In this document: positions 1 through 64,000 of the stretch, one piece after another
Layout: every line of letters starts with the position of its first letter
Numbering within the stretch: the stretch's first letter is position 1
Origin: Bdellovibrionales bacterium
GTDB lineage: Bacteria; Bdellovibrionota; Bdellovibrionia; Bdellovibrionales; JAMPXM01
Reading direction: 5' to 3'
NCBI GenBank assembly: GCA_005808505.1
Contig: SYLX01000208.1
Coordinates: 1 to 64,000, forward strand
Length of the DNA: 64,000 nucleotides
The notes under the pieces: generated by a model
Told to the model about the DNA's origin: nothing
The model's input: only the letters and a program-made list of their open reading frames with translations
The model's database searches: none
Position numbers and translations under genes: made by a program

Positions 1-71
1 GGTGCACGCACTGGAGTGCAAGCGTCGCGCTGAAAGCGCGAGCGGGTGAGAGGCCCTTAAGCGAACGCAGC

Positions 72-94
72 AAAACATGCCGGCGGCATGTTTT
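72..94. repeat. Perfect hairpin AAAACATGCC-GGC-GGCATGTTTT (possible bidirectional terminator)
   Basis: 10-bp perfect arms with a 3-nt loop, flanked by A and T tracts, read directly. Confidence 0.6.
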
Positions 95-291
95 GATTGC
101 GGTGCTGAGAGCGAGCTTCGCTGGAGCATCGAAGATGCGTAAGCGATGCGGAGCTCACGCAGTTTCCGAGCGCCCGCGGCGCTTGGGAACAAGCCTCGGG
201 ATGTTGCGTGCGGAGACGGGATCTTCTTTACGGTCTTCGCATCTACTCGGATCAGCGCAATTGACTGTCATGCCCAATGTCCTTCGGGCAG

Positions 292-1218
292 TCAGGCAGC
301 ACTAGTCCCTGAATTCGACTTCTCTTCTACAACTGTCTTCTCTGTTGATGCGGCAGGCGCGCTCGCCACGGGCTCCATGGCTGGCGCTTCAGCCGAATTC
401 GACTTAGATCGCTTAGTTCGTCGTGAAGCTCGCTTTTGCGCTTTGATGTATTTGGTAAGTTCAGCAGATCGACTGTCATTCCAGCCGGGGATTGCGTCGT
501 TGAGACCTTTTTCTAAAAGGAAATACACTTTATCGGTGAGTACCTCATGACTTGCTCTGTATTCGTGCTCGCCCCTGATTGCACGTGCGATATATTTAAC
601 GACATCAGCAGAGAGAATCGCCTTAGCCAACGATTCAGGTGAGAAAGCTGTCGCCTCTTTCGAGAGATCGTCCCAGCTACCAGCTGAAAAAGAAGTTTCA
701 TGAAGTTCTAAAAGATCCCAGCATAGTTCCTCTGCCGCTTTTTTGCTGGTGTCGATCGTTTCAGCGCCGCACTTGATATCGATGGCAGCGATTTCAATTC
801 CGCCATTTACCGGCCCTGCAAAATCAAAGAGTTTCCATTCGGTACCATTGCAGAGAATGCCATATCGTACGTCACCTATCGTATGCAGGTATTCCTTCAA
901 CTGAACTTTTCCAGATCGAAACTCGGATTTATTGAGATCGAAACCAAGCTTTTTCACTTCAACAACGAAAACCGGCTTTTCGCCTTTCATTACTACGAGG
1001 TCAGGACGCGAACGGCCTTTCGTCTCCTGTGCTCGGATCGAATAGCCGGCTGATGCTGTGAACCCTAGACAGCTACGAAGCACGCTCTGGCACCAACGTT
1101 CAACATCTAGTTCTTTGGTGCCGGGATTTCCCTCGAGCGATTTGAATTCGTGGAGGTGTTCTACGATCTGATCGAACATTCCACGTACAACGCGCTCATG
1201 TTTTGTTTCGCGAGCCAT
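292..1218 (-). CDS. Type I restriction R-protein N-terminal (HsdR_N-like) domain protein
   Basis: Motif GRSRPDLVVMKGEKPVFVVEVKK resembles the PD-(D/E)xK core of HsdR_N proteins; 308 aa, no helicase domain. Confidence 0.75.
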   Translation of the reverse strand: MARETKHERVVRGMFDQIVEHLHEFKSLEGNPGTKELDVERWCQSVLRSCLGFTASAGYSIRAQETKGRSRPDLVVMKGEKPVFVVEVKKLGFDLNKSEFRSGKVQLKEYLHTIGDVRYGILCNGTEWKLFDFAGPVNGGIEIAAIDIKCGAETIDTSKKAAEELCWDLLELHETSFSAGSWDDLSKEATAFSPESLAKAILSADVVKYIARAIRGEHEYRASHEVLTDKVYFLLEKGLNDAIPGWNDSRSAELTKYIKAQKRASRRTKRSKSNSAEAPAMEPVASAPAASTEKTVVEEKSNSGTSAA

Positions 1219-1495
1219 CTAATTCTCCATTTTCTGCGAGCTCAACGCGACTGTCCCGATCTGAACGAGTTTTGTTTAGTTGCTCGCGACAAGATACTGA
1301 CTGTGATTGTTTCGGTGAAAACCTCGACACTACTTTAGTTAAGAGCATCGTTAACATATTGATTGCTCGATGAGCCCAGCGAATAAACCTGAACTTTATA
1401 AATCGAGATTGTTGAGGAGTGGATCGGATTGGGAATTTGGTGCCTAGCCTAATTGGTGGGTCCAGCGGAGCCAAGAAGGAGGTGTAGGAGTACAA

Positions 1496-1789
1496 ATGTT
1501 TTACCTATTGGCGTTCGTTCTAAATGTTGGGAATTTAAATCCTGTGGTGGTGAAGAACTGTGTTTCAGTTACCAAAGTGGACGCTCGCGCGGCAGCTAAG
1601 AGTGCGGCAGATGATTTAGGCAAGCTTGGACTCGTATGCGACCAAATTCCCGAGTCTCTCGTTTCTGACTGCGGAAATCAGAAGGTAGGACTTGTCGGCA
1701 AGGTTCTTGTCATGAAGTCGATTGATGAATGTAAAGCGCTCCCTGACCTGATATCAAAGAATCTCAAAAATTTAGTAAACAGAAATTAG
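1496..1789 (+). CDS. Small hypothetical protein
   Basis: 97-aa ORF preceded by 'gaaggaggtgtagg' RBS-like sequence. Confidence 0.55.
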   Translation: MFYLLAFVLNVGNLNPVVVKNCVSVTKVDARAAAKSAADDLGKLGLVCDQIPESLVSDCGNQKVGLVGKVLVMKSIDECKALPDLISKNLKNLVNRN

Positions 1790-1854
1790 GAACATTCGGG
1801 AATTTTTCCTTCTGGTGTCAACAACATTCTCAACCATGCTCCTTAGAGGATTCA

Positions 1855-2700
1855 ATGACAAAGATGCAAACTATAATCTGTGTTTTGGGTTTGCTTATGA
1901 TTGGATGTGTTCAAGCGCAACTTAAGCCGAACGCGGCAAGAGTTGTAGTTACGAAAACGGCACCAGATAAGTCCTTACTCGTAGGTGAAAAGGATTTTGG
2001 AGCACCCATAATCGCGGTCTTGGGTCAGGAAAAGGCACGGGTCAATTTGCTCACTCGGGTAAAGAACTTCGCTGCAACAAATGACTATGATCTAGCTTAC
2101 ATCCAAGATGAAAAAGGAAACCCGCCAAGAGTAGCTGTCGAAGATTATTCGTGTAAGCAGCTCAGTGAGATTAGCGACGATATGATTGAGGATGCTTGCG
2201 AACTCGAGCAGCCACATGCTTGTGCTGAAGTTGGCAAGCGTGCTCAGAAATCGAATTCTCATGTAAAGATGCTCGAATTCTTCAAGCGAGCATGCAAGCT
2301 TTCGGATAAGGCATCATGCGAATGGCTAGATGGCTATAATCAACATAAAGCTAAATTGAAGAAGGCTTGCATAGCGAAGGATGCTGAGTCTTGTTTCGCT
2401 GCCGCTTTGCTTTCAGACGTTGAAGCAGACTACACTCTTATGGTGACGTTTCTTAAGCAAGGCTGCTCTTACGGACACTCGGAAAGTTGTTTTTATCAGA
2501 ACTACGCTCAAGAAGAAAAAGAACGAATTAAGGAAGAGCGCTCAGCTCAATATCAGCGGTATATGGCAAATCTCCAGGCGGAGACTCTTCGGCAACAACG
2601 AATTATTGCGACGATGTCGGTACTGAATTCTCTTCCGCGGACTCAGAACTGCGTTTCTCGGAAACAGTTTGATGGATCTGTAGCAACGAGTTGCTATTAG
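1855..2700 (+). CDS. Secreted protein with Cys-paired Sel1/HcpC-like repeats
   Basis: N-terminal signal peptide (MTKMQTIICVLGLLMIGCVQAQ); repeated ACKLSDKASCEW / ACIAKDAESCF / GCSYGHSESCF units. Confidence 0.65.
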   Translation: MTKMQTIICVLGLLMIGCVQAQLKPNAARVVVTKTAPDKSLLVGEKDFGAPIIAVLGQEKARVNLLTRVKNFAATNDYDLAYIQDEKGNPPRVAVEDYSCKQLSEISDDMIEDACELEQPHACAEVGKRAQKSNSHVKMLEFFKRACKLSDKASCEWLDGYNQHKAKLKKACIAKDAESCFAAALLSDVEADYTLMVTFLKQGCSYGHSESCFYQNYAQEEKERIKEERSAQYQRYMANLQAETLRQQRIIATMSVLNSLPRTQNCVSRKQFDGSVATSCY

Positions 2701-2847
2701 AAATTCACCGAATCGAAGGCTCGTTCATACTCTTTTTTGTGCCGGGTGAGAGTCAGCTTCACATGCATAGAAATTAACTTAGGGCATGGACTTGTATTTG
2801 CCGGAACGTGAATAGCGTCCATGCTGACGATTAGCGAGAGAAGTGAG

Positions 2848-3462
2848 ATGTCGCGCTTATACATCTACAAGATGACGAATGACGGCGGTGGAGCCCCTTG
2901 TGTGCATAAGGGAGTTCTTTCGCTTGCGATTTGTAAACCGCAGATTCGGTCGTCGGCGAAAGTCGGTGATTGGGTCATCGGGATTGGTGGCAAAGAGCTT
3001 GGCGGGAAGCTCATCTACATCGCTGAAGTTACGAAGTGTGAAGGCGGCTTAAGTTACTACCGGAAGACTGAATACACAGATCGACCGGATTGTATCTACG
3101 AACTCGCAGCTAACGGTGCGGTAGAGTGGCGTGAAGATTCGATCTACCATCCTGATGGCCACTGGATGGATCGAGATATTGGAGCTACACCAGGGTACGA
3201 AAAAGCGAACGTGCTGCTCTCTTCTAACTTCACCTACTTCGGACGCAACTCTATTGAAATTCCGAAATCATACAAAGAAGCTCACAAGCTCTTAGGCTCG
3301 CTGACTCAAGGTCATCGAGTGAATCTCTCAGCAGAGGCTCTGAGGGACTTTCAAAAATTACGCGACGAAGTTTGGTCCAAGTACAAGAGAGGAAAACTTG
3401 GCGACCCGTTCCATGCGGATTTAAGTAAGTCTTGCTCGGATGACGAGGGAAGTGCGGAGTAG
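2848..3462 (+). CDS. Nmad2 (nucleotide modification associated domain 2)-like protein
   Basis: MSRLYIYKMTNDGGGAPCVHKGVLSLAICKPQIRSSAKVGDWVIGIGGK matches remembered Nmad2 family pattern; internal Met chosen as start. Confidence 0.7.
   Translation: MSRLYIYKMTNDGGGAPCVHKGVLSLAICKPQIRSSAKVGDWVIGIGGKELGGKLIYIAEVTKCEGGLSYYRKTEYTDRPDCIYELAANGAVEWREDSIYHPDGHWMDRDIGATPGYEKANVLLSSNFTYFGRNSIEIPKSYKEAHKLLGSLTQGHRVNLSAEALRDFQKLRDEVWSKYKRGKLGDPFHADLSKSCSDDEGSAE
3405..3458 (+). repeat. Copy 1 of a 54-bp dispersed repeat at the 3' end of the Nmad2-like gene
   Basis: 45/54 gapless identity with 23471..23524; same reading frame (PFHADLSKSCSDDEGSAE vs PFHAGLTKSCTADEGSAE). Confidence 0.7.
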
Positions 3463-3688
3463 GATGCTCAGTTCTTACTTCGATATGTGTCAGGCATGTA
3501 TCAGTTTAAAATCTCACGTGGATCAGATTCGGTCATCCGAAAACAGTCTGCAGCTCAAACGGCCTCAGTCACAGGCGAGTCGTTCGTTTTATCAAGAGGT
3601 TAGCGACCGAGTTAACTGACTGCCGGATTCATGAGATCTAAATGCAGCTTCCGACGGTATAAACCGAAAAGAATTATAGGAGGGATGT

Positions 3689-3937
3689 ATGCGATTGTTA
3701 GCTATTACATGTGTCTTCTTGTTTTCGTCGGTTGTCTTCGCGAAGGATACGTACGTTAAAGGCTATGTCCGAAAAGACGGTAAGTACGTCGAGCCGCATT
3801 TCAGGTCCGAGTCTGACGGCAAGTTTGAAAACAATTACTCAACGAAAGGAAACACAAATCCCTACACTGGCAAGAAGGGGACTAAAACCTATGAGTATGA
3901 TTCGAGCACCTTCGGCGATAGTTCAAGCGACGATTAA
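3689..3937 (+). CDS. Small exported protein
   Basis: Signal peptide MRLLAITCVFLFSSVVFA plus YVKGYVRKDGKYVEPHFRS...KGNTNPYTGKKGT, a recurrent small secreted protein pattern; RBS 'aggaggg'. Confidence 0.75.
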   Translation: MRLLAITCVFLFSSVVFAKDTYVKGYVRKDGKYVEPHFRSESDGKFENNYSTKGNTNPYTGKKGTKTYEYDSSTFGDSSSDD

Positions 3938-3958
3938 ATTCTGAAAAAAATTGATTCT

Positions 3959-3988
3959 GCGAATCGCAGGGACACGCGATTCGCTTTT
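3959..3988 (+). terminator. Intrinsic terminator after 3689..3937
   Basis: GCGAATCGC-agggacac-GCGATTCGC followed by TTTTAATT. Confidence 0.75.
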
Positions 3989-4107
3989 AATTGGATTTCT
4001 GCATGAAGTGCGGCGTGCAGCGTATACGTTCCCGAGGTTTTCAAATCGCTTCTGTTGATGCAGGGACCTGACCGGCCGGGCTCAGAGAGCTCGGGAATAA
4101 TCAAATC

Positions 4108-4464
4108 ATGCGCGAAGCTAATCAGAGTCGAAAGCCTGAAGAGAACTGGTCGAGAATGCGGTGCCTGCGAATCGGCTATACCATTAGCTTTTACGCCTCG
4201 GTGGTTCCTCCGTTAGTTGTATCTCAATATATTAGGAATATTTGGTTGGTTGGATTCCTGCTCATAATCTTCCAACTCTTGAATTATCGATTTTTTCTGC
4301 GGCCGCTTAGTCAGGCGATTTGCCCGGTGTGCGAACAAGAATTCTTTCGAGGCGGCGGCGGATCCATTTATTTTGTGAGATGTCAGGGTTGTCGGAGTAA
4401 GATTGGAGAGAACATTCCCGAAGCGAAGAAGCAATTTTTGAACGGTGATAGGTACAGGCAGTGA
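4108..4464 (+). CDS. Hypothetical membrane protein with CxxC pairs
   Basis: 118-aa ORF, hydrophobic segments, CPVCEQEF...CQGC zinc-ribbon-like pattern. Confidence 0.55.
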   Translation: MREANQSRKPEENWSRMRCLRIGYTISFYASVVPPLVVSQYIRNIWLVGFLLIIFQLLNYRFFLRPLSQAICPVCEQEFFRGGGGSIYFVRCQGCRSKIGENIPEAKKQFLNGDRYRQ

Positions 4465-4481
4465 AGCTTTGAAAGGTAGTC

Positions 4482-4865
4482 ATGAAACTTGTTTTGCTTC
4501 TCAAAGTGTTTATCGTTGGACAACTGCTGGCGGCCTCGCATGCTGAGGCATGTAAGTGCGGCAAAGAATCTTTCTCAGTGAAGTTCAATAACGCATCTTT
4601 AGTTTTTTTAGGAACATCTATTCCGGATGCGAAAGGAAAGTATCTATTCAAAATAAAAAAGGTTTGGAAGGGCAAAATCCGAGAAGATGATTTCGTTCAC
4701 ACTAGCGAGGATTGCGGTTACCACTTCCATCCCAAAACTGATTATGTCGTCTTCGCTGATACTAAGAGCGGCAAAATCTCGACAGATATGTGCTCAGGTT
4801 CGGCGCCGTCAACGCCAACTTTGCTCAAGTGGTTGGATGAGAATCGGCCGGCGGGGAAGCAGTGA
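4482..4865 (+). CDS. Secreted NTR/TIMP-like protein
   Basis: Signal peptide then CKCGKESF...NASLVFLGTSIPDAKGKYLFKIKKVWKG...CGYHFHPKTDYVVFA, a TIMP-like pattern. Confidence 0.6.
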   Translation: MKLVLLLKVFIVGQLLAASHAEACKCGKESFSVKFNNASLVFLGTSIPDAKGKYLFKIKKVWKGKIREDDFVHTSEDCGYHFHPKTDYVVFADTKSGKISTDMCSGSAPSTPTLLKWLDENRPAGKQ

Positions 4866-6040
4866 ATCTATTCCTGTTTTCAATTTTATTATTAACGGGA
4901 CTCTACCTTGCTATCCCATTGGCTTATTTGTTCTTTTCAAGAACGGACATTCCTTACAAGCCCAGTGCCGAGATTGACCGATCGATTTTCGATTTCACCT
5001 CGCCGGACCTTGCCGCAGCAGAGGCGCGTTTGGCTGAGCAGCCATCGAATGTGATGCTCAGACTATCGATTCTCAAGCAAATTTATATTGATAAGCGATC
5101 AGCCGATGCGGGCGGCCCAGGGTTAGCCCACGCTAAGTGGATTCTAGAGAATGCACCAGAATACGCAGGTACAATCGTCTGTCGAATACCCTTCTTTCGA
5201 CTCCACGATGAGGAAAAAGCGCGAGAAATCGAGAATATTCTAAACCTTATAGAGGCTCACGGGCGTACAGCCTCAATTTTAAGGACCTTTAGTGAGTTGT
5301 TAACTCATTTGAATAATGTCCTTTCGGTACAACTGGCAGGTGAACTCAATGAAAAACAAAAACTCAGCCCGGACTCGCTGTACCGGTGTGCGTACTTGAG
5401 GATGATCTTCGGGGATGTTGAGACTCCTCGCTCGGCTGAATGGGCGACATGTTGGTCTCTCTACCGACGGTGGTTGAAGTGCAGTTGGTCGGAACGCGAC
5501 TTTTGGAAATTCGAGAAGCTCCAAAACCAGATCGGTAAAAGTATTTGGCCATATCCCATCCGAAAATTACTACTCACTTTAAAGGGCGAATTAAGTACAG
5601 CGTTCTGTAGATCTCGGAAAGGCATTCCGGATTACGTTGATGCAGGGGCAGTCGCGCTCTTTGCTGGTGAGACAATTGCAGCAAAAAAAATTGCACGACT
5701 GATTAAGCGCGACTTAGTTGAGTTCCAAAAAGAATGTGCATACCCGCAGCAGAAAGAGTCCATCTACATATTCTTCGCAAGGCTGGCAGTAGCTGAGGGT
5801 AATGAAAAAGAAATTTTGGAGAATCTTCGGAAGAAAGAAGAATTCGAACTCGAATCAGAATTCCACATCCTATCGAGGCACGACGTACTCTTGAATGATC
5901 TTTTACGGTCAGGTCGAAAGGATGCTGCGTACTCACACATGAAGACTATTTCGCGTAACATCGCATATGCGCCGCGCGTTCAGAGATGTCTTGAGCTCAT
6001 TCAAGCAGGTGAATTGATCACTGCAAAACGTCTTACTTAG
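4862..6040 (+). CDS. Membrane-anchored hypothetical protein
   Basis: 392-aa ORF with N-terminal TM helix; overlaps preceding stop by 4 nt (translational coupling). Confidence 0.65.
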   Translation: MNLFLFSILLLTGLYLAIPLAYLFFSRTDIPYKPSAEIDRSIFDFTSPDLAAAEARLAEQPSNVMLRLSILKQIYIDKRSADAGGPGLAHAKWILENAPEYAGTIVCRIPFFRLHDEEKAREIENILNLIEAHGRTASILRTFSELLTHLNNVLSVQLAGELNEKQKLSPDSLYRCAYLRMIFGDVETPRSAEWATCWSLYRRWLKCSWSERDFWKFEKLQNQIGKSIWPYPIRKLLLTLKGELSTAFCRSRKGIPDYVDAGAVALFAGETIAAKKIARLIKRDLVEFQKECAYPQQKESIYIFFARLAVAEGNEKEILENLRKKEEFELESEFHILSRHDVLLNDLLRSGRKDAAYSHMKTISRNIAYAPRVQRCLELIQAGELITAKRLT

Positions 6041-6107
6041 GATAGCAGCTAGAAATCTAGTTAGTTGTCTCGACGCGAATCATTCGGTGGGGGAGAGGTA
6101 GAGTACC

Positions 6108-6437
6108 TTGAACAATAATGATGTTGCAAAAGCCGAGAAGGTCATCTTCAAAATTATTCTGACAGTCTTGTCTATGGCGCTTGTTTGGTATCTCACACGC
6201 GAGCGCGGCACGTTGATAATTGAAGAGCCGACTGAAGTTGTGAGCAAGCCGTTCCCTCCTGGTTGGGGCTATGAAAAGATCGAGGGCAAAAACAAAGTCC
6301 TCAAAGTTTTGCAACCCGGTCATCGGATCAAGTTTTCAGATCGCAGATACGAAAAAGATTTCGCGTATTATGACGTCGAAGTTGACGGGCGAGAGGGATA
6401 CATTATTTCCGGTCCGGGATATCGGCATGAGGAATGA
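6108..6437 (+). CDS. Small membrane-anchored hypothetical protein (TTG start)
   Basis: 109 aa, one TM helix, RBS-like 'gggagagg' upstream. Confidence 0.55.
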   Translation: MNNNDVAKAEKVIFKIILTVLSMALVWYLTRERGTLIIEEPTEVVSKPFPPGWGYEKIEGKNKVLKVLQPGHRIKFSDRRYEKDFAYYDVEVDGREGYIISGPGYRHEE

Positions 6438-6580
6438 TTAAACTTCAAGGCATTGGTTCATTCTCTGGCTCCTGATCCACCCTCACTCCAGCAATCCTTC
6501 GTGCGATTTAATATCTGTCGCTGCGTCTCGATCACGCACGGCCAAAAAATGGTCACTACAAAGTTCTATTTAGGGCTTAT

Positions 6581-7390
6581 TTAATCTGGCGTTGAAAGCG
6601 CATTTTTTAACCAGGTTTCGATCCGATTCACCTGCGCAGATGGAATTTCCCATCGCTCGGCAACCAATTCCAAATACGAGATTTGTGCAGCGACAGCTTC
6701 ATCTCGCTTTTCACTTGGTATTCTCGTGAGGTAGTTGCTAAAATTCTCGTGCGAGAAAAATGCGCTATTCTCGATTTTGGCGAACGAAATCTTCTCGACA
6801 TTCCGCAAAACCTTCGGTGTCAAAACATACTTCCAATTCAGCAATGGCCCAGCGAGGAAAGGATTACTAGTGTACTCCCCAGCCAAATCGACCCCATGCT
6901 TTTTCAACTCCCGCAGGATTCCGCCTTCCTTAAGGTCTACGATGATCTGAAACGCATCGATACGTGGCTTCAGAAAGTCAGCGAAGTTCACCGCCTCAGT
7001 GACTTCAGAATCAGTTGTGCTGACCAGTCCGTTCTCACCGTGGTTTGCAGAATCGACCGGACTAAGGGATACAAAGTAGTTAATTTTCGAAGTTTCACTA
7101 AAATCAGCTTCAGACGCGGCGCCAGCTTTAAGCCATCGTTGTTCGGTCTCGCCCAGTCCCCAGTGCCAATACTGAGTACCAGCAGGGACGATCTTTAGAT
7201 CACATAGACGAACTCGGCCGACGTTTGTCTGAATGAAGAGTGAATTTCCATCTTTTGTAACGTCGATGGGTACGAGAGCTCGGATCTCGCTCGCGTGCTC
7301 ATTTTGTTCAGCTAAGACTGCTCTACCTGTAAGAGTAAGAGATGCAGTGATTATCACAGTGCATGCGGTCTTTAGCAAAACTGAGTTCAT
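6581..7390 (-). CDS. Secreted hypothetical protein
   Basis: 269-aa ORF with signal peptide MNSVLLKTACTVIITASLTLTGRAVLA. Confidence 0.65.
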   Translation of the reverse strand: MNSVLLKTACTVIITASLTLTGRAVLAEQNEHASEIRALVPIDVTKDGNSLFIQTNVGRVRLCDLKIVPAGTQYWHWGLGETEQRWLKAGAASEADFSETSKINYFVSLSPVDSANHGENGLVSTTDSEVTEAVNFADFLKPRIDAFQIIVDLKEGGILRELKKHGVDLAGEYTSNPFLAGPLLNWKYVLTPKVLRNVEKISFAKIENSAFFSHENFSNYLTRIPSEKRDEAVAAQISYLELVAERWEIPSAQVNRIETWLKNALSTPD

Positions 7391-7612
7391 CTTTTTTCCT
7401 TCGGCTCGATGCCAATTTTCTAACTCTGCGGAAAACCGCAGGGCTACGAATGTACATTACTGCGTTGAAACGACGAACCCTTTCGGCAGGTTTCCGCTAA
7501 GTAAAACTGTCTAAAGTCAGAACAGCTTTGAAACAGATTCAGCTAGCGAGCACTTCGGAGCTCCTGACGCTTCTTTGAAATCTGATTGCCATGCTCGTGC
7601 CAAATCTCAAAG

Positions 7613-7667
7613 GCCGAGAAGTTGCTCCATAGCGTCTCCTGCGGATCCACACACGCAACTTCTCGGC
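7613..7667 (+). repeat. A-type structured repeat, copy 1
   Basis: GCCGAGAAGTTGC (7613-7625) / GCAACTTCTCGGC (7655-7667); perfect 13-bp arms, 29-nt loop. Confidence 0.85.
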
Positions 7668-7731
7668 TTTAATCGCTCCGTCGCTACCGCTTCCTCGCTG
7701 TTATGCCTTCCGCACCTCGTGTGCGTTCGGC

Positions 7732-8033
7732 GGGAGGGGAGCCGTTGATTTTACCTTGAGGGTGCCGTGTAGAGTCAGCAGCGGGAAATCAAACGACGAG
7801 TTAGTTGGCCGCCGTTTGTTGCTACAAGCTTCGCCTTCGCCTCAGCAACGCAACAACCAGCGGCCTTCACAGGTTCGGCAGCTCCGCTTCCTCTCCTTAG
7901 ATGCCGCGCGCACCTCGTGTGCGCTTGGCTTTCTATCCGGCAGTCGGACGATCTCTTCTTCATCTCTCAATTAATCAGCGCTGAACTCTGTCTCTGAGTT
8001 GCATTCGTCTCCGATCGATTGGAGGTGAGAGAT
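7732..8033 (+). repeat. B-type long dispersed repeat, copy 1
   Basis: Shares start 'gggaggg.agccg.tgattt', 'agagtcagcagcg.gaaatc' and tail 'gctgaactc.g.ctctgagttgcattcgtctccg.tcga.t' with 12466..12689; contains hairpin GGCCGCcgtTTGTTGC/GCAACAAccaGCGGCC (7807-7822/7850-7865). Confidence 0.75.
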
Positions 8034-8146
8034 GGGACTAAGAGAGAAGATTCGGATGAGGGCGTTGGGGAATGCGGGTGGAAAAGCGGGGGAGCCGAGA
8101 TCTTCTCGCGCAAGCGACTGCGATGCAGCCGCGGACGAGAAGGGAA

Positions 8147-8201
8147 GCCGAGAAGTTGCTCCGCGCGATCTGCTCTGCAGCTCGCAATGCAACGTCTCGG
8201 C
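8147..8201 (+). repeat. A-type structured repeat, copy 2
   Basis: GCCGAGAAGTTGC / GCAACGTCTCGGC, 29-nt loop. Confidence 0.8.
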
Positions 8202-8558
8202 TTCAACAGCTCAAGTCCTCTCCGAGGACTCGCCTATGTGCCTCACGCGCATCATGCGCGTTCGGCTGCCTTAATCGCTATGAGCCGCGCGGCTGACGCT
8301 GTTTTGCCTCGCATCCGCTCGAGGGGTTCCTCGCCAGCCGAACTTTTGAAGGTAGACCTTTACCTTGCGGCCGTCTTTCGCGATGTAGCTTTTCTGGTTT
8401 GAATGTGGACCAATCCTTGAGTTGATTTTTCGCCTAAATTGAATGGCATGCTACTCGCACGATGATCGATTGAGCGGTTTGCGTAGACTTAATAACGCCA
8501 TAAACGATCTTTGGCTGCAAAACGGCGCTAACCTTCAATAACCTATTCGGGAGTCTTT

Positions 8559-8858
8559 ATGCGTTTATTCGGTTTGGTTGCCGCGATTTCGATGGTTTTT
8601 ATTGCAAGCGTTTCTTCAGCAAAATCTCAGGTATGTTTGAAGGGGTCCTATAAGATCACGACCCTCTCAACTCTCTACGTGGATGGATCTTTAGAGCAAG
8701 TATCCGCTATTCCTGGCGATGAATTTATCGTGGAAAACTGTGAACCTCTAGAATCGAGCAGCGGTAAAACGATGGTTAAAGGAAAATACATCGATGCGCT
8801 TGGTTCTGAAACTAAGGGATACATTCACTTGGAGTATCTCAAGAGCTCTTCTAATTAA
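8559..8858 (+). CDS. Small secreted protein (possibly SH3-like)
   Basis: 99 aa, signal peptide MRLFGLVAAISMVFIASVSSA. Confidence 0.65.
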   Translation: MRLFGLVAAISMVFIASVSSAKSQVCLKGSYKITTLSTLYVDGSLEQVSAIPGDEFIVENCEPLESSSGKTMVKGKYIDALGSETKGYIHLEYLKSSSN

Positions 8859-8886
8859 GCTTAAACGGTATTGTTGAAGCAAATTG

Positions 8887-8934
8887 CTCCTCCACTTGGA
8901 TTCTTCCAGATTCCTTGTTGGAGGAGTTTTCGTT
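8887..8934 (+). terminator. Intrinsic terminator after 8559..8858
   Basis: CTCCTCCA ... TGGAGGAG followed by TTTTCGTTTTTT. Confidence 0.75.
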
Positions 8935-9117
8935 TTTTGTGCGTGCTGACTGCAGATTATCTGATTCTGAAGACCTGCCATTCGTCTGGTTAACGAGCTC
9001 AATTTTATCGAATGCTTGAGCCCACGCTCACTGATCGCGTTAATCAGTTGGGGCGCGCATCGCGCGTCTGTTATGATTACTAACAGCCACTCATTTTAGA
9101 GCGACGACAAGAAGGGA

Positions 9118-9172
9118 GTCGAGATGTTGCTTCAGGCGATCTGCTGCTCAGCTCGCAACGCAACTGCTCGAC
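9118..9172 (+). repeat. A-type structured repeat, copy 3
   Basis: GTCGAGatGTTGC / GCAACtgCTCGAC, 29-nt loop; outer stem pair C:G replaced by T:A relative to copies 1 and 2. Confidence 0.8.
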
Positions 9173-9358
9173 GCTAACCGCTCCGAGGTGCTCGCATATT
9201 TGTCTCACGGGAACTAAGAGATTCGGATCCGATGTATCTACAAAAACGTTGTGTCGTGGACTAAGGAGGATTACTCCCGAATGCTTTGCGTGAGTTTTCC
9301 TTGATTCCGAATTTCACTCAATTAAGCTCGGACGTCAGCACTCAAAAAAGGATCTCTT

Positions 9359-9706
9359 ATGCTCTTCGTATTACTAGCCTCAAGTATCTCATTTGCAGCG
9401 CCTTCAGCTCCGCCTCCTAATCCGGCTTACGACTGCACGGTTACAGTGCAGGGCAAAGATGGTTTCGATAAAAACATTTCGTTGCCTGGTGATAAGTCAT
9501 CAGCGGCCATTGAATTTCAAAAGCCAGGTCTATCGTTCAAGCAAATGGCGAGGATTGATCGAGGCATTGATTCGGTAGGACTAGAGATCTTCAATTTCGA
9601 GAAGAGTGAGTGGAAGTCGACTAGCCGAACAACAGTTGGCGGATTTGTACGATCGATTATGTTAGTCGAGGCAAACCAAAGTTACATAAGCTGCGTTAAG
9701 AAGTAA
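9359..9706 (+). CDS. Small secreted hypothetical protein
   Basis: 115 aa with signal peptide MLFVLLASSISFAAPSA. Confidence 0.6.
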   Translation: MLFVLLASSISFAAPSAPPPNPAYDCTVTVQGKDGFDKNISLPGDKSSAAIEFQKPGLSFKQMARIDRGIDSVGLEIFNFEKSEWKSTSRTTVGGFVRSIMLVEANQSYISCVKK

Positions 9707-9894
9707 TCACAGGTCGAATAGAAAAAGACTTAGCCTGCGGCAAAATCTTTGGAATACGATCGAGGGCTCCTCGCAAAAATAAAAAGTTTCTGATTTTTCC
9801 GTTTCTGGCGCTGGTCCAAATCAGCTATGAAGGGGAAGAATGGCAGGGCAGAACAAATCAAAGAGTGAATAGACATATTCTCCACTTTATCAAT

Positions 9895-12027
9895 TTACTG
9901 CTTCTCTTTCTCTTCAGTCGCGGCCAGCCGTTTAAACGCTAAGGCTAACATGTCTGGCCCCATAGTGGCTTCATAGCTCGCAAGATGATGCCCACGAAGT
10001 ATTTGCGCTTCAGGCGCATAAAGATGCCCAACAGCTTCCTCGCCGAGAGTTACTGCTTCAGCATGTATCCTTGCGTCCGACTTAATTTTATTGAGGTCCA
10101 AAAGAAGATCTATGCCTTCTGCATATAACCACGCGTAGGTACCCATTTCTCTTTCGTAGTGAGTTACCCAAGTAGAGCATTCGAATATTTTGGTTGCTCG
10201 ATTATATTCTAAATTCGTGGTCTTTCGCTTATCTCCAGTTTGGACATCAGGGCATTCGTAAGTAAGCGGCCGTTGATTACCAAATGTACTACTTACCAAT
10301 CGAAGTTGAACCTTAGTGGATTTTCCAAGCTTCATCTTATGAGTTAATTCAGACAATGCCTGTTCGCAAAACTCACATGGCAACCGTGAAGAGGCCAAGC
10401 TTCTGTAACCGCGAGAACCCAGTAACAAGTTCTTTTCGCCACTCATATCCGTATCCCATAAAGAATCTACCGGAATCTGATCCGGATAACTGACACCATG
10501 GGTTTGAACTCCAATCGAGCTATTTAGTGCACTACAATCTTTTGAGGGACCTGCAGCAATACATGCAGCGGCATCCCTAGATCTCCTTGTGAGATCATCA
10601 CCTTTGTCAAATAAGTGGTGCCATCCGACCAATGCTACATCTTGATTCGCTCGCTGAATTCTACTTGTACGATACTCGCCCTTCATAATGGCATATGCCA
10701 TCTGATCATAGTGCTGATCATCAAATTCTTCTCCTGCAGCGATGAGTGCGGGTACATAAAACGCCGTAACGAGCGGATTTTGGACGCAAAATCGCCAGGT
10801 CTCCTTGAGTAGCGCAGGTATTCCTGCTCGAGGATTGATTCGACTCGCGTCGTTCGGAAAATCTGGATCGCGAAATATTTTTGGAAAGTTATAACGAGCG
10901 AAGCCATCTGAAGTGCAGACGTTGGAGTCAAGGTAGGCTTGAATCGTACCTTTGCTATCAAGAGGAATGCTTGGGGCGGTTGAATCCCATACTTCCTTTT
11001 TCCAGCCTAGGTCCTTTATTGGATCCATTCGTCCGAAATCGCGACGTACAATATAAGGAATTAAAACTCCATCGCGCGTCTTAGTTCCAATTTTCTTGTG
11101 ATGCTGCCAAACATAGTTGCGGATAGCCGCCGCTCTTTTTCGCCATACTAGTTTCTCTTCAGGAGTTTTAGAAACGCTTGCCATAAAAGTAAAAACTCTC
11201 AAGAAGGCCGACGCAGCGTGAATGTAAGCTACTGACCATGATGAACCGTCTGTCTTATGCCGCTTACTTTCATTTGATTGATCATGCCGATCCCATTGTC
11301 CGTATCGGCTACTTATGCCTCCATCGAACACATTTGCACCAACGACGTCGTGAGAGAATACATGCCGTTTCCAGATGCTTTCAGCATACTGTCGGGTCAT
11401 TGCTGGATCAGCCTCATGCATAATTGGAAAGACTTTCCAGAAGTTCCCATAGTAGTCATTTATTTCGTGAAAGACTTTGTCCCGATCAAGCGTCCCCTCT
11501 TCGTCATGCTCAGTGCTTGTGTGCTCAAATTCATTTGAACCGGGAACGAAAAATAGATGATTACCGTGGAGGAACAAACCCTCTTTCAATTCGGGATCGT
11601 TAGCATTCATCCGCGTTGATGATCTCGCGGCATAAGCTCTTATATAATCGATCGCAGCTTGTTTATAGGCTATATCGTTAGAGTCATTGGAGTTGTAAAT
11701 CTGAAGAAGCGGCGATTCAAAAAATAAATTCGTACCATGCAGAGCACGTCTTTCGCCATTACTGTATCCCACTAAATTAATAGATCGATAGGCATAAGAG
11801 CGACTGACTCCTTCTTTGATCTCGCCTTTTTTTATCTGAATGATTGATTTGAAATAAGGTGTGTTCTCATACCGACCAACACTAAGCATCGTACGTTTGT
11901 GTTCTTCGTAGATTTTGTGAAAATCGACTTTTGATTGCACTTGTTCGGGACTGACAAAATTTTGGAAAAATACGAAAGCGAATATTGTCGCGGCTACAAC
12001 TACGATTTTTTCTCTGATATGTCGCAA
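9895..12027 (-). CDS. Large exported protein of unknown function (possibly an alpha-toroid carbohydrate-active enzyme)
   Basis: 710-aa ORF, N-terminal signal/anchor MRHIREKIVVVAATIFAFVFFQNF; enzyme-fold suggestion is only an impression. Confidence 0.75.
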   Translation of the reverse strand: MRHIREKIVVVAATIFAFVFFQNFVSPEQVQSKVDFHKIYEEHKRTMLSVGRYENTPYFKSIIQIKKGEIKEGVSRSYAYRSINLVGYSNGERRALHGTNLFFESPLLQIYNSNDSNDIAYKQAAIDYIRAYAARSSTRMNANDPELKEGLFLHGNHLFFVPGSNEFEHTSTEHDEEGTLDRDKVFHEINDYYGNFWKVFPIMHEADPAMTRQYAESIWKRHVFSHDVVGANVFDGGISSRYGQWDRHDQSNESKRHKTDGSSWSVAYIHAASAFLRVFTFMASVSKTPEEKLVWRKRAAAIRNYVWQHHKKIGTKTRDGVLIPYIVRRDFGRMDPIKDLGWKKEVWDSTAPSIPLDSKGTIQAYLDSNVCTSDGFARYNFPKIFRDPDFPNDASRINPRAGIPALLKETWRFCVQNPLVTAFYVPALIAAGEEFDDQHYDQMAYAIMKGEYRTSRIQRANQDVALVGWHHLFDKGDDLTRRSRDAAACIAAGPSKDCSALNSSIGVQTHGVSYPDQIPVDSLWDTDMSGEKNLLLGSRGYRSLASSRLPCEFCEQALSELTHKMKLGKSTKVQLRLVSSTFGNQRPLTYECPDVQTGDKRKTTNLEYNRATKIFECSTWVTHYEREMGTYAWLYAEGIDLLLDLNKIKSDARIHAEAVTLGEEAVGHLYAPEAQILRGHHLASYEATMGPDMLALAFKRLAATEEKEKQ

Positions 12028-12465
12028 ATCAGTATCTCCCGTAAACGTCCCGATATTCTTAAAGCGTATCAGAGGAAAACTAATTCATCGGTACTTTTAG
12101 ACAAACGTTTCAGATCGAGATCACTCCCATTATCGATAAACGAATCGGTAAGTCCTTCCAAAAAAAAAGGGTAGAATTCGGCCAAACACCTCTGCCGTAA
12201 CTACTGATGGATTAGTATCTTCGATACACTCATCTATTGGTTGCGAAAGCTAAAGGATGGCGTGTGTCCTATGCGAGACTCTTAAATTGAGTCGTTCAAA
12301 AACAAGTTTGGGGTTCCAAAAAAATCTTGGATCGGCTCTTCTTATGCAGCTCTCGCAGAGCGAAAATCAATCCTCCTGTGATCCTGGCTCTTAACCCTCG
12401 ATTTCTCGACGGCACTGTTGATGCTCAGACATCTTCCAAATACTAAGGCTAAATTTTTTTGTTAA

Positions 12466-12689
12466 GGGGAGGGAAGCCGATGATTTCACTTCGAGGCGGC
12501 TTCTAAGAGTCAGCAGCGTGAAATCTTCGGCCTTAACCGCTCCGTCGCTACCGCTACTCGCTGTTATAACTCGTATCCGCTCGGCTTTTTGTCCGGGTGC
12601 CGGAAGCTATCTTTTTCATCTCTCAAGAAACCAACGCTGAACTCCGCGTCTGAGTTGCATTCGTCTCCGGTCGACTTGAGGTTGAAATG
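12466..12689 (+). repeat. B-type long dispersed repeat, copy 2 (hairpin portion deleted)
   Basis: Collinear similarity to 7732..8033 including conserved 5' and 3' ends; also carries the 'taaccgctccgtcgctaccgct' segment found after A-type copy 1. Confidence 0.75.
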
Positions 12690-13025
12690 TTTTTGAGTTC
12701 GTTTGTTGTGGGGAGGGGCATGGAGAGAACGGGAGTCTTCTTTTCCGACAATTTGGAACGGATTTCTGCGGCGAAATGCTATTCCAGAAAATAACCTAGA
12801 TTTCGTTTCACTTCGGAAACAGGCTTCTGGAGAAATAACCAGCTCGGCCGAACAAAAGTTACCTTTTTGGAACTTCTCCGACAGAAGGCGCTAGCTTCCG
12901 GAAGCGCTTCTGAAAATTCCTTCATTGAGGGTCTAATTTTCTGAGCGTATTGCGCATCAAAATCTTTGATTAATTACCTAGGCTCGAGCGAGAGTTAACG
13001 TGCGACTTGCTTCAAGGAGATTGGC

Positions 13026-13448
13026 ATGACTAAACCGAGCCAGCATAAGGTAAATCTAAAGGTAAATCTGGTATCTAAAATTCGTGAAGCGTTGGAATCT
13101 GAATTAGATACTATCACCGAAAAACCGGCTCTGAGCATTCGCGAACGTCAAGTCCGAGATTTACTTGAGAAGTATCGGAGTTACCCCGAAGAAAACTTTT
13201 TGCTAAGTCAAACTCTGCAGTCAGGCTCGGTTGTTTTGGTAATCGAGGAGTGGTGGGATGAGCCGAGAGAACGATGGTACTTCGTTGGCTTTGGAGGTGA
13301 GATGCCAGTACTGTATTCCGGCCGACGATTTCAGGTCGTTGCGAGCGATTATTTTAAAAACAAAAGCGTTGGGCATGTTTTCCAATCTGAAGAACGGTTG
13401 GGTACCAATGAGATGACTCTCAGTCATAGAATCGTCTATGCGATTTGA
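13026..13448 (+). CDS. Hypothetical protein (very tentative GreA-C-like fold)
   Basis: 140-aa ORF; RBS 'caaggagattggc'. Confidence 0.55.
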   Translation: MTKPSQHKVNLKVNLVSKIREALESELDTITEKPALSIRERQVRDLLEKYRSYPEENFLLSQTLQSGSVVLVIEEWWDEPRERWYFVGFGGEMPVLYSGRRFQVVASDYFKNKSVGHVFQSEERLGTNEMTLSHRIVYAI

Positions 13449-13499
13449 ACTGGGTTCAGCCCCTTACTCGTTGTTATGCTCGGATTGTTGCGCCCTCGT

Positions 13500-13727
13500 T
13501 TAAGATAGTCTGAGCACATGCTTGACGAGATTGATGTGGCAGATGATTCGGTGGCCGCGATGATCGGAGAGAATCATTTGCTGTTTTGATTTCGAGAGGC
13601 TGATGTATACTTTCGGGTATCGGGCTTCGCTTGCTCCTGTGCACTCCGACGGTGACTGCGCTGATGCTTGTCGCGAGTCGATCGATTGGCTAGCGGGCTT
13701 TCGAATGATCTCGGGTCGGCTTTGCAT
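13500..13727 (-). CDS. Small hypothetical protein (75 aa)
   Basis: Internal Met start preceded by 'AAAGGAGACAAA' on the minus strand; MQSRPEIIRKP...YPKVYISLSKSKQQMILSDHRGHRIICHINLVKHVLRLS. Confidence 0.45.
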   Translation of the reverse strand: MQSRPEIIRKPASQSIDSRQASAQSPSECTGASEARYPKVYISLSKSKQQMILSDHRGHRIICHINLVKHVLRLS

Positions 13728-13881
13728 TTTGTCTCCTTTGGTTGATGGAACGAAGGGTGCAAACATTAGTGCTGTCATTTAGGCGAATAGAGCGGTTTTG
13801 GAGGATACCTGGTCTGATGGGCGGACGATGTGGCATCCGCAAGCCTTGAACAACGGTAACCCGGCCTGGTAGACCGTCTGC

Positions 13882-14478
13882 ATGTCGAGTGACGAGTTTT
13901 ATCGGAAGAATGTTGGTCGAGCGGTCCGGTCCTTATTTTCGAAAGCAGTCGAGAAGTTTGAGCGATCAACTTTGCCAGAAGTCCCGCTTGCGATTGATCT
14001 CGGTTGCGGGATCGGAATCGAAGTCGCAGCTCTTTTAGAAGATGGTTGGTCTGTCGTAGCAATTGACCAGAATGTAGGAGCTATCGAGGCTCTAAAGAGT
14101 CTTAAATCGCAGGACATAAGCGATCGACTCCAGATTCTTCAAACTAGTTTCGAAGAACTCTCTCATCTGCCACCTAGCGACTTCATATTTTCCTTTCACA
14201 GCTTGCCGTTTTGCAAAGCTGAGTCGTTTAAGTCTCTCATGGGTTTAGTCAGCCAGAGCCTAAAGCCGGGAGCTATCTTGGCGGCTACGTTCTTCGGGCC
14301 AAGCGACGACTGGGTTAAAGCTGGTAAGGCAACAGGAGTTAGGTCAGTCGATCTGAAGTCATTCTTTAGTTCGTGCGACGTTCTGCATCTCCAAGAGAAT
14401 GAAATGGATGCGCCGATGACAAACGGAGCGATGAAACACTGGCATATTTTGGAATTCATCGCAAAGAAGCGAGCGTGA
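13882..14478 (+). CDS. Class I SAM-dependent methyltransferase
   Basis: Motif I LAIDLGCGIGIEVAALLEDG, then VVAIDQNVGAIEAL. Confidence 0.85.
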   Translation: MSSDEFYRKNVGRAVRSLFSKAVEKFERSTLPEVPLAIDLGCGIGIEVAALLEDGWSVVAIDQNVGAIEALKSLKSQDISDRLQILQTSFEELSHLPPSDFIFSFHSLPFCKAESFKSLMGLVSQSLKPGAILAATFFGPSDDWVKAGKATGVRSVDLKSFFSSCDVLHLQENEMDAPMTNGAMKHWHILEFIAKKRA

Positions 14479-14488
14479 AGAGCTAAGA

Positions 14489-14543
14489 GCCGAGAAGTTG
14501 CTTCTGGGGCCCTCCTTCGGAGTGCCTGGCGCAACTTCACGGC
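14489..14543 (+). repeat. A-type structured repeat, copy 4
   Basis: GCCGAGAAGTTGC / GCAACTTCACGGC, 29-nt loop. Confidence 0.8.
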
Positions 14544-14724
14544 CCTGACACGTTCGCGAGCATGCCGGCCTCTTGGGCAAGCATCGCGCTCTTGCTGTTC
14601 GAGAAGGTAGTAATTTCAAATTCATTCCCGGAACAACTTAGATGGACATTTCGAGGTAAGAACCGTTGTAACGATGCGCGATCTCAATGTGACAGGTGCT
14701 TAGCGGAAAGGTTAGATTTGAATC

Positions 14725-15513
14725 ATGGATATTAAAGATTTGGATCGTTCAATCGCACGTTGGCTATTTGCTGGTGCAATCCTTTCCATATTCTTGGCGG
14801 CTCCGATGTTTCTTGAGCGCTTCAATATGTTCGCCGAGAAACCGGACTCACCCTTAGGTGAGCACGGAGTCCTGATTCTAAGTCTTGCAGAATCATTGAA
14901 AATCGCGCTCTTCAGCTTTTTTGCCGTGTCTGTGGGGCGTCGATTTGCAACGAGAGCGGGGCTCGAGGCACCGGTTCTACGAGCACTCATCTTAGGCCAA
15001 AGAAAAGACGCTCTAGAGGCGATCAAACGTGCTTTACCGATCTCCGTTGTTCTTGCAGTAATAGGACTAAGTTTAAAGGTGGGTACGGGCTTTTTGTTCG
15101 ATGGACCAAATGTTCTTCCTGCACTTTTGCAGTTGAACGATGGTGAAAACCTTCTGCTCGTTGCCTTCGGCGTATTCTACGAGTTCGACATCAACCTTTG
15201 GTTTCGGTGGGGAATCTTGTCAGTGGCTTCGCGACTTGTTTCTAGTGTCTCGACGATGGCCCCGCAAACTACCTTCCTAGTGGCGAATGCTATTGCAGCA
15301 GTATCGCACGGTCTTTTTGCCTGCCTAAGCGCCGGAGGTTGGTATAAGAGCCATGGTGGCTCTGAGCACTATCTCTTGGCAACGTTTCTAGTCTACGGAG
15401 CTTCCAGTTTCGTGTTCGGACTAGGTATTCGGCGCTTCGGTCTTATTTCGGGTATAATCTCATCAAGTTTATCTGCGCTCCTCACGTTGGTGCTCGCGGC
15501 ATTTTTTTGCTGA
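14725..15513 (+). CDS. Polytopic membrane protein, divergent CPBP (Abi)-like
   Basis: 262 aa; YEFDINLWFRWGILS, ANAIAAVSHGLFA and FGLGIRRFGLISGII resemble CPBP motifs but the EE pair is not intact. Confidence 0.5.
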   Translation: MDIKDLDRSIARWLFAGAILSIFLAAPMFLERFNMFAEKPDSPLGEHGVLILSLAESLKIALFSFFAVSVGRRFATRAGLEAPVLRALILGQRKDALEAIKRALPISVVLAVIGLSLKVGTGFLFDGPNVLPALLQLNDGENLLLVAFGVFYEFDINLWFRWGILSVASRLVSSVSTMAPQTTFLVANAIAAVSHGLFACLSAGGWYKSHGGSEHYLLATFLVYGASSFVFGLGIRRFGLISGIISSSLSALLTLVLAAFFC

Positions 15514-15796
15514 TGCAAATGCAAGATTTGCTGTGCCGGTTGATTATCGGATCACTTGCTCCAGATATTTCAAAAAGTCTAAGAGCCCGATTGTCATAAA
15601 GCTCATGTAGACTTTGTGTCCCTGCCAAGCTCCGGCCGTAACTCGCGCTGCGACTTGGTTCCATTCTTCATCGCCGCTTAGGTCGCGCTTGAACTATGGT
15701 GGAAGCTGCAGACATACAAAATCGGCATTGCTTCCGAGAGTAAGTTCCATCCCGGAATCGTAGCGAAGGTAATAGACAAAACTCAAGAAGCGGGAA

Positions 15797-15809
15797 GCCT
15801 AGAAGTTGC
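15797..15809 (+). repeat. Solo left arm of A-type repeat
   Basis: gcctagaagttgc, preceded by 'caagaagcgggaa' as in other copies; right arm not recognisable. Confidence 0.5.
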
Positions 15810-15920
15810 TCTGTTTGCCAGCATGCCGGTTTGCCAGAGTAGCTCAAGTGTCAGGTGCAATGATCGACGTAAGTTCAGTATGCACTCGCTTTCTTGTGCG
15901 AATTGCGAACGTGACATAGG

Positions 15921-16379
15921 TCATTTTAGCTCAAGGCAAAAGACGGCACCGTCTTCGAATGCTATCGCCTTAACCGGGGATAGCTTGACGACGAATCTTG
16001 GAAATGGCTTGTCAACCGGTGAAAGACCGTCCGGGCATCCTAGAAAATTGATGTCGTAAACATTCCCCTGGATTTCTTGGGAGCCGCATTGGTTTTTAAG
16101 GCTTCCCAGAAGGGATTTTCGCTCACCATCGCTTACTTTCTCGAATCTTGTCTTACATTTCATCCAAGTTGAAATCGCAGGGATAGTAAAATTATTGGCG
16201 GAAAACGAGAATACTTCTCCGGGCTTATTCTGGACAAAGTCTCCGCCTATACCCTTATGGTTGGCGTACTTGCTCACGGAAGTTAATTTCCAAGCGCCCT
16301 GGAGAGGAATTGCTGCTCGAGCAGAAATTGAATTCGAGATGGCGAAAAGCAAAGCGAAGGATCCCGCGAGTAACTTCAT
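15921..16379 (-). CDS. Secreted, lipocalin-like hypothetical protein
   Basis: Signal peptide MKLLAGSFALLFAISNSISARA, then LQGAWKLTSVSKYANHKG. Confidence 0.6.
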   Translation of the reverse strand: MKLLAGSFALLFAISNSISARAAIPLQGAWKLTSVSKYANHKGIGGDFVQNKPGEVFSFSANNFTIPAISTWMKCKTRFEKVSDGERKSLLGSLKNQCGSQEIQGNVYDINFLGCPDGLSPVDKPFPRFVVKLSPVKAIAFEDGAVFCLELK

Positions 16380-16571
16380 GAACTATAAGTACAAAATAGA
16401 ACTTCGTCCCGTCAATTAGCCAATGTTTTTAGAGCGTGGCGGCGACAGGCTAGGGAAAGCTTGAGGAATACGGCGTGCGCTTTACATCAGGCAGGCGAGA
16501 TTGGTGGCGATTAGTAAGCAATAGCTTTCGTGTGCGAATCGTGAGCATAAACTAGAGGGGTTTACTTGATC

Positions 16572-17030
16572 CTAAGGCAAAAGACTTTCTTGAATGAGTT
16601 GACGAGTAGGCTCAAATGGAACCAGGTGTCCTCCCTTAAATTGAACAGCCCTTGCAGCGCCGTTTCTGAGTAGGACATCAGAGATGAATTTACCGCTGCT
16701 ATCGAAGTTCTCCTGGTCTTCGATTCCTTCAATGATGGTGAGGTTACCGCACCGGGTGAGGTCATTTGCCCATTTCGATACAGGCTCCGTAACAGCCTCG
16801 CTGCCGATTCCGATAAACCACGGAATCTTCTTTCCATCCGGACGTTCCATACAGGAGCGGTAAATTTTTGTGGCCATATACCCACCATTCGAAAAGCCTA
16901 TTAATCCGTAGATTTTATCGGCGCCGAAACATTTTGCTACAGCAGCATGCGCTATCCGAAGCGTCTGTTGCGCTTGGGCTTCCGTCATCCCTGCGCCCCA
17001 ACACAAAGGAGGCCCACCTCCTGGGCAAGT
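16572..17030 (-). pseudogene. C-terminal part of an alpha/beta-hydrolase-like protein, 5'-truncated
   Basis: YGLIGFSNGGYMATKIYRSC nucleophile-elbow-like motif; hydrolase-like sequence begins near CPGGGPPLCWGAG (~17030) and upstream codons look non-homologous. Confidence 0.55.
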
Positions 17031-17037
17031 TCCTTTC

Positions 17038-17180
17038 GCTCTGTCGATCACATCAAGCCTCGATCTAAATATCCGCACCTGGAGCTTGCTGAATCCAACC
17101 TTCAAGTACTTTGTCGTGAGTGCAATCGGGGGAAATCTAATAGGTACGAAGATGATTTCCGGAAGTCTGAAGTCAGCTAA
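17038..17180 (+). pseudogene. C-terminal fragment of an HNH endonuclease
   Basis: VDHIKPRSKYPHLELAESNLQVLCRECNRGKSNR on the + strand; N-terminal part absent. Confidence 0.75.
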
Positions 17181-17246
17181 TATTGTTTCGTGAAGTTGAA
17201 GATCTCTTTGTGTTGCGGGTTTCATTTTCGTTATTGATATTTGTTG

Positions 17247-17259
17247 GCAACTTCTCGGC
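17247..17259 (+). repeat. Right arm of A-type repeat (copy 6, degenerate left arm)
   Basis: gcaacttctcggc; degenerate 'tgttgc' at the expected upstream distance; followed by 'tatgtgcctcgcatccgctcggc' as after copy 2. Confidence 0.6.
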
Positions 17260-17387
17260 CTCACCAGTGTCAATCTTTGCCGAGCGTTCACTTATGTGCC
17301 TCGCATCCGCTCGGCACCTTTGCACGTTCATGTGATCCGCATCTTCTCGTTAGATGCCCTTTTGCGCCTCGTGTGCATTCTGCCAAA

Positions 17388-17804
17388 TTAAAAATAATTT
17401 CGTCCAGGTGAGAACGAGTGGAGCGAGCGAAAGATATCGATGCGAATCGGCTCTGATCCAGGTGAAGAAATGATGGCAACCGGATATTCGCGGTCGGAGA
17501 CATCTACACGCACTGAGCTTTTCGGATTGATCTCTTCCTCATCTGGACGGAAGAGATGCATCGCCTGCTCGTCAGAAAGCTTGTAAATGACAACCCCACG
17601 GTAATCAAAGATGATGAATGTATCAGCGTCGCGGAAATAGGCGTCGCCTGCGGCAAGTTTGAAGTAGTTAGTGCCATCAACGCTGAATGAAGTGGTAATC
17701 TCTACTCCATACCAGCCCATCCGAATCTCTCCCAAGTCTTTTCGATCAAACCAATGTTTTCTGTCAGATGCGTAGATGCGCTTCGACTCCGTTTCCATGG
17801 TCAT
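17388..17804 (-). CDS. Hypothetical protein
   Basis: ORF with 'caggaggaca' RBS upstream of internal Met (MTMETESKRIYAS...). Confidence 0.6.
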   Translation of the reverse strand: MTMETESKRIYASDRKHWFDRKDLGEIRMGWYGVEITTSFSVDGTNYFKLAAGDAYFRDADTFIIFDYRGVVIYKLSDEQAMHLFRPDEEEINPKSSVRVDVSDREYPVAIISSPGSEPIRIDIFRSLHSFSPGRNYF

Positions 17805-18018
17805 GTCCTCCTGTTTAGACGGGCAGAAAATTAACGTCCTCGTAATTCTATCGACGACGGCTACCAAGGCAAGGCTGGCTTAATCTAAAACGTATGAAGA
17901 CTAGCGATCGATATGCTCAGCTTTGAAACCGACCTTGAGACGAAGTTTTTAAACGAACTTGGAAAATATTGATAGCTCGCTCAGTCTTTGATTATGACTA
18001 AAATCTTAGTGATTTTGT

Positions 18019-19305
18019 TTGCTGCTTCATTCTCTGGCCGCTCGTGGTTCCTCCCGCTGTGAGGAGACTACGTTCTCGTGTCTACCAAAGGCCACAACGG
18101 GCCTGATCTCTTCAACATCGCTAGGCTCTGTCAGCACGACTCCCAATTACAACGCGTTTGGAGAGGTTGAGACGGAGACAGCGACTTTCGGCGCAAACGC
18201 TCTTTATTCGTACGCGCTTACGCGAGATGCCATCGGGCGGATCAATGGTAAAACTGAGACGGTTGGTGGTGTAACCACTTCATATGCCTATACCTTTGAT
18301 CCTGCAGGGCGCCTCACTGATGTTACAAAGAACGGAGTAGCTCAGAGCCATTATGACTATGATTCAAACTCTAACCGCACCGGCGGTCACCGGAATGGTG
18401 TTAGCTTCTCCGCAACATATGATGTGCAAGATCGACTCCTCACATACGGTACGAAATCCTACACTTATAACTTGAACGGCGATCTCACTTCAAAAACAGA
18501 CTCGGCGACATCAACCACAACGAATTACACATATGACGTGTTTGGCGGATTGACTCAGGTTCAGCTGCCCACGAAAACGATCAACTACGTTATTGATGGA
18601 AGCGGTCGGCGCATTATTCGGAAGATCGGGACGGCAATAGACAAGTATTACCTTTACTTCGGAAAGCGTATTTTAGCTGAAGTTAATCCAAATGGAACCA
18701 TGAGCCGACGATACGTGTATGCGACAAAGTCGCATGTTCCTGATTACGTTATTCAAGGCTCAAGCGTCTTCAAGGTTGTTACTGATCATCTTGGCTCCGT
18801 TCGCATGGTTGTGAATATTGCGACCGGTACAATTGCGCAGCAGATTGAGTATGACGAATATGGGCGCGTGTTGAGTGATACAAATCCTGGATTTCAAGCA
18901 TTTGGTTTTGCGGGTGGTCTTTATGATCATGAAACGAAGCTCGTGAGATTCGGTGCTCGTGATTACGACGCTGAAGTTGGCAGATGGACGTCGAAGGATC
19001 CTATTCTGTTCGCTGGTGGTGACACGAATCTTTATGGGTATGTGTTGCAAGATCCGATTAACTTCATAGATCCTGATGGCAAAATGTCTATCGCCGTGGG
19101 CATCATTATTACCGTGACCGTTGGTCCTCTATCCTACTGGGTTTGGGACAACTATTTCCGCGAAGAAGATGCGCTTGACGAATTAAAGCGTCAGATTGAT
19201 CAAGACAGAATGAGATCGAAAGGTGGACAATGCTCGCCCAATGCGCCACCCGCACCACCACGAAGACCTCCACCGAATACTGGTCCTCCGCACATACCCA
19301 CTTGA
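18019..19305 (+). CDS. RHS/YD-repeat protein, 5'-truncated
   Basis: Repeated Y-D motifs (RDAIGRINGKTETVGGVTTSYAYTFDPAGRL), VVTDHLGSVRMVVN...GFAGGLYDHETKLVRFGARDYDAEVGRWTSKDPI...NLYGYVLQDPINFIDPDG. Confidence 0.8.
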   Translation: MLLHSLAARGSSRCEETTFSCLPKATTGLISSTSLGSVSTTPNYNAFGEVETETATFGANALYSYALTRDAIGRINGKTETVGGVTTSYAYTFDPAGRLTDVTKNGVAQSHYDYDSNSNRTGGHRNGVSFSATYDVQDRLLTYGTKSYTYNLNGDLTSKTDSATSTTTNYTYDVFGGLTQVQLPTKTINYVIDGSGRRIIRKIGTAIDKYYLYFGKRILAEVNPNGTMSRRYVYATKSHVPDYVIQGSSVFKVVTDHLGSVRMVVNIATGTIAQQIEYDEYGRVLSDTNPGFQAFGFAGGLYDHETKLVRFGARDYDAEVGRWTSKDPILFAGGDTNLYGYVLQDPINFIDPDGKMSIAVGIIITVTVGPLSYWVWDNYFREEDALDELKRQIDQDRMRSKGGQCSPNAPPAPPRRPPPNTGPPHIPT

Positions 19306-19367
19306 GTCTTTGAGGGATTGGACGCTATCCTAACGAGAATGTTTAATAAGTATGGAGGTATTCCGGC

Positions 19368-19472
19368 GTGAACAATCGTCGTCTAATTCAGTACGTACTT
19401 TTTGCCTTAGCAATTTTTGTGACCACGATCATCACGCTTATGGTTTTCAAAAAAAACGAGATTTGCCTGTGA
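19368..19472 (+). CDS. 34-aa single-TM peptide downstream of RHS
   Basis: GTG start with GGAGG spaced upstream; VNNRRLIQYVLFALAIFVTTIITLMVFKKNEICL. Confidence 0.45.
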   Translation: MNNRRLIQYVLFALAIFVTTIITLMVFKKNEICL

Positions 19473-19730
19473 CACATACAATTGCTCACCCGGAAAGCAG
19501 CAAAAAAAATCTTGAGTCAGGAAAATAGGAAGGTAGCTTCATTCTTAAGCTAGAGAAATGTTGGAAGCTAGCTCTTGTTTTTCTAGGCTGCTTCCCAGCG
19601 TGTTTTCGCCCTAAACATGTCTGACCGCCGAAATTTTCGGGGCGTTTGTTTTCGCAATCGCGATGTTTACGAAGTGAGTGACTGGCGATGGCTTAAGGCA
19701 GAGTCTGAATTTCGTTCACGGTGCGCAATG

Positions 19731-20069
19731 TTGCTGTCTTCGGTTCTAACAGCTGCTTGTACTTCGATCCGTTCTCGTGAAAGCGGGCGTCCGTTTTGCG
19801 AACGCTATCATCAACGAGCAACGGTCGCTTGGCAGAATCACGCTGTCGTTTTTGCAGACGGGAACGGGGTCGCAGATGTAACAAGCGGCTTCAAATGCGG
19901 ACTCAATTTACCTGCTGGAGATAACCAATGTCCGACAGGGATGCTTAAGAGCAGCAGGGACAAGCATTGCATTTCAACTAAACTGCACGAGATCAAAGAA
20001 CTCTGCAGAAACGATGAACTTAAAAAGCATTGGTCCGAGAACAGTCCGATCCACGATGAATGTCAGTAG
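19731..20069 (+). CDS. Small putative lipoprotein
   Basis: Internal Met gives lipoprotein-like signal MLLSSVLTAAC. Confidence 0.4.
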   Translation: MLSSVLTAACTSIRSRESGRPFCERYHQRATVAWQNHAVVFADGNGVADVTSGFKCGLNLPAGDNQCPTGMLKSSRDKHCISTKLHEIKELCRNDELKKHWSENSPIHDECQ

Positions 20070-20358
20070 GGTGACGATGGATCACGTGACTCATGCGACT
20101 TACGTCGCAATTTTGTTGGCTCCATTTCTGTCCATCGCTGTAGGGATCTACCTGCTTTTCACCGCGTACTTGAAGCCAAAGTGGCGGCTGGTTCTGATTG
20201 GCATTGGGGTTACTCTGATCGCTGTGGGCCTATGGAGTGGCATCTTTGTTGAGTTTGGGCAACCGGGACGCGCAGGAACTACGAAGACTAGTTCTAGAGA
20301 GCCGATTCCGAATGCATCGGATAAAGAAACTGATCACATCGGTATTCAAACCCAATGA
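20014..20358 (+). CDS. Small membrane protein
   Basis: 114 aa, two TM segments. Confidence 0.5.
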   Translation: MNLKSIGPRTVRSTMNVSRVTMDHVTHATYVAILLAPFLSIAVGIYLLFTAYLKPKWRLVLIGIGVTLIAVGLWSGIFVEFGQPGRAGTTKTSSREPIPNASDKETDHIGIQTQ

Positions 20359-20522
20359 ATATGAAAGCCTCTGTGATTCGCAACAAGTGGAAAGCTCTAC
20401 TGATCGCCTTGATGGTGATGATCTGTCTGGCTGCAGGCTGGTGGTGGCTAAGAAAAATGGCTGACGAGATTTATATTAAGAGCCTGATTGCTCCAAGTAA
20501 TTCGTCTGACGGTGGAGATTGA
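20355..20522 (+). CDS. 55-aa TM peptide
   Basis: ATGA overlap with preceding ORF; MNMKASVIRNKWKALLIALMVMICLAAGWWWLRKMADEIY. Confidence 0.4.
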   Translation: MNMKASVIRNKWKALLIALMVMICLAAGWWWLRKMADEIYIKSLIAPSNSSDGGD

Positions 20523-20682
20523 TATGAGTCAGTTCGAGCGTGCAGCAAAACTAAGAGCACGTCTAATCTTCATTCCCATTGGACTGATGGTCGTCTTTGC
20601 GTTTCTTGGTCGATGTGTAACAGCACAAAGGAAAGCGCAAGTCGAGGCGGCGAAGCAGGAACAGCTCAAGCCAAGTGAGTGA
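20488..20682 (+). CDS. 64-aa TM peptide
   Basis: ORF overlapping the preceding stop; one TM helix; the internal Met (MSQFERAAKLRARL) is probably the real start. Confidence 0.4.
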   Translation: MLQVIRLTVEIDMSQFERAAKLRARLIFIPIGLMVVFAFLGRCVTAQRKAQVEAAKQEQLKPSE

Positions 20683-20958
20683 TTGTGTTTAGAGGCTGAT
20701 CGCTTGAATGGGAAATTGAAATGATGGTGCGAACATTGGAGATAATTTGAAAATACGTTTTTGGTACAGCAGCCGTGGCTCTGTTCGCTTCCCAAGTAAA
20801 TGATTCCGGGCCAGACGTGCTTGCGCTTTTGATGGGCTACGCAGTTGGCATCGTCTTCGTGCTTCGATGCTTTAGGCGCATGCGGAACGAATCATTCAAG
20901 TGCATCGCGTGTGGGGAGATCTACTTAAAGGGGCGGGTGTTCTGTTCCTAATTCAGAG

Positions 20959-21214
20959 ATGGAGCACGCTTTTGCGGGTAACTGGGTGGGGGAGCGTATC
21001 AACATTGAATTTGATACGCCAAGAATTGTGGCTGTTGGTTCGAATTTGACATCAGGAGAGGATTCGCTTGGATTTCAGATACGTCGTTGATGAAACCGAA
21101 GACCTTAAACCTCTGGATAAAAAACACTGCCTACAGAAAGATCCAAATCATTCTGAAAAAATGGAAATCTTAGTCAGTCCGAGCGCTCAAGTCGAGCTTT
21201 CGGCCAATAAATAA
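20959..21214 (+). pseudogene. Frameshifted small gene remnant
   Basis: Frame 1 MEHAFAGNWVGERINIEFDTPRIVAVGSNLTSGEDSL..., then another frame DFRYVVDETEDLKPLDKKHCLQKDPNHSEKMEILVSPSAQVELSANK*. Confidence 0.4.
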
Positions 21215-21393
21215 GATTGGATCTTTCTCGCGAAGATTTGGTTAAAGATGTCGGTCTTAGATAGCAAAGATCCAGAGTTTCACTCGGATCGTACTTCTAT
21301 TTTCAAGAGCGCTTCGCGCTAAAAGTCTTATGATTTAAATCATTGAGTAGCCATCGGACAGCATAATTGATCGCCAACGTCTTGAGGTCCTGA

Positions 21394-23106
21394 TCACTTT
21401 GTTTTAAGTAGCTTATCGAAAGTCGAAGAATCCATAAAGGGCAGTTTTCCAGTCCGCGCAATGCCGAGTTCGCGATGTACACGAGCATCAGCTGCTGCAT
21501 GCTTCTCGATCAATTCAGTCAGTTTCCTCTCTTCTGGCGAGAGCTTCCCCATTCGCTGCTGTAGCTTGCCGGTAATCATATAGAGCTCATTTGAAGTAAC
21601 AGGTGAGTGCTTTAGAATTGCCTCTAGGACACTGTATGCCTGCGGCGTTTTGATAATCAAAGCGTCTTCAATCGTCTGCTGCATTAAGGATCCCTTGAGA
21701 ACCGATCTTCGAAGTAAACGTGCCGTCATCGAAAATCGTAGAGACCCTTCTGGAAGGCGCCAAAGAAAGCTTTGATATGAATCTTGTAATTGAGAATCAT
21801 CCGTGAACGCAGCGGCAGAAGTTTCGGCACAATTTGCGAGTGCATTCAAACCTTCAGGAGTCGTACTAATTAAGCGGTCGACCAGTTGCAGACGAATAAC
21901 AGCCGTAGACGCGTCAGGTGGTTTATCCTGACAAAGGTTTTTTAAGTAAATCAATCGCTCTGCTGCGGGAGCTGTCGAACTTTCATTGTAAATGAGATCT
22001 TGTGCCCACAGTGCCGCCTGACTGCGCAGCTCGGGTTCGTTTAAGCTTGCGTGCAGGATGCGGCGACGAAGGTTTCCGTCAACGCGAGCGCGCGCACGAC
22101 TTGAGTTCACCACAGTCTTCATAAGGGCTGATCGTTGCTCCTTGACTGACCATGCCTGCATTACAGCTTGGCTCGCCTCGTGAAAAGCTACCTCCGACTC
22201 AAGAAGGCTAAGCAAAATGCCAAAACGCACATCTGGATCAAGCCTTGCGGTTTGGCGATAAACCTCACTCACGTCGTAATCTGGTGTACGTCCCATCAAG
22301 AGCAGATTGACTTGCGCGTTAGCATCAAAAGTGGGCTCGCGCTGTTGCGCTAAAGCAAAGAAGATTGCCAAACGCTCCTCAGGCTCTGGTGATGATCTAC
22401 GTAAAGCCTCTAGTAAATCGGGGAGCAAGAGTGCGCGATTAGCATCGTAAACAGGAGTTTGGAAAAGTTCGAGGGCCAACTTTACAACTGGTACACGCTC
22501 GGTCCTCCAGCTCCGCACGGCATTCAACACAACGGTGAGGTTTGCGTTTGGATGTCTCAGCAGAGTGATCATCGGCGTCGGATTTTCCGATGCTCCTGCT
22601 TTCCATTCTGAAATCATCGCATCAAGTACGGGATCATTGATGTTGGGTAATCGAAGTACGCGAGAGATTGCATCGGCATTGAGCGGCTTCGCATCCGCTG
22701 CGAAGAAGTCTGCACCTTTTAACATAGAATAGAGACACGCAAACTCTTCGACATCTTTGCGGCTGCCTCTCAAAAATGGACTGTTTGGTTCCGCTACAAA
22801 ATAGAAGGGGCGGTTCATGCGACTAGCTAGAAAGGACCAACGTTCATCTTCATTCGAACTTGTCTTGCCCAGCCATTGGCTGAATATCGGGTCCTGCGTG
22901 CACCGTTTTTCAAGTGTCGCTTTTAACTCGATCATACTGAGGCGCAGGCTTCGCAGTTCCACGGGCATTGCTTGTAGTCGGAGTTGAAACTGCTCCTCAT
23001 TGGCGGGGCGCCGACTAACATCGTTAGTCACGCCCCCTGTGCTCGCGCATCCAGTACCAAGCACCGTAGTGCCAGCGAGAAGAAGGAACAAAGTTGCTTT
23101 CATCAT
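21394..23106 (-). CDS. Lipoprotein of unknown function (helical-repeat-like)
   Basis: 570 aa; lipobox signal MMKATLFLLLAGTTVLGTGCAS. Confidence 0.75.
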   Translation of the reverse strand: MMKATLFLLLAGTTVLGTGCASTGGVTNDVSRRPANEEQFQLRLQAMPVELRSLRLSMIELKATLEKRCTQDPIFSQWLGKTSSNEDERWSFLASRMNRPFYFVAEPNSPFLRGSRKDVEEFACLYSMLKGADFFAADAKPLNADAISRVLRLPNINDPVLDAMISEWKAGASENPTPMITLLRHPNANLTVVLNAVRSWRTERVPVVKLALELFQTPVYDANRALLLPDLLEALRRSSPEPEERLAIFFALAQQREPTFDANAQVNLLLMGRTPDYDVSEVYRQTARLDPDVRFGILLSLLESEVAFHEASQAVMQAWSVKEQRSALMKTVVNSSRARARVDGNLRRRILHASLNEPELRSQAALWAQDLIYNESSTAPAAERLIYLKNLCQDKPPDASTAVIRLQLVDRLISTTPEGLNALANCAETSAAAFTDDSQLQDSYQSFLWRLPEGSLRFSMTARLLRRSVLKGSLMQQTIEDALIIKTPQAYSVLEAILKHSPVTSNELYMITGKLQQRMGKLSPEERKLTELIEKHAAADARVHRELGIARTGKLPFMDSSTFDKLLKTK

Positions 23107-23470
23107 TCATAAATTAGCTCACAGAGTTCTACATCCCGTCCAGCTCAATAGCTTCGCACAGGACTCAGTTCGATTGTAACAATACAAGGAGTGAAGTTAG
23201 GCCGATCAACTCTAAATGTTGCTCATATCTAATTGGGCGACATAAATCCGCTATACGTGCAGAGGAGTGGAAAAAATATGGCAGGTGAAGTGCACTAGAT
23301 ACCATTTAAGCGAAATCATGCGCGATCCGGGGTTTTTGTAAAGGTGAGGGGAAGAAAATGAGCGAACAAGTCGAAGTGAAATCAATGAAGGTTGAGAAAA
23401 CAGAAACGAAAGACAAAGCATCTCAGATGAAGAAGCTTGATCTCGTAGCTCTTAAGCTTCTCTCAACTCG

Positions 23471-23524
23471 CCCGTTCCATGCGGGCCTAACCAAGTCATG
23501 CACGGCGGACGAGGGAAGTGCGGA
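23471..23524 (+). repeat. Copy 2 of the 54-bp dispersed repeat
   Basis: 45/54 gapless match to 3405..3458. Confidence 0.7.
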
Positions 23525-23775
23525 ATATGGCCAAAACAGGCTGACGTCGATGCAAACTATCTCGCCACGCGATTCATAGCGACGAAACATTCAGAAAAAC
23601 AAAATCCCTCTCGTAGCCGCCATTTGCCTATTAGAAAAAACTACTTGATCTTCTCGACATATTCCCTAAGTCATATGTGCACCGATAAGGCTGCGCTTTT
23701 GGCTAAACTAGCCTGACGGATGAATGATTTGAGTAGGCTGGGTCATGAGTCGGAAATTAGTTTAGAGGAGTAAAA

Positions 23776-24108
23776 ATGAAAAGAGCACGTCAATTTTGTT
23801 GTCTCGCGATCGCGTCAGTTGCAACCAGCACATTAATTGCAATTAGTGCATCAGCTGCGCCGCCAAAACCGCTGTACACAAGCCAAGGCGAGATCAACGC
23901 TGTTGTTGAAAGCATGCCTAGCCTTGATGATGCTATCGTTGGATTCACGACCGACCTAGATGGCAATTATACGGTTCAGGTTTTAAGGACTGGCACAGTA
24001 TGCCTCTTAAAGTTTAACGTGACAGCTAAGCATGGACCACTGCCAGATCAAGTCACATATTCTGCCCGTGCAATCGCAGTCGAAGGAAAGCTACCTGTCT
24101 GTCGATGA
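23776..24108 (+). CDS. Small secreted hypothetical protein
   Basis: Signal peptide; RBS 'tagaggag'. Confidence 0.6.
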   Translation: MKRARQFCCLAIASVATSTLIAISASAAPPKPLYTSQGEINAVVESMPSLDDAIVGFTTDLDGNYTVQVLRTGTVCLLKFNVTAKHGPLPDQVTYSARAIAVEGKLPVCR

Positions 24109-24578
24109 GAGTCGTGGTTGGCTTAAATCTTCGATAGCTCAAATCAAATGTTTTTCTCAGTGATTGGCCTTGTACAAGTTGCGTTCATCGATTGATAGTC
24201 GATGAGCGCAGTGCTTCTTTGTCGGCTGAGAGAAGAGGGAACATGAGGAAGTTGATTAGCACGTTTGGATCTGCTGTCGAGAAGAGACGGCGATTTCAAT
24301 TGAGCTTCCTCTTCGAGTCGACGAGGTAAATCCATCGGTCTTCATTGAACCGGAAGCTTCTCTTACCGCATTTAGATGCTACCCGCATCCTGTTCTGCGC
24401 GTGCCGACATGAATCACTTCGTTGCTGCCGCTTAATCGCCGTGATCCTAAGCGCATCTCGTAGCTTTGCGTCCGCTATTGAAGCTAGAAGGAAACTGCCA
24501 GCTTTAAGGTGGGCTGTTTTCACGCGCTCTGTTCATGAAGTCGATGCGATTCGTTCGCTGCCATTCGCGGCGGCCTAA

Positions 24579-25093
24579 TCAAACAGTAGTTCTGACGCCA
24601 AAAAGGCGTTTTCTGCGTTGAAGAAGAATAATAAAAACAGACCCCAGCGCCGCAAGGATGATTTCACCAAAATTGCTCTGCCAGTCATTGAGCTGACAAC
24701 TGAGCTTGCCTCCTGCTGTTTCCCCAATGATCACTTCAGCTTTTGAGTTGATTTTTGCCGTACATCCAGCAAGCTTTGGCCAAAAATGCTCTTCGAATCC
24801 CAGGCTGACCAAATGAAGAGCAGCAACGGGAGAGTACAAAGAGCTTGAAAAATGCGAGCGATATTCAGATCAAGACTGCGCTTCTTAAGGTCGGTCAATG
24901 AACCTGGTTGTTGGCTTTTTGAGTTTCGAGGTGAATAGATGAAAAGCAAAATAAGCATCATTAGAACAGCTATGGGTATTGTAAGACTCTCGAAAACATC
25001 CATTGTTGCTTCCATTCTACCATCGGCGTACGAAACGAGTGTTTGCTTAAATGGGGATAAGGCTAGTCGAACTTTTCTGTCCTCCTTCCGCAA
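24579..25093 (-). pseudogene. Possible frameshifted two-TM protein
   Basis: 24731..25093 gives an N-terminal TM and 24579..24839 a C-terminal TM in overlapping different frames. Confidence 0.3.
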
Positions 25094-25103
25094 AATTGAA
25101 GTG

Positions 25104-25517
25104 CTATTTCTTCTTAACCAAATCGAACTTCTTTCGGGCTTCTTTCACCTCAAGCCAATTTTTGCTGACCCAGGCCACGAGGCGCTTCAGTGTATCGAGT
25201 AAACTAAACCCTAACGGTGTCAGCTCGTATTCCACGCGCGGAGGGACCTCGGGGAAAAGCTCGCGGATCAACAATCCATCCCTTTCGAGGCTACGAAGAG
25301 TCGCCGTTAGCATGCGCTGAGAGATCCCGGGAATCATTTTTTCCAACACTGAGAAGCGCGCGCGACGCTTCGGCGATTTTGCCAAAGCGACGATCACCAG
25401 AACGCTCCACTTGTCCCCGATCCTGGAAAGAAGCTCTCGTATGGCAGCTTCGTCCTCATCATTTCGTAGGCAAGGATCGGAATGGTTCAGGCTCATAGGT
25501 TTTCGCTCTTTAGCCAT
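25104..25517 (-). CDS. HxlR-family winged-helix regulator
   Basis: IRELLSRIGDKWSVLVIVALAKSPKRRARFSVLEKMIPGISQRMLTATLRSLERDGLLIRELFPEVPPRVEYELTPLG. Confidence 0.92.
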   Translation of the reverse strand: MAKERKPMSLNHSDPCLRNDEDEAAIRELLSRIGDKWSVLVIVALAKSPKRRARFSVLEKMIPGISQRMLTATLRSLERDGLLIRELFPEVPPRVEYELTPLGFSLLDTLKRLVAWVSKNWLEVKEARKKFDLVKKK

Positions 25518-25618
25518 AGGTTACCTCGATGTGCGCGGCTGACAAAAAAGTGCCTTATTGTTGGTTACTAGGTTCTAAATTATCCTTAACTTACAGAAAG
25601 TAACCGAGGGAGGGCAAC
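25518..25618. promoter_or_regulatory. Candidate HxlR operator region between divergent genes
   Basis: GGTTACC (~25523), GGTTACT (~25563) and inverted AGTAACC (~25600) in a 101-bp divergent intergenic region. Confidence 0.5.
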
Positions 25619-26041
25619 ATGGACCTAACGAGAAATCAAAAAATCGCCTACTGGGCATCCACGCTGTTTTTCATCGGTACGGCCGGTGCGATGGGATTTG
25701 TCGAAGCGGCGACTGGCGGACCGGAGAATATCGTGTCGATGCTCACGCACCTCGGTTATCCACTCTATCTTGTGCGCATCCTCGGGACGGCGAAGGCGCT
25801 TGGAATGCTCGCTATAGTGACTGGGTTTTCACCGAGGCTCAAAGAGTGGGCTTATGCGGGCTTCGTCATAAACTTGCTAGGTGCTACAGCTTCACATGTG
25901 TTTGTAGGAGATGGTGCGGCTGACATTCTCTTGCCGCTTAGCATGTTAGTGCCAACATTGATCTCTTACTGGCTGTGGGACAAGGGCGGCGGCTACGGTC
26001 GCACCCGTATTCTAAAAAAAGCCAATGAAAATAGTTTATAA
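25619..26041 (+). CDS. DoxX-like membrane protein
   Basis: Four TM segments; KIAYWASTLFFIGTAGAMGFVEAATG...LGYPLYLVRILGTAKALGMLAI, as in DoxX-like proteins paired with HxlR. Confidence 0.85.
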   Translation: MDLTRNQKIAYWASTLFFIGTAGAMGFVEAATGGPENIVSMLTHLGYPLYLVRILGTAKALGMLAIVTGFSPRLKEWAYAGFVINLLGATASHVFVGDGAADILLPLSMLVPTLISYWLWDKGGGYGRTRILKKANENSL

Positions 26042-26318
26042 GTAGGAATGCCGTTTTGTTCCGCAGCCCCGTTCCCAACAGCATCAAAACGAGACGTTTT
26101 ACTTTCTTCGTCAGCCGATCCACGAAGAATACGGATCAAGAATTAGGCTGCGATATCTGGCTTGGTAGGCGCATGGGATTTGATCTGCATCATTACGAGT
26201 CAATGCCGCCTAGATGTCGAATCCGCGCCGTAAAATGTCTCAGACAAAAGTCCGAAAGAGATACAATGTACTTTAACGGCTCAGAGTTTGGGAGCTGTTC
26301 TGGCCAAACGGAGATGTT

Positions 26319-28094
26319 ATGCGATCGTTTTCAAAGTTTGCTGTTGCGCTGTCGCTTATCGGAACTGCCATCTTGTACCAGAACTTCACTCCAAAGCAGG
26401 CGAGTCTTCAGGTTGAAGCTTCACGTGAAACTTCCGGTTTCATTTATCTTCATGACTTCTGGAGTAGCAATGCCGTTTCGGTCTCAAACCCCGTTGGGCA
26501 ACGCTTACCAAAGGCTGTCAGTGAATATAAAGTAAGCCCATCAGGCGGTAGCGACTACTCATCTGGCGGTAGTTCATTGGTGATGCCGGGACGAAGATTC
26601 AGTACAGGAGCGACAGTCAAAGCTCCGGGGATCGCGATTCTTGCGCCGAGTGCGCCGCATAACTTTACGAGAGCAACTATCAATGTTCCCGCCCTGAACC
26701 TGCGTCAGCAATATTGGGTGTATTTCAAATCGGGCTTGAATGAAAACGCGCCCCAGTCGACGCAAGCTCGAATCATCGTGCGTGCGAAGGGTACGCCGAT
26801 TGATTCATTTCTACCGTCCTCTCAAATTTTGCTCGACCGCATTGTGAGCGCGGATACGACATCGGATGCTTGGTTGCCACTTGGATTTCTTTCCAACGCA
26901 AAAAATATAACTCTTGAAATCGAGGCTGTACGAGTGGGCGATACGAGCGCCTACCAGGGAATTATTCTTGAGGGATTATCGCTTTACAAGTCGGCACCTC
27001 GTGATCTCTCGATTGCTCGATCGAATATGGCGTGGATTAGAGACCCACAAATTATGAGAAATATTACCGATGTTCTCACGAGACGCGACTTTGACAACGC
27101 ATGGGTTCGCGACGGAATCAAAGGTGGCACTCCGGATGAATACGAACGTTTTCTTGATCACATGGAAACCGTCAATAAGGCTGCAAACAAGAGATTGCTG
27201 CTCATAGCGTGGCCAAGTGCTCTCGATGCAGATGATCCCTCAACCGCAAGGGCCTACGTCAAAAATAAAACTTTTGAGGCGGAATGCGGATGGGATACTG
27301 GCGCCTTGATGCCATCAAAGGTCAATCTGCAGAAGTACTCAAAGCGACTCGTAGATACGTTAATCGATCTGAAAAGGCGAGGCGTGGATGTCGGAGCTTT
27401 CGAAATCGGCAATGAGATTAATGTTACATGTTACAACGGTGACCTACCAGTCGACCGAGCACCAAATTCTAGTGAGCGCAATGCATTCATTAAAAAGTAT
27501 GCGCAAATTTTAAGGGTGTCAGCCGTTTCGATTCGATCAGTTTATCCTCATGCAAAGATAGTCTCTGCGGGATTCGTCGTAAAACATGCTGAGGCGAATG
27601 GCGATGAATGTATTCAAGAACCCAGATACCTTTGTAAACCAGGAAGCTTGATCGGTGCCCTCGACAAGATTTATGACAAGGGAGAAACAAAGAGCTATCT
27701 GTCGAAATACGTCGACTTCGTAGGAATGCACCTCTATCCGCTGCCGCTCAACGTGAACAACGGTGCAGAGATGCTTTCGGGTGTGCACTCGCAATTTAAA
27801 AAAGAGACGGGGCGCAATCAGGCAAACTACTGGATAACCGAGTGGGGCTTCAGTAAATGGAACTATAATAACAAAGATAGACCGAGACCTGCACACGTCG
27901 CAGGTGCCGAGCGTTATGCAGACATGGTCCGCTTCCTCGACTCCATGACTAAGATGCCGGGCGGAGCGTTCGTGCAAAACACCTTCGTATATGATCTCGA
28001 CAGCGATCACCGAGGGATCGTTGATAAAGTCAACGGAAGCTACCGGCTTGCTCCTGAAGCTGACATTTTTAGAAAGTACTCGACGGGATATTGA
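26319..28094 (+). CDS. Secreted clan GH-A glycosyl hydrolase-like protein
   Basis: FEIGNEIN (acid/base-like) and YWITEWGFS (nucleophile-like) in a TIM-barrel-like context; N-terminal signal/anchor. Confidence 0.75.
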   Translation: MRSFSKFAVALSLIGTAILYQNFTPKQASLQVEASRETSGFIYLHDFWSSNAVSVSNPVGQRLPKAVSEYKVSPSGGSDYSSGGSSLVMPGRRFSTGATVKAPGIAILAPSAPHNFTRATINVPALNLRQQYWVYFKSGLNENAPQSTQARIIVRAKGTPIDSFLPSSQILLDRIVSADTTSDAWLPLGFLSNAKNITLEIEAVRVGDTSAYQGIILEGLSLYKSAPRDLSIARSNMAWIRDPQIMRNITDVLTRRDFDNAWVRDGIKGGTPDEYERFLDHMETVNKAANKRLLLIAWPSALDADDPSTARAYVKNKTFEAECGWDTGALMPSKVNLQKYSKRLVDTLIDLKRRGVDVGAFEIGNEINVTCYNGDLPVDRAPNSSERNAFIKKYAQILRVSAVSIRSVYPHAKIVSAGFVVKHAEANGDECIQEPRYLCKPGSLIGALDKIYDKGETKSYLSKYVDFVGMHLYPLPLNVNNGAEMLSGVHSQFKKETGRNQANYWITEWGFSKWNYNNKDRPRPAHVAGAERYADMVRFLDSMTKMPGGAFVQNTFVYDLDSDHRGIVDKVNGSYRLAPEADIFRKYSTGY

Positions 28095-28322
28095 GCCGCC
28101 ACTCGTGGTTTGAACATTGGATCTGATGCAAGCGTCTGAATCAGTAAAGCGGGGAGCAGATCAAAACTCCTGAGTGTTGCTTCTGCGAGTGAGTTGCGGA
28201 ATTCTGATTAGACTTCACGCGTTCACGACCTCCGGTCGGCTCGTGTGAATCTTCGTGACTACGGTACCTTCTGAAGTGATGTGTGTGTTGACTCCAAATG
28301 CCAATGTTCAGAATCTTCCATC

Positions 28323-28844
28323 ATGAGAAATGGCAAGACGAGAAGTGCAGTAGCAAGTTTGTTCTTATCTATCATCGTACTTTCGTCAGCGGCGAAGGCT
28401 GATGACGCAAAATTTGAACTCAAGAAGGGTTCTATTGGCAGAATCTCTGTTAACGATCCGATTAGCACGACCCAGAAAGCGTACTCGCAGAATCAAATTA
28501 AAAAATCGACGATTGAACTTGAGGGCGAAACGGACGATACGCTCGAGATTCGTCTCGAGCCAAAAAGCAAACAGCCTGACCTAGTCGTTCGAAAAAACGG
28601 TATCATCGTCCATAGCCCGAAGTTCAAGACTGCATCGGGTCTCGGTGTCGGTTCGACCGTCGCCGACATTCGTAAGATCTATAAGGTGAACAGCTTTGTG
28701 ATCGATGAGGGTTGCAATTGCATTGTGATTGACGAACTTAAGATGAGCTTCTCGTTGAAGGACTCGGAGGCCGTTGAAAAGGCCCGGGGCGATCTCAAAA
28801 AAGTTCCTGTGAGCACACCTGTAGTGAGCATTTGGGTTCACTGA
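28323..28844 (+). CDS. Secreted hypothetical protein
   Basis: Internal Met with signal peptide MRNGKTRSAVASLFLSIIVLSSAAKA. Confidence 0.6.
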   Translation: MRNGKTRSAVASLFLSIIVLSSAAKADDAKFELKKGSIGRISVNDPISTTQKAYSQNQIKKSTIELEGETDDTLEIRLEPKSKQPDLVVRKNGIIVHSPKFKTASGLGVGSTVADIRKIYKVNSFVIDEGCNCIVIDELKMSFSLKDSEAVEKARGDLKKVPVSTPVVSIWVH

Positions 28845-29117
28845 GTGGCGTCTGGTCGAACAAGCGTAAACTCGAACTGTGGAACAAAAAACTCACCTGT
28901 CTCGCCAAGGCCGTGAGCGCGGAAGGTAAAACTTCAATAATGCTCAAGAGGCATATCAAATAGCGTTCACTAAACGAAAGAGCCGCTGGAGAGAGCGGAA
29001 TGAGGATTAAGCGGAAAGGACCGTCTCGGAGACGTCCTTCATAGTTTCAAGTAGCTTGCCATATAAACGGTCATCTGCCGTTCACACTATATAATCGTAC
29101 CATCACTCAAGTGATGT

Positions 29118-29567
29118 TCACTCATATGCCTGGGTCACTCTCAGAGGTAGTCCAAAAAACTCACTCAGCTGCGGACCAAGGTGGTCATAATCGCTGTATC
29201 GGAGATTTGACTCCATCACATTAAGTATATGTAGTGCTCCAATTTTTTGCTTCAGCTTCAATCGCAGGTAAGCATCTCCGGATCCTCCCCGTTCGGGATA
29301 CATTTGCACGACTACGAGCGATTCTATGTTAGAGAGTTCAGTTTCAAAGAGATAGTGAGCATCGTAACATCTGAATACGTCGCATTGTTCTCCGCGATCA
29401 AAGTAGACGAAGCCGGTGGCTGCGACCAAAGAAGCCGGGGTCTTTTTCAATGGGGGATTTTTATCGGCCATCATCGCTGGAAAGCCGAAGCGTTCCGGAA
29501 CCCCGCTTGAAATTCTTAGTTTGTGTTGAATACGTTGACCATCCTTCGCAGAGTCCTTGGGTTTCAA
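29118..29567 (-). CDS. Hypothetical protein
   Basis: 149-aa ORF. Confidence 0.5.
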   Translation of the reverse strand: MKPKDSAKDGQRIQHKLRISSGVPERFGFPAMMADKNPPLKKTPASLVAATGFVYFDRGEQCDVFRCYDAHYLFETELSNIESLVVVQMYPERGGSGDAYLRLKLKQKIGALHILNVMESNLRYSDYDHLGPQLSEFFGLPLRVTQAYE

Positions 29568-29935
29568 AAATGGTTCTCCTGTAAAGTTATTTCGATCTTA
29601 CTAATCGCTGTGCTCGTATTTCAAACGAAACTCAGCGTTCCGATGTTTCTGAGAGACTATCGAGATCTTTAGTCTCTGACGATCAGAGAGATCGTTGCTG
29701 CTGCTGAACGCGAATAAAGGAAAAGTTTGGATGGAGCTAGAATCTATAGCTTCTAAAATGATACCGGCAGGCTCACGATTGAATAAATTAAATCAAATCA
29801 CGTCAGCTCTCTGAATTCACCTTGATTAACAAATTGCGAATTGCCTTGATGCCGTCGTTAAGAACCCGAAGAGGGATCGCAACTTCGGGTCCCAGCTCTG
29901 ACGGCGACTCTGATTCGGCTGATGAAATTTCATGC

Positions 29936-30586
29936 TCACAAGCGGCTGCAGACCCACGAAATAACCGGGTTGAAAGTCAGGTAAAGCGTTCCCGTGTTCG
30001 AGCCTCCGAAGATCTGGCCATCGACATTTGCTTGATGGGTGATCGGCAGACGAAGGTAACCGGCCGGACAGCTAAAGTAAGGATTGTGGCCTTTGCAGAA
30101 GGCATAAGCGCCTTTGTGGTTATTGTTGTAATAGCCGCAGAACACTCCGCTTGGCGTCAAATCTAGATCGGGATCAGGGCTGTTGGTCGCAACCCAACCG
30201 GATCCGTTGCAGTATTCCATCTTATGATTTTCGAAGTTGTATCGCTGTGTTCCCTCTCCGTTCGAAGCACCGAGTCCGCACTTCTGGATAGAGGATTGAT
30301 CGCCGAACTGCACACCGCGACGAGCGAGCAATTTTCCGCTGGCACCATCAATTTGCAGGACGCCCTTGAGGTTGGAGTCGCGAAAAATGGTATTGTTATC
30401 CTGCCGGTAAATCATCATATGAGACGAGTTCCTCTGATCATAAACACGGACGGCCGCTTTAGTTCCAGTTGAAAAGATTGGGCCTTTTACTTCAAGTTCA
30501 GCCGCTGAGGAGAATGAAGAGGTGAGTGTCATAAAAAGTGCGAAGGCAGTTGTTGAGATATTTTTGAGGAGTTGATTCGTTTTCAT
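29936..30586 (-). CDS. Secreted protein with YCNGSGWV motif
   Basis: Signal peptide; RYNFENHKMEYCNGSGWVATN, a pattern I associate with Bdellovibrio-type surface proteins. Confidence 0.6.
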   Translation of the reverse strand: MKTNQLLKNISTTAFALFMTLTSSFSSAAELEVKGPIFSTGTKAAVRVYDQRNSSHMMIYRQDNNTIFRDSNLKGVLQIDGASGKLLARRGVQFGDQSSIQKCGLGASNGEGTQRYNFENHKMEYCNGSGWVATNSPDPDLDLTPSGVFCGYYNNNHKGAYAFCKGHNPYFSCPAGYLRLPITHQANVDGQIFGGSNTGTLYLTFNPVISWVCSRL

Positions 30587-30986
30587 ACGCGCCTCTCAGA
30601 AGGTTTGATTCGCTATTTACCGCGTTGAGAGCAGCACGACTTGTGCCATGTCTCACAATCCAACAATTGAGATTTAGCCGAAGCTAGACGCATCTGGAGC
30701 TCAGTTTCTGAAAAATTCGAGGCTGCCTTGCCGACTAAGGAGTAATCGGTTGTCCGCAAGCGCCGTGACACCTAAAGAAAATGTAATTCGTTAACGCTGA
30801 CAGGATCGATCTGATTTGGCGGGTATTTAGTGCCAAGCGTGCTTTTGGTTTTTTTCGTCCGGAAAGGCTTTGCTCGAACGGGTTATTTTGAGACGCGTTT
30901 AGAAAGATGATACGATGAGCTGGCGGATAAAAATAAATCAGGTTTGATTAGTCCAGGTGGTCGACAGAGCATCAAGGGGTACGAAT

Positions 30987-32222
30987 ATGAAGTCCTTAAA
31001 CGGCTGGGTGCTTAAGCCATGGAATAGTTTTGGCGAGATCCCACTCGAGAATGGAGATGCTCTCGAGCGGTATGACTTTGAAGATCTTTTTGGCGATCCG
31101 GTGAGAGATGAGCATAGCGAAGCAGGGATAACATATGGATTCCGGGTCGAACAGGGCGAGCTTCTCGCGTTGTTTTCTGGAGGGCTCTCTTTCGAAGCTC
31201 TCGTTCTCCCTACGAAAGAAATCGTGATCGAACCATGCGGGTCAGAACCAGTTACCCTGACCGACTTGCGCGAGCGGTTGAGATCATACGATCCCGATGC
31301 CCAGGAGATTACGTGGCGTTCCGGTCTCACTCTTTTCGTAAGTCCAAAACTCGGCGTTTCAATCGACATGCATCTACAAAAGATCTTGATCCACACCAAG
31401 GAGATCCGCAACTATTGTGAGCTTCCGAAACGGAAAGTTGAAGAGGTTGTAGAATCTTCTCCGCTGTCTGCTGAGGCCTTCAATCTTAAACTCCATCAAC
31501 TTACGAGAGCAGGCGAAATTCCCTCAACGGCTGGGTTTGTACCCATCTTTGGTGAATCAAGCACCTCAAGTTCGAACAGTTATGGTGGTTTTCCGCTTCT
31601 TCAACCCGATGAGCGTTGGCCAGTTTGCCAAAATTGTACGGCGCCTATGGCGATCAAGCTGCAAATCGACCTTACAACGCTTCCTGATGAAATTCGTCAC
31701 CTCGTTATTGGCGAGGGGCTTCTTCAGATTTTTCATTGTATGGAGGACGAATGCTTGAGCCTACTAGGTGAGGAAGATGAAGGGTTTGCGTACTTAGTGC
31801 GAATTATACCGGTCGCGGTCGCAAAAACTCTCAAGCAAGGATTGAAGACTCGAAGGCCTGTGCTTAGAAAGCAAGACATCGTTTCCTTCAAAAGAATCGA
31901 TGACCATCCCAGTTTAGAATCCATGTATTTAGAAGGCAGAAACATGTCCGCAACAACGTCAGCGGATTCAGAGTTCGAAGATGCTTACTCGCGTTCTTAT
32001 CCCTCCGGAGAAGATAAACTTGGAGGCTTCCCTGCATGGATTCAATCGCCGGAGCTTCCTCGCTGCGATTTGTGTCGAGGCAGTTCTCATTTCAAGTTCA
32101 TCCTGCAATTCAACTCTGGCAAGGAAGATGAAGATTTGGCGTTTGGCGACGCGGGTTGCGCTTATTTGTTTCAGTGCGTTCAGCATCCGGAGGTTTTAGC
32201 CCTGGTGATGCAGACATGTTGA
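30987..32222 (+). CDS. YwqG/DUF1963 family protein
   Basis: DERWPVCQNCTAPMAIKLQIDL...LQIFHCMEDEC...KLGGFPAWIQSPELPRCDLCRGSSHFKFILQ...CAYLFQC. Confidence 0.75.
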   Translation: MKSLNGWVLKPWNSFGEIPLENGDALERYDFEDLFGDPVRDEHSEAGITYGFRVEQGELLALFSGGLSFEALVLPTKEIVIEPCGSEPVTLTDLRERLRSYDPDAQEITWRSGLTLFVSPKLGVSIDMHLQKILIHTKEIRNYCELPKRKVEEVVESSPLSAEAFNLKLHQLTRAGEIPSTAGFVPIFGESSTSSSNSYGGFPLLQPDERWPVCQNCTAPMAIKLQIDLTTLPDEIRHLVIGEGLLQIFHCMEDECLSLLGEEDEGFAYLVRIIPVAVAKTLKQGLKTRRPVLRKQDIVSFKRIDDHPSLESMYLEGRNMSATTSADSEFEDAYSRSYPSGEDKLGGFPAWIQSPELPRCDLCRGSSHFKFILQFNSGKEDEDLAFGDAGCAYLFQCVQHPEVLALVMQTC

Positions 32223-32288
32223 ACGGATGGATGCTAGCACATATCTTCAGCCGAGACGGCTCAGACTGAAGCTGAAGTTTTGTTCAGT

Positions 32289-32441
32289 GGGATCAGGATT
32301 GAAGCCCCAGCTCCTTTAAGAGAGGATTGGTCTGTCGTAGCATTTGATCAGAATCTGGTAGCCATCTAGGCGATCGAATTTTTAACGTCGCATGAGAGAA
32401 GTGATCGGCTCCTGATTCATCAAAGATGCTTCGATGAGCGA
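32289..32441 (+). pseudogene. Decayed partial copy of the 13882..14478 methyltransferase gene
   Basis: Gapless ~153-nt alignment to 14008..14160; translated EDWSVVAFDQNLVAI*AIEFLTSHERSDRLLIHQRCFDE vs EDGWSVVAIDQNVGAIEALKSLKSQDISDRLQILQTSFEE; in-frame stop. Confidence 0.85.
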
Positions 32442-32592
32442 GTCCTACGAGATTCATGTAGGGCATGACGATTCCTCACTGTGACATATCAAACACGCAA
32501 ATAAGCTCATCGTGATTACGTCGGGCGCTGCTTTTTGGCGCTTGAGGCATTCGACTTCATTGACTGAATGAGTTGACTCTAAATATGCGGGG

Positions 32593-32955
32593 TTGAATCA
32601 TTTCTTAATGAAGAGATTTGGCGGCTTATTGACAGCGGCATTTATCATAATATTTTTTGGGCATATCATACGAGACACCTTCGAGTCGGACCGAATAGAC
32701 AAATTGATAACTCAATCGTGTGATCGTTTGGAGTCGATGCCCATCCATGAGCTAAAGGAATTTCATTCATCAAACAGCCGTGATTTAGTCATTGTTCGGG
32801 GCGGAGTTTCACTCCGAAACTTAGACGAAGTTGAAACCGAAGGTAATTTTCAATTTGAAGGAATGGGAAGCAGGCTCATCTTCAATAAGAAAGCATGTTA
32901 CGTTGAAATCATCGGCGGCACCGTCGCCTCTGCTAAATTGGTGACGCCAAAATAG
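32593..32955 (+). CDS. Small membrane-anchored hypothetical protein
   Basis: 120 aa, one N-terminal TM. Confidence 0.5.
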   Translation: MNHFLMKRFGGLLTAAFIIIFFGHIIRDTFESDRIDKLITQSCDRLESMPIHELKEFHSSNSRDLVIVRGGVSLRNLDEVETEGNFQFEGMGSRLIFNKKACYVEIIGGTVASAKLVTPK

Positions 32956-33837
32956 CCGGATGGATTCAGTAAAATCACGACGTTGGTCTTCCGGAGAGGA
33001 TGCCGTGTCACGCCGCAATTACGATTGCGCCTCAACTTTACCTTGGGCAGCCCGAGGCTTCACTTTGCAGTTATGCCAACAAGTTTAGATGTTCCAAAGT
33101 TGCAACGGAACAGCTGCGATGACTTCAAAAAACTCGAGCAAGCCGCTGATCGCGTTTTAAAGTGAGTAAGCTAGAATTTAGACGAGGCGAAGTGAAGAGT
33201 CGACCAAAGCCTTTAGGTGTGCCTCCCGTAGAGCCGCGATTGGGTATTGGTCGACCTTCGAAAGTTCGCTAGCTCCGCCTGCTCTTTAAAAATTTTCAGA
33301 TCGGCGCTGACGTTCAAAACACTATGGCATCGAGTGCCGATTCGTTTTCTTCGAGCCAAGGTTGATAGAACAAAGACGACCGCGCGGGAGATCATGAAGT
33401 AGGGAGGTCGATTTTCAAAAGGAAAGCAGTCGATTTTTTAGCCTGATTGAAGATTGAACTTAAGGATTGCAGCGGAATTTACTTCGCGCAGATCATAGAC
33501 TGGTCCAGGTTTCCCGATCAGCGGGCCAGCGGCTTAAGAAGAAAAAGTAGATCTAAGTTGTCCGCTAGAGTCGGAGACGAGAGCGTAAGGCTGTACATCG
33601 AACTTTGAATTCGGTGTTTCATTTTACACCGAGTGATGTAGCGTTCAAACATCAGGGTTTTAGAAGCGACGGATGTCTGGTCCAAAGGAAATTGGTCCTA
33701 TAATATTTGATTTGAAAGTCCTCGCTGTGAGTTACTAGTACAATGAATTGTGGACGGATTCGGCGGGTGGCCTGCATGGAGGTCCAACTCATTATCAATG
33801 AGCATTCTATCCACCTCTTCGCAAACGGATTTGCTAG

Positions 33838-34323
33838 ATGATCGACAACCGTGGATTCAGCCTCATCGAAATGTTAGTTTCTGCTGCCATATTGGCATTT
33901 CTTGGAATCACCGTGACTGGATTGATTATACTCAACAAGTCAGCTGTGGCGGTTGATGTACGGCAGGATTCGCTCAGACGTCTCACAGTAAACACTGCTG
34001 AGATATTTCGTGACACCGGCTTTAGTCTCATGGCGAGTGAGTGCGCTCGACTAAATTTATTTGAGACCACCCAAACCCGATTTTGTACCGACGAGGGGGG
34101 CGTATTCCGCGAGAATCCTCCATCCACTGATTCATTTCTTCCGATCAGGCAAAGGGTCGATGTTTTCGCCAATCCTGATCAAAGCGGAGAGTTTTGTACT
34201 GAGGTATCGAGATGTCGTTACCTTGCGCGCGGTCGTCTACTCCAGGTCGAATTCGCGTCCTACTCTAAGAGCGCGGGCAGCGCGGCTAAGATTTCCGGGC
34301 ATATGGTGAGGATGGCACGATGA
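33838..34323 (+). CDS. Prepilin-type N-terminal domain protein (PilV-like minor pilin)
   Basis: RGFSLIEMLVSAAILAFLGITVTGLIIL class III signal. Confidence 0.85.
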   Translation: MIDNRGFSLIEMLVSAAILAFLGITVTGLIILNKSAVAVDVRQDSLRRLTVNTAEIFRDTGFSLMASECARLNLFETTQTRFCTDEGGVFRENPPSTDSFLPIRQRVDVFANPDQSGEFCTEVSRCRYLARGRLLQVEFASYSKSAGSAAKISGHMVRMAR

Positions 34324-35459
34324 AACAGGCAGGCTATTCTTTAGTCGAGTTATTGCTAGCGGCCGCCATTGGACTCATCGTTTTAGGAGGAGCCGGCTTT
34401 CTGATGGTCGAGCTCGGCCGATCTCAAACCATGATGCAGACTAACCTCGCAAATATGATCGACATATCAGCTCTCAGGTTGAAGCTTGGCCGCGAAGTTG
34501 GCGGAGCACAAATGCGCACTTTCGTTTTCACAGGAAATGCGGAAATCCAGAGTAGTGATGTGTGCAGTGCCTGTAGCAACGGAGATGATCGGCCTCTTGC
34601 GCGTTTCATAGTGCCGTTAGCTAACAAATGTCGGGATCTGAGCAAGTGCGACGGGGATATCACATTGCTGTTTTCCAGTCAGAGGCACCGGCGTGCGAAA
34701 CCAGTTGAAGCAGTCTGTTTCATTAATAGCGATCGACTTCTTTTGATGGAAGACCTTCCTGTGGGGGATCTGATTTCTCTCGTAGGCCCACCGAACTCGA
34801 CAATCTGGAGAACTGAAGGAGTTGCTGAGCCAATGACGGTCGATTCAGCCTCCGGAGCGCCTCTTCCGCCTGAATGTATAAATACGCTTCTTCAACTTCA
34901 CGGCAAAATCCCGACGTCCCAGCTCTACTCGCTGAAAGTGCGACCCGTGATCGGCGAGACTTTTACCAATGGAAGTTGTGTTTGCGAAAGCCATTCTCGA
35001 GCGGCAGTCAACTTTTTCCCGGCGCCAATTGTCGATGTCGAGATTTACTCTCTCGGTCTATCGCGATCGGGTAAGAGTGCGGATTGGGGACTGAATCGGT
35101 GTTCTTACGGCGTAGACGGTCGTAATTTAACGTGCACGACGCCGGCTGGATTCGCGATCGAAAACGTGAAGTCCGTTTTTATTCATCAGGAATTCGCTCG
35201 TTCGGATGCGAGTCTTCCGGGTATTCAATGGTTTGCCCTAACGCCGGAGAATACGGGAGTGTTAGATAAACATTGCCCAGTCGAAAGGTGCAAAAGCATG
35301 CTTCTACCAGAAGTGTTGAGGTCCAGATTGCCTGGCGAGGATTTCGAGAAGATCGATTACGAGAGATTTTCCCTCATTAAACAAGAAATATTGAGACGGA
35401 TCAGATTTTTTGTTCGGAGAAACAATGACCGAGTCTATTCGTCAGAAATCCAGTTCTGA
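34320..35459 (+). CDS. Prepilin-type domain protein (PilW-like minor pilin)
   Basis: GYSLVELLLAAAIGLIVLGGAGFLMVELGRSQ; overlaps the upstream gene. Confidence 0.85.
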   Translation: MKQAGYSLVELLLAAAIGLIVLGGAGFLMVELGRSQTMMQTNLANMIDISALRLKLGREVGGAQMRTFVFTGNAEIQSSDVCSACSNGDDRPLARFIVPLANKCRDLSKCDGDITLLFSSQRHRRAKPVEAVCFINSDRLLLMEDLPVGDLISLVGPPNSTIWRTEGVAEPMTVDSASGAPLPPECINTLLQLHGKIPTSQLYSLKVRPVIGETFTNGSCVCESHSRAAVNFFPAPIVDVEIYSLGLSRSGKSADWGLNRCSYGVDGRNLTCTTPAGFAIENVKSVFIHQEFARSDASLPGIQWFALTPENTGVLDKHCPVERCKSMLLPEVLRSRLPGEDFEKIDYERFSLIKQEILRRIRFFVRRNNDRVYSSEIQF

Positions 35460-36774
35460 GTGTGGTGGCATAGCGCTCATTTTCGTTATGGTCATCGCGG
35501 CTGTTTCGGCAGTCATGATGCTTGTTTTTCTTACCAATCGGGATACGAGCTTAAAAGCGTCGAAAATTGCATCACGAACGGCTATATCCGCGAGCGTCAC
35601 TAAAAGTGCTATCGAGACATTCCTGCTTGCGTGGAGACACAATGAATTAGCCTACATAAAAGCCGGCTCCGGTTGCAACAGGCTGAACAGTTTCATTGTC
35701 GCACTTAGAGAAGGCTCTGGCTGCGCCTCAGTTGACATCACGGTATTGGGAATCGGAATGCAGTCGAGCGATCCGTTTGTCGGTGCAGGCACATATGACT
35801 ATTCCGTCAGTGGCAACGGTTGTAAAATCACGGAGAAAAGTTCTACCTGTTCTTCGTATTCGAGTGAATTTCTCGAGCTGACAAAGCCTGGTCAGATGAT
35901 CCTGAATCATAGTTTTCATTTCTCTCTCGCGAACATCTATCCCAGCAGTCAAATGGCAGAGATTAACGTGCGCATTCGAGATCAGAATCAATCCACACCG
36001 ACGAGGATGACGTTCGCACTGCGTGATAACTTTGTAAATCTTGTGCATTTAGATCCGGTAGGACGAGTCGTTCAAGAACGGCCAGATCCACTATCGAGGT
36101 GTCCATCGAATGCGTGGGCACCGTATCTCGCCTACATTGGCGGCACCTGCCGTACTTTTGATATTCTTGGCAGTGGTACCGGGCTCGCTAGTTATAAAAA
36201 CAGGTATTTTGGCTTTCGCTCCCAAGACGGCACATTCATCGACTTAGCCGCCTTGAGTTCAGGGGCGGCGGCAAGCTCGTACATAGTGAAGCCGAATGGT
36301 GTTGTCGATGGAGCTGGAAAAGTCTTTGTCTCCTATCCGGATCCAAGCGATCCTGCCAACAGCTTAAGAAACGTCGATGACGTCACGCTAATCGATGAGC
36401 AAGTTTATTTTGTGGCCGGAGTTAGCGACTCAACAAAGATTGGGGTCGTTACCCCTTCGGCCACGAAATTTGAATTCAAAACGATCTGTCCGCTGGGAAA
36501 GGCAGGATGGGCGCAATCAAACTCGGGTCTCGCCGTCGCGGCATGGAGTGAGCCTTTGGTTGCGATGCCTGGCGACCCGATTTCGGGAACTCGGTACGCG
36601 AAGTTCTTTATCAAGAGCGATTCAGGGGATTTACTCACAACATTTGTGGTTTCAGATGGTGTCTCAAACTTCGAATGTTACACGTTCAAGGATCCGCTGC
36701 TCCAGCAAATCGAATATCGGCGAACGATGGGATTCGATCGATCTGTTCCCGAGAAGATCTACTTCCTCTACTAG
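35425..36774 (+). CDS. PilX-like pilus assembly protein
   Basis: ECGGIALIFVMVIAAVSAVMMLVFLTNRDTS N-terminal helix; overlaps PilW-like ORF. Confidence 0.65.
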   Translation: MTESIRQKSSSECGGIALIFVMVIAAVSAVMMLVFLTNRDTSLKASKIASRTAISASVTKSAIETFLLAWRHNELAYIKAGSGCNRLNSFIVALREGSGCASVDITVLGIGMQSSDPFVGAGTYDYSVSGNGCKITEKSSTCSSYSSEFLELTKPGQMILNHSFHFSLANIYPSSQMAEINVRIRDQNQSTPTRMTFALRDNFVNLVHLDPVGRVVQERPDPLSRCPSNAWAPYLAYIGGTCRTFDILGSGTGLASYKNRYFGFRSQDGTFIDLAALSSGAAASSYIVKPNGVVDGAGKVFVSYPDPSDPANSLRNVDDVTLIDEQVYFVAGVSDSTKIGVVTPSATKFEFKTICPLGKAGWAQSNSGLAVAAWSEPLVAMPGDPISGTRYAKFFIKSDSGDLLTTFVVSDGVSNFECYTFKDPLLQQIEYRRTMGFDRSVPEKIYFLY

Positions 36775-36840
36775 ATTAAGGCTCGGCACTCATGGTTCGT
36801 TTTGAGACTAAATAGGTAAAGCTCTTGCATCTCAGGTATA

Positions 36841-37515
36841 ATGATCAGGATGGGGGGAAGAATGGCAATCTCTAAGTCGTTATCCACGTGCACGCTCGCG
36901 CTCGCTGCAACTTTAACTTTTGCTCCACTCAAAATCAGTGGGGCCGAGCAAGCTGCCACCGGAAGAACGATGTTCACAACCCTCATCAAGGGCCGAGCAG
37001 AAAAGTCGATCCCAGGTAAGGGTGCTGAGTCCAGCGTCCATCGGATTTCAATAAGCTTGAAAAATATAAGCGGGATTCCGCAGACCGTACGTATCACGTT
37101 GACCGATCTCTATATGCAGAATGAAATTCAATATGAATCAGAGGCAGTCGCTGCCGTAGAAAACACTAGTTGGGACCTTAACTTGCTCTACAAGGATTGG
37201 CGGATGAAAGGAAAAGAGATCCCAAACATCACGGAACAATTCGACATTCCGGCCTACGGTGCCTACGACTACGTAATGTCAATCAAGTGTGATTTTACAA
37301 ACGCCTTCAACTGCCACCTTGGCGAACCTCATGTGACACCTAATGGTAAGGCTACGGCAATTAACCTTGTTACGAGAGTAGCTGCAAAAATCGACGTTCT
37401 CCAAGACCGCGGTGCAATCCTTGCTGATTTCAATTCCCAGGTGATAGTGGCCGGAAAGGATGGATGGATTTCTACAAAAGACGCGAGACCCGTCAACGGA
37501 GGCCGACCGTTCTAA
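36841..37515 (+). CDS. Secreted protein downstream of the minor pilins
   Basis: 224 aa with signal peptide; gap of ~66 nt after PilX-like gene. Confidence 0.6.
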   Translation: MIRMGGRMAISKSLSTCTLALAATLTFAPLKISGAEQAATGRTMFTTLIKGRAEKSIPGKGAESSVHRISISLKNISGIPQTVRITLTDLYMQNEIQYESEAVAAVENTSWDLNLLYKDWRMKGKEIPNITEQFDIPAYGAYDYVMSIKCDFTNAFNCHLGEPHVTPNGKATAINLVTRVAAKIDVLQDRGAILADFNSQVIVAGKDGWISTKDARPVNGGRPF

Positions 37516-37925
37516 CTCGAGGAACAACACGGCCGATCACCGAAGTAGGCCTCAGCCATTGAGGCCGGAACGGACTCCAATCTTTATCCTTCTCCTACAA
37601 GTCGACTAGCTCGGACCTCTTAGTCAAATCCATTAAAAAATGTTTATTCTTCCGATCCTTTAAACCTCCTTTTAACGTTGTCGTTGTGTACGGAGGGCTT
37701 GGGGTGAGTTGAAAGCGATCCGCTTACGGTGATCGATCAAGGTGTGAGTTGTCCAGGACCTAGGTAGGGATGTTCATCGTTCCCTAATTCTTGATCCGCC
37801 GAAAAAGGCTGAATGCCGTGAGTCTCAAATAAAAATCCATCTTCGGACAGTCAGAACAAAATATTCTGCCATACCGCTGGCCTAGATTTCTGCCGATGAG
37901 TTAGTACTTTAAAAGGCTGAATTCA

Positions 37926-38516
37926 ATGGCATTGGCATTTCTTGTAACCGGAACTTTTTCTTTATTTTTCTTCGGTTCCATCGGCCTGCTCCTGCTTCGC
38001 ATGTACAATGCGCTCGTCGAGAACCGGAATCGCGCCGAGCTAGCGTGGTCAAATATTGATGTAGCTCTCAAGCAGCGATTCGATGAAATCCCTCAGCTTA
38101 TTAAAGTTATTGAACACTACGTCCAGTACGAAAAAAACATTATCTCCGAACTTCTTCGGGCAAGATCGAATTACGGTTTAGCGGGTTCCATCAACGACAA
38201 GATCGAAGCGGCAAAACTTCTATCGATCGCCTTCGATGGTGCTATGGCGATTGGTGAAGCGTATCCGGATCTCAAATCAAGTGAGCATTTTAGCCAGCTG
38301 CAATCACGAATCTCAAACCTCGAAGCGCGGATCGCAGATCGACGAGAAACCTACAACGAATCTGTAGCGATCTATAACACCCGGATCGCTCAATTTCCGG
38401 AGATCATCTTCGCGAGACTCTTTACGTATGAACCCCTCGTTCTATTTGATGTTGCCGAAATCGAAAAGGAGCGAGCGCATCTGCGTGGCTCGATAGAGCG
38501 AGACGACGTGGCATGA
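37926..38516 (+). CDS. lemA: LemA family protein
   Basis: LLLRMYNALVENRNRAELAWSNIDVALKQRFDEIPQLIKVIEHYVQYEK. Confidence 0.9.
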   Translation: MALAFLVTGTFSLFFFGSIGLLLLRMYNALVENRNRAELAWSNIDVALKQRFDEIPQLIKVIEHYVQYEKNIISELLRARSNYGLAGSINDKIEAAKLLSIAFDGAMAIGEAYPDLKSSEHFSQLQSRISNLEARIADRRETYNESVAIYNTRIAQFPEIIFARLFTYEPLVLFDVAEIEKERAHLRGSIERDDVA

Positions 38517-40798
38517 AGAGTGTCATTCAGCTATACGTCATCCTAACGATTTTTTTGTTCTCCCGTGGTGCATGGAATCTCTTTAGGGCGCACTCGCGAA
38601 TCAATCAGAGACGGAAGATTTCTGATACGCCGCGAGCGAAGACGGCAACTGCCGCGGCAGGGTCCGTCGAGTTCGAAGGCTTTGCGTGGCCAATCGCAGC
38701 GCCAGCGATCACCATCCACGGTTTTCGAGCCGTCTATCATGAGTTCGATCTCGAGGAACTTGTTGGATCCGGCAAAACTCGAAGGTGGGTACGTGTTTAT
38801 TCGAAGAGAACGAGTGACAGTTTCTATTTTCTCGACGGGACCGGGCTGGTTGAGATCAAGCCGAAGGACGCGGAGCTTGGTCTGATTTCGAGCGGCAAAA
38901 CGTCCTGGACATCACTTGATGAAGTCACAAAAGACCGAGTATTGAACGAAATCATCACGAACAGGGTAGATCGGTTTCCGCCAACAAAGCTCATGTTCGG
39001 CCTGACGACAGGAACTTTCCGCGTGAGCGAACGCAATATTCTGGTTGGCTCGCCACTCTACGTGCGCGGCAAGCTTGCGCGATGGTCGGAACCGGTTTTG
39101 ATTTCCGATATCGCACTTGCCACGTTTTCGAGCCATGCCCTCGATTTTGGAATCGGCAAAGTTAGAAACCTCGATCGTTTAATTGATCGGGATCGAGATG
39201 GAAAAGTCTCTCGCGAAGAGGCGATCAAAGGTTACAGTGCTGTTGCAACCCTGGCTACTCAGAACAGCACGCCGGCGCTAGGCTTCGACGCCAAAAATCT
39301 GGTTTGTTTTGGTTCCTTGGAAAAAAAGGACCAAGAGCTTTTTATCGCGGACTCCCATGAGAAAAACCTTCTAGAGTCAGTTTCCGACGGAAATGCCAGG
39401 GCGGTCTTCTGGGGATCTGCGCAGCTAACCGTAAGTGTGTTGATGGTTTTGACTTTCTTCTTCACGAACATCGCAGTTGAATTGGTGAGAGATGCGGCGA
39501 GAGCATTACGCGGAGAAAAAAGCGTAGCGATGCTCGATGAAGAGCGTCGGATAAAGGATCAAGAACTCCGCCAAAGTATTCAGTCGCACAGTGATTGTAA
39601 GAAAAGTCCCGACCACTGTCGTCTCATCGCTTACGAGTTTTTAGGTACGACGAATCGAAATCCACAAGCTGCTCTTGCCTATTTGCACGCTTCGTGTGAG
39701 CTCGGGAACGGTGATGCCTGTCGATATATCGCGTTCGCGGCGGATACACTTGGTGTCTCTCATGATCTCGCTAGGGCCTATCTTTGGACCGGCTGCAGTA
39801 GTGGTCAGCCCGATTCGTGCGAGGAATGGTTCTCGAAGTCGCGAGCGCAAGAAACTCCTGCCGACTTGCAACGTCTGAAGTCGCTGCCGCCTGACTTAAA
39901 GACAATCTTGGCGATCCGCTCACTTTTAGTGGATGGTGAAAAGTTCAATCTTGAGCTTTTCATCTCCGCCTGCAGCTCAGGTTCGAGTCGAGCTTGTGAA
40001 GAGATGCAGCGTAAGATGCGTGCGCAGGTTTCGCCTCCAGACCCAGTCTTTAACGGCGGTATGTCGAAAAAGATCTCGAGGGCGCACTTTGAAAAAAAGC
40101 TTTGCGATTATCATACGAAACGACACCAGCAAGCAGACTTAACGGCGAATTTTGTAGAAGGCGAGTGCGACGGTTACTTCATCAGCGGATTCTGGGGCAC
40201 ATCCGCCGGGATCGAGAATGGTGCGTACATGACTCTGACCGGGCCCGGCCCCTTGAAATGCGATCACAAAACGATCGGATCGCTCATGGGTGAGGCTTGC
40301 GCCGAAGGAACACCACCGGCCGAATTCCTTTTAGTTGGAAAAAATCAGCAAACTCTCCTGCTCGTTGGAACTCCACCGGACTTTAAATTCAACGAAACTG
40401 TTTCAGTTAGCGAAAGTGATCTTGAGCCCCCGAGAGTGTCTTCAAGCCAACAATCGCCTGATCTCTGTCCCACGCAAGGCTCAGCGCAACCTCACGGCGT
40501 CAATCTCAAGGAGATCGGGAAAGAGCTAATAATAGGCGATGAGCTGCTGCGACCAATGTCGGTTTCGCAGAGTAGGGTCGGATCTGGGTTTCAACTCGTT
40601 TATCTACGTAAGAATTCGCCACTGACTCGGCTTGGTTTCGAAGCACGCGACATTATCTTCGGTATCAACGGCAAGAGGATTTCGAACCGCGAACAGCTCT
40701 TTGAGTTTGCAGCTGCGCTCGTAGAGGGGGCTCCGAGCTGCTTGCGATGGAAAAAAGGGACAGGAGAAATCTATCAGCGAGATTTCTCAACGATGTAG
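38513..40798 (+). CDS. GIDE/MUL1-like domain + EF-hand + TM + Sel1-like repeats + C-terminal PDZ
   Basis: TRRWVRVYSKRTSDSFYFLDGTGLVEIKPKDAE; DRDRDGKVSREE canonical EF-hand loop; CELGNGDACRYIA; GFQLVYLRKNSPLTRLGFEARDIIFGINGKRISNREQLFEFA PDZ; 4-nt overlap with lemA. Confidence 0.8.
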   Translation: MKSVIQLYVILTIFLFSRGAWNLFRAHSRINQRRKISDTPRAKTATAAAGSVEFEGFAWPIAAPAITIHGFRAVYHEFDLEELVGSGKTRRWVRVYSKRTSDSFYFLDGTGLVEIKPKDAELGLISSGKTSWTSLDEVTKDRVLNEIITNRVDRFPPTKLMFGLTTGTFRVSERNILVGSPLYVRGKLARWSEPVLISDIALATFSSHALDFGIGKVRNLDRLIDRDRDGKVSREEAIKGYSAVATLATQNSTPALGFDAKNLVCFGSLEKKDQELFIADSHEKNLLESVSDGNARAVFWGSAQLTVSVLMVLTFFFTNIAVELVRDAARALRGEKSVAMLDEERRIKDQELRQSIQSHSDCKKSPDHCRLIAYEFLGTTNRNPQAALAYLHASCELGNGDACRYIAFAADTLGVSHDLARAYLWTGCSSGQPDSCEEWFSKSRAQETPADLQRLKSLPPDLKTILAIRSLLVDGEKFNLELFISACSSGSSRACEEMQRKMRAQVSPPDPVFNGGMSKKISRAHFEKKLCDYHTKRHQQADLTANFVEGECDGYFISGFWGTSAGIENGAYMTLTGPGPLKCDHKTIGSLMGEACAEGTPPAEFLLVGKNQQTLLLVGTPPDFKFNETVSVSESDLEPPRVSSSQQSPDLCPTQGSAQPHGVNLKEIGKELIIGDELLRPMSVSQSRVGSGFQLVYLRKNSPLTRLGFEARDIIFGINGKRISNREQLFEFAAALVEGAPSCLRWKKGTGEIYQRDFSTM

Positions 40799-40876
40799 GC
40801 CAATGGTAATCAATTTCTCAATCGCCGGCCTCATTCTTCTCGGCGAGTTCAACTTGTCTCGCGCCGATGTATTTAC

Positions 40877-41035
40877 TTAATAGGCCAGCAATTCAAATTC
40901 TTCCGAAAACGTCACGTGGATGTCGTTCAGCAAAATGGTCTGAAACTGAATCGGCTTATAAATCCCTGCGCCGATCAAATGGCCCGTAAAGCTGACTTTT
41001 TGTTCTGTCGTTTTAAATGTCACCGAAACGGACAT
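40877..41035 (-). CDS. 52-aa ORF, possible gene remnant
   Basis: MSVSVTFKTTEQKVSFTGHLIGAGIYKPIQFQTILLNDIHVTFSEEFELLAY; no obvious RBS. Confidence 0.3.
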   Translation of the reverse strand: MSVSVTFKTTEQKVSFTGHLIGAGIYKPIQFQTILLNDIHVTFSEEFELLAY

Positions 41036-41317
41036 CGCTCGAAGAGCTTTGAGAGCTCAAATTTGTTCGCTGCGAAGATGAGTTAGTCGTTCCAAAGGTC
41101 GACTGGAACAAGGCTTCGCGACGGCTAAACTTCGCTCTAACGGCCGTGAAAGCTATCAGACCGCTTCTTGATTGAGGGCGTGTTTGAATGTCGAGGACTT
41201 AGCGCGGTAAGGGCATCAGCCTCATCGCTTTTCTTGGTGGTAAAGAGCTTGGCATATCGAATGCATGAAATTGGGTGCAAAATCTGCGATTGCTCGAATT
41301 GTAGGAGGCTCATTCGT

Positions 41318-41719
41318 ATGAAGGTCTTTTTCGCATGCATGTTTTTTATATCTTCGATGTCATCAGCTTACGCTGCTTCCCAGCGATTCATCGTTTGCGA
41401 AAACACTCTAGGTGCGAAACTTGTTGTGCAACAACATACCATTCCGGATCCAAATCCAACAATTGGAACACTGACTTACAATTACGTAGTGTCGAACAGT
41501 CTAATGGATCAAGGAATTGCGAATGCCTACAACGTTGCGCTCGTTGGTAAAGTTAACTGGGAAAATCTGACGTTCGCCGAATCATCGCCCTACGGAGAAT
41601 CTGGCTATCTCAGAACCGAGGAAGATGGGAAAATGCGTTTTGTACTCATCTCGCAACAGTACAAAAAAACGGGCGATTACCTGTTTCAAGCAAACGAATG
41701 TAAGCAGGTTAGTCCCTGA
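41318..41719 (+). CDS. Secreted hypothetical protein
   Basis: Internal Met with signal peptide MKVFFACMFFISSMSSAYAA and RBS 'taggagg'. Confidence 0.7.
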   Translation: MKVFFACMFFISSMSSAYAASQRFIVCENTLGAKLVVQQHTIPDPNPTIGTLTYNYVVSNSLMDQGIANAYNVALVGKVNWENLTFAESSPYGESGYLRTEEDGKMRFVLISQQYKKTGDYLFQANECKQVSP

Positions 41720-41879
41720 GTAGACCGCTTTGCCTTTGTAGCGGTTCCTTAGAGTTTCTTCGCAACTTATCTGCGGAGAATCATCGCAAGCCATAGTTAC
41801 ACGTCACGAGAATGTCTGTGCCACGACAGGGAGAGCTTCGAAAAGATCGAAGCGCTATTTACAAAACGCTGATCTATAG

Positions 41880-41917
41880 CACGTGATAAGAAAATCGTGC
41901 CGGAGAAAACCGGCACG
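41880..41917 (-). terminator. Intrinsic terminator for 41989..42459
   Basis: Minus strand CGTGCCGG-TTTTCT-CCGGCACG followed by ATTTTCTTATC. Confidence 0.6.
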
Positions 41918-41988
41918 GCGAATGAGTTTTGAACTTCGGAACCTAATTGTGATTTAAGGCCAGTTAACTGATATCAGCCGTCCTGAGT

Positions 41989-42459
41989 TTAAAGGCTCAA
42001 AGTTACTGTTGTGGAGATGTGACCACCCCGAGCGTCGGCTCTGATCGTACCTTTGCGACCTGCGAGAATGTTATCGGCGAACTCACTCTCCACGATGCTT
42101 GTAAATTGGGTCTGTCCGTTCAAAAGAATAGCGGCAGTCGTTTGCAAGTCGGGCGAACCATGCTGATCAACCGATGAGAGCGTGAGCACGACGGAGTCTT
42201 TTGCTGAGAGTCCGTGAGCAGGTGCAATTTGCACTAAAACGTCGTGCTTCTCAAAAAGGCCTTCTGAGCTGTCGCACTTGTGCTGGCGTAGAGTCGCATT
42301 GATTGCAAGCTCTTGTGCTGAATCGTCCTGTGCATTCGCGATGACGTTTAGCGGACGTGTTTCTTCGACCGTACAAACGGTTTCAAAGCCAAGACCTGCA
42401 AACGCAGAAGGGGCGGAGAACAACGCCAAATAAAGACCTAAAGCAGCGAGTGTTTTCAT
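41989..42459 (-). CDS. Secreted hypothetical protein
   Basis: 156 aa with signal peptide MKTLAALGLYLALFSAPSAFA. Confidence 0.65.
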   Translation of the reverse strand: MKTLAALGLYLALFSAPSAFAGLGFETVCTVEETRPLNVIANAQDDSAQELAINATLRQHKCDSSEGLFEKHDVLVQIAPAHGLSAKDSVVLTLSSVDQHGSPDLQTTAAILLNGQTQFTSIVESEFADNILAGRKGTIRADARGGHISTTVTLSL

Positions 42460-42710
42460 TCATACTTCCTTTTTAGAAAATTACGGGTCAAGAACCACCC
42501 GATCGTTATGCCGCACCGGCATCCCGACTTCTACGCAGGAAGTCACAGAAGTTTGATATAGTTTGGTATGAATGGAAAATAGCCCTTGTTTACGGGAGGT
42601 TGTTTACCTCCCAACCAAGATTTAGATGTCGATTCGCGCAGCCGTCGAAACCAGGAGTCGAGAGTTCGATTGCGAAATCTCTACTCGAATTTGTCTCAAG
42701 AGTTCTCTAT

Positions 42711-43883
42711 CTATTCCGCTCGCTTCGAGGAACCGACGAACTCGTAGAGGTCACTGCAGTCACTCAGGTCGTCACTCATGTTATTCCGTATGTAAGGCAA
42801 TTGCGCGGCAAGCGGAAAGTGAAAGGATTTAGAATTAGGATCGGAGCTCGATGTACAACCGACCTTAAACGTTAGGTTCTTGCCTCGACCGAAGATTCCG
42901 GTGCCGGCAAACGATTTGATGATGGCGTGTTTAACCGTGACGTTCTCTGCGTGGGTCATTTCATCACCGTCGAAATGCACAGCGTTGGTCGTGCCCTTGA
43001 TGTAAAGTTCGCGCACGATCGCGTTCTTCACGCCGCTCAGTTCTCTCGTTCTGAATCTGATGCCGGTATTCTCAGACATCCCACGCGGGTTCTCGCGCCT
43101 AGGGGCTGTGATGATGGTGATACCTTTCAAGTAAACATCATCATAGCTGATATCGATCGCAGCAGCACTGCGTTCATCGTTGAAGCCAATCTCGCTGATG
43201 ATCAGGTCGCGTGCATCAAAATTTTTATTTCCGCCCATTGGGCGTTTCGTGTCGATTGCATCCATGCCGCTATTGTAGATTTCGACCGAACGCAGCCAAA
43301 GATTATTCGCGGAGATATCGGTTGATCCTCCGTTTTGAACGCCGATCCCGTAGCCAGGGGCATTCATAATCCGGGTGTTCTCGATTTTTAGAAATCCGTC
43401 GCGCCAGCCATTACCAACACGTATTCCGTGTCCAGATGAAGAACATCCACCGTCACGAAACTGCGAGGTGTCTCGAGTGTTTTTCATCTCTATGCCCAAA
43501 CGATCAATTTCTAATCTCATGATATCGAACCCAGAGCTTCGATCGATATTAATGACCGAACCCAAACAGCCATTATCAACGATCGGAGCTGAGGACAAAA
43601 TGCTGGTCTGTGAAGAGTGTCCGATAAGTCGAAGGTTCACGACTGCGGAGTTAAGACTGATAGACTTGCGAAGATTATAGATTCCGGCCGGGAAATAAAC
43701 TGTCCGATGAGGAAGCTTGCTGGCCGCGGCGATCGCATTCTCAATTTTTTGATCGATTGACGTGCCCGCAAACTTTGTTACGTCGCAGTTGTGTGCACTG
43801 CAAGGAGCTTCTCCGCGAGCAACGGTTGCGGAGACGACTGATGCGGTCAAAGTCAGTAATGTCATGACAGTTAGAGTCTTCAC
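42711..43883 (-). CDS. Secreted right-handed beta-helix (pectate-lyase-superfamily-like) protein
   Basis: Signal peptide; HRTVYFPAGIYNLRKSISL and GYGIGVQNGGSTDISANNLWLRSVEIYNSGMDAID repeats. Confidence 0.75.
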   Translation of the reverse strand: MKTLTVMTLLTLTASVVSATVARGEAPCSAHNCDVTKFAGTSIDQKIENAIAAASKLPHRTVYFPAGIYNLRKSISLNSAVVNLRLIGHSSQTSILSSAPIVDNGCLGSVINIDRSSGFDIMRLEIDRLGIEMKNTRDTSQFRDGGCSSSGHGIRVGNGWRDGFLKIENTRIMNAPGYGIGVQNGGSTDISANNLWLRSVEIYNSGMDAIDTKRPMGGNKNFDARDLIISEIGFNDERSAAAIDISYDDVYLKGITIITAPRRENPRGMSENTGIRFRTRELSGVKNAIVRELYIKGTTNAVHFDGDEMTHAENVTVKHAIIKSFAGTGIFGRGKNLTFKVGCTSSSDPNSKSFHFPLAAQLPYIRNNMSDDLSDCSDLYEFVGSSKRAE

Positions 43884-44285
43884 GAAACCAACCTCGCAAT
43901 AAATTGTCTAAAGGATCTTCAGTATAACTTTATTCCCATCTATCTAGCCGCAGATTTGCGGCCTTGAGGCTGGAGTGGCTCAAAGAGATACGACGTCTGA
44001 CTGCGTCCGTGCTCAACGAAACGAAGAACTCTCTTATTCTGAGCCGCATGGTCTAAACCTATCAAAGGAATTGCTCATTCGCTTATCCGCGAAAAATGGG
44101 CGAAGTCACCGTAGGCTCTAAGCAATCGATTGAAGGAAAGCAGGTGAGTCGAACGAACTTTCTTCGCCGCTCGCCGCTCGCCGTTCCTGTTCATGCGCTT
44201 TGGGCTGAAAACGTAATTCGCAAGGATAAGGTAGCATCATCATAGGTTCCTTTGATTTTCGGTTGCGAGGCCATATGATGTATCC

Positions 44286-45014
44286 ATGACCATTTTCAAT
44301 GCCTTGCTATCAATTGCCATTTTGATCCTACATCCATCAGCGCAAGCCTGCGTGCCTCCGCCTGCGACTGAAAAGGAGTCACTCAGCGATTTGTATGCTA
44401 GTCATGACAACATAGTTGTTGCAGAGGCAGTGAAGAAGTTTCCCGATAGTCGAGTTGAGCTCCGGATCATTCACAAGTTCAAAGGAAATTGGTCGGGAGA
44501 AAAAGTGGTTCTCGGCTCAAACGGTATGAACTGCAATTTCAGCTTTGAAGAAGGGGGTACGTATTTAGTGTACTCTTCAGGTAAATCTCCTACCCCTGAT
44601 GTAACTTCATTTACCGGCACAACATATATCGGTAGAGCTCTTGATCATTTGCAATGGCTTACAACAAAGCAAGGCGCTGAGACCAAACTTTCGCTTCGGG
44701 AGGCTCAGTCAAAGTCGGAGGCTTGGCAACGCGAGCAGTGCTGGCCCGCGACTACGCCGGAAGATGAGACATGCTCGAACTGCCGGGATGCATACGGGAT
44801 CGACCCAAAGTCACCCGTGTGTCAAAAGTGTATCAGAGATCGTGATCCCGAGACTAACGCGAGTAAGACCAGCACAGAGAAATACTATAGCTGTCAGGTC
44901 CGGGTGCACGGATGTGACAATATCCAGAACAAGAAGCGAAGGCTTGCTTGCGATAAAACAACTCGCAATGAATTCTCGAAGCTTCTCGGTTTAAGTTGGC
45001 TTTACGTCAGGTAA
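44286..45014 (+). CDS. Secreted TIMP/NTR-like protein with Cys-rich C-terminus
   Basis: Signal peptide then C..P; DNIVVAEAVKKFPDSRVELRIIHKFKGNWSGEKVVLGSNGMNCNFSFEEGGTYLVYS; CSNCRDAYG...CQKC. Confidence 0.55.
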   Translation: MTIFNALLSIAILILHPSAQACVPPPATEKESLSDLYASHDNIVVAEAVKKFPDSRVELRIIHKFKGNWSGEKVVLGSNGMNCNFSFEEGGTYLVYSSGKSPTPDVTSFTGTTYIGRALDHLQWLTTKQGAETKLSLREAQSKSEAWQREQCWPATTPEDETCSNCRDAYGIDPKSPVCQKCIRDRDPETNASKTSTEKYYSCQVRVHGCDNIQNKKRRLACDKTTRNEFSKLLGLSWLYVR

Positions 45015-45052
45015 GTTCAATGTTCGAGCCGATCGAGTCGCTAGGTCTTCGC

Positions 45053-45991
45053 TCACGGCGCACAGAAACTATCGACAGTTTCGAGCTGAAGTCCTGAGAC
45101 TTCCACAGAGTCACCTTGCGCGAGAGTATCGGACGACATGCCAATATCAAAGGATGCCGTCGCTCCCGGCGTGCGGAAGTAAATCGTAAAGAAGAATCCA
45201 CCTTCTGATAGAGCACGCGAGGTGACACTCACGTCGCTCAAGCTTCCATTGCCTAAAAACGTATTTGAACCCGAAGTAAGATCCCAGACGGAAACCATGT
45301 CATTGCCGGGTCGATAAGCATTGAAACGAAGTGTATTCGATGTTCCTGGTCGCGCCATGAATGAATACGCGTACAACGTACTGGCTTGGAGGACGGTCGA
45401 CTGAGAGAGTCTTTCAAAGTTTTGGCTTCCGGAGTTGATTCGCGTGATCTCGAAATTCGGTTGGCCCGCGAATGAGCCCAGAAGTGTAGCCGTGACTCCA
45501 GGAAAATCCGCGCCCCAATTCGAGCTCGTTAAATTTACGGGATCAAGAAGAAGATTCGTTCGCGTAGGCGAGGCAAGGGGAGTACGTCCCGCTGGGCACT
45601 CGGTCTGTGCGATTGCCGTCGCACTCGGCTCGAAGCGATTGAACTCGATTCCGGCATACTGAAGCTTGCCGCCTGCTTCAACCGTGATTGTCGTTTCATC
45701 AAGCTTTTGCGGAGTGATGTCCACGCAATCTTTGCGAATCAAGTGAACGTTGTTCGCTGCGGTGTAGAGGAGGACATTGTTGGGTAGAACTTCGCCATTC
45801 GCGACACTGCAAGCCTGGCTCGGATCGAAATATCGATAATATGTCGGTTTACCTTCGTAACCGGTTCCGTTGCCGACGCGACCCTTCGGGGCGCCGCCAC
45901 TTTGACCGCCGAAGAGCGGGCTCGAGCAATTCTGATAGCCCAGAAGGAGCGGCAACATCAGCATCAGAATTATGAATGGTTGATATCGCAT
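45053..45991 (-). CDS. Lipoprotein with CBM/jelly-roll-like C-terminal region
   Basis: MRYQPFIILMLMLPLLLGYQNCSS lipobox; LLLDPVNLTSSNWGADFPGVTAT...TLYAYSFMARPGTSNTLRFNAYR pattern. Confidence 0.7.
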   Translation of the reverse strand: MRYQPFIILMLMLPLLLGYQNCSSPLFGGQSGGAPKGRVGNGTGYEGKPTYYRYFDPSQACSVANGEVLPNNVLLYTAANNVHLIRKDCVDITPQKLDETTITVEAGGKLQYAGIEFNRFEPSATAIAQTECPAGRTPLASPTRTNLLLDPVNLTSSNWGADFPGVTATLLGSFAGQPNFEITRINSGSQNFERLSQSTVLQASTLYAYSFMARPGTSNTLRFNAYRPGNDMVSVWDLTSGSNTFLGNGSLSDVSVTSRALSEGGFFFTIYFRTPGATASFDIGMSSDTLAQGDSVEVSGLQLETVDSFCAP

Positions 45992-46157
45992 CTTCCGCTC
46001 CATTTAAGGTTATCGGATCGTCCCAGGATTCACTGCAACAGTCATCAAGTCTCAATCTGAGACGCGCCTTACGTTCCTGAGTTGCTCTTAAAGTAGGGTC
46101 GTCGACTCTGAGGAATTACTAAAGTCACATTCCTGGCCCGACCGATGAGTGAGAACC

Positions 46158-47648
46158 ATGAATTACAAAGAGCTCGTCGAAACGTGTGAAAATGAGATTC
46201 GCGCTGGTCAAATGGTACGAGCGCGCAGACGGCTTGCCCATGAAGTAAGTTTAAAGGATGTGCCCCGTGATTGGGCGTTGCCCGTTGCGCACGTTGCGAG
46301 ACGGACTGGCCTGATCGGCTTTGCGATGAAGCTCCTGGCTCCCATCGTCCGTCCTAAGAAGAATCTCGCAAAAACCGCAACGTCGAAAGAACGTGCGGAA
46401 TACGGCGTCCTCCTCCATCGCGGAGGGGCTGCTCTCGAAAGCCTAGAAATTCTTGAGACGGTGAATCTAGAAGAGGCGCCGGAAGCCTTGCTCTACCGTG
46501 TCTATTGTCTCTTCAATCAATGGGACCATCTTGCAGCCGTACCTTTGCTTCAAGACTATCTCGCGCGTGAGAAGAATCCTTATCAAGCTATGGTCGGCGA
46601 GCTGAATCTTTGCTCAGCGCTCGTGAGCGCCAGACGATTCGACGAAGCGCTCGATACGCTCAATCGATATTCGGCTCGCGCCAAAGAGCACAAGCTCATG
46701 CGGCTTCTCGGAAACTCTCTTGAGCTTCGTGCGCAAGTTCATCTTCATCGCGGAGACTATTCGTCTGCGCGACGAGATTTGCAGGAAGCCTCAAGTGTCC
46801 TGTCAGACGGAAAAGTCTTCGACTCCATTCTCGTGAGAAAGTGGAGCTTGATCACTGAGGCCCTTGAGCAACGCTCTCTCGAGCCGCTGGAGAAGCTGCG
46901 GCTCGAAGCTCTCTCGGCCTTTGCGTGGGAAACCGTGCGCGAAGTCGACCGCTTCAAATTAAAGATCGACTTCCGTCAGGACGCCTTCAATCATCTTTAC
47001 TTCGGGACGCCGTATGCGATGTACCGCAAACTCATCAGCGAAGAGTTCAAAGTCATGCCGGTCGTTCGCGACTACACTTGGGGCGGGAGTGGAAACTCAA
47101 TTTTAGATCTTTCAACGGGCCGGATTGAGGGCTCTCATGCTGAAGCATCCGCTATGCCGAGAAAACGGCATTTGCTCATCAGCATCCTGGCGAAGGATTT
47201 CTACCAAGGTGTGCGCATCGGTGGAATCTTCTCGCAGCTTTTTCCCGGCGAGTATTTCGACATCTTTAGTTCTCCGCAGCGCGTGCGGCAGCAAATCTAC
47301 CGCACTCGACTTTGGTACGAGGAAAACGGGATCCCCTTTCAAATCAAAGAGCGGCAAGGATTTTACTCTCTCGCCATTCAAAATGATTTCGGGATTCGCG
47401 TCACCGCCGTCGACGCGCAAGCGGATGGTTGGAGACGGGATTGGAACCGACTTCTCAACGAGCTTAAAGGCGAGTCGACGTTCGGCGCTGCTTTCGTGAG
47501 CGAGCGATTGGATGTTTCAAGAAGTGGAGTGAAGCGGCTGCTTCTCTGGGCATTGGAGCAAGGACTCATCGTGAAAGAGGGGAAAGCTGCGAATACGACT
47601 TACCGTCTCTCGAAAGGGCCCAGGCCAGCCCACGCGCGAGTCGCTTGA
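46158..47648 (+). CDS. TPR-like protein with C-terminal winged-helix-like segment
   Basis: Helical repeats, C-terminal ESTFGAAFVSERLDVSRSGVKRLLLWALEQGLIVKEGKAANTTYRL. Confidence 0.65.
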   Translation: MNYKELVETCENEIRAGQMVRARRRLAHEVSLKDVPRDWALPVAHVARRTGLIGFAMKLLAPIVRPKKNLAKTATSKERAEYGVLLHRGGAALESLEILETVNLEEAPEALLYRVYCLFNQWDHLAAVPLLQDYLAREKNPYQAMVGELNLCSALVSARRFDEALDTLNRYSARAKEHKLMRLLGNSLELRAQVHLHRGDYSSARRDLQEASSVLSDGKVFDSILVRKWSLITEALEQRSLEPLEKLRLEALSAFAWETVREVDRFKLKIDFRQDAFNHLYFGTPYAMYRKLISEEFKVMPVVRDYTWGGSGNSILDLSTGRIEGSHAEASAMPRKRHLLISILAKDFYQGVRIGGIFSQLFPGEYFDIFSSPQRVRQQIYRTRLWYEENGIPFQIKERQGFYSLAIQNDFGIRVTAVDAQADGWRRDWNRLLNELKGESTFGAAFVSERLDVSRSGVKRLLLWALEQGLIVKEGKAANTTYRLSKGPRPAHARVA

Positions 47649-47692
47649 ATCAACTCTCGCGGTGACCGGCCCAGAGGAGAAACAGGTCGGGT

Positions 47693-49192
47693 TTACTGCC
47701 AGCAGAATTTCACACGAACCGGAGCGCGTAGGCTGAATGCAGACTCAGTCAGCTGAACGGTCGAGAACGTGTTGCGATCCCAGATGATGTTGTTTCGGTT
47801 GCACATGCGCTGCCACGATGAAGCCAACACGTTAATGTTTGTTGAGCTTCCGGGGAGAGCGGCCCAGCCAAGAGCGTTCGATAGAGGTTCTTCGCCGCGG
47901 CCTTGATCGGTACAGATGTTGTCGCTGCAACGAGTTCTGTTGAAGGTGACGCTTCTTCCAGGATAAGCCGAGAAGCAACCGTTACCCATGCGAACTGCGT
48001 CCACATCTTCAACGAGACCACCGCTAACGCCAGCTTCGAGGTGTTCGAAGATCACGCCGATTCCCGAGGGAGAGTTGTTGCCATCGATGAGACCGCGACG
48101 AATGGTTGCGTTCGAAGAGTTGTAGATATTGATGTTATCTTCCGTCCACGAAGTGCTAGCCGGGTTGATGGTCGTGAAGTCTTCGATGATCCCGTTATGG
48201 CTCTTATCGAACTGCACGAACTGACCGCGAGGGAACGGCCCGCGGAAGTCATGACCTTCAGCGAAGGAGATGCGAGGGCGGAGCGAGTTCAAGAAGCGGA
48301 TACCTGATGCACCTTTTTCTACTCGAACGTTTCGGATCAAAACGTCGTCAGAAGAGTCACCCTCGATATTTACGTACTCGTCATGGTTTTCCGGCAGTGC
48401 GCCTCTCGCAGGAGCTGCGGTGTACAGAACAGAGACGTTCTCGATTCGCAGGCGGTCCGCATTGTCGAACGAGATACCGGGAGCGTTCGCATGCTCGATG
48501 CGCACGTTGCGGATCACGACATCCGAGTAACCATCGATAGAAATCGCGGCTTGACCGTTTGTTTTGATATAGAGGTTCTCGATGACTTGACCGTTGCGAG
48601 TCACGCGAACCGCGCCGGAACTGCCGAGCGTACAGCTGGCTGTATCGGGCACAGGAGTTGGTGTTGGCGTCTGTGGAACTGGTGTTGGCGTGGGTGTCGG
48701 CGGAACCGGCGTGGGTGTTGGTGGTGGTGGTTGCGAAGCCGCAATACCTTTGAAACTATCGAGACGGCCGAAAACGTTCGAGCCCGGGAATCGCAATACG
48801 AGGTTCTTCACGCCGCTTTGGGGCTGAATTGAGGCACGTTGAACTCTGTAAGTGGTGAGTGAGCCTGTCGAGCTCGGAAGAAGTGTTCCGATGATGGTGC
48901 CTGAGGGGCTGCCCAATCGAATCTCAATAGGCTGATTCGCGCCCGAGGCTGGAATCGCGACGTTGAAATCGATCGCGCCAACTCCGGTGCCGAAGTTGAC
49001 GTTATTGTATTGGGCGTAGTCGCCGTGGCTTGCGCCGCTGAGATCATCTCCAGAGTTTTGCAAACCTACGCTTGAAGAGTAGGATGTTCCACCGATGCCA
49101 TTCAAAATATTAGCTTGCGCCCACGCGCTCCCCATAGCGGCCAGTTGTGCGATCGCAAAGACCAAGATGTTCTTCGTTAACGTGCTTTTCAT
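47693..49192 (-). CDS. Secreted protein: CBM6-like N-terminus, Pro/Thr linker, parallel beta-helix
   Basis: Signal peptide; GDYAQYNNVNFGTGVGAIDFNVA CBM-like; PPTPTPTPVPQTPTPTPVP linker; beta-helix repeats VVIRNVRIEHANAPGISFDN. Confidence 0.75.
   Translation of the reverse strand: MKSTLTKNILVFAIAQLAAMGSAWAQANILNGIGGTSYSSSVGLQNSGDDLSGASHGDYAQYNNVNFGTGVGAIDFNVAIPASGANQPIEIRLGSPSGTIIGTLLPSSTGSLTTYRVQRASIQPQSGVKNLVLRFPGSNVFGRLDSFKGIAASQPPPPTPTPVPPTPTPTPVPQTPTPTPVPDTASCTLGSSGAVRVTRNGQVIENLYIKTNGQAAISIDGYSDVVIRNVRIEHANAPGISFDNADRLRIENVSVLYTAAPARGALPENHDEYVNIEGDSSDDVLIRNVRVEKGASGIRFLNSLRPRISFAEGHDFRGPFPRGQFVQFDKSHNGIIEDFTTINPASTSWTEDNINIYNSSNATIRRGLIDGNNSPSGIGVIFEHLEAGVSGGLVEDVDAVRMGNGCFSAYPGRSVTFNRTRCSDNICTDQGRGEEPLSNALGWAALPGSSTNINVLASSWQRMCNRNNIIWDRNTFSTVQLTESAFSLRAPVRVKFCWQ
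48648..48732. repeat. Tandem repeat encoding the (T/P)-P linker
   Basis: Repeated 'actggtgttggcgtgggtgt'-type units within the CDS. Confidence 0.7.
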
Positions 49193-49439
49193 CTATGTAC
49201 CTCCCCGTACTGTGAAACCAGATTACGGCCACCCTCAGAATTGTCAGAGTCACGAATCTGGACCGAGACACTGATAAGACGTCTCAGCTTGAGACCTTCG
49301 TGCCGTTGAGGACGAAAGGGACGTTTAGTTGAGCTTAATCAGCCTTTAAGAACCTCACGCCTTGTTATCCATTCAGCGCCGCATTATCTCATGCCCTCAG
49401 AACCGGTGAGTTGTTGACCGCTCTTGATAGGAGAAAAAC

Positions 49440-50483
49440 ATGAAATATTTAGTAGGATTACTTACTACCGTTTTAGTTACGTATGGATCTAGCTCACAGG
49501 CGGCACCTGGCGACTGGGTTGCAGGTATTCATGATTATGAGAGTTTCTATTCTTTCTATTCCCAACTCCGGTCGGCAGATGCGGAAACGCTCGAATCGTT
49601 TTTGATTCAAGCTGAACTTCCTCCCTATGCGGGTCAGCGAGATCTTCAAATGACCTACGATGACGGCGTTAGCGGTTTCGATCGAAAGGTCACGTTGAGT
49701 TGCCGACGAGTTGAAAACCTAAATTGCACCGTCTCTGGTGGGCTTCCTGCCCTGGGCGAGAAGGTTGATTATTTCACCTATCAATTCGATAGAGACTCAG
49801 CACTGCGCTTATCAGACGCCCTCGCGAAAAGCTTCGGACCGAAGCAATCTCAACGGCTCGATCTCGATGGCGGACGACTCGCGCTTTCTTGCGAGCAGGA
49901 ATCAGAGAAGCACTTTCCGATCTGCAAATTCAGCTTACAAAATCGGTTTATCCGCTTAAATGACCTTTTGCCTGGGCATTCTGATCCGATTCAAATTAGA
50001 AGAGTCCCGTATAAAGATGGGATTTTTCGGATTGCCCTGAGCACTTTCCACCTGGGGCCTGATAAAAATAACTTTGCGTTTGAGCTTTTCGAAGCTTTAC
50101 CGTTTAAATTTAAGCTATTCGAAACGCCTGTTCACGGCTTTGAAGCGGATTACAATTCAGCTGATGTCCGAAACTACCCGAACCATATCAGTGGGAATTT
50201 GAGTTTTGATTTTGAAGAGGCGGATCATGACGAATTTTCTCTTCCACTTCAATTTGAACGGAAAATTTCAGGCGCCGCAGCCCGATCGCTGAAGGAAAAC
50301 CTGGGATCTCGCCGGATCGAAGGATTTCTCGGAACTTCAAGCCAAGCGGAGACAGATAACTACGTCCATAAAAATAAACGTTTGGTAATTAGACCGAGAG
50401 CTGAGATCGACTGCCGGCAGTCAGAGTCTTGCACATTGAGAGTTTCCATCGTCGACCGACTGATCACGCCTGACTATCCGTAA
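49440..50483 (+). CDS. Secreted hypothetical protein
   Basis: 347 aa with signal peptide; RBS 'ataggag'. Confidence 0.7.
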   Translation: MKYLVGLLTTVLVTYGSSSQAAPGDWVAGIHDYESFYSFYSQLRSADAETLESFLIQAELPPYAGQRDLQMTYDDGVSGFDRKVTLSCRRVENLNCTVSGGLPALGEKVDYFTYQFDRDSALRLSDALAKSFGPKQSQRLDLDGGRLALSCEQESEKHFPICKFSLQNRFIRLNDLLPGHSDPIQIRRVPYKDGIFRIALSTFHLGPDKNNFAFELFEALPFKFKLFETPVHGFEADYNSADVRNYPNHISGNLSFDFEEADHDEFSLPLQFERKISGAAARSLKENLGSRRIEGFLGTSSQAETDNYVHKNKRLVIRPRAEIDCRQSESCTLRVSIVDRLITPDYP

Positions 50484-50592
50484 TTCTTGAAGCACGCAGT
50501 GAAAAAGTTCGAAGTGCCAACAGACTTCTTCGCAAGACTGTTGGCGCTCGAGTTCATCTCTTTGGTTTGGCCGGCGGGATCGCCGATGTAAC

Positions 50593-51603
50593 CTATCTTA
50601 AGCCGCTCAAAACACTCTTCAAGTCACGGAGGACAGAGGGGTCAATGGGACCAAGCGTTGGCTTACCTTCTTTGTCAGGTGAGAAACCGTGGCCCAAGCT
50701 TGGATAGGTAAAGACCTTGAGATCAGAGACTCCCGCTCGTTGAAAGCGCGCGACCTCTTCGATCGGTGTCTGGGGATCTATTTCGCCTTGGAAAACGAAC
50801 TTCTTTCCGCGAACCATTTTAAGTCTCTCAGCATTGGCGGGAGCCGCGAGATGCTGTCGGTACCAATTGATCGGTTTTCCATCCGGCGCGAAATCCTTCG
50901 TTTCCGTTTCGATCATCTTGAGGGCTGCGATGTATTCTTTCTCTGGCGAGCTTTGTCTCGATCCACCCGATGTCTGCTTGCTGCGCGACTCGACGATCTG
51001 ATAGTGAAACATTTCCTTCATCGAGCGAGCTTGCGCACCAAAGAGGAGCAGAGCTTGAATCTCTCCTCCAAGTCGCAACGCCGTTTCGGTCGCGATGATC
51101 GTTCCTTCAGAGTGTCCAAGTATAATGAGCTCACTCGCTTTGAAGCCTGATTCACGTGATAGGAGCTTTGCCGCATCAACCGCGTCGGCGATGAGATGAT
51201 CCCGATCAGCTGTCTTCCATACGGTCTCATCTACATTTCCATTCGAATCCAAAACCCCACGTTTGTTGTAACGGAGAGTTATGAAGCCGGCTTCAATCGC
51301 AGCATCACTGAGCTGATCAAATAGTCTTTCAGTTTTTCCCGTAAAAGTCTTCTCTGCAGGAATTGTTTCGGAAGAATCCGTCTTGCCTGAGCCAGTCAGC
51401 ATGAGAACTGCGCCGATCGGTTGCCCTGCGGGACGCTCGAGTTTGCCTTTGAGCGGAATCCGATCAAGTGACGATACAAAATTGATTTCACCCGAATGTT
51501 TTTGGAGCAGGCTCTCAGGGTGACTACTTACGCATGAAGTAAGAAGGAAGAAACTGAGGATCGCAGGCAGTCGGGAATACAGTCGAGTCATAACAACCAT
51601 CAT
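50593..51603 (-). CDS. Alpha/beta hydrolase, lipoprotein-like
   Basis: LMLTGSGKTDSSE...LRYNKRGVLDS...LIILGHSEGTIIATETALRL...GHGFSPDKEG; LLTSC lipobox. Confidence 0.85.
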   Translation of the reverse strand: MMVVMTRLYSRLPAILSFFLLTSCVSSHPESLLQKHSGEINFVSSLDRIPLKGKLERPAGQPIGAVLMLTGSGKTDSSETIPAEKTFTGKTERLFDQLSDAAIEAGFITLRYNKRGVLDSNGNVDETVWKTADRDHLIADAVDAAKLLSRESGFKASELIILGHSEGTIIATETALRLGGEIQALLLFGAQARSMKEMFHYQIVESRSKQTSGGSRQSSPEKEYIAALKMIETETKDFAPDGKPINWYRQHLAAPANAERLKMVRGKKFVFQGEIDPQTPIEEVARFQRAGVSDLKVFTYPSLGHGFSPDKEGKPTLGPIDPSVLRDLKSVLSGLR

Positions 51604-51696
51604 AGTTCTAGGCGGCCTCTATGGCACAAGCATGTTCTAGTTGTATCGTTCGACTAGGTTTTGACACGGCTTCTTCCGTCGTCTTAGCATTATCGA

Positions 51697-52359
51697 ATGC
51701 AACAAGAATTTCTTCAGTCTGTTTTGGGTTCTCATGATAATCCGCGCGCAAACTCGTCGGAGGTTGCCACGCGTTCCTCTCAGCTCACCGAGATCTTCAA
51801 GAAGATCGAGGAGAATTCTCGTACGTTTCGAGAGCCCGCAGGGAAGAGCTCGATTGAAACGCAAAACGTGGAACTGGCAAGTCTCGCGAATTCGTCGCTG
51901 TTTCACGGACCAAAATCGAACCAACGCATAAATGAGCAGCTCGGGGAAATACGCGATCTCGTAACAAACTCCCAAGAGATCAGCCAGCGGTTGGCAGGAT
52001 TGATCGAAGCCCTCAGCGAACAAGCTAGACAACAAGCTGCAGAACGAATCGAGCTGGATCGAGAGCGCGATCAGATCAACAGCTGGAGAAATCGCGAGCA
52101 GCTTTCATTGAATCGCCGGGCCGCTCATTGGGCTCGCTTTGCTTTCGTCGTGAGTCTCCTGGGTTTGGTTGTTGGTTTCCTTCGGCCCTCGTTTCAGCCG
52201 ACGCAGCCAGCCCCTGTGCTCGCGACAGCTGAAGTGAACGACTTGAAACCAACCCTCGAGCGAATCGAAAAGCGCCTGAATCGGATGGAGCGGACAAAGA
52301 CTCGCGTCGTGCGGCAGAAGGTTCGCCAGAAGAAGGTTCGAAATCAGGGAAGAAAGTAA
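51697..52359 (+). CDS. Coiled-coil single-TM protein
   Basis: Gln/Glu-rich helix, TM FAFVVSLLGLVVGFL, basic C-terminus. Confidence 0.65.
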   Translation: MQQEFLQSVLGSHDNPRANSSEVATRSSQLTEIFKKIEENSRTFREPAGKSSIETQNVELASLANSSLFHGPKSNQRINEQLGEIRDLVTNSQEISQRLAGLIEALSEQARQQAAERIELDRERDQINSWRNREQLSLNRRAAHWARFAFVVSLLGLVVGFLRPSFQPTQPAPVLATAEVNDLKPTLERIEKRLNRMERTKTRVVRQKVRQKKVRNQGRK

Positions 52360-52620
52360 GCACGCACCTTTGCATTGTTCGTAATTCCAACTTAGCAGTC
52401 GGAGGAGTTCGTAGCTCCCTAACAAGTAAACAGTGCGAGTTTAGGTAAGCCTGTCCAGGATCATAGGCTGTTAGACCCATCTAAATGATGCCGTTTCCTG
52501 ACCGGAAGCGCAGACCTTCGTCTGGCCCTGTTACGAGAGCGCGACATGATTATGTTTACATATAGTTAAACCGAGTGAGGAGTGTTCGCTTTCACGGATC
52601 AATCTAGAAGAGGCTTGCCG

Positions 52621-54165
52621 ATGAATATCGCTTCTCGTCCGAAAACACTCGCGTTCGTTATCTCAGGTATCTTGTTCGTCTTGGTGCTTCTCATCATTGG
52701 CGCTTCATTGAACCAAAAGTATCTGAACACCTCTCAGCAAGTCAGATACTCGTCTTATCAATTGTCTAACGAGCTTCGACAAAGCTCGGAAGATCTGACT
52801 CGCTTAGCACGCACTTATGTCGTGACCGGCGAACCCAGCTATGAGGCTCAATATTGGGAGATCATTGCCGTGCGCAACGGAGAGAAGGCTCGGCCCGACG
52901 GTAGAAAGGTCGCTCTGCAGGCTCTCATGAAAGATCTTGGGTTCACCCAGGAGGAATTCGCAAAGTTAAAAGAGGCCGAGAGCAATTCGAATGGTCTCGT
53001 CGCGACGGAAACCAAGGCCATGAATGCCGTAAAAGGTTTATTCGACGATGGCACCGGCAAGTACACGAAGCAGGGCTCACCCGATGGCGAACTCGCGAGA
53101 CGGATCATGCACGATGGGAAATACCACTCTGACAAGGCCCTGATCGCTAAGCCTATCGTGGAGTTTGAAAAGCTACTCGATGCGCGGACAGATTCGATCG
53201 TTGAAACCTACGTGAATCGTGGGAATCTCTTTTTAGGTTCCATCGCAGGATTGTTGCTAATTATGGCAGGTGCGATCGCGTTTACCGCTTACAGCATCAG
53301 ACAGGTCCTTGCAGATCTCGTTTCGAAGCTCGCCGCGACTTGCGCTCGCTCGACGAATGCAACGGGAACTCTAGTTGAAATGTCTCAACGCCTCTCATCG
53401 ACCGCAACCGAACAAGCTGCCGCGATCGAAGAAACCGTTGCAACGCTTGAGGAACTCTCGAGTACGGTAAAACTCAACGCGGATAACTCCAAAACGGCAA
53501 GCGATCTTGCCGAAGACGGACTCAAGACTGCGCGTTCGGGCGAAAGCGAGATTCTAGAGTTGATTTCCGCAATGGAAGGCATGGCAAAAAGCTCTAAGAA
53601 GATCGAAGAGATCATCCAAGTCATTGATGACATCGCTTTTCAAACGAACTTGCTTGCGCTCAATGCCGCCGTCGAAGCCGCACGCGCAGGCGAGCAGGGA
53701 AAAGGGTTTGCAGTCGTAGCTGAAGCCGTGCGAGCGCTCGCTCAAAGAACCGCCGTCGCCGCAAAAGACGTGAATTCTCTCATCCGAGAAACCGTTGAAA
53801 AATCCTCGGCGGGTGCAAAGATGGCCGATAAGAGCGGCTCCGTGCTGAAAACAATCGTTGAGTCCGTATCAAAGGTTTCAAGCCTCAATAATGAAATCGC
53901 GCAAGGGAGTCGTGAACAAGCAAACGGCATCGAGCAGATTTCGAAGGTCATCAATCAGTTCGATTCTTCGATGCAGATCAACGCCGGAGTCGCGCAGAAG
54001 GTCGCTGCCGGTAGCGAAGAGATCTCGATTGAGATGGGTGACGTTGGCTCTATCGTGACAGAGCTCCGAAAGCTTGTGACGAAAAGTGATTCAAGAGAGG
54101 GATTCACAAACGCACGATATGAACAAGGACGTCGCGGCGACACGGAGTATAAAGGCGCCGCGTGA
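52621..54165 (+). CDS. Methyl-accepting chemotaxis protein
   Basis: Signalling domain [57 protein letters not shown]. Confidence 0.95.
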
Positions 54166-54351
54166 GAACTGAATCGACCTCAATGAGTTTCTCGATTTCC
54201 GATTTCGAAATGTTTCGCTAAACTGCTTTTAATCAGTCGTGCAGGTAATGCGATCAAAGGAAAATTCCTCGACGGGAAGACAACGGAAAAATTGGATCGA
54301 TAGTATCCGTGGATACCGTCAGGGATAGACCTTCGGAGAAAGAAAAACTCA

Positions 54352-55152
54352 GTGAGCAGAAGAATATACCTCGCCGTTTTCGCAACGATCATTCTCGTTG
54401 GTTCATTCATATATTATTCCTTGCGCGAGTTGGGGTCGCTGAAGCCTGATCAACCGATCAGTGCAGACACAGCAAACACCGCAATGGAGCTTGAGAACCC
54501 TCCTAAAAATGGACCCGTCCCTCCTCTAGCAAATGAAGTCGCAAAACAAGAAATCGCCGCTGTTTCGGAGTTGCCGTATTCTCTTGTCGGCACAATCGTT
54601 CGCACCGATTCTACTCAAAGTATCGCGACCGTCGCCATTAAGCCGAATGAATCTAAAAACTACCTCCCTCAATCAGAGATCGAGCAGGTCGCAGTGGTTG
54701 AGCGAATCGAGCGAGAGGTCCTGAAGTTTCGGAACAAGAAAAACGGGCGGCTCGAGTACATCCGCGTTGGGCCTTACGATCCGAAGAAGGCGGTTTCGTT
54801 GGACGTCATCAATGATCAGGCGACATCCGAGAAAGAGTTTCATGTCCAACGAAAAAACCTCGACGAAGCGCTCTCGAATTTGCCGGAAATCCTAAAAGAT
54901 GCAGCCGTGATCCCGGTCATGAATGATGCTGGTCAAGTAGCTGGATTCAAGATCACATTCCTGAAAAAAGGAAGCGTGTTTGCAAGCTTAGGGCTGCAAG
55001 AGGGTGACGTTTTAAAAACTGTCAATGGGGCTACTCTCGATAGTCCCGCGACAGCCGTCGAACTGTTCACGCAGTTTCAGAATAGTTCCATGATCAACCT
55101 CGCGATTGAACGTGGGCAGAGACGCATCGGTTTGACGTATTTGATCCGGTAA
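54352..55152 (+). CDS. Type II secretion GspC-like protein with C-terminal PDZ
   Basis: N-terminal TM; PYSLVGTIVRTDSTQSIATVAIKPNESKNYL homology-region pattern; FLKKGSVFASLGLQEGDVLKTVNGATLDSPATAVELF. Confidence 0.75.
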   Translation: MSRRIYLAVFATIILVGSFIYYSLRELGSLKPDQPISADTANTAMELENPPKNGPVPPLANEVAKQEIAAVSELPYSLVGTIVRTDSTQSIATVAIKPNESKNYLPQSEIEQVAVVERIEREVLKFRNKKNGRLEYIRVGPYDPKKAVSLDVINDQATSEKEFHVQRKNLDEALSNLPEILKDAAVIPVMNDAGQVAGFKITFLKKGSVFASLGLQEGDVLKTVNGATLDSPATAVELFTQFQNSSMINLAIERGQRRIGLTYLIR

Positions 55153-55171
55153 AATGCGCCCTCCAGTTATC

Positions 55172-56053
55172 CTACGGTTGTGATAGCTGAGGCGCTGCTT
55201 TCGTCTCGAGAAGAATTGCGCCAATAAAGTGGCGGAGAGTATCCGAAGGTACGATGAATGAGTAAAACCATGGCAACTCCAAGTACTCCGTACTGTTAGG
55301 GCCGCCTTGCAGAATGCCGATCAACTCGCCTTCGGCGTTCACGACTGGGCTCCCGGAACTTCCCGGAAGAGAATCCGCATCAGAGTCGATTTGAGTTCGG
55401 TGATTATGGGCATTCGCTGCGCCGTCGGTGGGACCTCTCTTTCGAAGCTTGGCCCCGAAACTCCAACGCAATTTTAATGTGCGATCGTAAGAAGTCCACG
55501 CATAGCTCTCACGGCTTGTTAAATCCGGATAGCCAACGACGTAATGATCAACATCTGCGGTTTTGTTTAATGGTAGGTCTTGAAGCTTCGCTCTGAGTTC
55601 CTCCAATTGGATTTGCGGCGCAAGCGAGTTTTTATCAGTTTTAAAGTATCCCAAATCCGAGTTTCTGAGGTTGTTCGGCGCCCCAGAGGCGTGGACCGGA
55701 GTGTAGACACGCGTTTGATTGATCTTCAAACGGTAGGATGCCTCGATTCGGCTTTCGAGCGTTGATCGTCTATAACTTGCTTGGGGATACAGGAAGCAAG
55801 ACGCCGCTTTTCCGCATTGCTCGGCAACGTGCTTTGCGGTGACGAAGTGGAGTCCATTGCTGTCATTGTGAATGAGGAAGGCTGTTCCGATCGGCGTTTC
55901 CTGACCACTGCCAACAAGGAACACTCTCTTCGCCCAAGACTGGATCGGGGAAGGTGCCGCTTCAAAGCTATCTTGAAAACCTTCCGACGCTACTGCTGTC
56001 GAGGATACGGCAAATGCAGCAGCGACGAGAATGCGACAAAAAACGTGAATCAT
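55172..56053 (-). CDS. Secreted trypsin-like/V8-like serine protease
   Basis: GTAFLIHNDSNGLHFVTAKHVAEQC (His) and DSDADSLPGSSGSPVVNAEGELIGI (Ser); signal peptide from internal Met. Confidence 0.8.
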   Translation of the reverse strand: MIHVFCRILVAAAFAVSSTAVASEGFQDSFEAAPSPIQSWAKRVFLVGSGQETPIGTAFLIHNDSNGLHFVTAKHVAEQCGKAASCFLYPQASYRRSTLESRIEASYRLKINQTRVYTPVHASGAPNNLRNSDLGYFKTDKNSLAPQIQLEELRAKLQDLPLNKTADVDHYVVGYPDLTSRESYAWTSYDRTLKLRWSFGAKLRKRGPTDGAANAHNHRTQIDSDADSLPGSSGSPVVNAEGELIGILQGGPNSTEYLELPWFYSFIVPSDTLRHFIGAILLETKAAPQLSQP

Positions 56054-56326
56054 CCAAGATCGCCTCAAAGGGTGTTTGACTAGAATTTCGCTCCCCTCGG
56101 GTGAATTGCAGTCCAAATGCCAACTTTGGTGCGTTTGGGCAGGTCTTTAAGTGGTCTCCGTGGGATCTTGATCTGTGAGCGACAATTATTGTTAGTCTGG
56201 CATTCGTAATTTGTAGGGGGAAGAGCTCAGTTAAGTCTCGGATGACGATGTGCGAACCTTGCTGAGTGAAGCTCCCCCAAAGTGGTTTCACACCGGCGCA
56301 AGATCAAAACCGTTAATGTCTGGAAC

Positions 56327-56731
56327 CTATTTCTCTGCCCGTGGCGGTGGCGGTGGCCCCTCCAGTATACAACTTCCCGCAGCGTTCTCGCTTTTTGTAT
56401 TCGTGGGATAAAAGCATTTGCCTTCAAACTGATTTGCTTGAGCCCAGTCAGTTTTGTGACTCTGCTTTGTCAGCTCCCTTAGCTTGCGACTTGCTTTAAA
56501 AGCTTCAACGAAGTTCTTGTTGATTGCCTCAATCTCGCCGTCAAACGAAACGACCTCGCAATCAGAATCAGCCGAGCATTTGGTTAAGACGCGGACGAAC
56601 TGGTGGGTCGCTTTATTCATCTCCGCAAGCCTTGTGTCGATGGGCTTTTGGGTCTCCAAAGGTAGACTTAGAAGAAAAACGATAATCACAAAAAGCACGG
56701 CCGAAATAGACCAAGGAATGACGGCTTTCAT
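56327..56731 (-). CDS. Hypothetical protein with N-terminal TM
   Basis: 134 aa. Confidence 0.6.
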   Translation of the reverse strand: MKAVIPWSISAVLFVIIVFLLSLPLETQKPIDTRLAEMNKATHQFVRVLTKCSADSDCEVVSFDGEIEAINKNFVEAFKASRKLRELTKQSHKTDWAQANQFEGKCFYPTNTKSENAAGSCILEGPPPPPRAEK

Positions 56732-56802
56732 ACGAATCTCCTCGGATGGGTTGTGAGGCTCTCAGCGTTTTGGCTATCGCTCACCGTAAACATCAAACGA
56801 TA

Positions 56803-57480
56803 TTAAAGCGAAAAATACGGCCAATTCGTCAGCAAGACTTGCTGAGGTATAAACATAGACCAGTCCTCGGCCGCAATTGGCCGCAGGGCGGCTTGGGCGT
56901 AAAACGTCTGGTAGCGTCCCGTAAAGCAGGGAAAAGCTTCTCGCACGTGAACTTTGGCCCATCTCCCAAGAAGGTCGAAAGCTTTTGGAGGATTCAAAAG
57001 TCCAATCGCAATATCTTCTGATTCGTCATCCTCAAGAGCCCTGAAAATTCGAATTTTTGAAGTTCCATGAGTTGTGAGGCGCGCCCAGCTCGGTGTGCGA
57101 AGGAAAAACTCGCATGCTCCGAAGCCCCGCAAGTCAAAGTTCACAAGGTGAAAGAACAAGGGATGAACATTCTGAAACTCGACCTTTTTTGCCAGAACGT
57201 CCTCAATAAACTTCGAGCATGGCTCCAAGGCAGATAAGGAATTCGACACCAGCATGTCGTGCTCAAAAAGATTCAGAACGTTGGACGATCTTCCGAGAGT
57301 TTCATTCGAACGAACCGAATCCAGTGCTCTGCGGACCTCAGAGGTCGCTAAATTCCGTAGGTTTGTCAGCTCAGGAGTCTCAGCTAAGAAGCGAAGTTCT
57401 TTTATGGTATCTTCCAAAGTTTCCACGAACACCTCATCTCTCGAAGAATCACTCAACGAATCCACCAAAGATTCTTTCAA
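56803..57480 (-). CDS. Hypothetical protein
   Basis: 225-aa ORF. Confidence 0.6.
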   Translation of the reverse strand: MKESLVDSLSDSSRDEVFVETLEDTIKELRFLAETPELTNLRNLATSEVRRALDSVRSNETLGRSSNVLNLFEHDMLVSNSLSALEPCSKFIEDVLAKKVEFQNVHPLFFHLVNFDLRGFGACEFFLRTPSWARLTTHGTSKIRIFRALEDDESEDIAIGLLNPPKAFDLLGRWAKVHVREAFPCFTGRYQTFYAQAALRPIAAEDWSMFIPQQVLLTNWPYFSL

Positions 57481-57707
57481 GCCTTCAATCTACTTGCAAA
57501 GGGAAATCGCCTCATGCCAGACCCGTGAGTTCGAGTAACCATTGGCCTTGCTCGTTGATGATGCCTCCGCCATCCTTCCTTGGAAGACCATTCTCATAAG
57601 CCTACAAAGAAATTGCGAAACTCATCAAGGGCAATCAGCTTATGAAATTCCAGCTAACGTCGGGTTGTCCAGATGGGTTCCAGGTCGAAATCTTCGCGCA
57701 GGTCCAT

Positions 57708-58253
57708 TCATTTAACAGTTCGAATTGCGTGTCTGCGAAGCAGCCGAAGTAAACAAAGGTAGGGTAGCGATCCGAGAAGAGCGAGATTTGAGAAAATATT
57801 GTTCTTTCGAAGCTGCTCGAGAGAACAACAAAGGTAAGGTGCCGGGCCAAAAATATGAAGGCTCAAAAAAAACAGAAAGCATAAGACCGAAACGAGGCTC
57901 ATGTAATCGTAAAAAACGAGATTTGCTTCTCTCGATTGACCGAGGCGAAACATGCGTTTGTCGAAAATGAAATCTTGGAATTTAGCTGGGGTGGAGTCGG
58001 GAGCTTTTCGTTTAGTCCAAAGAAAAAATGGGACGGTCAATAGAAGGATCCAAGCCGGGAAGACTACGAGAGCAACCAATGGTAATGCGGTAAAAAGAAA
58101 CGGTACGCCGTCGATTGTTAATGTGTAGCTGTTCCCCGATATCGAAGATGAAACGTACATAGCGATAAAAATTGGTGGAAACATCAGAAGAAAGTAGAGT
58201 GGGAAGACCGCGAGGATCCGAAGCGTTTGGACGAAAAACATTATCAGCTGCAC
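57708..58253 (-). CDS. Polytopic membrane protein
   Basis: 181 aa, several hydrophobic segments. Confidence 0.6.
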   Translation of the reverse strand: MQLIMFFVQTLRILAVFPLYFLLMFPPIFIAMYVSSSISGNSYTLTIDGVPFLFTALPLVALVVFPAWILLLTVPFFLWTKRKAPDSTPAKFQDFIFDKRMFRLGQSREANLVFYDYMSLVSVLCFLFFLSLHIFGPAPYLCCSLEQLRKNNIFSNLALLGSLPYLCLLRLLRRHAIRTVK

Positions 58254-58439
58254 GCGGTCATCCTCCGAGCCATCGAATTAACTCAATTGTTGCATACGGC
58301 CCTTGGGATTGAAAGAATTCATGCGTGCATCTGCGCAGTCGAGGGTTGTGAGATCGATAACGTCGCAAATGTTGGAGAGGTCTGCCAATTGATCAAAAGT
58401 CAGAGTGCTTGTTTCACCGTGACTGCGCGCTCACTCCGG

Positions 58440-58946
58440 ATGCCTGATTGGATATTTGCGATGTGGACCGGCCTTTGTTTGCTCGGTTTTATAACATTCG
58501 CAATCCTCGCGTTTAGGAATTGGCGTGGCTCGACGTTTCCCGATGTAATGACCTGGGCGCCAATGAGCTTCTCTCTTCTCTGTGTCGGAATCGCGTATTG
58601 GATCGTGCGTGTTTATCGAAGTCCGGTAGATGTCACGATCGAGATCCGAGGAAAAGATTTGGTGTCGACGGGGATCAACGGCGTGATTCCGTTGAGTGAC
58701 CTGCGAGTAACGATCGGAGAAGCCATCCAAATAACTGATGATGGCGCAGGGGTGTTCGCTGGTTCCGCGCTGATTATCGAAGTCCAAGATCTTTCTGAAT
58801 TCCTCCAATTGTCGGGACCACAGAGCGCTCTGCTCTCGTTTCATTATCGAGACCGGATGCAATTTCTTCTCGGGAAACACGTCTCGGAAGAACAAGCTCG
58901 TTCTTTCATTAGAGCCATCGAACTTCATCAGGAAAGTCTTAGTTGA
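58440..58946 (+). CDS. Membrane protein, two TM helices
   Basis: Internal Met MPDWIFAMWTGLCLLGFITFAILAF. Confidence 0.55.
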   Translation: MPDWIFAMWTGLCLLGFITFAILAFRNWRGSTFPDVMTWAPMSFSLLCVGIAYWIVRVYRSPVDVTIEIRGKDLVSTGINGVIPLSDLRVTIGEAIQITDDGAGVFAGSALIIEVQDLSEFLQLSGPQSALLSFHYRDRMQFLLGKHVSEEQARSFIRAIELHQESLS

Positions 58947-59275
58947 ATCTATATTGAATTGGGAGCTGCGGGTGTTTCGAACAATAAGAAATACGCTGAG
59001 TTTTACTCGTTACTGCCATCGGCCCCAGAAAGGAATGTCCTTTTCTTCCGGCTTTGTGGAATTCCAATATCTCGCTTTATAGAAGTCGCCACAAAAATTC
59101 TTGCTTTGAGGAATTGACTGCTTTCACTGGGTGACGAAGTAAGTGCAGCTCCGAAGCGTAAAATCGACGTTACACCTATCTATCAGTTCGATTTAAGTCT
59201 CGTGCCGAAATTGCAGAATTGCAGAGAAAGGCGGCAAACAGTTTTCTGAGTTTACTTTAGAAGACTGGCGTCACG

Positions 59276-59320
59276 AAAGTTTCGATGGAGACACGTTGAT
59301 AATCTCCACCGAAACTTTTT
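59276..59320. terminator. Strong hairpin, probable (bidirectional) terminator for 59336..59599
   Basis: AAAGTTTCGATGGAGA ... TCTCCACCGAAACTTTTT, 16-nt arms with one mismatch. Confidence 0.65.
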
Positions 59321-59335
59321 GCGACCGAGAGCTTC

Positions 59336-59599
59336 TCACTCCACGCAAGAGAACTCTGCGCTAACATGAACTCTACCGTATCCTATAGTTTTGGAATCCC
59401 ACTCGGACACACGACGAGCTTCAAGCGGCATGCAGGTTTGGGCGGCTATCTTTAAAGTCTCTTTCTCTGCTTTAGAGATGGCGACAGCGCAATCTGAAGT
59501 GCATTGTGAGACTACCGTCACTGGAAACGATTCTTGTTGGTTTGCGTAAGCTGCGGATTGGCCGACTAACATCGCAGAAACCATGATCGCGAACTTCAT
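59336..59599 (-). CDS. Small secreted Cys-containing protein
   Basis: 87 aa with signal peptide MKFAIMVSAMLVGQSAAYA. Confidence 0.65.
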   Translation of the reverse strand: MKFAIMVSAMLVGQSAAYANQQESFPVTVVSQCTSDCAVAISKAEKETLKIAAQTCMPLEARRVSEWDSKTIGYGRVHVSAEFSCVE

Positions 59600-59811
59600 T
59601 GCTAAAATCTCCCATCGTCATGCAGGTTCGGCAGGACGCTATCTAATGGGGGGTGCGGAGTCGAATTAAGATTGCGAATTCCCGTATAGCCAAAAATTAT
59701 GAGTGTGCGTCTGCGTTCTTTAGTCTCATTTGAAGCGGTGCACGCGTTACCGGGATGCATTCGGTTTGTGTTTAGATAAGTTGCTTGAGGAACCCAGTAG
59801 AACGGTCCTAA

Positions 59812-60474
59812 ATGAGGCAAGCTTGGAGTTTGGGAAGGATGGTCATGGGGATTTTGATTACCGCAGCTAGTGTTTTTCTGATGCCGTTGATTTCCTTCTC
59901 GGCGGTTGCCTCCGGTCAATCCTTCACAAAGGATCAAGAATTGATTTCTGAGCCTTCATCAGCCCATTGGTCACTGCTTACCGACGGTGAGGCTCGTCCC
60001 TCACTTCCGAAGAGTTCATCGATCGAGAGGCTCGAGCCCAGTGCCCAATTCAGATTTTTTCTAGAGAAGAATGATGGCGAGAAGCTTGGTCCGATTGGTT
60101 TTGTTCGCGCCGAAACGCGAATTGAACCTACCGTACTTATAACCGGAGATGAGTTATTAGGATTGAGGGTCGAGAAATCCGACCCTGATCTGCGCGTTAC
60201 AATATACTTGCGCAGTAGCAACGGCGATGTCGATTTGCAGTATGTCACGGATCGAGCAGGCGACAATCGAGTTGCCTTGAGCGCTTTTCGGTTTGTTCGA
60301 CGTGGGAGTGAAGTGAGCTTCACCGATAAGGAAAGGGAGCGCTTCCTCAGTTCAGTCGATACATTCGGTCTGCAGATCGCAAGGTCGGTTCAGGTTGGTG
60401 AGAAACTTCAGAAACCGTTTTCAGGGCACTTCGGTCTCAGCGGATCCGTCAAGATTCTTCAGCCTAGTAAGTGA
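59812..60474 (+). CDS. Hypothetical exported protein
   Basis: 220 aa, N-terminal hydrophobic segment. Confidence 0.6.
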   Translation: MRQAWSLGRMVMGILITAASVFLMPLISFSAVASGQSFTKDQELISEPSSAHWSLLTDGEARPSLPKSSSIERLEPSAQFRFFLEKNDGEKLGPIGFVRAETRIEPTVLITGDELLGLRVEKSDPDLRVTIYLRSSNGDVDLQYVTDRAGDNRVALSAFRFVRRGSEVSFTDKERERFLSSVDTFGLQIARSVQVGEKLQKPFSGHFGLSGSVKILQPSK

Positions 60475-60528
60475 CGCATGCCAGGAGCGAGGTTTGACAA
60501 GCAACGCCGTCGCACAGAGGCTTAGAGT

Positions 60529-60966
60529 ATGAAACTCATCATTTTGGCTCATCTTCTCTTTTCGCAACCTCTCGTCGCCGCTGAAGATCTTTCAAAGTGC
60601 AATATTGACGTTGCTGGCGATCCTAACAATAAGCCGGAATGTTATATGGCAGTACCGAAAGCTTTAAGTGCGAACATGAAGTTGGGCGGCTGGCCAAAAG
60701 GTACAGAACTTAAAAAGTCAGCCTCTGAAAGTTCGCCAACTCTTGCCACGCTTGTTGAAAGCGGTCACTGGACCGACGAAGAGATCGAGCTGACAGGTAA
60801 AACTCAAGGCGAATGGGCAGAAGTAAAGCTACGCAAGTTTAAAGGAAAGCTTGAATCCTGCGATGAAGCGCGCAAGGAGAAATGGATTAAGAGAGGTTGG
60901 ATCAAAGCTCTTGATAAAAGTGGGAAGCCCATCATCTGGAAGTGGCTTTACTCCGGTCTTTGTTAG
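60529..60966 (+). CDS. Small secreted protein (SH3-like?)
   Basis: 145 aa with short signal peptide MKLIILAHLLFSQPLVAA. Confidence 0.6.
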   Translation: MKLIILAHLLFSQPLVAAEDLSKCNIDVAGDPNNKPECYMAVPKALSANMKLGGWPKGTELKKSASESSPTLATLVESGHWTDEEIELTGKTQGEWAEVKLRKFKGKLESCDEARKEKWIKRGWIKALDKSGKPIIWKWLYSGLC

Positions 60967-61615
60967 ACATTTTCCGTAAGTAGATCTCGGTCAGAAGGTC
61001 CGCAGCGGAAACGCCGATTGCCGCAAGTGCGAGACCACTCGGAAGAGCGCAAAGCAAAAAAAGTTTTACGATGATTCCGATGCTGACAAACTTTCTTTTT
61101 TTCTTCGATCCGGTTAGATCCCCAGCGGACGCGAAACGATTTATGAGGTGCGTCCGCAGGACCTCGATAGCAAGCCATATTGCGGGCAAGCCGAAAAATG
61201 CGTCCCTGACCACAGGTGAAGGAAACCAAGCAAAACCTTTTAGAGAGTCCTTTGCTTCTGGGCAAAACAACACGGAGAGGACCGTTAGGTAATAGAGAAA
61301 CGGCAAGAATGGACCGATAACGTTGAGAAGTAGTTTCGCAGTTGGTGATCCGATTTCTTTGAGCTTCGCTTTCCACTCAGGTTTTGCTGTCTTGTCGCCG
61401 GACCTGACTCGAAGACCTAGTTCGGATTCCCAAAGACGATCGAGGTTAGTCCGGAACGAACGGACTTTTCCGCCATAGTCATAAATCAAAAGAGTCCTGA
61501 TCACTGAAACTAGACATCCTACAGCGATGATTCCTGCTCCATGATTGCCGAAAAGTTCGGTGATGATTAGAAATGCAGGGAGAATGCTTGAGCAAAAGCT
61601 GCTCTCAAAGATCAC
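60932..61615 (-). CDS. Polytopic membrane protein
   Basis: 227 aa, multiple TM; convergent overlap with 60529..60966. Confidence 0.6.
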   Translation of the reverse strand: MIFESSFCSSILPAFLIITELFGNHGAGIIAVGCLVSVIRTLLIYDYGGKVRSFRTNLDRLWESELGLRVRSGDKTAKPEWKAKLKEIGSPTAKLLLNVIGPFLPFLYYLTVLSVLFCPEAKDSLKGFAWFPSPVVRDAFFGLPAIWLAIEVLRTHLINRFASAGDLTGSKKKRKFVSIGIIVKLFLLCALPSGLALAAIGVSAADLLTEIYLRKMSNKDRSKATSR

Positions 61616-61865
61616 GTTTGTAATTCTCTAGTTTGTTGGCGAAGACGACGGGCAAATTTTCTGCTCCGTTGGAATTTGAGCTTTGCGCTTGAAACGTATT
61701 GAGTTCGTATTCTTCGTCAAGCATCAGATCGGAATCCATATTCTTCGCCTGATTCACTACGGGCTGGAAGCTTCCGGAGGGAGCGCAATTCTGAAACAAA
61801 GATAAGGAAATGACCGCACATGCGGTGAGCGCCATCGCAACTGTTTGCTTGTTCGAGGTCTTCAT
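61605..61865 (-). CDS. Small FQNC lipoprotein
   Basis: MKTSNKQTVAMALTACAVISLSLFQNCAPSGSFQPV. Confidence 0.7.
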   Translation of the reverse strand: MKTSNKQTVAMALTACAVISLSLFQNCAPSGSFQPVVNQAKNMDSDLMLDEEYELNTFQAQSSNSNGAENLPVVFANKLENYKRDL

Positions 61866-62216
61866 CTTCGCCAGCCTCACTCTCAATTCTACTCGTTCTT
61901 TGCCGCGATCCCGCGCCTAGTGAGCTTAACAAAGATCGGCTTAAGATCGCCCGTTCTTTAAGTAGTTGAAGAAGCGGGAGTTCCGGAATTTTTAGGGAGC
62001 AGATTTTTCGCTGAAAGGGCCATTGATCGCTCGCCTTAAGCGTTCGCAAGAATGGAGGGATGCGACACGTGACGGTAGAGAATTATTCATGTCTCGGGAT
62101 GATACAGAAGTCCAAATTAGCTTTGAAGGATTCACTTAAAGAGCTTCACCAATAAAACCGATTTAATAAGAGACAGGTCAACGCTTGAGGAGTCGCAAAT
62201 ACTCGAAAGGTTGCCG

Positions 62217-64000
62217 ATGCACCGTTCAGGAAGCACGCGAAAATCTCTTGTCATTTTGTTCGTCATCTTGCTGCCGACACTCTTGAGTTCTGTTAGTGCC
62301 TTCGCTGATGATGAGATTGAAACGATCCGCAGACGTCTTTACGATACCTATCTCGCTGCCGGCGCCCCTAATGAGTACCGCGGGAAGTATACCGAAATTT
62401 TGAATTCTCAAAATACAAATGGTTCGTGGAATATCAGGTACAGCGCAAATACGACTGCGCCTTTTGATCACGTAAGGCGCCTTCATGCGATGGTGATCGC
62501 CTTCCGTACACCTCAATCAAGTCACTACAACGATCCGAGAATGCTCGCTGGGATAAAAAAAGGCCTGGAGTTTTGGTTTACAACAAGGCCGGTATCGAGT
62601 GACTGGCCGAAGTCGAATTGGTGGCACAATCAAATCGGGCAGCAACAGAATCTCATGCCGGTTCTTGTTCTTTTGAGTCGTGAGTTAAATGTAAGATTCG
62701 GCGGCCAAAACAGAACGTTGTTAAGTGCTGGTGCAGCATACCTTCATGAAGAAATACCGCCGACTCATACGAACAAAAGACACGAGGGCCAAAATTATCT
62801 TTGGTTCACAGAGCAGCAGTTGGTTCGAGGAGTCCTTTTAAAATCAGACGAAGCCATTCGCAAAGCTGTTGAGCTGATCGAAGGAGAAATCTCGCAGAAG
62901 CTCGTGATGCGTGAGCCGTTCTCCGACAGAGTTCTTCAATGGCCCACAAGAAAAGGGATTCAGGCCGATTACAGCTACCATCTTCACGGTCCGCAGCTCT
63001 ACAACGGCGGCTACGGGATGGGGATCTTGGCCCATTCGCGATTTGCTCTCGCGATTCAAGGAACGCGATTCGCTTACAGTCCGGAAACGATTGAGACGAT
63101 GGCTCAATACGTTTTGCAAGGATCCGGAATGATGATTCGTAGAAAGATGATTGATCCGGGCTCGCTCGGAAGAGGGATCGCACGCCCTGGCAATATCACC
63201 ATTGGCGAGCAGGTCGGTAAGTTGGCGCTTGAGGTTGCCAAATTAAGCCCGAGAAGGGCGGCTGCGCTAACTGAACTTTACGAACATACAAAAAATAGAG
63301 GCAAGCCTTACAGTTTTCTCGGGCACAAGCGTTTTCACAATTCAGATTTCGCGGTTCATCAGCGCGAGTCATATTACACGTCAGTAAAAATGGTTTCGCC
63401 TCGAACCAACGGTACGGAATCACTCGATGGCGAAAACCTTTTGGGTTATTGGCTTCCTTTCGGCTCGAACTTCATTTCGCGCGACGGAAACGAATACGCA
63501 TCGTTGCCGCCTGTTTGGGATTGGAATCACCTCCCTGGCGTGACGGCGCCACATATCATTCCAAAGTTCGCCGGAGAAGTAACCCAGGCCGATAACTTCG
63601 TTGGTGGAGTGTCGGATGGTAAGTACGGCGTTTCGGGTATGCGAATTGAAACGCTGCCGGAAGCAGGAGTTCATCTTCAGGCACAAAAGGCCTGGTTCTT
63701 TTTCGATAAAGAGTACGTTGCGCTAGGTTCCGGGATCACCTCGAGAGATTCAGTGTTGGTCGATACGACGGTGAACCAAACGCTTTTAAGAGGAGATACA
63801 CTCATCAACGGCAACAAACCTGCGTACGGCTCGCGCGAGTATGTGAATCCACGTTGGGTCTATCATGATAACGTCGGCTACGTTTTTCCTCGTGCTGCGA
63901 GGGCCACCGTACGCACGGGAGCTCACACGGGTTCCTGGTCTGAGATAAACTCCCAAGAGCCCCGCGAAAATCGAAAGACAAATGTCTTCACGCTATGGTT
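62217..64000 (+). CDS. Polysaccharide lyase family 8 (hyaluronate/chondroitin/xanthan lyase-like), truncated by window end
   Basis: My translation: MHRSGSTRKSLVILFVILLPTLLSSVSA...SDWPKSNWWHNQIGQQQNLMPVLVLLS...SYHLHGPQLYNGGYGMG...GSLGRGIARPG...PPVWDWNHLPGVTAPH...KAWFFFDKEYVALGSGITSRD; open to 64000. Confidence 0.88.
   Translation, partial: MHRSGSTRKSLVILFVILLPTLLSSVSAFADDEIETIRRRLYDTYLAAGAPNEYRGKYTEILNSQNTNGSWNIRYSANTTAPFDHVRRLHAMVIAFRTPQSSHYNDPRMLAGIKKGLEFWFTTRPVSSDWPKSNWWHNQIGQQQNLMPVLVLLSRELNVRFGGQNRTLLSAGAAYLHEEIPPTHTNKRHEGQNYLWFTEQQLVRGVLLKSDEAIRKAVELIEGEISQKLVMREPFSDRVLQWPTRKGIQADYSYHLHGPQLYNGGYGMGILAHSRFALAIQGTRFAYSPETIETMAQYVLQGSGMMIRRKMIDPGSLGRGIARPGNITIGEQVGKLALEVAKLSPRRAAALTELYEHTKNRGKPYSFLGHKRFHNSDFAVHQRESYYTSVKMVSPRTNGTESLDGENLLGYWLPFGSNFISRDGNEYASLPPVWDWNHLPGVTAPHIIPKFAGEVTQADNFVGGVSDGKYGVSGMRIETLPEAGVHLQAQKAWFFFDKEYVALGSGITSRDSVLVDTTVNQTLLRGDTLINGNKPAYGSREYVNPRWVYHDNVGYVFPRAARATVRTGAHTGSWSEINSQEPRENRKTNVFTLW

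Follow-up and report, generated by a model that had tools for sequence, protein, structure and literature searches.

Most GIDE-domain proteins encoded beside lemA carry a single EF-hand that is conserved and, from its sequence, predicted to bind calcium. We describe this core, together with a new variant on it in which Sel1-like repeats and a PDZ domain are added at the C-terminus, from a 64,000-nucleotide stretch of Bdellovibrionales DNA (contig SYLX01000208.1) that is referred to in its entirety as the window. The pairing of LemA and GIDE genes is already known. A search of the open-licence literature for LemA in connection with an EF-hand or GIDE returned nothing relevant, an absence that is not proof, and as far as we found there an EF-hand within LemA-linked GIDE proteins is apparently undescribed; neither LemA nor GIDE is named in the main text of two papers on calcium. 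Gene order, domains, ligand conservation, the core fold, and sidedness as judged by charge and cysteines are supported by the evidence set out below. The most likely functional reading, to which we give an even chance, is that the protein is a calcium-responsive inner-membrane partner of LemA with a species-specific periplasmic binding arm.

The lemA operon and the membrane core of the partner protein

The first gene of the operon (37926..38516, + strand) encodes a 196-aa protein that belongs to the LemA family by its PF04011 match (E=1.4e-40; 139 bits against a cut-off of 26.2), with a single N-terminal transmembrane helix (TM) at residues 6-24 by hydropathy and no cysteines. It also gives a match to MamQ, the LemA-family protein required in magnetosome formation (PMC4902198), which is under the cut-off (E=4e-19, 69 of 250 bits), and LemA-family membership does not imply MamQ function. 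The partner gene (38513..40798, + strand; 761 aa) shares 4 bp with the 3’ end of lemA, as ATGA, an overlap that implies translational coupling. The preliminary description of 37926-40798, LemA beside a 761-aa GIDE-like membrane protein, was right in both coordinates and lengths. The partner comprises, in order, TM1, a GIDE/BAM domain, one EF-hand loop, TM2, Cys-paired Sel1-like repeats, a stretch at residues 511-665 and a GspC-type PDZ domain. Taken singly, the protein scores under the curated Pfam cut-off for every one of its matches (PDZ_6 1.7e-4, GIDE 8e-4, EF-hand_5 0.017), and its domain assignments were therefore strengthened by family-level evidence.

The GIDE/BAM beta domain (residues 50-197; 38660..39103, +; AlphaFold2 pLDDT ~90-98) sits between two TM helices, which the AlphaFold2 core model places within helices 2-38 and 283-332. 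This model, built from a 102-sequence alignment, has a pLDDT of 93.1 and a pTM of 0.86. TM1 (residues ~5-24; 38525..38584, +) is followed by an Arg/Lys-rich stretch; its hydropathy score in the window protein is below the 1.5 threshold, and it had been overlooked in the preliminary description, whose central TM is confirmed by hydropathy and the model as TM2 (residues 307-325; 39431..39487, +). Residues G50, E53 and G56 of the GIDE domain are invariant in the family alignment. Although the window protein itself scores 19.3 bits with PF12483 against a cut-off of 23.6, homologues including two that are 31 and 30% identical to it (L019 and L021) exceed that cut-off, so that the GIDE assignment originally proposed is upheld, with membership of the GIDE/BAM family established only via these relatives.

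No solved fold for the GIDE domain was found in the PDB at E<=0.001. An OB-fold identity was considered and rejected, the matches to PriB and SSB being weak and not significant. GIDE domains are known from bacteria, and in human MAPL/MUL1/GIDE the BAM/GIDE domain likewise lies between two TMs (PMC4457424). MAPL ends in a C-terminal RING, whereas a Pfam search of the window protein gave no RING match, and the partner is therefore not a MAPL-type E3 ligase; the two differ further in that the window protein contains an EF-hand.

Conservation and distribution of the EF-hand

The EF-hand consists of a single canonical loop, DRDRDGKVSREE (residues 225-236; 39185..39220, +), that meets the 12-residue pattern with ligands at positions 1, 3, 5 and 12 and a hydrophobic residue at position 8. 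In the AlphaFold2 model it forms a helix-loop-helix, with a short helix at 221-224 and a long one at 234-250. Among 103 aligned sequences, 95 have the insert, and in these the ligand columns are strongly kept: D225 (Asp1) and E236 (Glu12) in 92/95 each, N or D at position 3 in 88/95, D or N at position 5 in 91/95, and Gly6 in 84/95. The non-ligand positions 2, 4, 7, 10 and 11 (residues 226, 228, 231, 234 and 235) vary, with entropies of 2.6-3.3 bits, and D1, D5 and E12 are invariant across 12 divergent members. Furthermore, a 12-sequence profile (A2) matches calmodulin at 1.3e-7, with the alignment over the EF region. A chance motif is ruled out by these conserved columns and by shuffling, which yielded a canonical loop in just 0.18% of protein shuffles.

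The combination of GIDE and EF-hand beside LemA recurs widely. Two paralogues of the partner are present in the window's own genome: one of 403 aa, with LemA directly upstream and the EF loop DKNNDGKVSKEE, and one of 720 aa, without either. Within the same order, relatives occur in 11/141 genomes, and the LemA-adjacent members retain the EF loop. Across the phylum they occur in 32/369 genomes, and most LemA-adjacent members bear the loop (by motif search, with L066, L072 and L084 assigned by eye). LemA-adjacent GIDE proteins without the loop were found in one genus (L073-L077), at L082 and at L187, and in another (L081) the loop is degenerate; the pair is therefore possible without an EF-hand. 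For the phylum set, a hand tally that ignores kinship gave an association of EF-hand with LemA adjacency (odds ratio 7.7, p=0.035), which was not significant in the Gammaproteobacteria set.

A GTDB-wide scan with EF-positive queries gave 217 relatives, mainly from Gammaproteobacteria, and among the 80 that were kept most have one canonical loop in the same place, and nearly all have LemA within the retrieved DNA. Because EF-positive queries are biased, an EF-blind Pfam GIDE search was added, covering 321 genomes from the class of Marinobacterium litorale (Gammaproteobacteria), of which 67 had a match. The best 30 GIDE loci included 27 with the EF loop and 27 with LemA adjacent, and one of the three loop-negative loci ends at a contig boundary. 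A TM-GIDE-EF-hand-TM core beside LemA is thus common, and the adjacent lemA and two-TM GIDE gene of the window, EF-hand included, resemble the pair at most of the gammaproteobacterial loci sampled. The recurrence of the core at phylum, GTDB-wide and Gammaproteobacteria levels rules out a one-off fusion as far as the core is concerned. No conserved third neighbour gene that would hint at a pathway was found for the LemA-GIDE pair, the third largest cluster resembling antisense frames, and no phage or plasmid relatives were found.

Several variants of the pair were recorded alongside these counts. In one genome (G176; L048, 35-1252) a tandem pair of LemA genes precedes an EF-less GIDE gene. A long N-terminal extension and a downstream LemA are shared by three GIDE-EF proteins (496-670 aa; L087, 800-2290; L088, 1810-3801; L090, 1804-3816) from genomes of Edwardsbacteria and deltaproteobacteria; the extensions of L087 and L090 give weak matches to membrane proteins. 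Long GIDE paralogues of 714-753 aa (L004, 3761-5923, - strand; L028, 4534-6678, - strand; L024, 5803-8064, + strand) have no nearby LemA and an EF loop that is absent or degenerate, and keep paired cysteines near the end, with weak beta-propeller matches past TM2 in L028. Frames of 759-763 aa on two further contigs (G444:C2 and G509:C11) each match GIDE at two separate places and may hold the domain in tandem.

Single EF-hands often require a partner hand. One loop per protein was found in the phylum set, in the 80 relatives and at the 30 Gammaproteobacteria loci, and no paired hand is seen in the AlphaFold2 core model; the site might therefore be structural or hold another metal. The main alternative to a calcium-responsive partner, which we hold to be possible but on balance doubtful, is accordingly that the EF-hand is a permanently occupied site that steadies the fold, within a static membrane-shaping or scaffold complex comparable to MamQ, a LemA member tied to a cellular process (PMC4902198). 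The LemA-adjacent GIDE proteins that lack the loop speak in favour of this too. However, most members retain the loop although the remaining sequence has diverged to ~20-30% identity. Cytoplasmic free calcium is normally low, and the predicted cytoplasmic place of the loop would suit a sensor better than a permanently filled site.

The C-terminal tail and the sidedness of the protein

Ordinary GIDE partners are ~300-330 aa long and usually end soon after TM2, whereas the window protein continues into repeats, a further stretch and a PDZ. The Cys-paired Sel1-like repeats (residues 362-495; 39596..39997, +) are of Hcp type, with four C-x6/7-C pairs and PDB matches to HcpB (1klx, E=4e-5) and, more weakly, 1ouv (0.043); the Pfam Sel1 match is under the cut-off (0.019). 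Helicobacter Hcp proteins have C-x7-C Sel1-like repeats of the same kind but are free secreted proteins, whereas the repeats of the window protein are tethered behind a TM. Shorter Cys-paired tails are found in same-order LemA-GIDE-EF proteins (L004, L019, L020, L021 and L023, and a half-tail in L022). They share the upstream LemA, the EF loop and two C-x7-C motifs past TM2, or close variants, but have one to two repeats and no PDZ, in contrast to the four Cys pairs and PDZ of the window protein. The following stretch (residues 511-665; 40043..40507, +) has no domain assignment, residues 511-670 giving no Pfam or PDB match.

The putative GspC-type PDZ domain (residues 671-761; 40523..40795, +) scores 1.4e-5 with PDZ_6 when isolated, just below the cut-off (25.2 against 27 bits), and its best PDB matches are PDZ domains at E=0.0015-0.005. 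The full-length AlphaFold2 model, built from 8 sequences, was poor, chiefly in the tail (pLDDT 53), and was left aside for the PDZ because of this low confidence. NCBIfam GspC_delta matches the PDZ part only (0.0012; 18.6 against 150 bits), and the domain's best relatives across the phylum are mostly GspC-type proteins. The C-terminal PDZ of GspC, a type II secretion protein, aligns with it, preceding segment included, but at only ~25-33% identity, and the GspC N-terminal region is missing, so the whole protein is not GspC. This PDZ was found on none of the other LemA-GIDE proteins examined. The canonical EF-hand loop and the Cys-paired repeats of the preliminary description are thus borne out by family and structural matches, and its PDZ-like domain is probably right, while its elaborate fusion proves out of the ordinary only for the Sel1-PDZ tail, the rest of the architecture being common.

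Directly upstream of the operon lies a pseudopilin-like cluster (33838-36774), with two genes bearing type IV pilin-like N_methyl signals (33838 and 34320) and, as its third member, an ORF whose product begins with a hydrophobic segment. Elsewhere in the window are a gene for a 282-aa GspC-like protein (54304-55152; GspC_delta 1.3e-36, below the cut-off) and one for a right-handed beta-helix, pectate-lyase-like protein (42711-43883, - strand; PF12708 1.5e-5, just below the cut-off). The genome's own GspC (L166), which lies outside the window and is above the GspC cut-off, and the 54304-55152 product are both weak relatives of the PDZ domain. The pseudopilin-like cluster, the 54304-55152 gene and the affinity of the PDZ to GspC could mean that the Sel1-PDZ tail is the working end of an accessory to type II secretion or pili, its GspC-type PDZ being borrowed, with LemA-GIDE a mere membrane anchor. 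We consider this very improbable, since the PDZ is absent from all LemA-GIDE-EF homologues examined, a GspC-family gene is also found elsewhere in the genome, and adjacency in a single genome may be chance.

The orientation of the protein was judged from charge and cysteines. Across 78 homologues, K+R per 15 residues averages 3.6 after TM1 and 3.4 before TM2, on the GIDE side. On the opposite side the averages are 0.65 (before TM1) and 0.83 (after TM2). A second charge count agrees in sign in 102/102 sequences, a figure that overstates independence because the sequences are related and the rows trimmed. By the positive-inside rule for membrane protein orientation, this bias places GIDE and the EF-hand in the cytoplasm and both ends in the periplasm, and the cysteine-rich Sel1/PDZ tail would therefore be periplasmic. 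The cysteine counts, which are 1 for residues 1-330 and 14 for residues 331-761 (p=0.003), and the C-x6/7-C pairs support this placement of the tail.

A reversed topology, with GIDE and the EF-hand in the calcium-rich periplasm and the Sel1-PDZ tail in the cytoplasm, would parallel MAPL, whose BAM domain faces the intermembrane space (PMC4457424). In the window protein, moreover, TM2 is directly followed by four K/R, and the charge evidence is less compelling in its case. Nonetheless, the family charge bias is strongly opposite, TM1 has a leader of just two residues with six K/R behind it, and Hcp-type repeats and GspC PDZ domains both come from exported or periplasmic proteins. We therefore think the reversed arrangement unlikely.

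A candidate calcium-responsive membrane pair

For the favoured reading, that of a calcium-responsive LemA partner, we infer calcium binding, complex formation, the direction of signalling and a periplasmic target. One operon would yield LemA and the 761-aa protein, which would form a pair in the inner membrane. The partner would span the membrane twice, with GIDE and the EF-hand on the cytoplasmic side next to the predicted helical domain of LemA. A rise in cytoplasmic calcium, for example through envelope leakage, may lead the EF-hand to bind calcium, and the bound form could shift the long helix (234-250), which lies between the GIDE sheet and TM2, altering the LemA-GIDE assembly. In this species TM2 would be followed in the periplasm by an arm made of disulphide-linked Sel1-like repeats and the GspC-type PDZ, which might pass this state on to a partner in the envelope or anchor it. 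The term calcium-responsive, used in the preliminary description, fits the conserved loop ligands; its scaffold role agrees with the repeats and PDZ predicted for the periplasm by analogy only, and the envelope-stress role that it suggested is at most speculative.

More broadly, LemA-GIDE may tentatively be regarded as a widespread bacterial module for sensing cytoplasmic calcium at the membrane, made trans-envelope here by a disulphide-bridged arm of repeats and PDZ; we put this forward as a possibility rather than an expectation. In cultivable Gammaproteobacteria, the conserved EF-hand of the usual GIDE partner is a concrete handle, consisting of two ligand residues and one ion. The extended window protein, in turn, hints at the side of the membrane on which the C-terminus lies, and it offers a natural bait domain.
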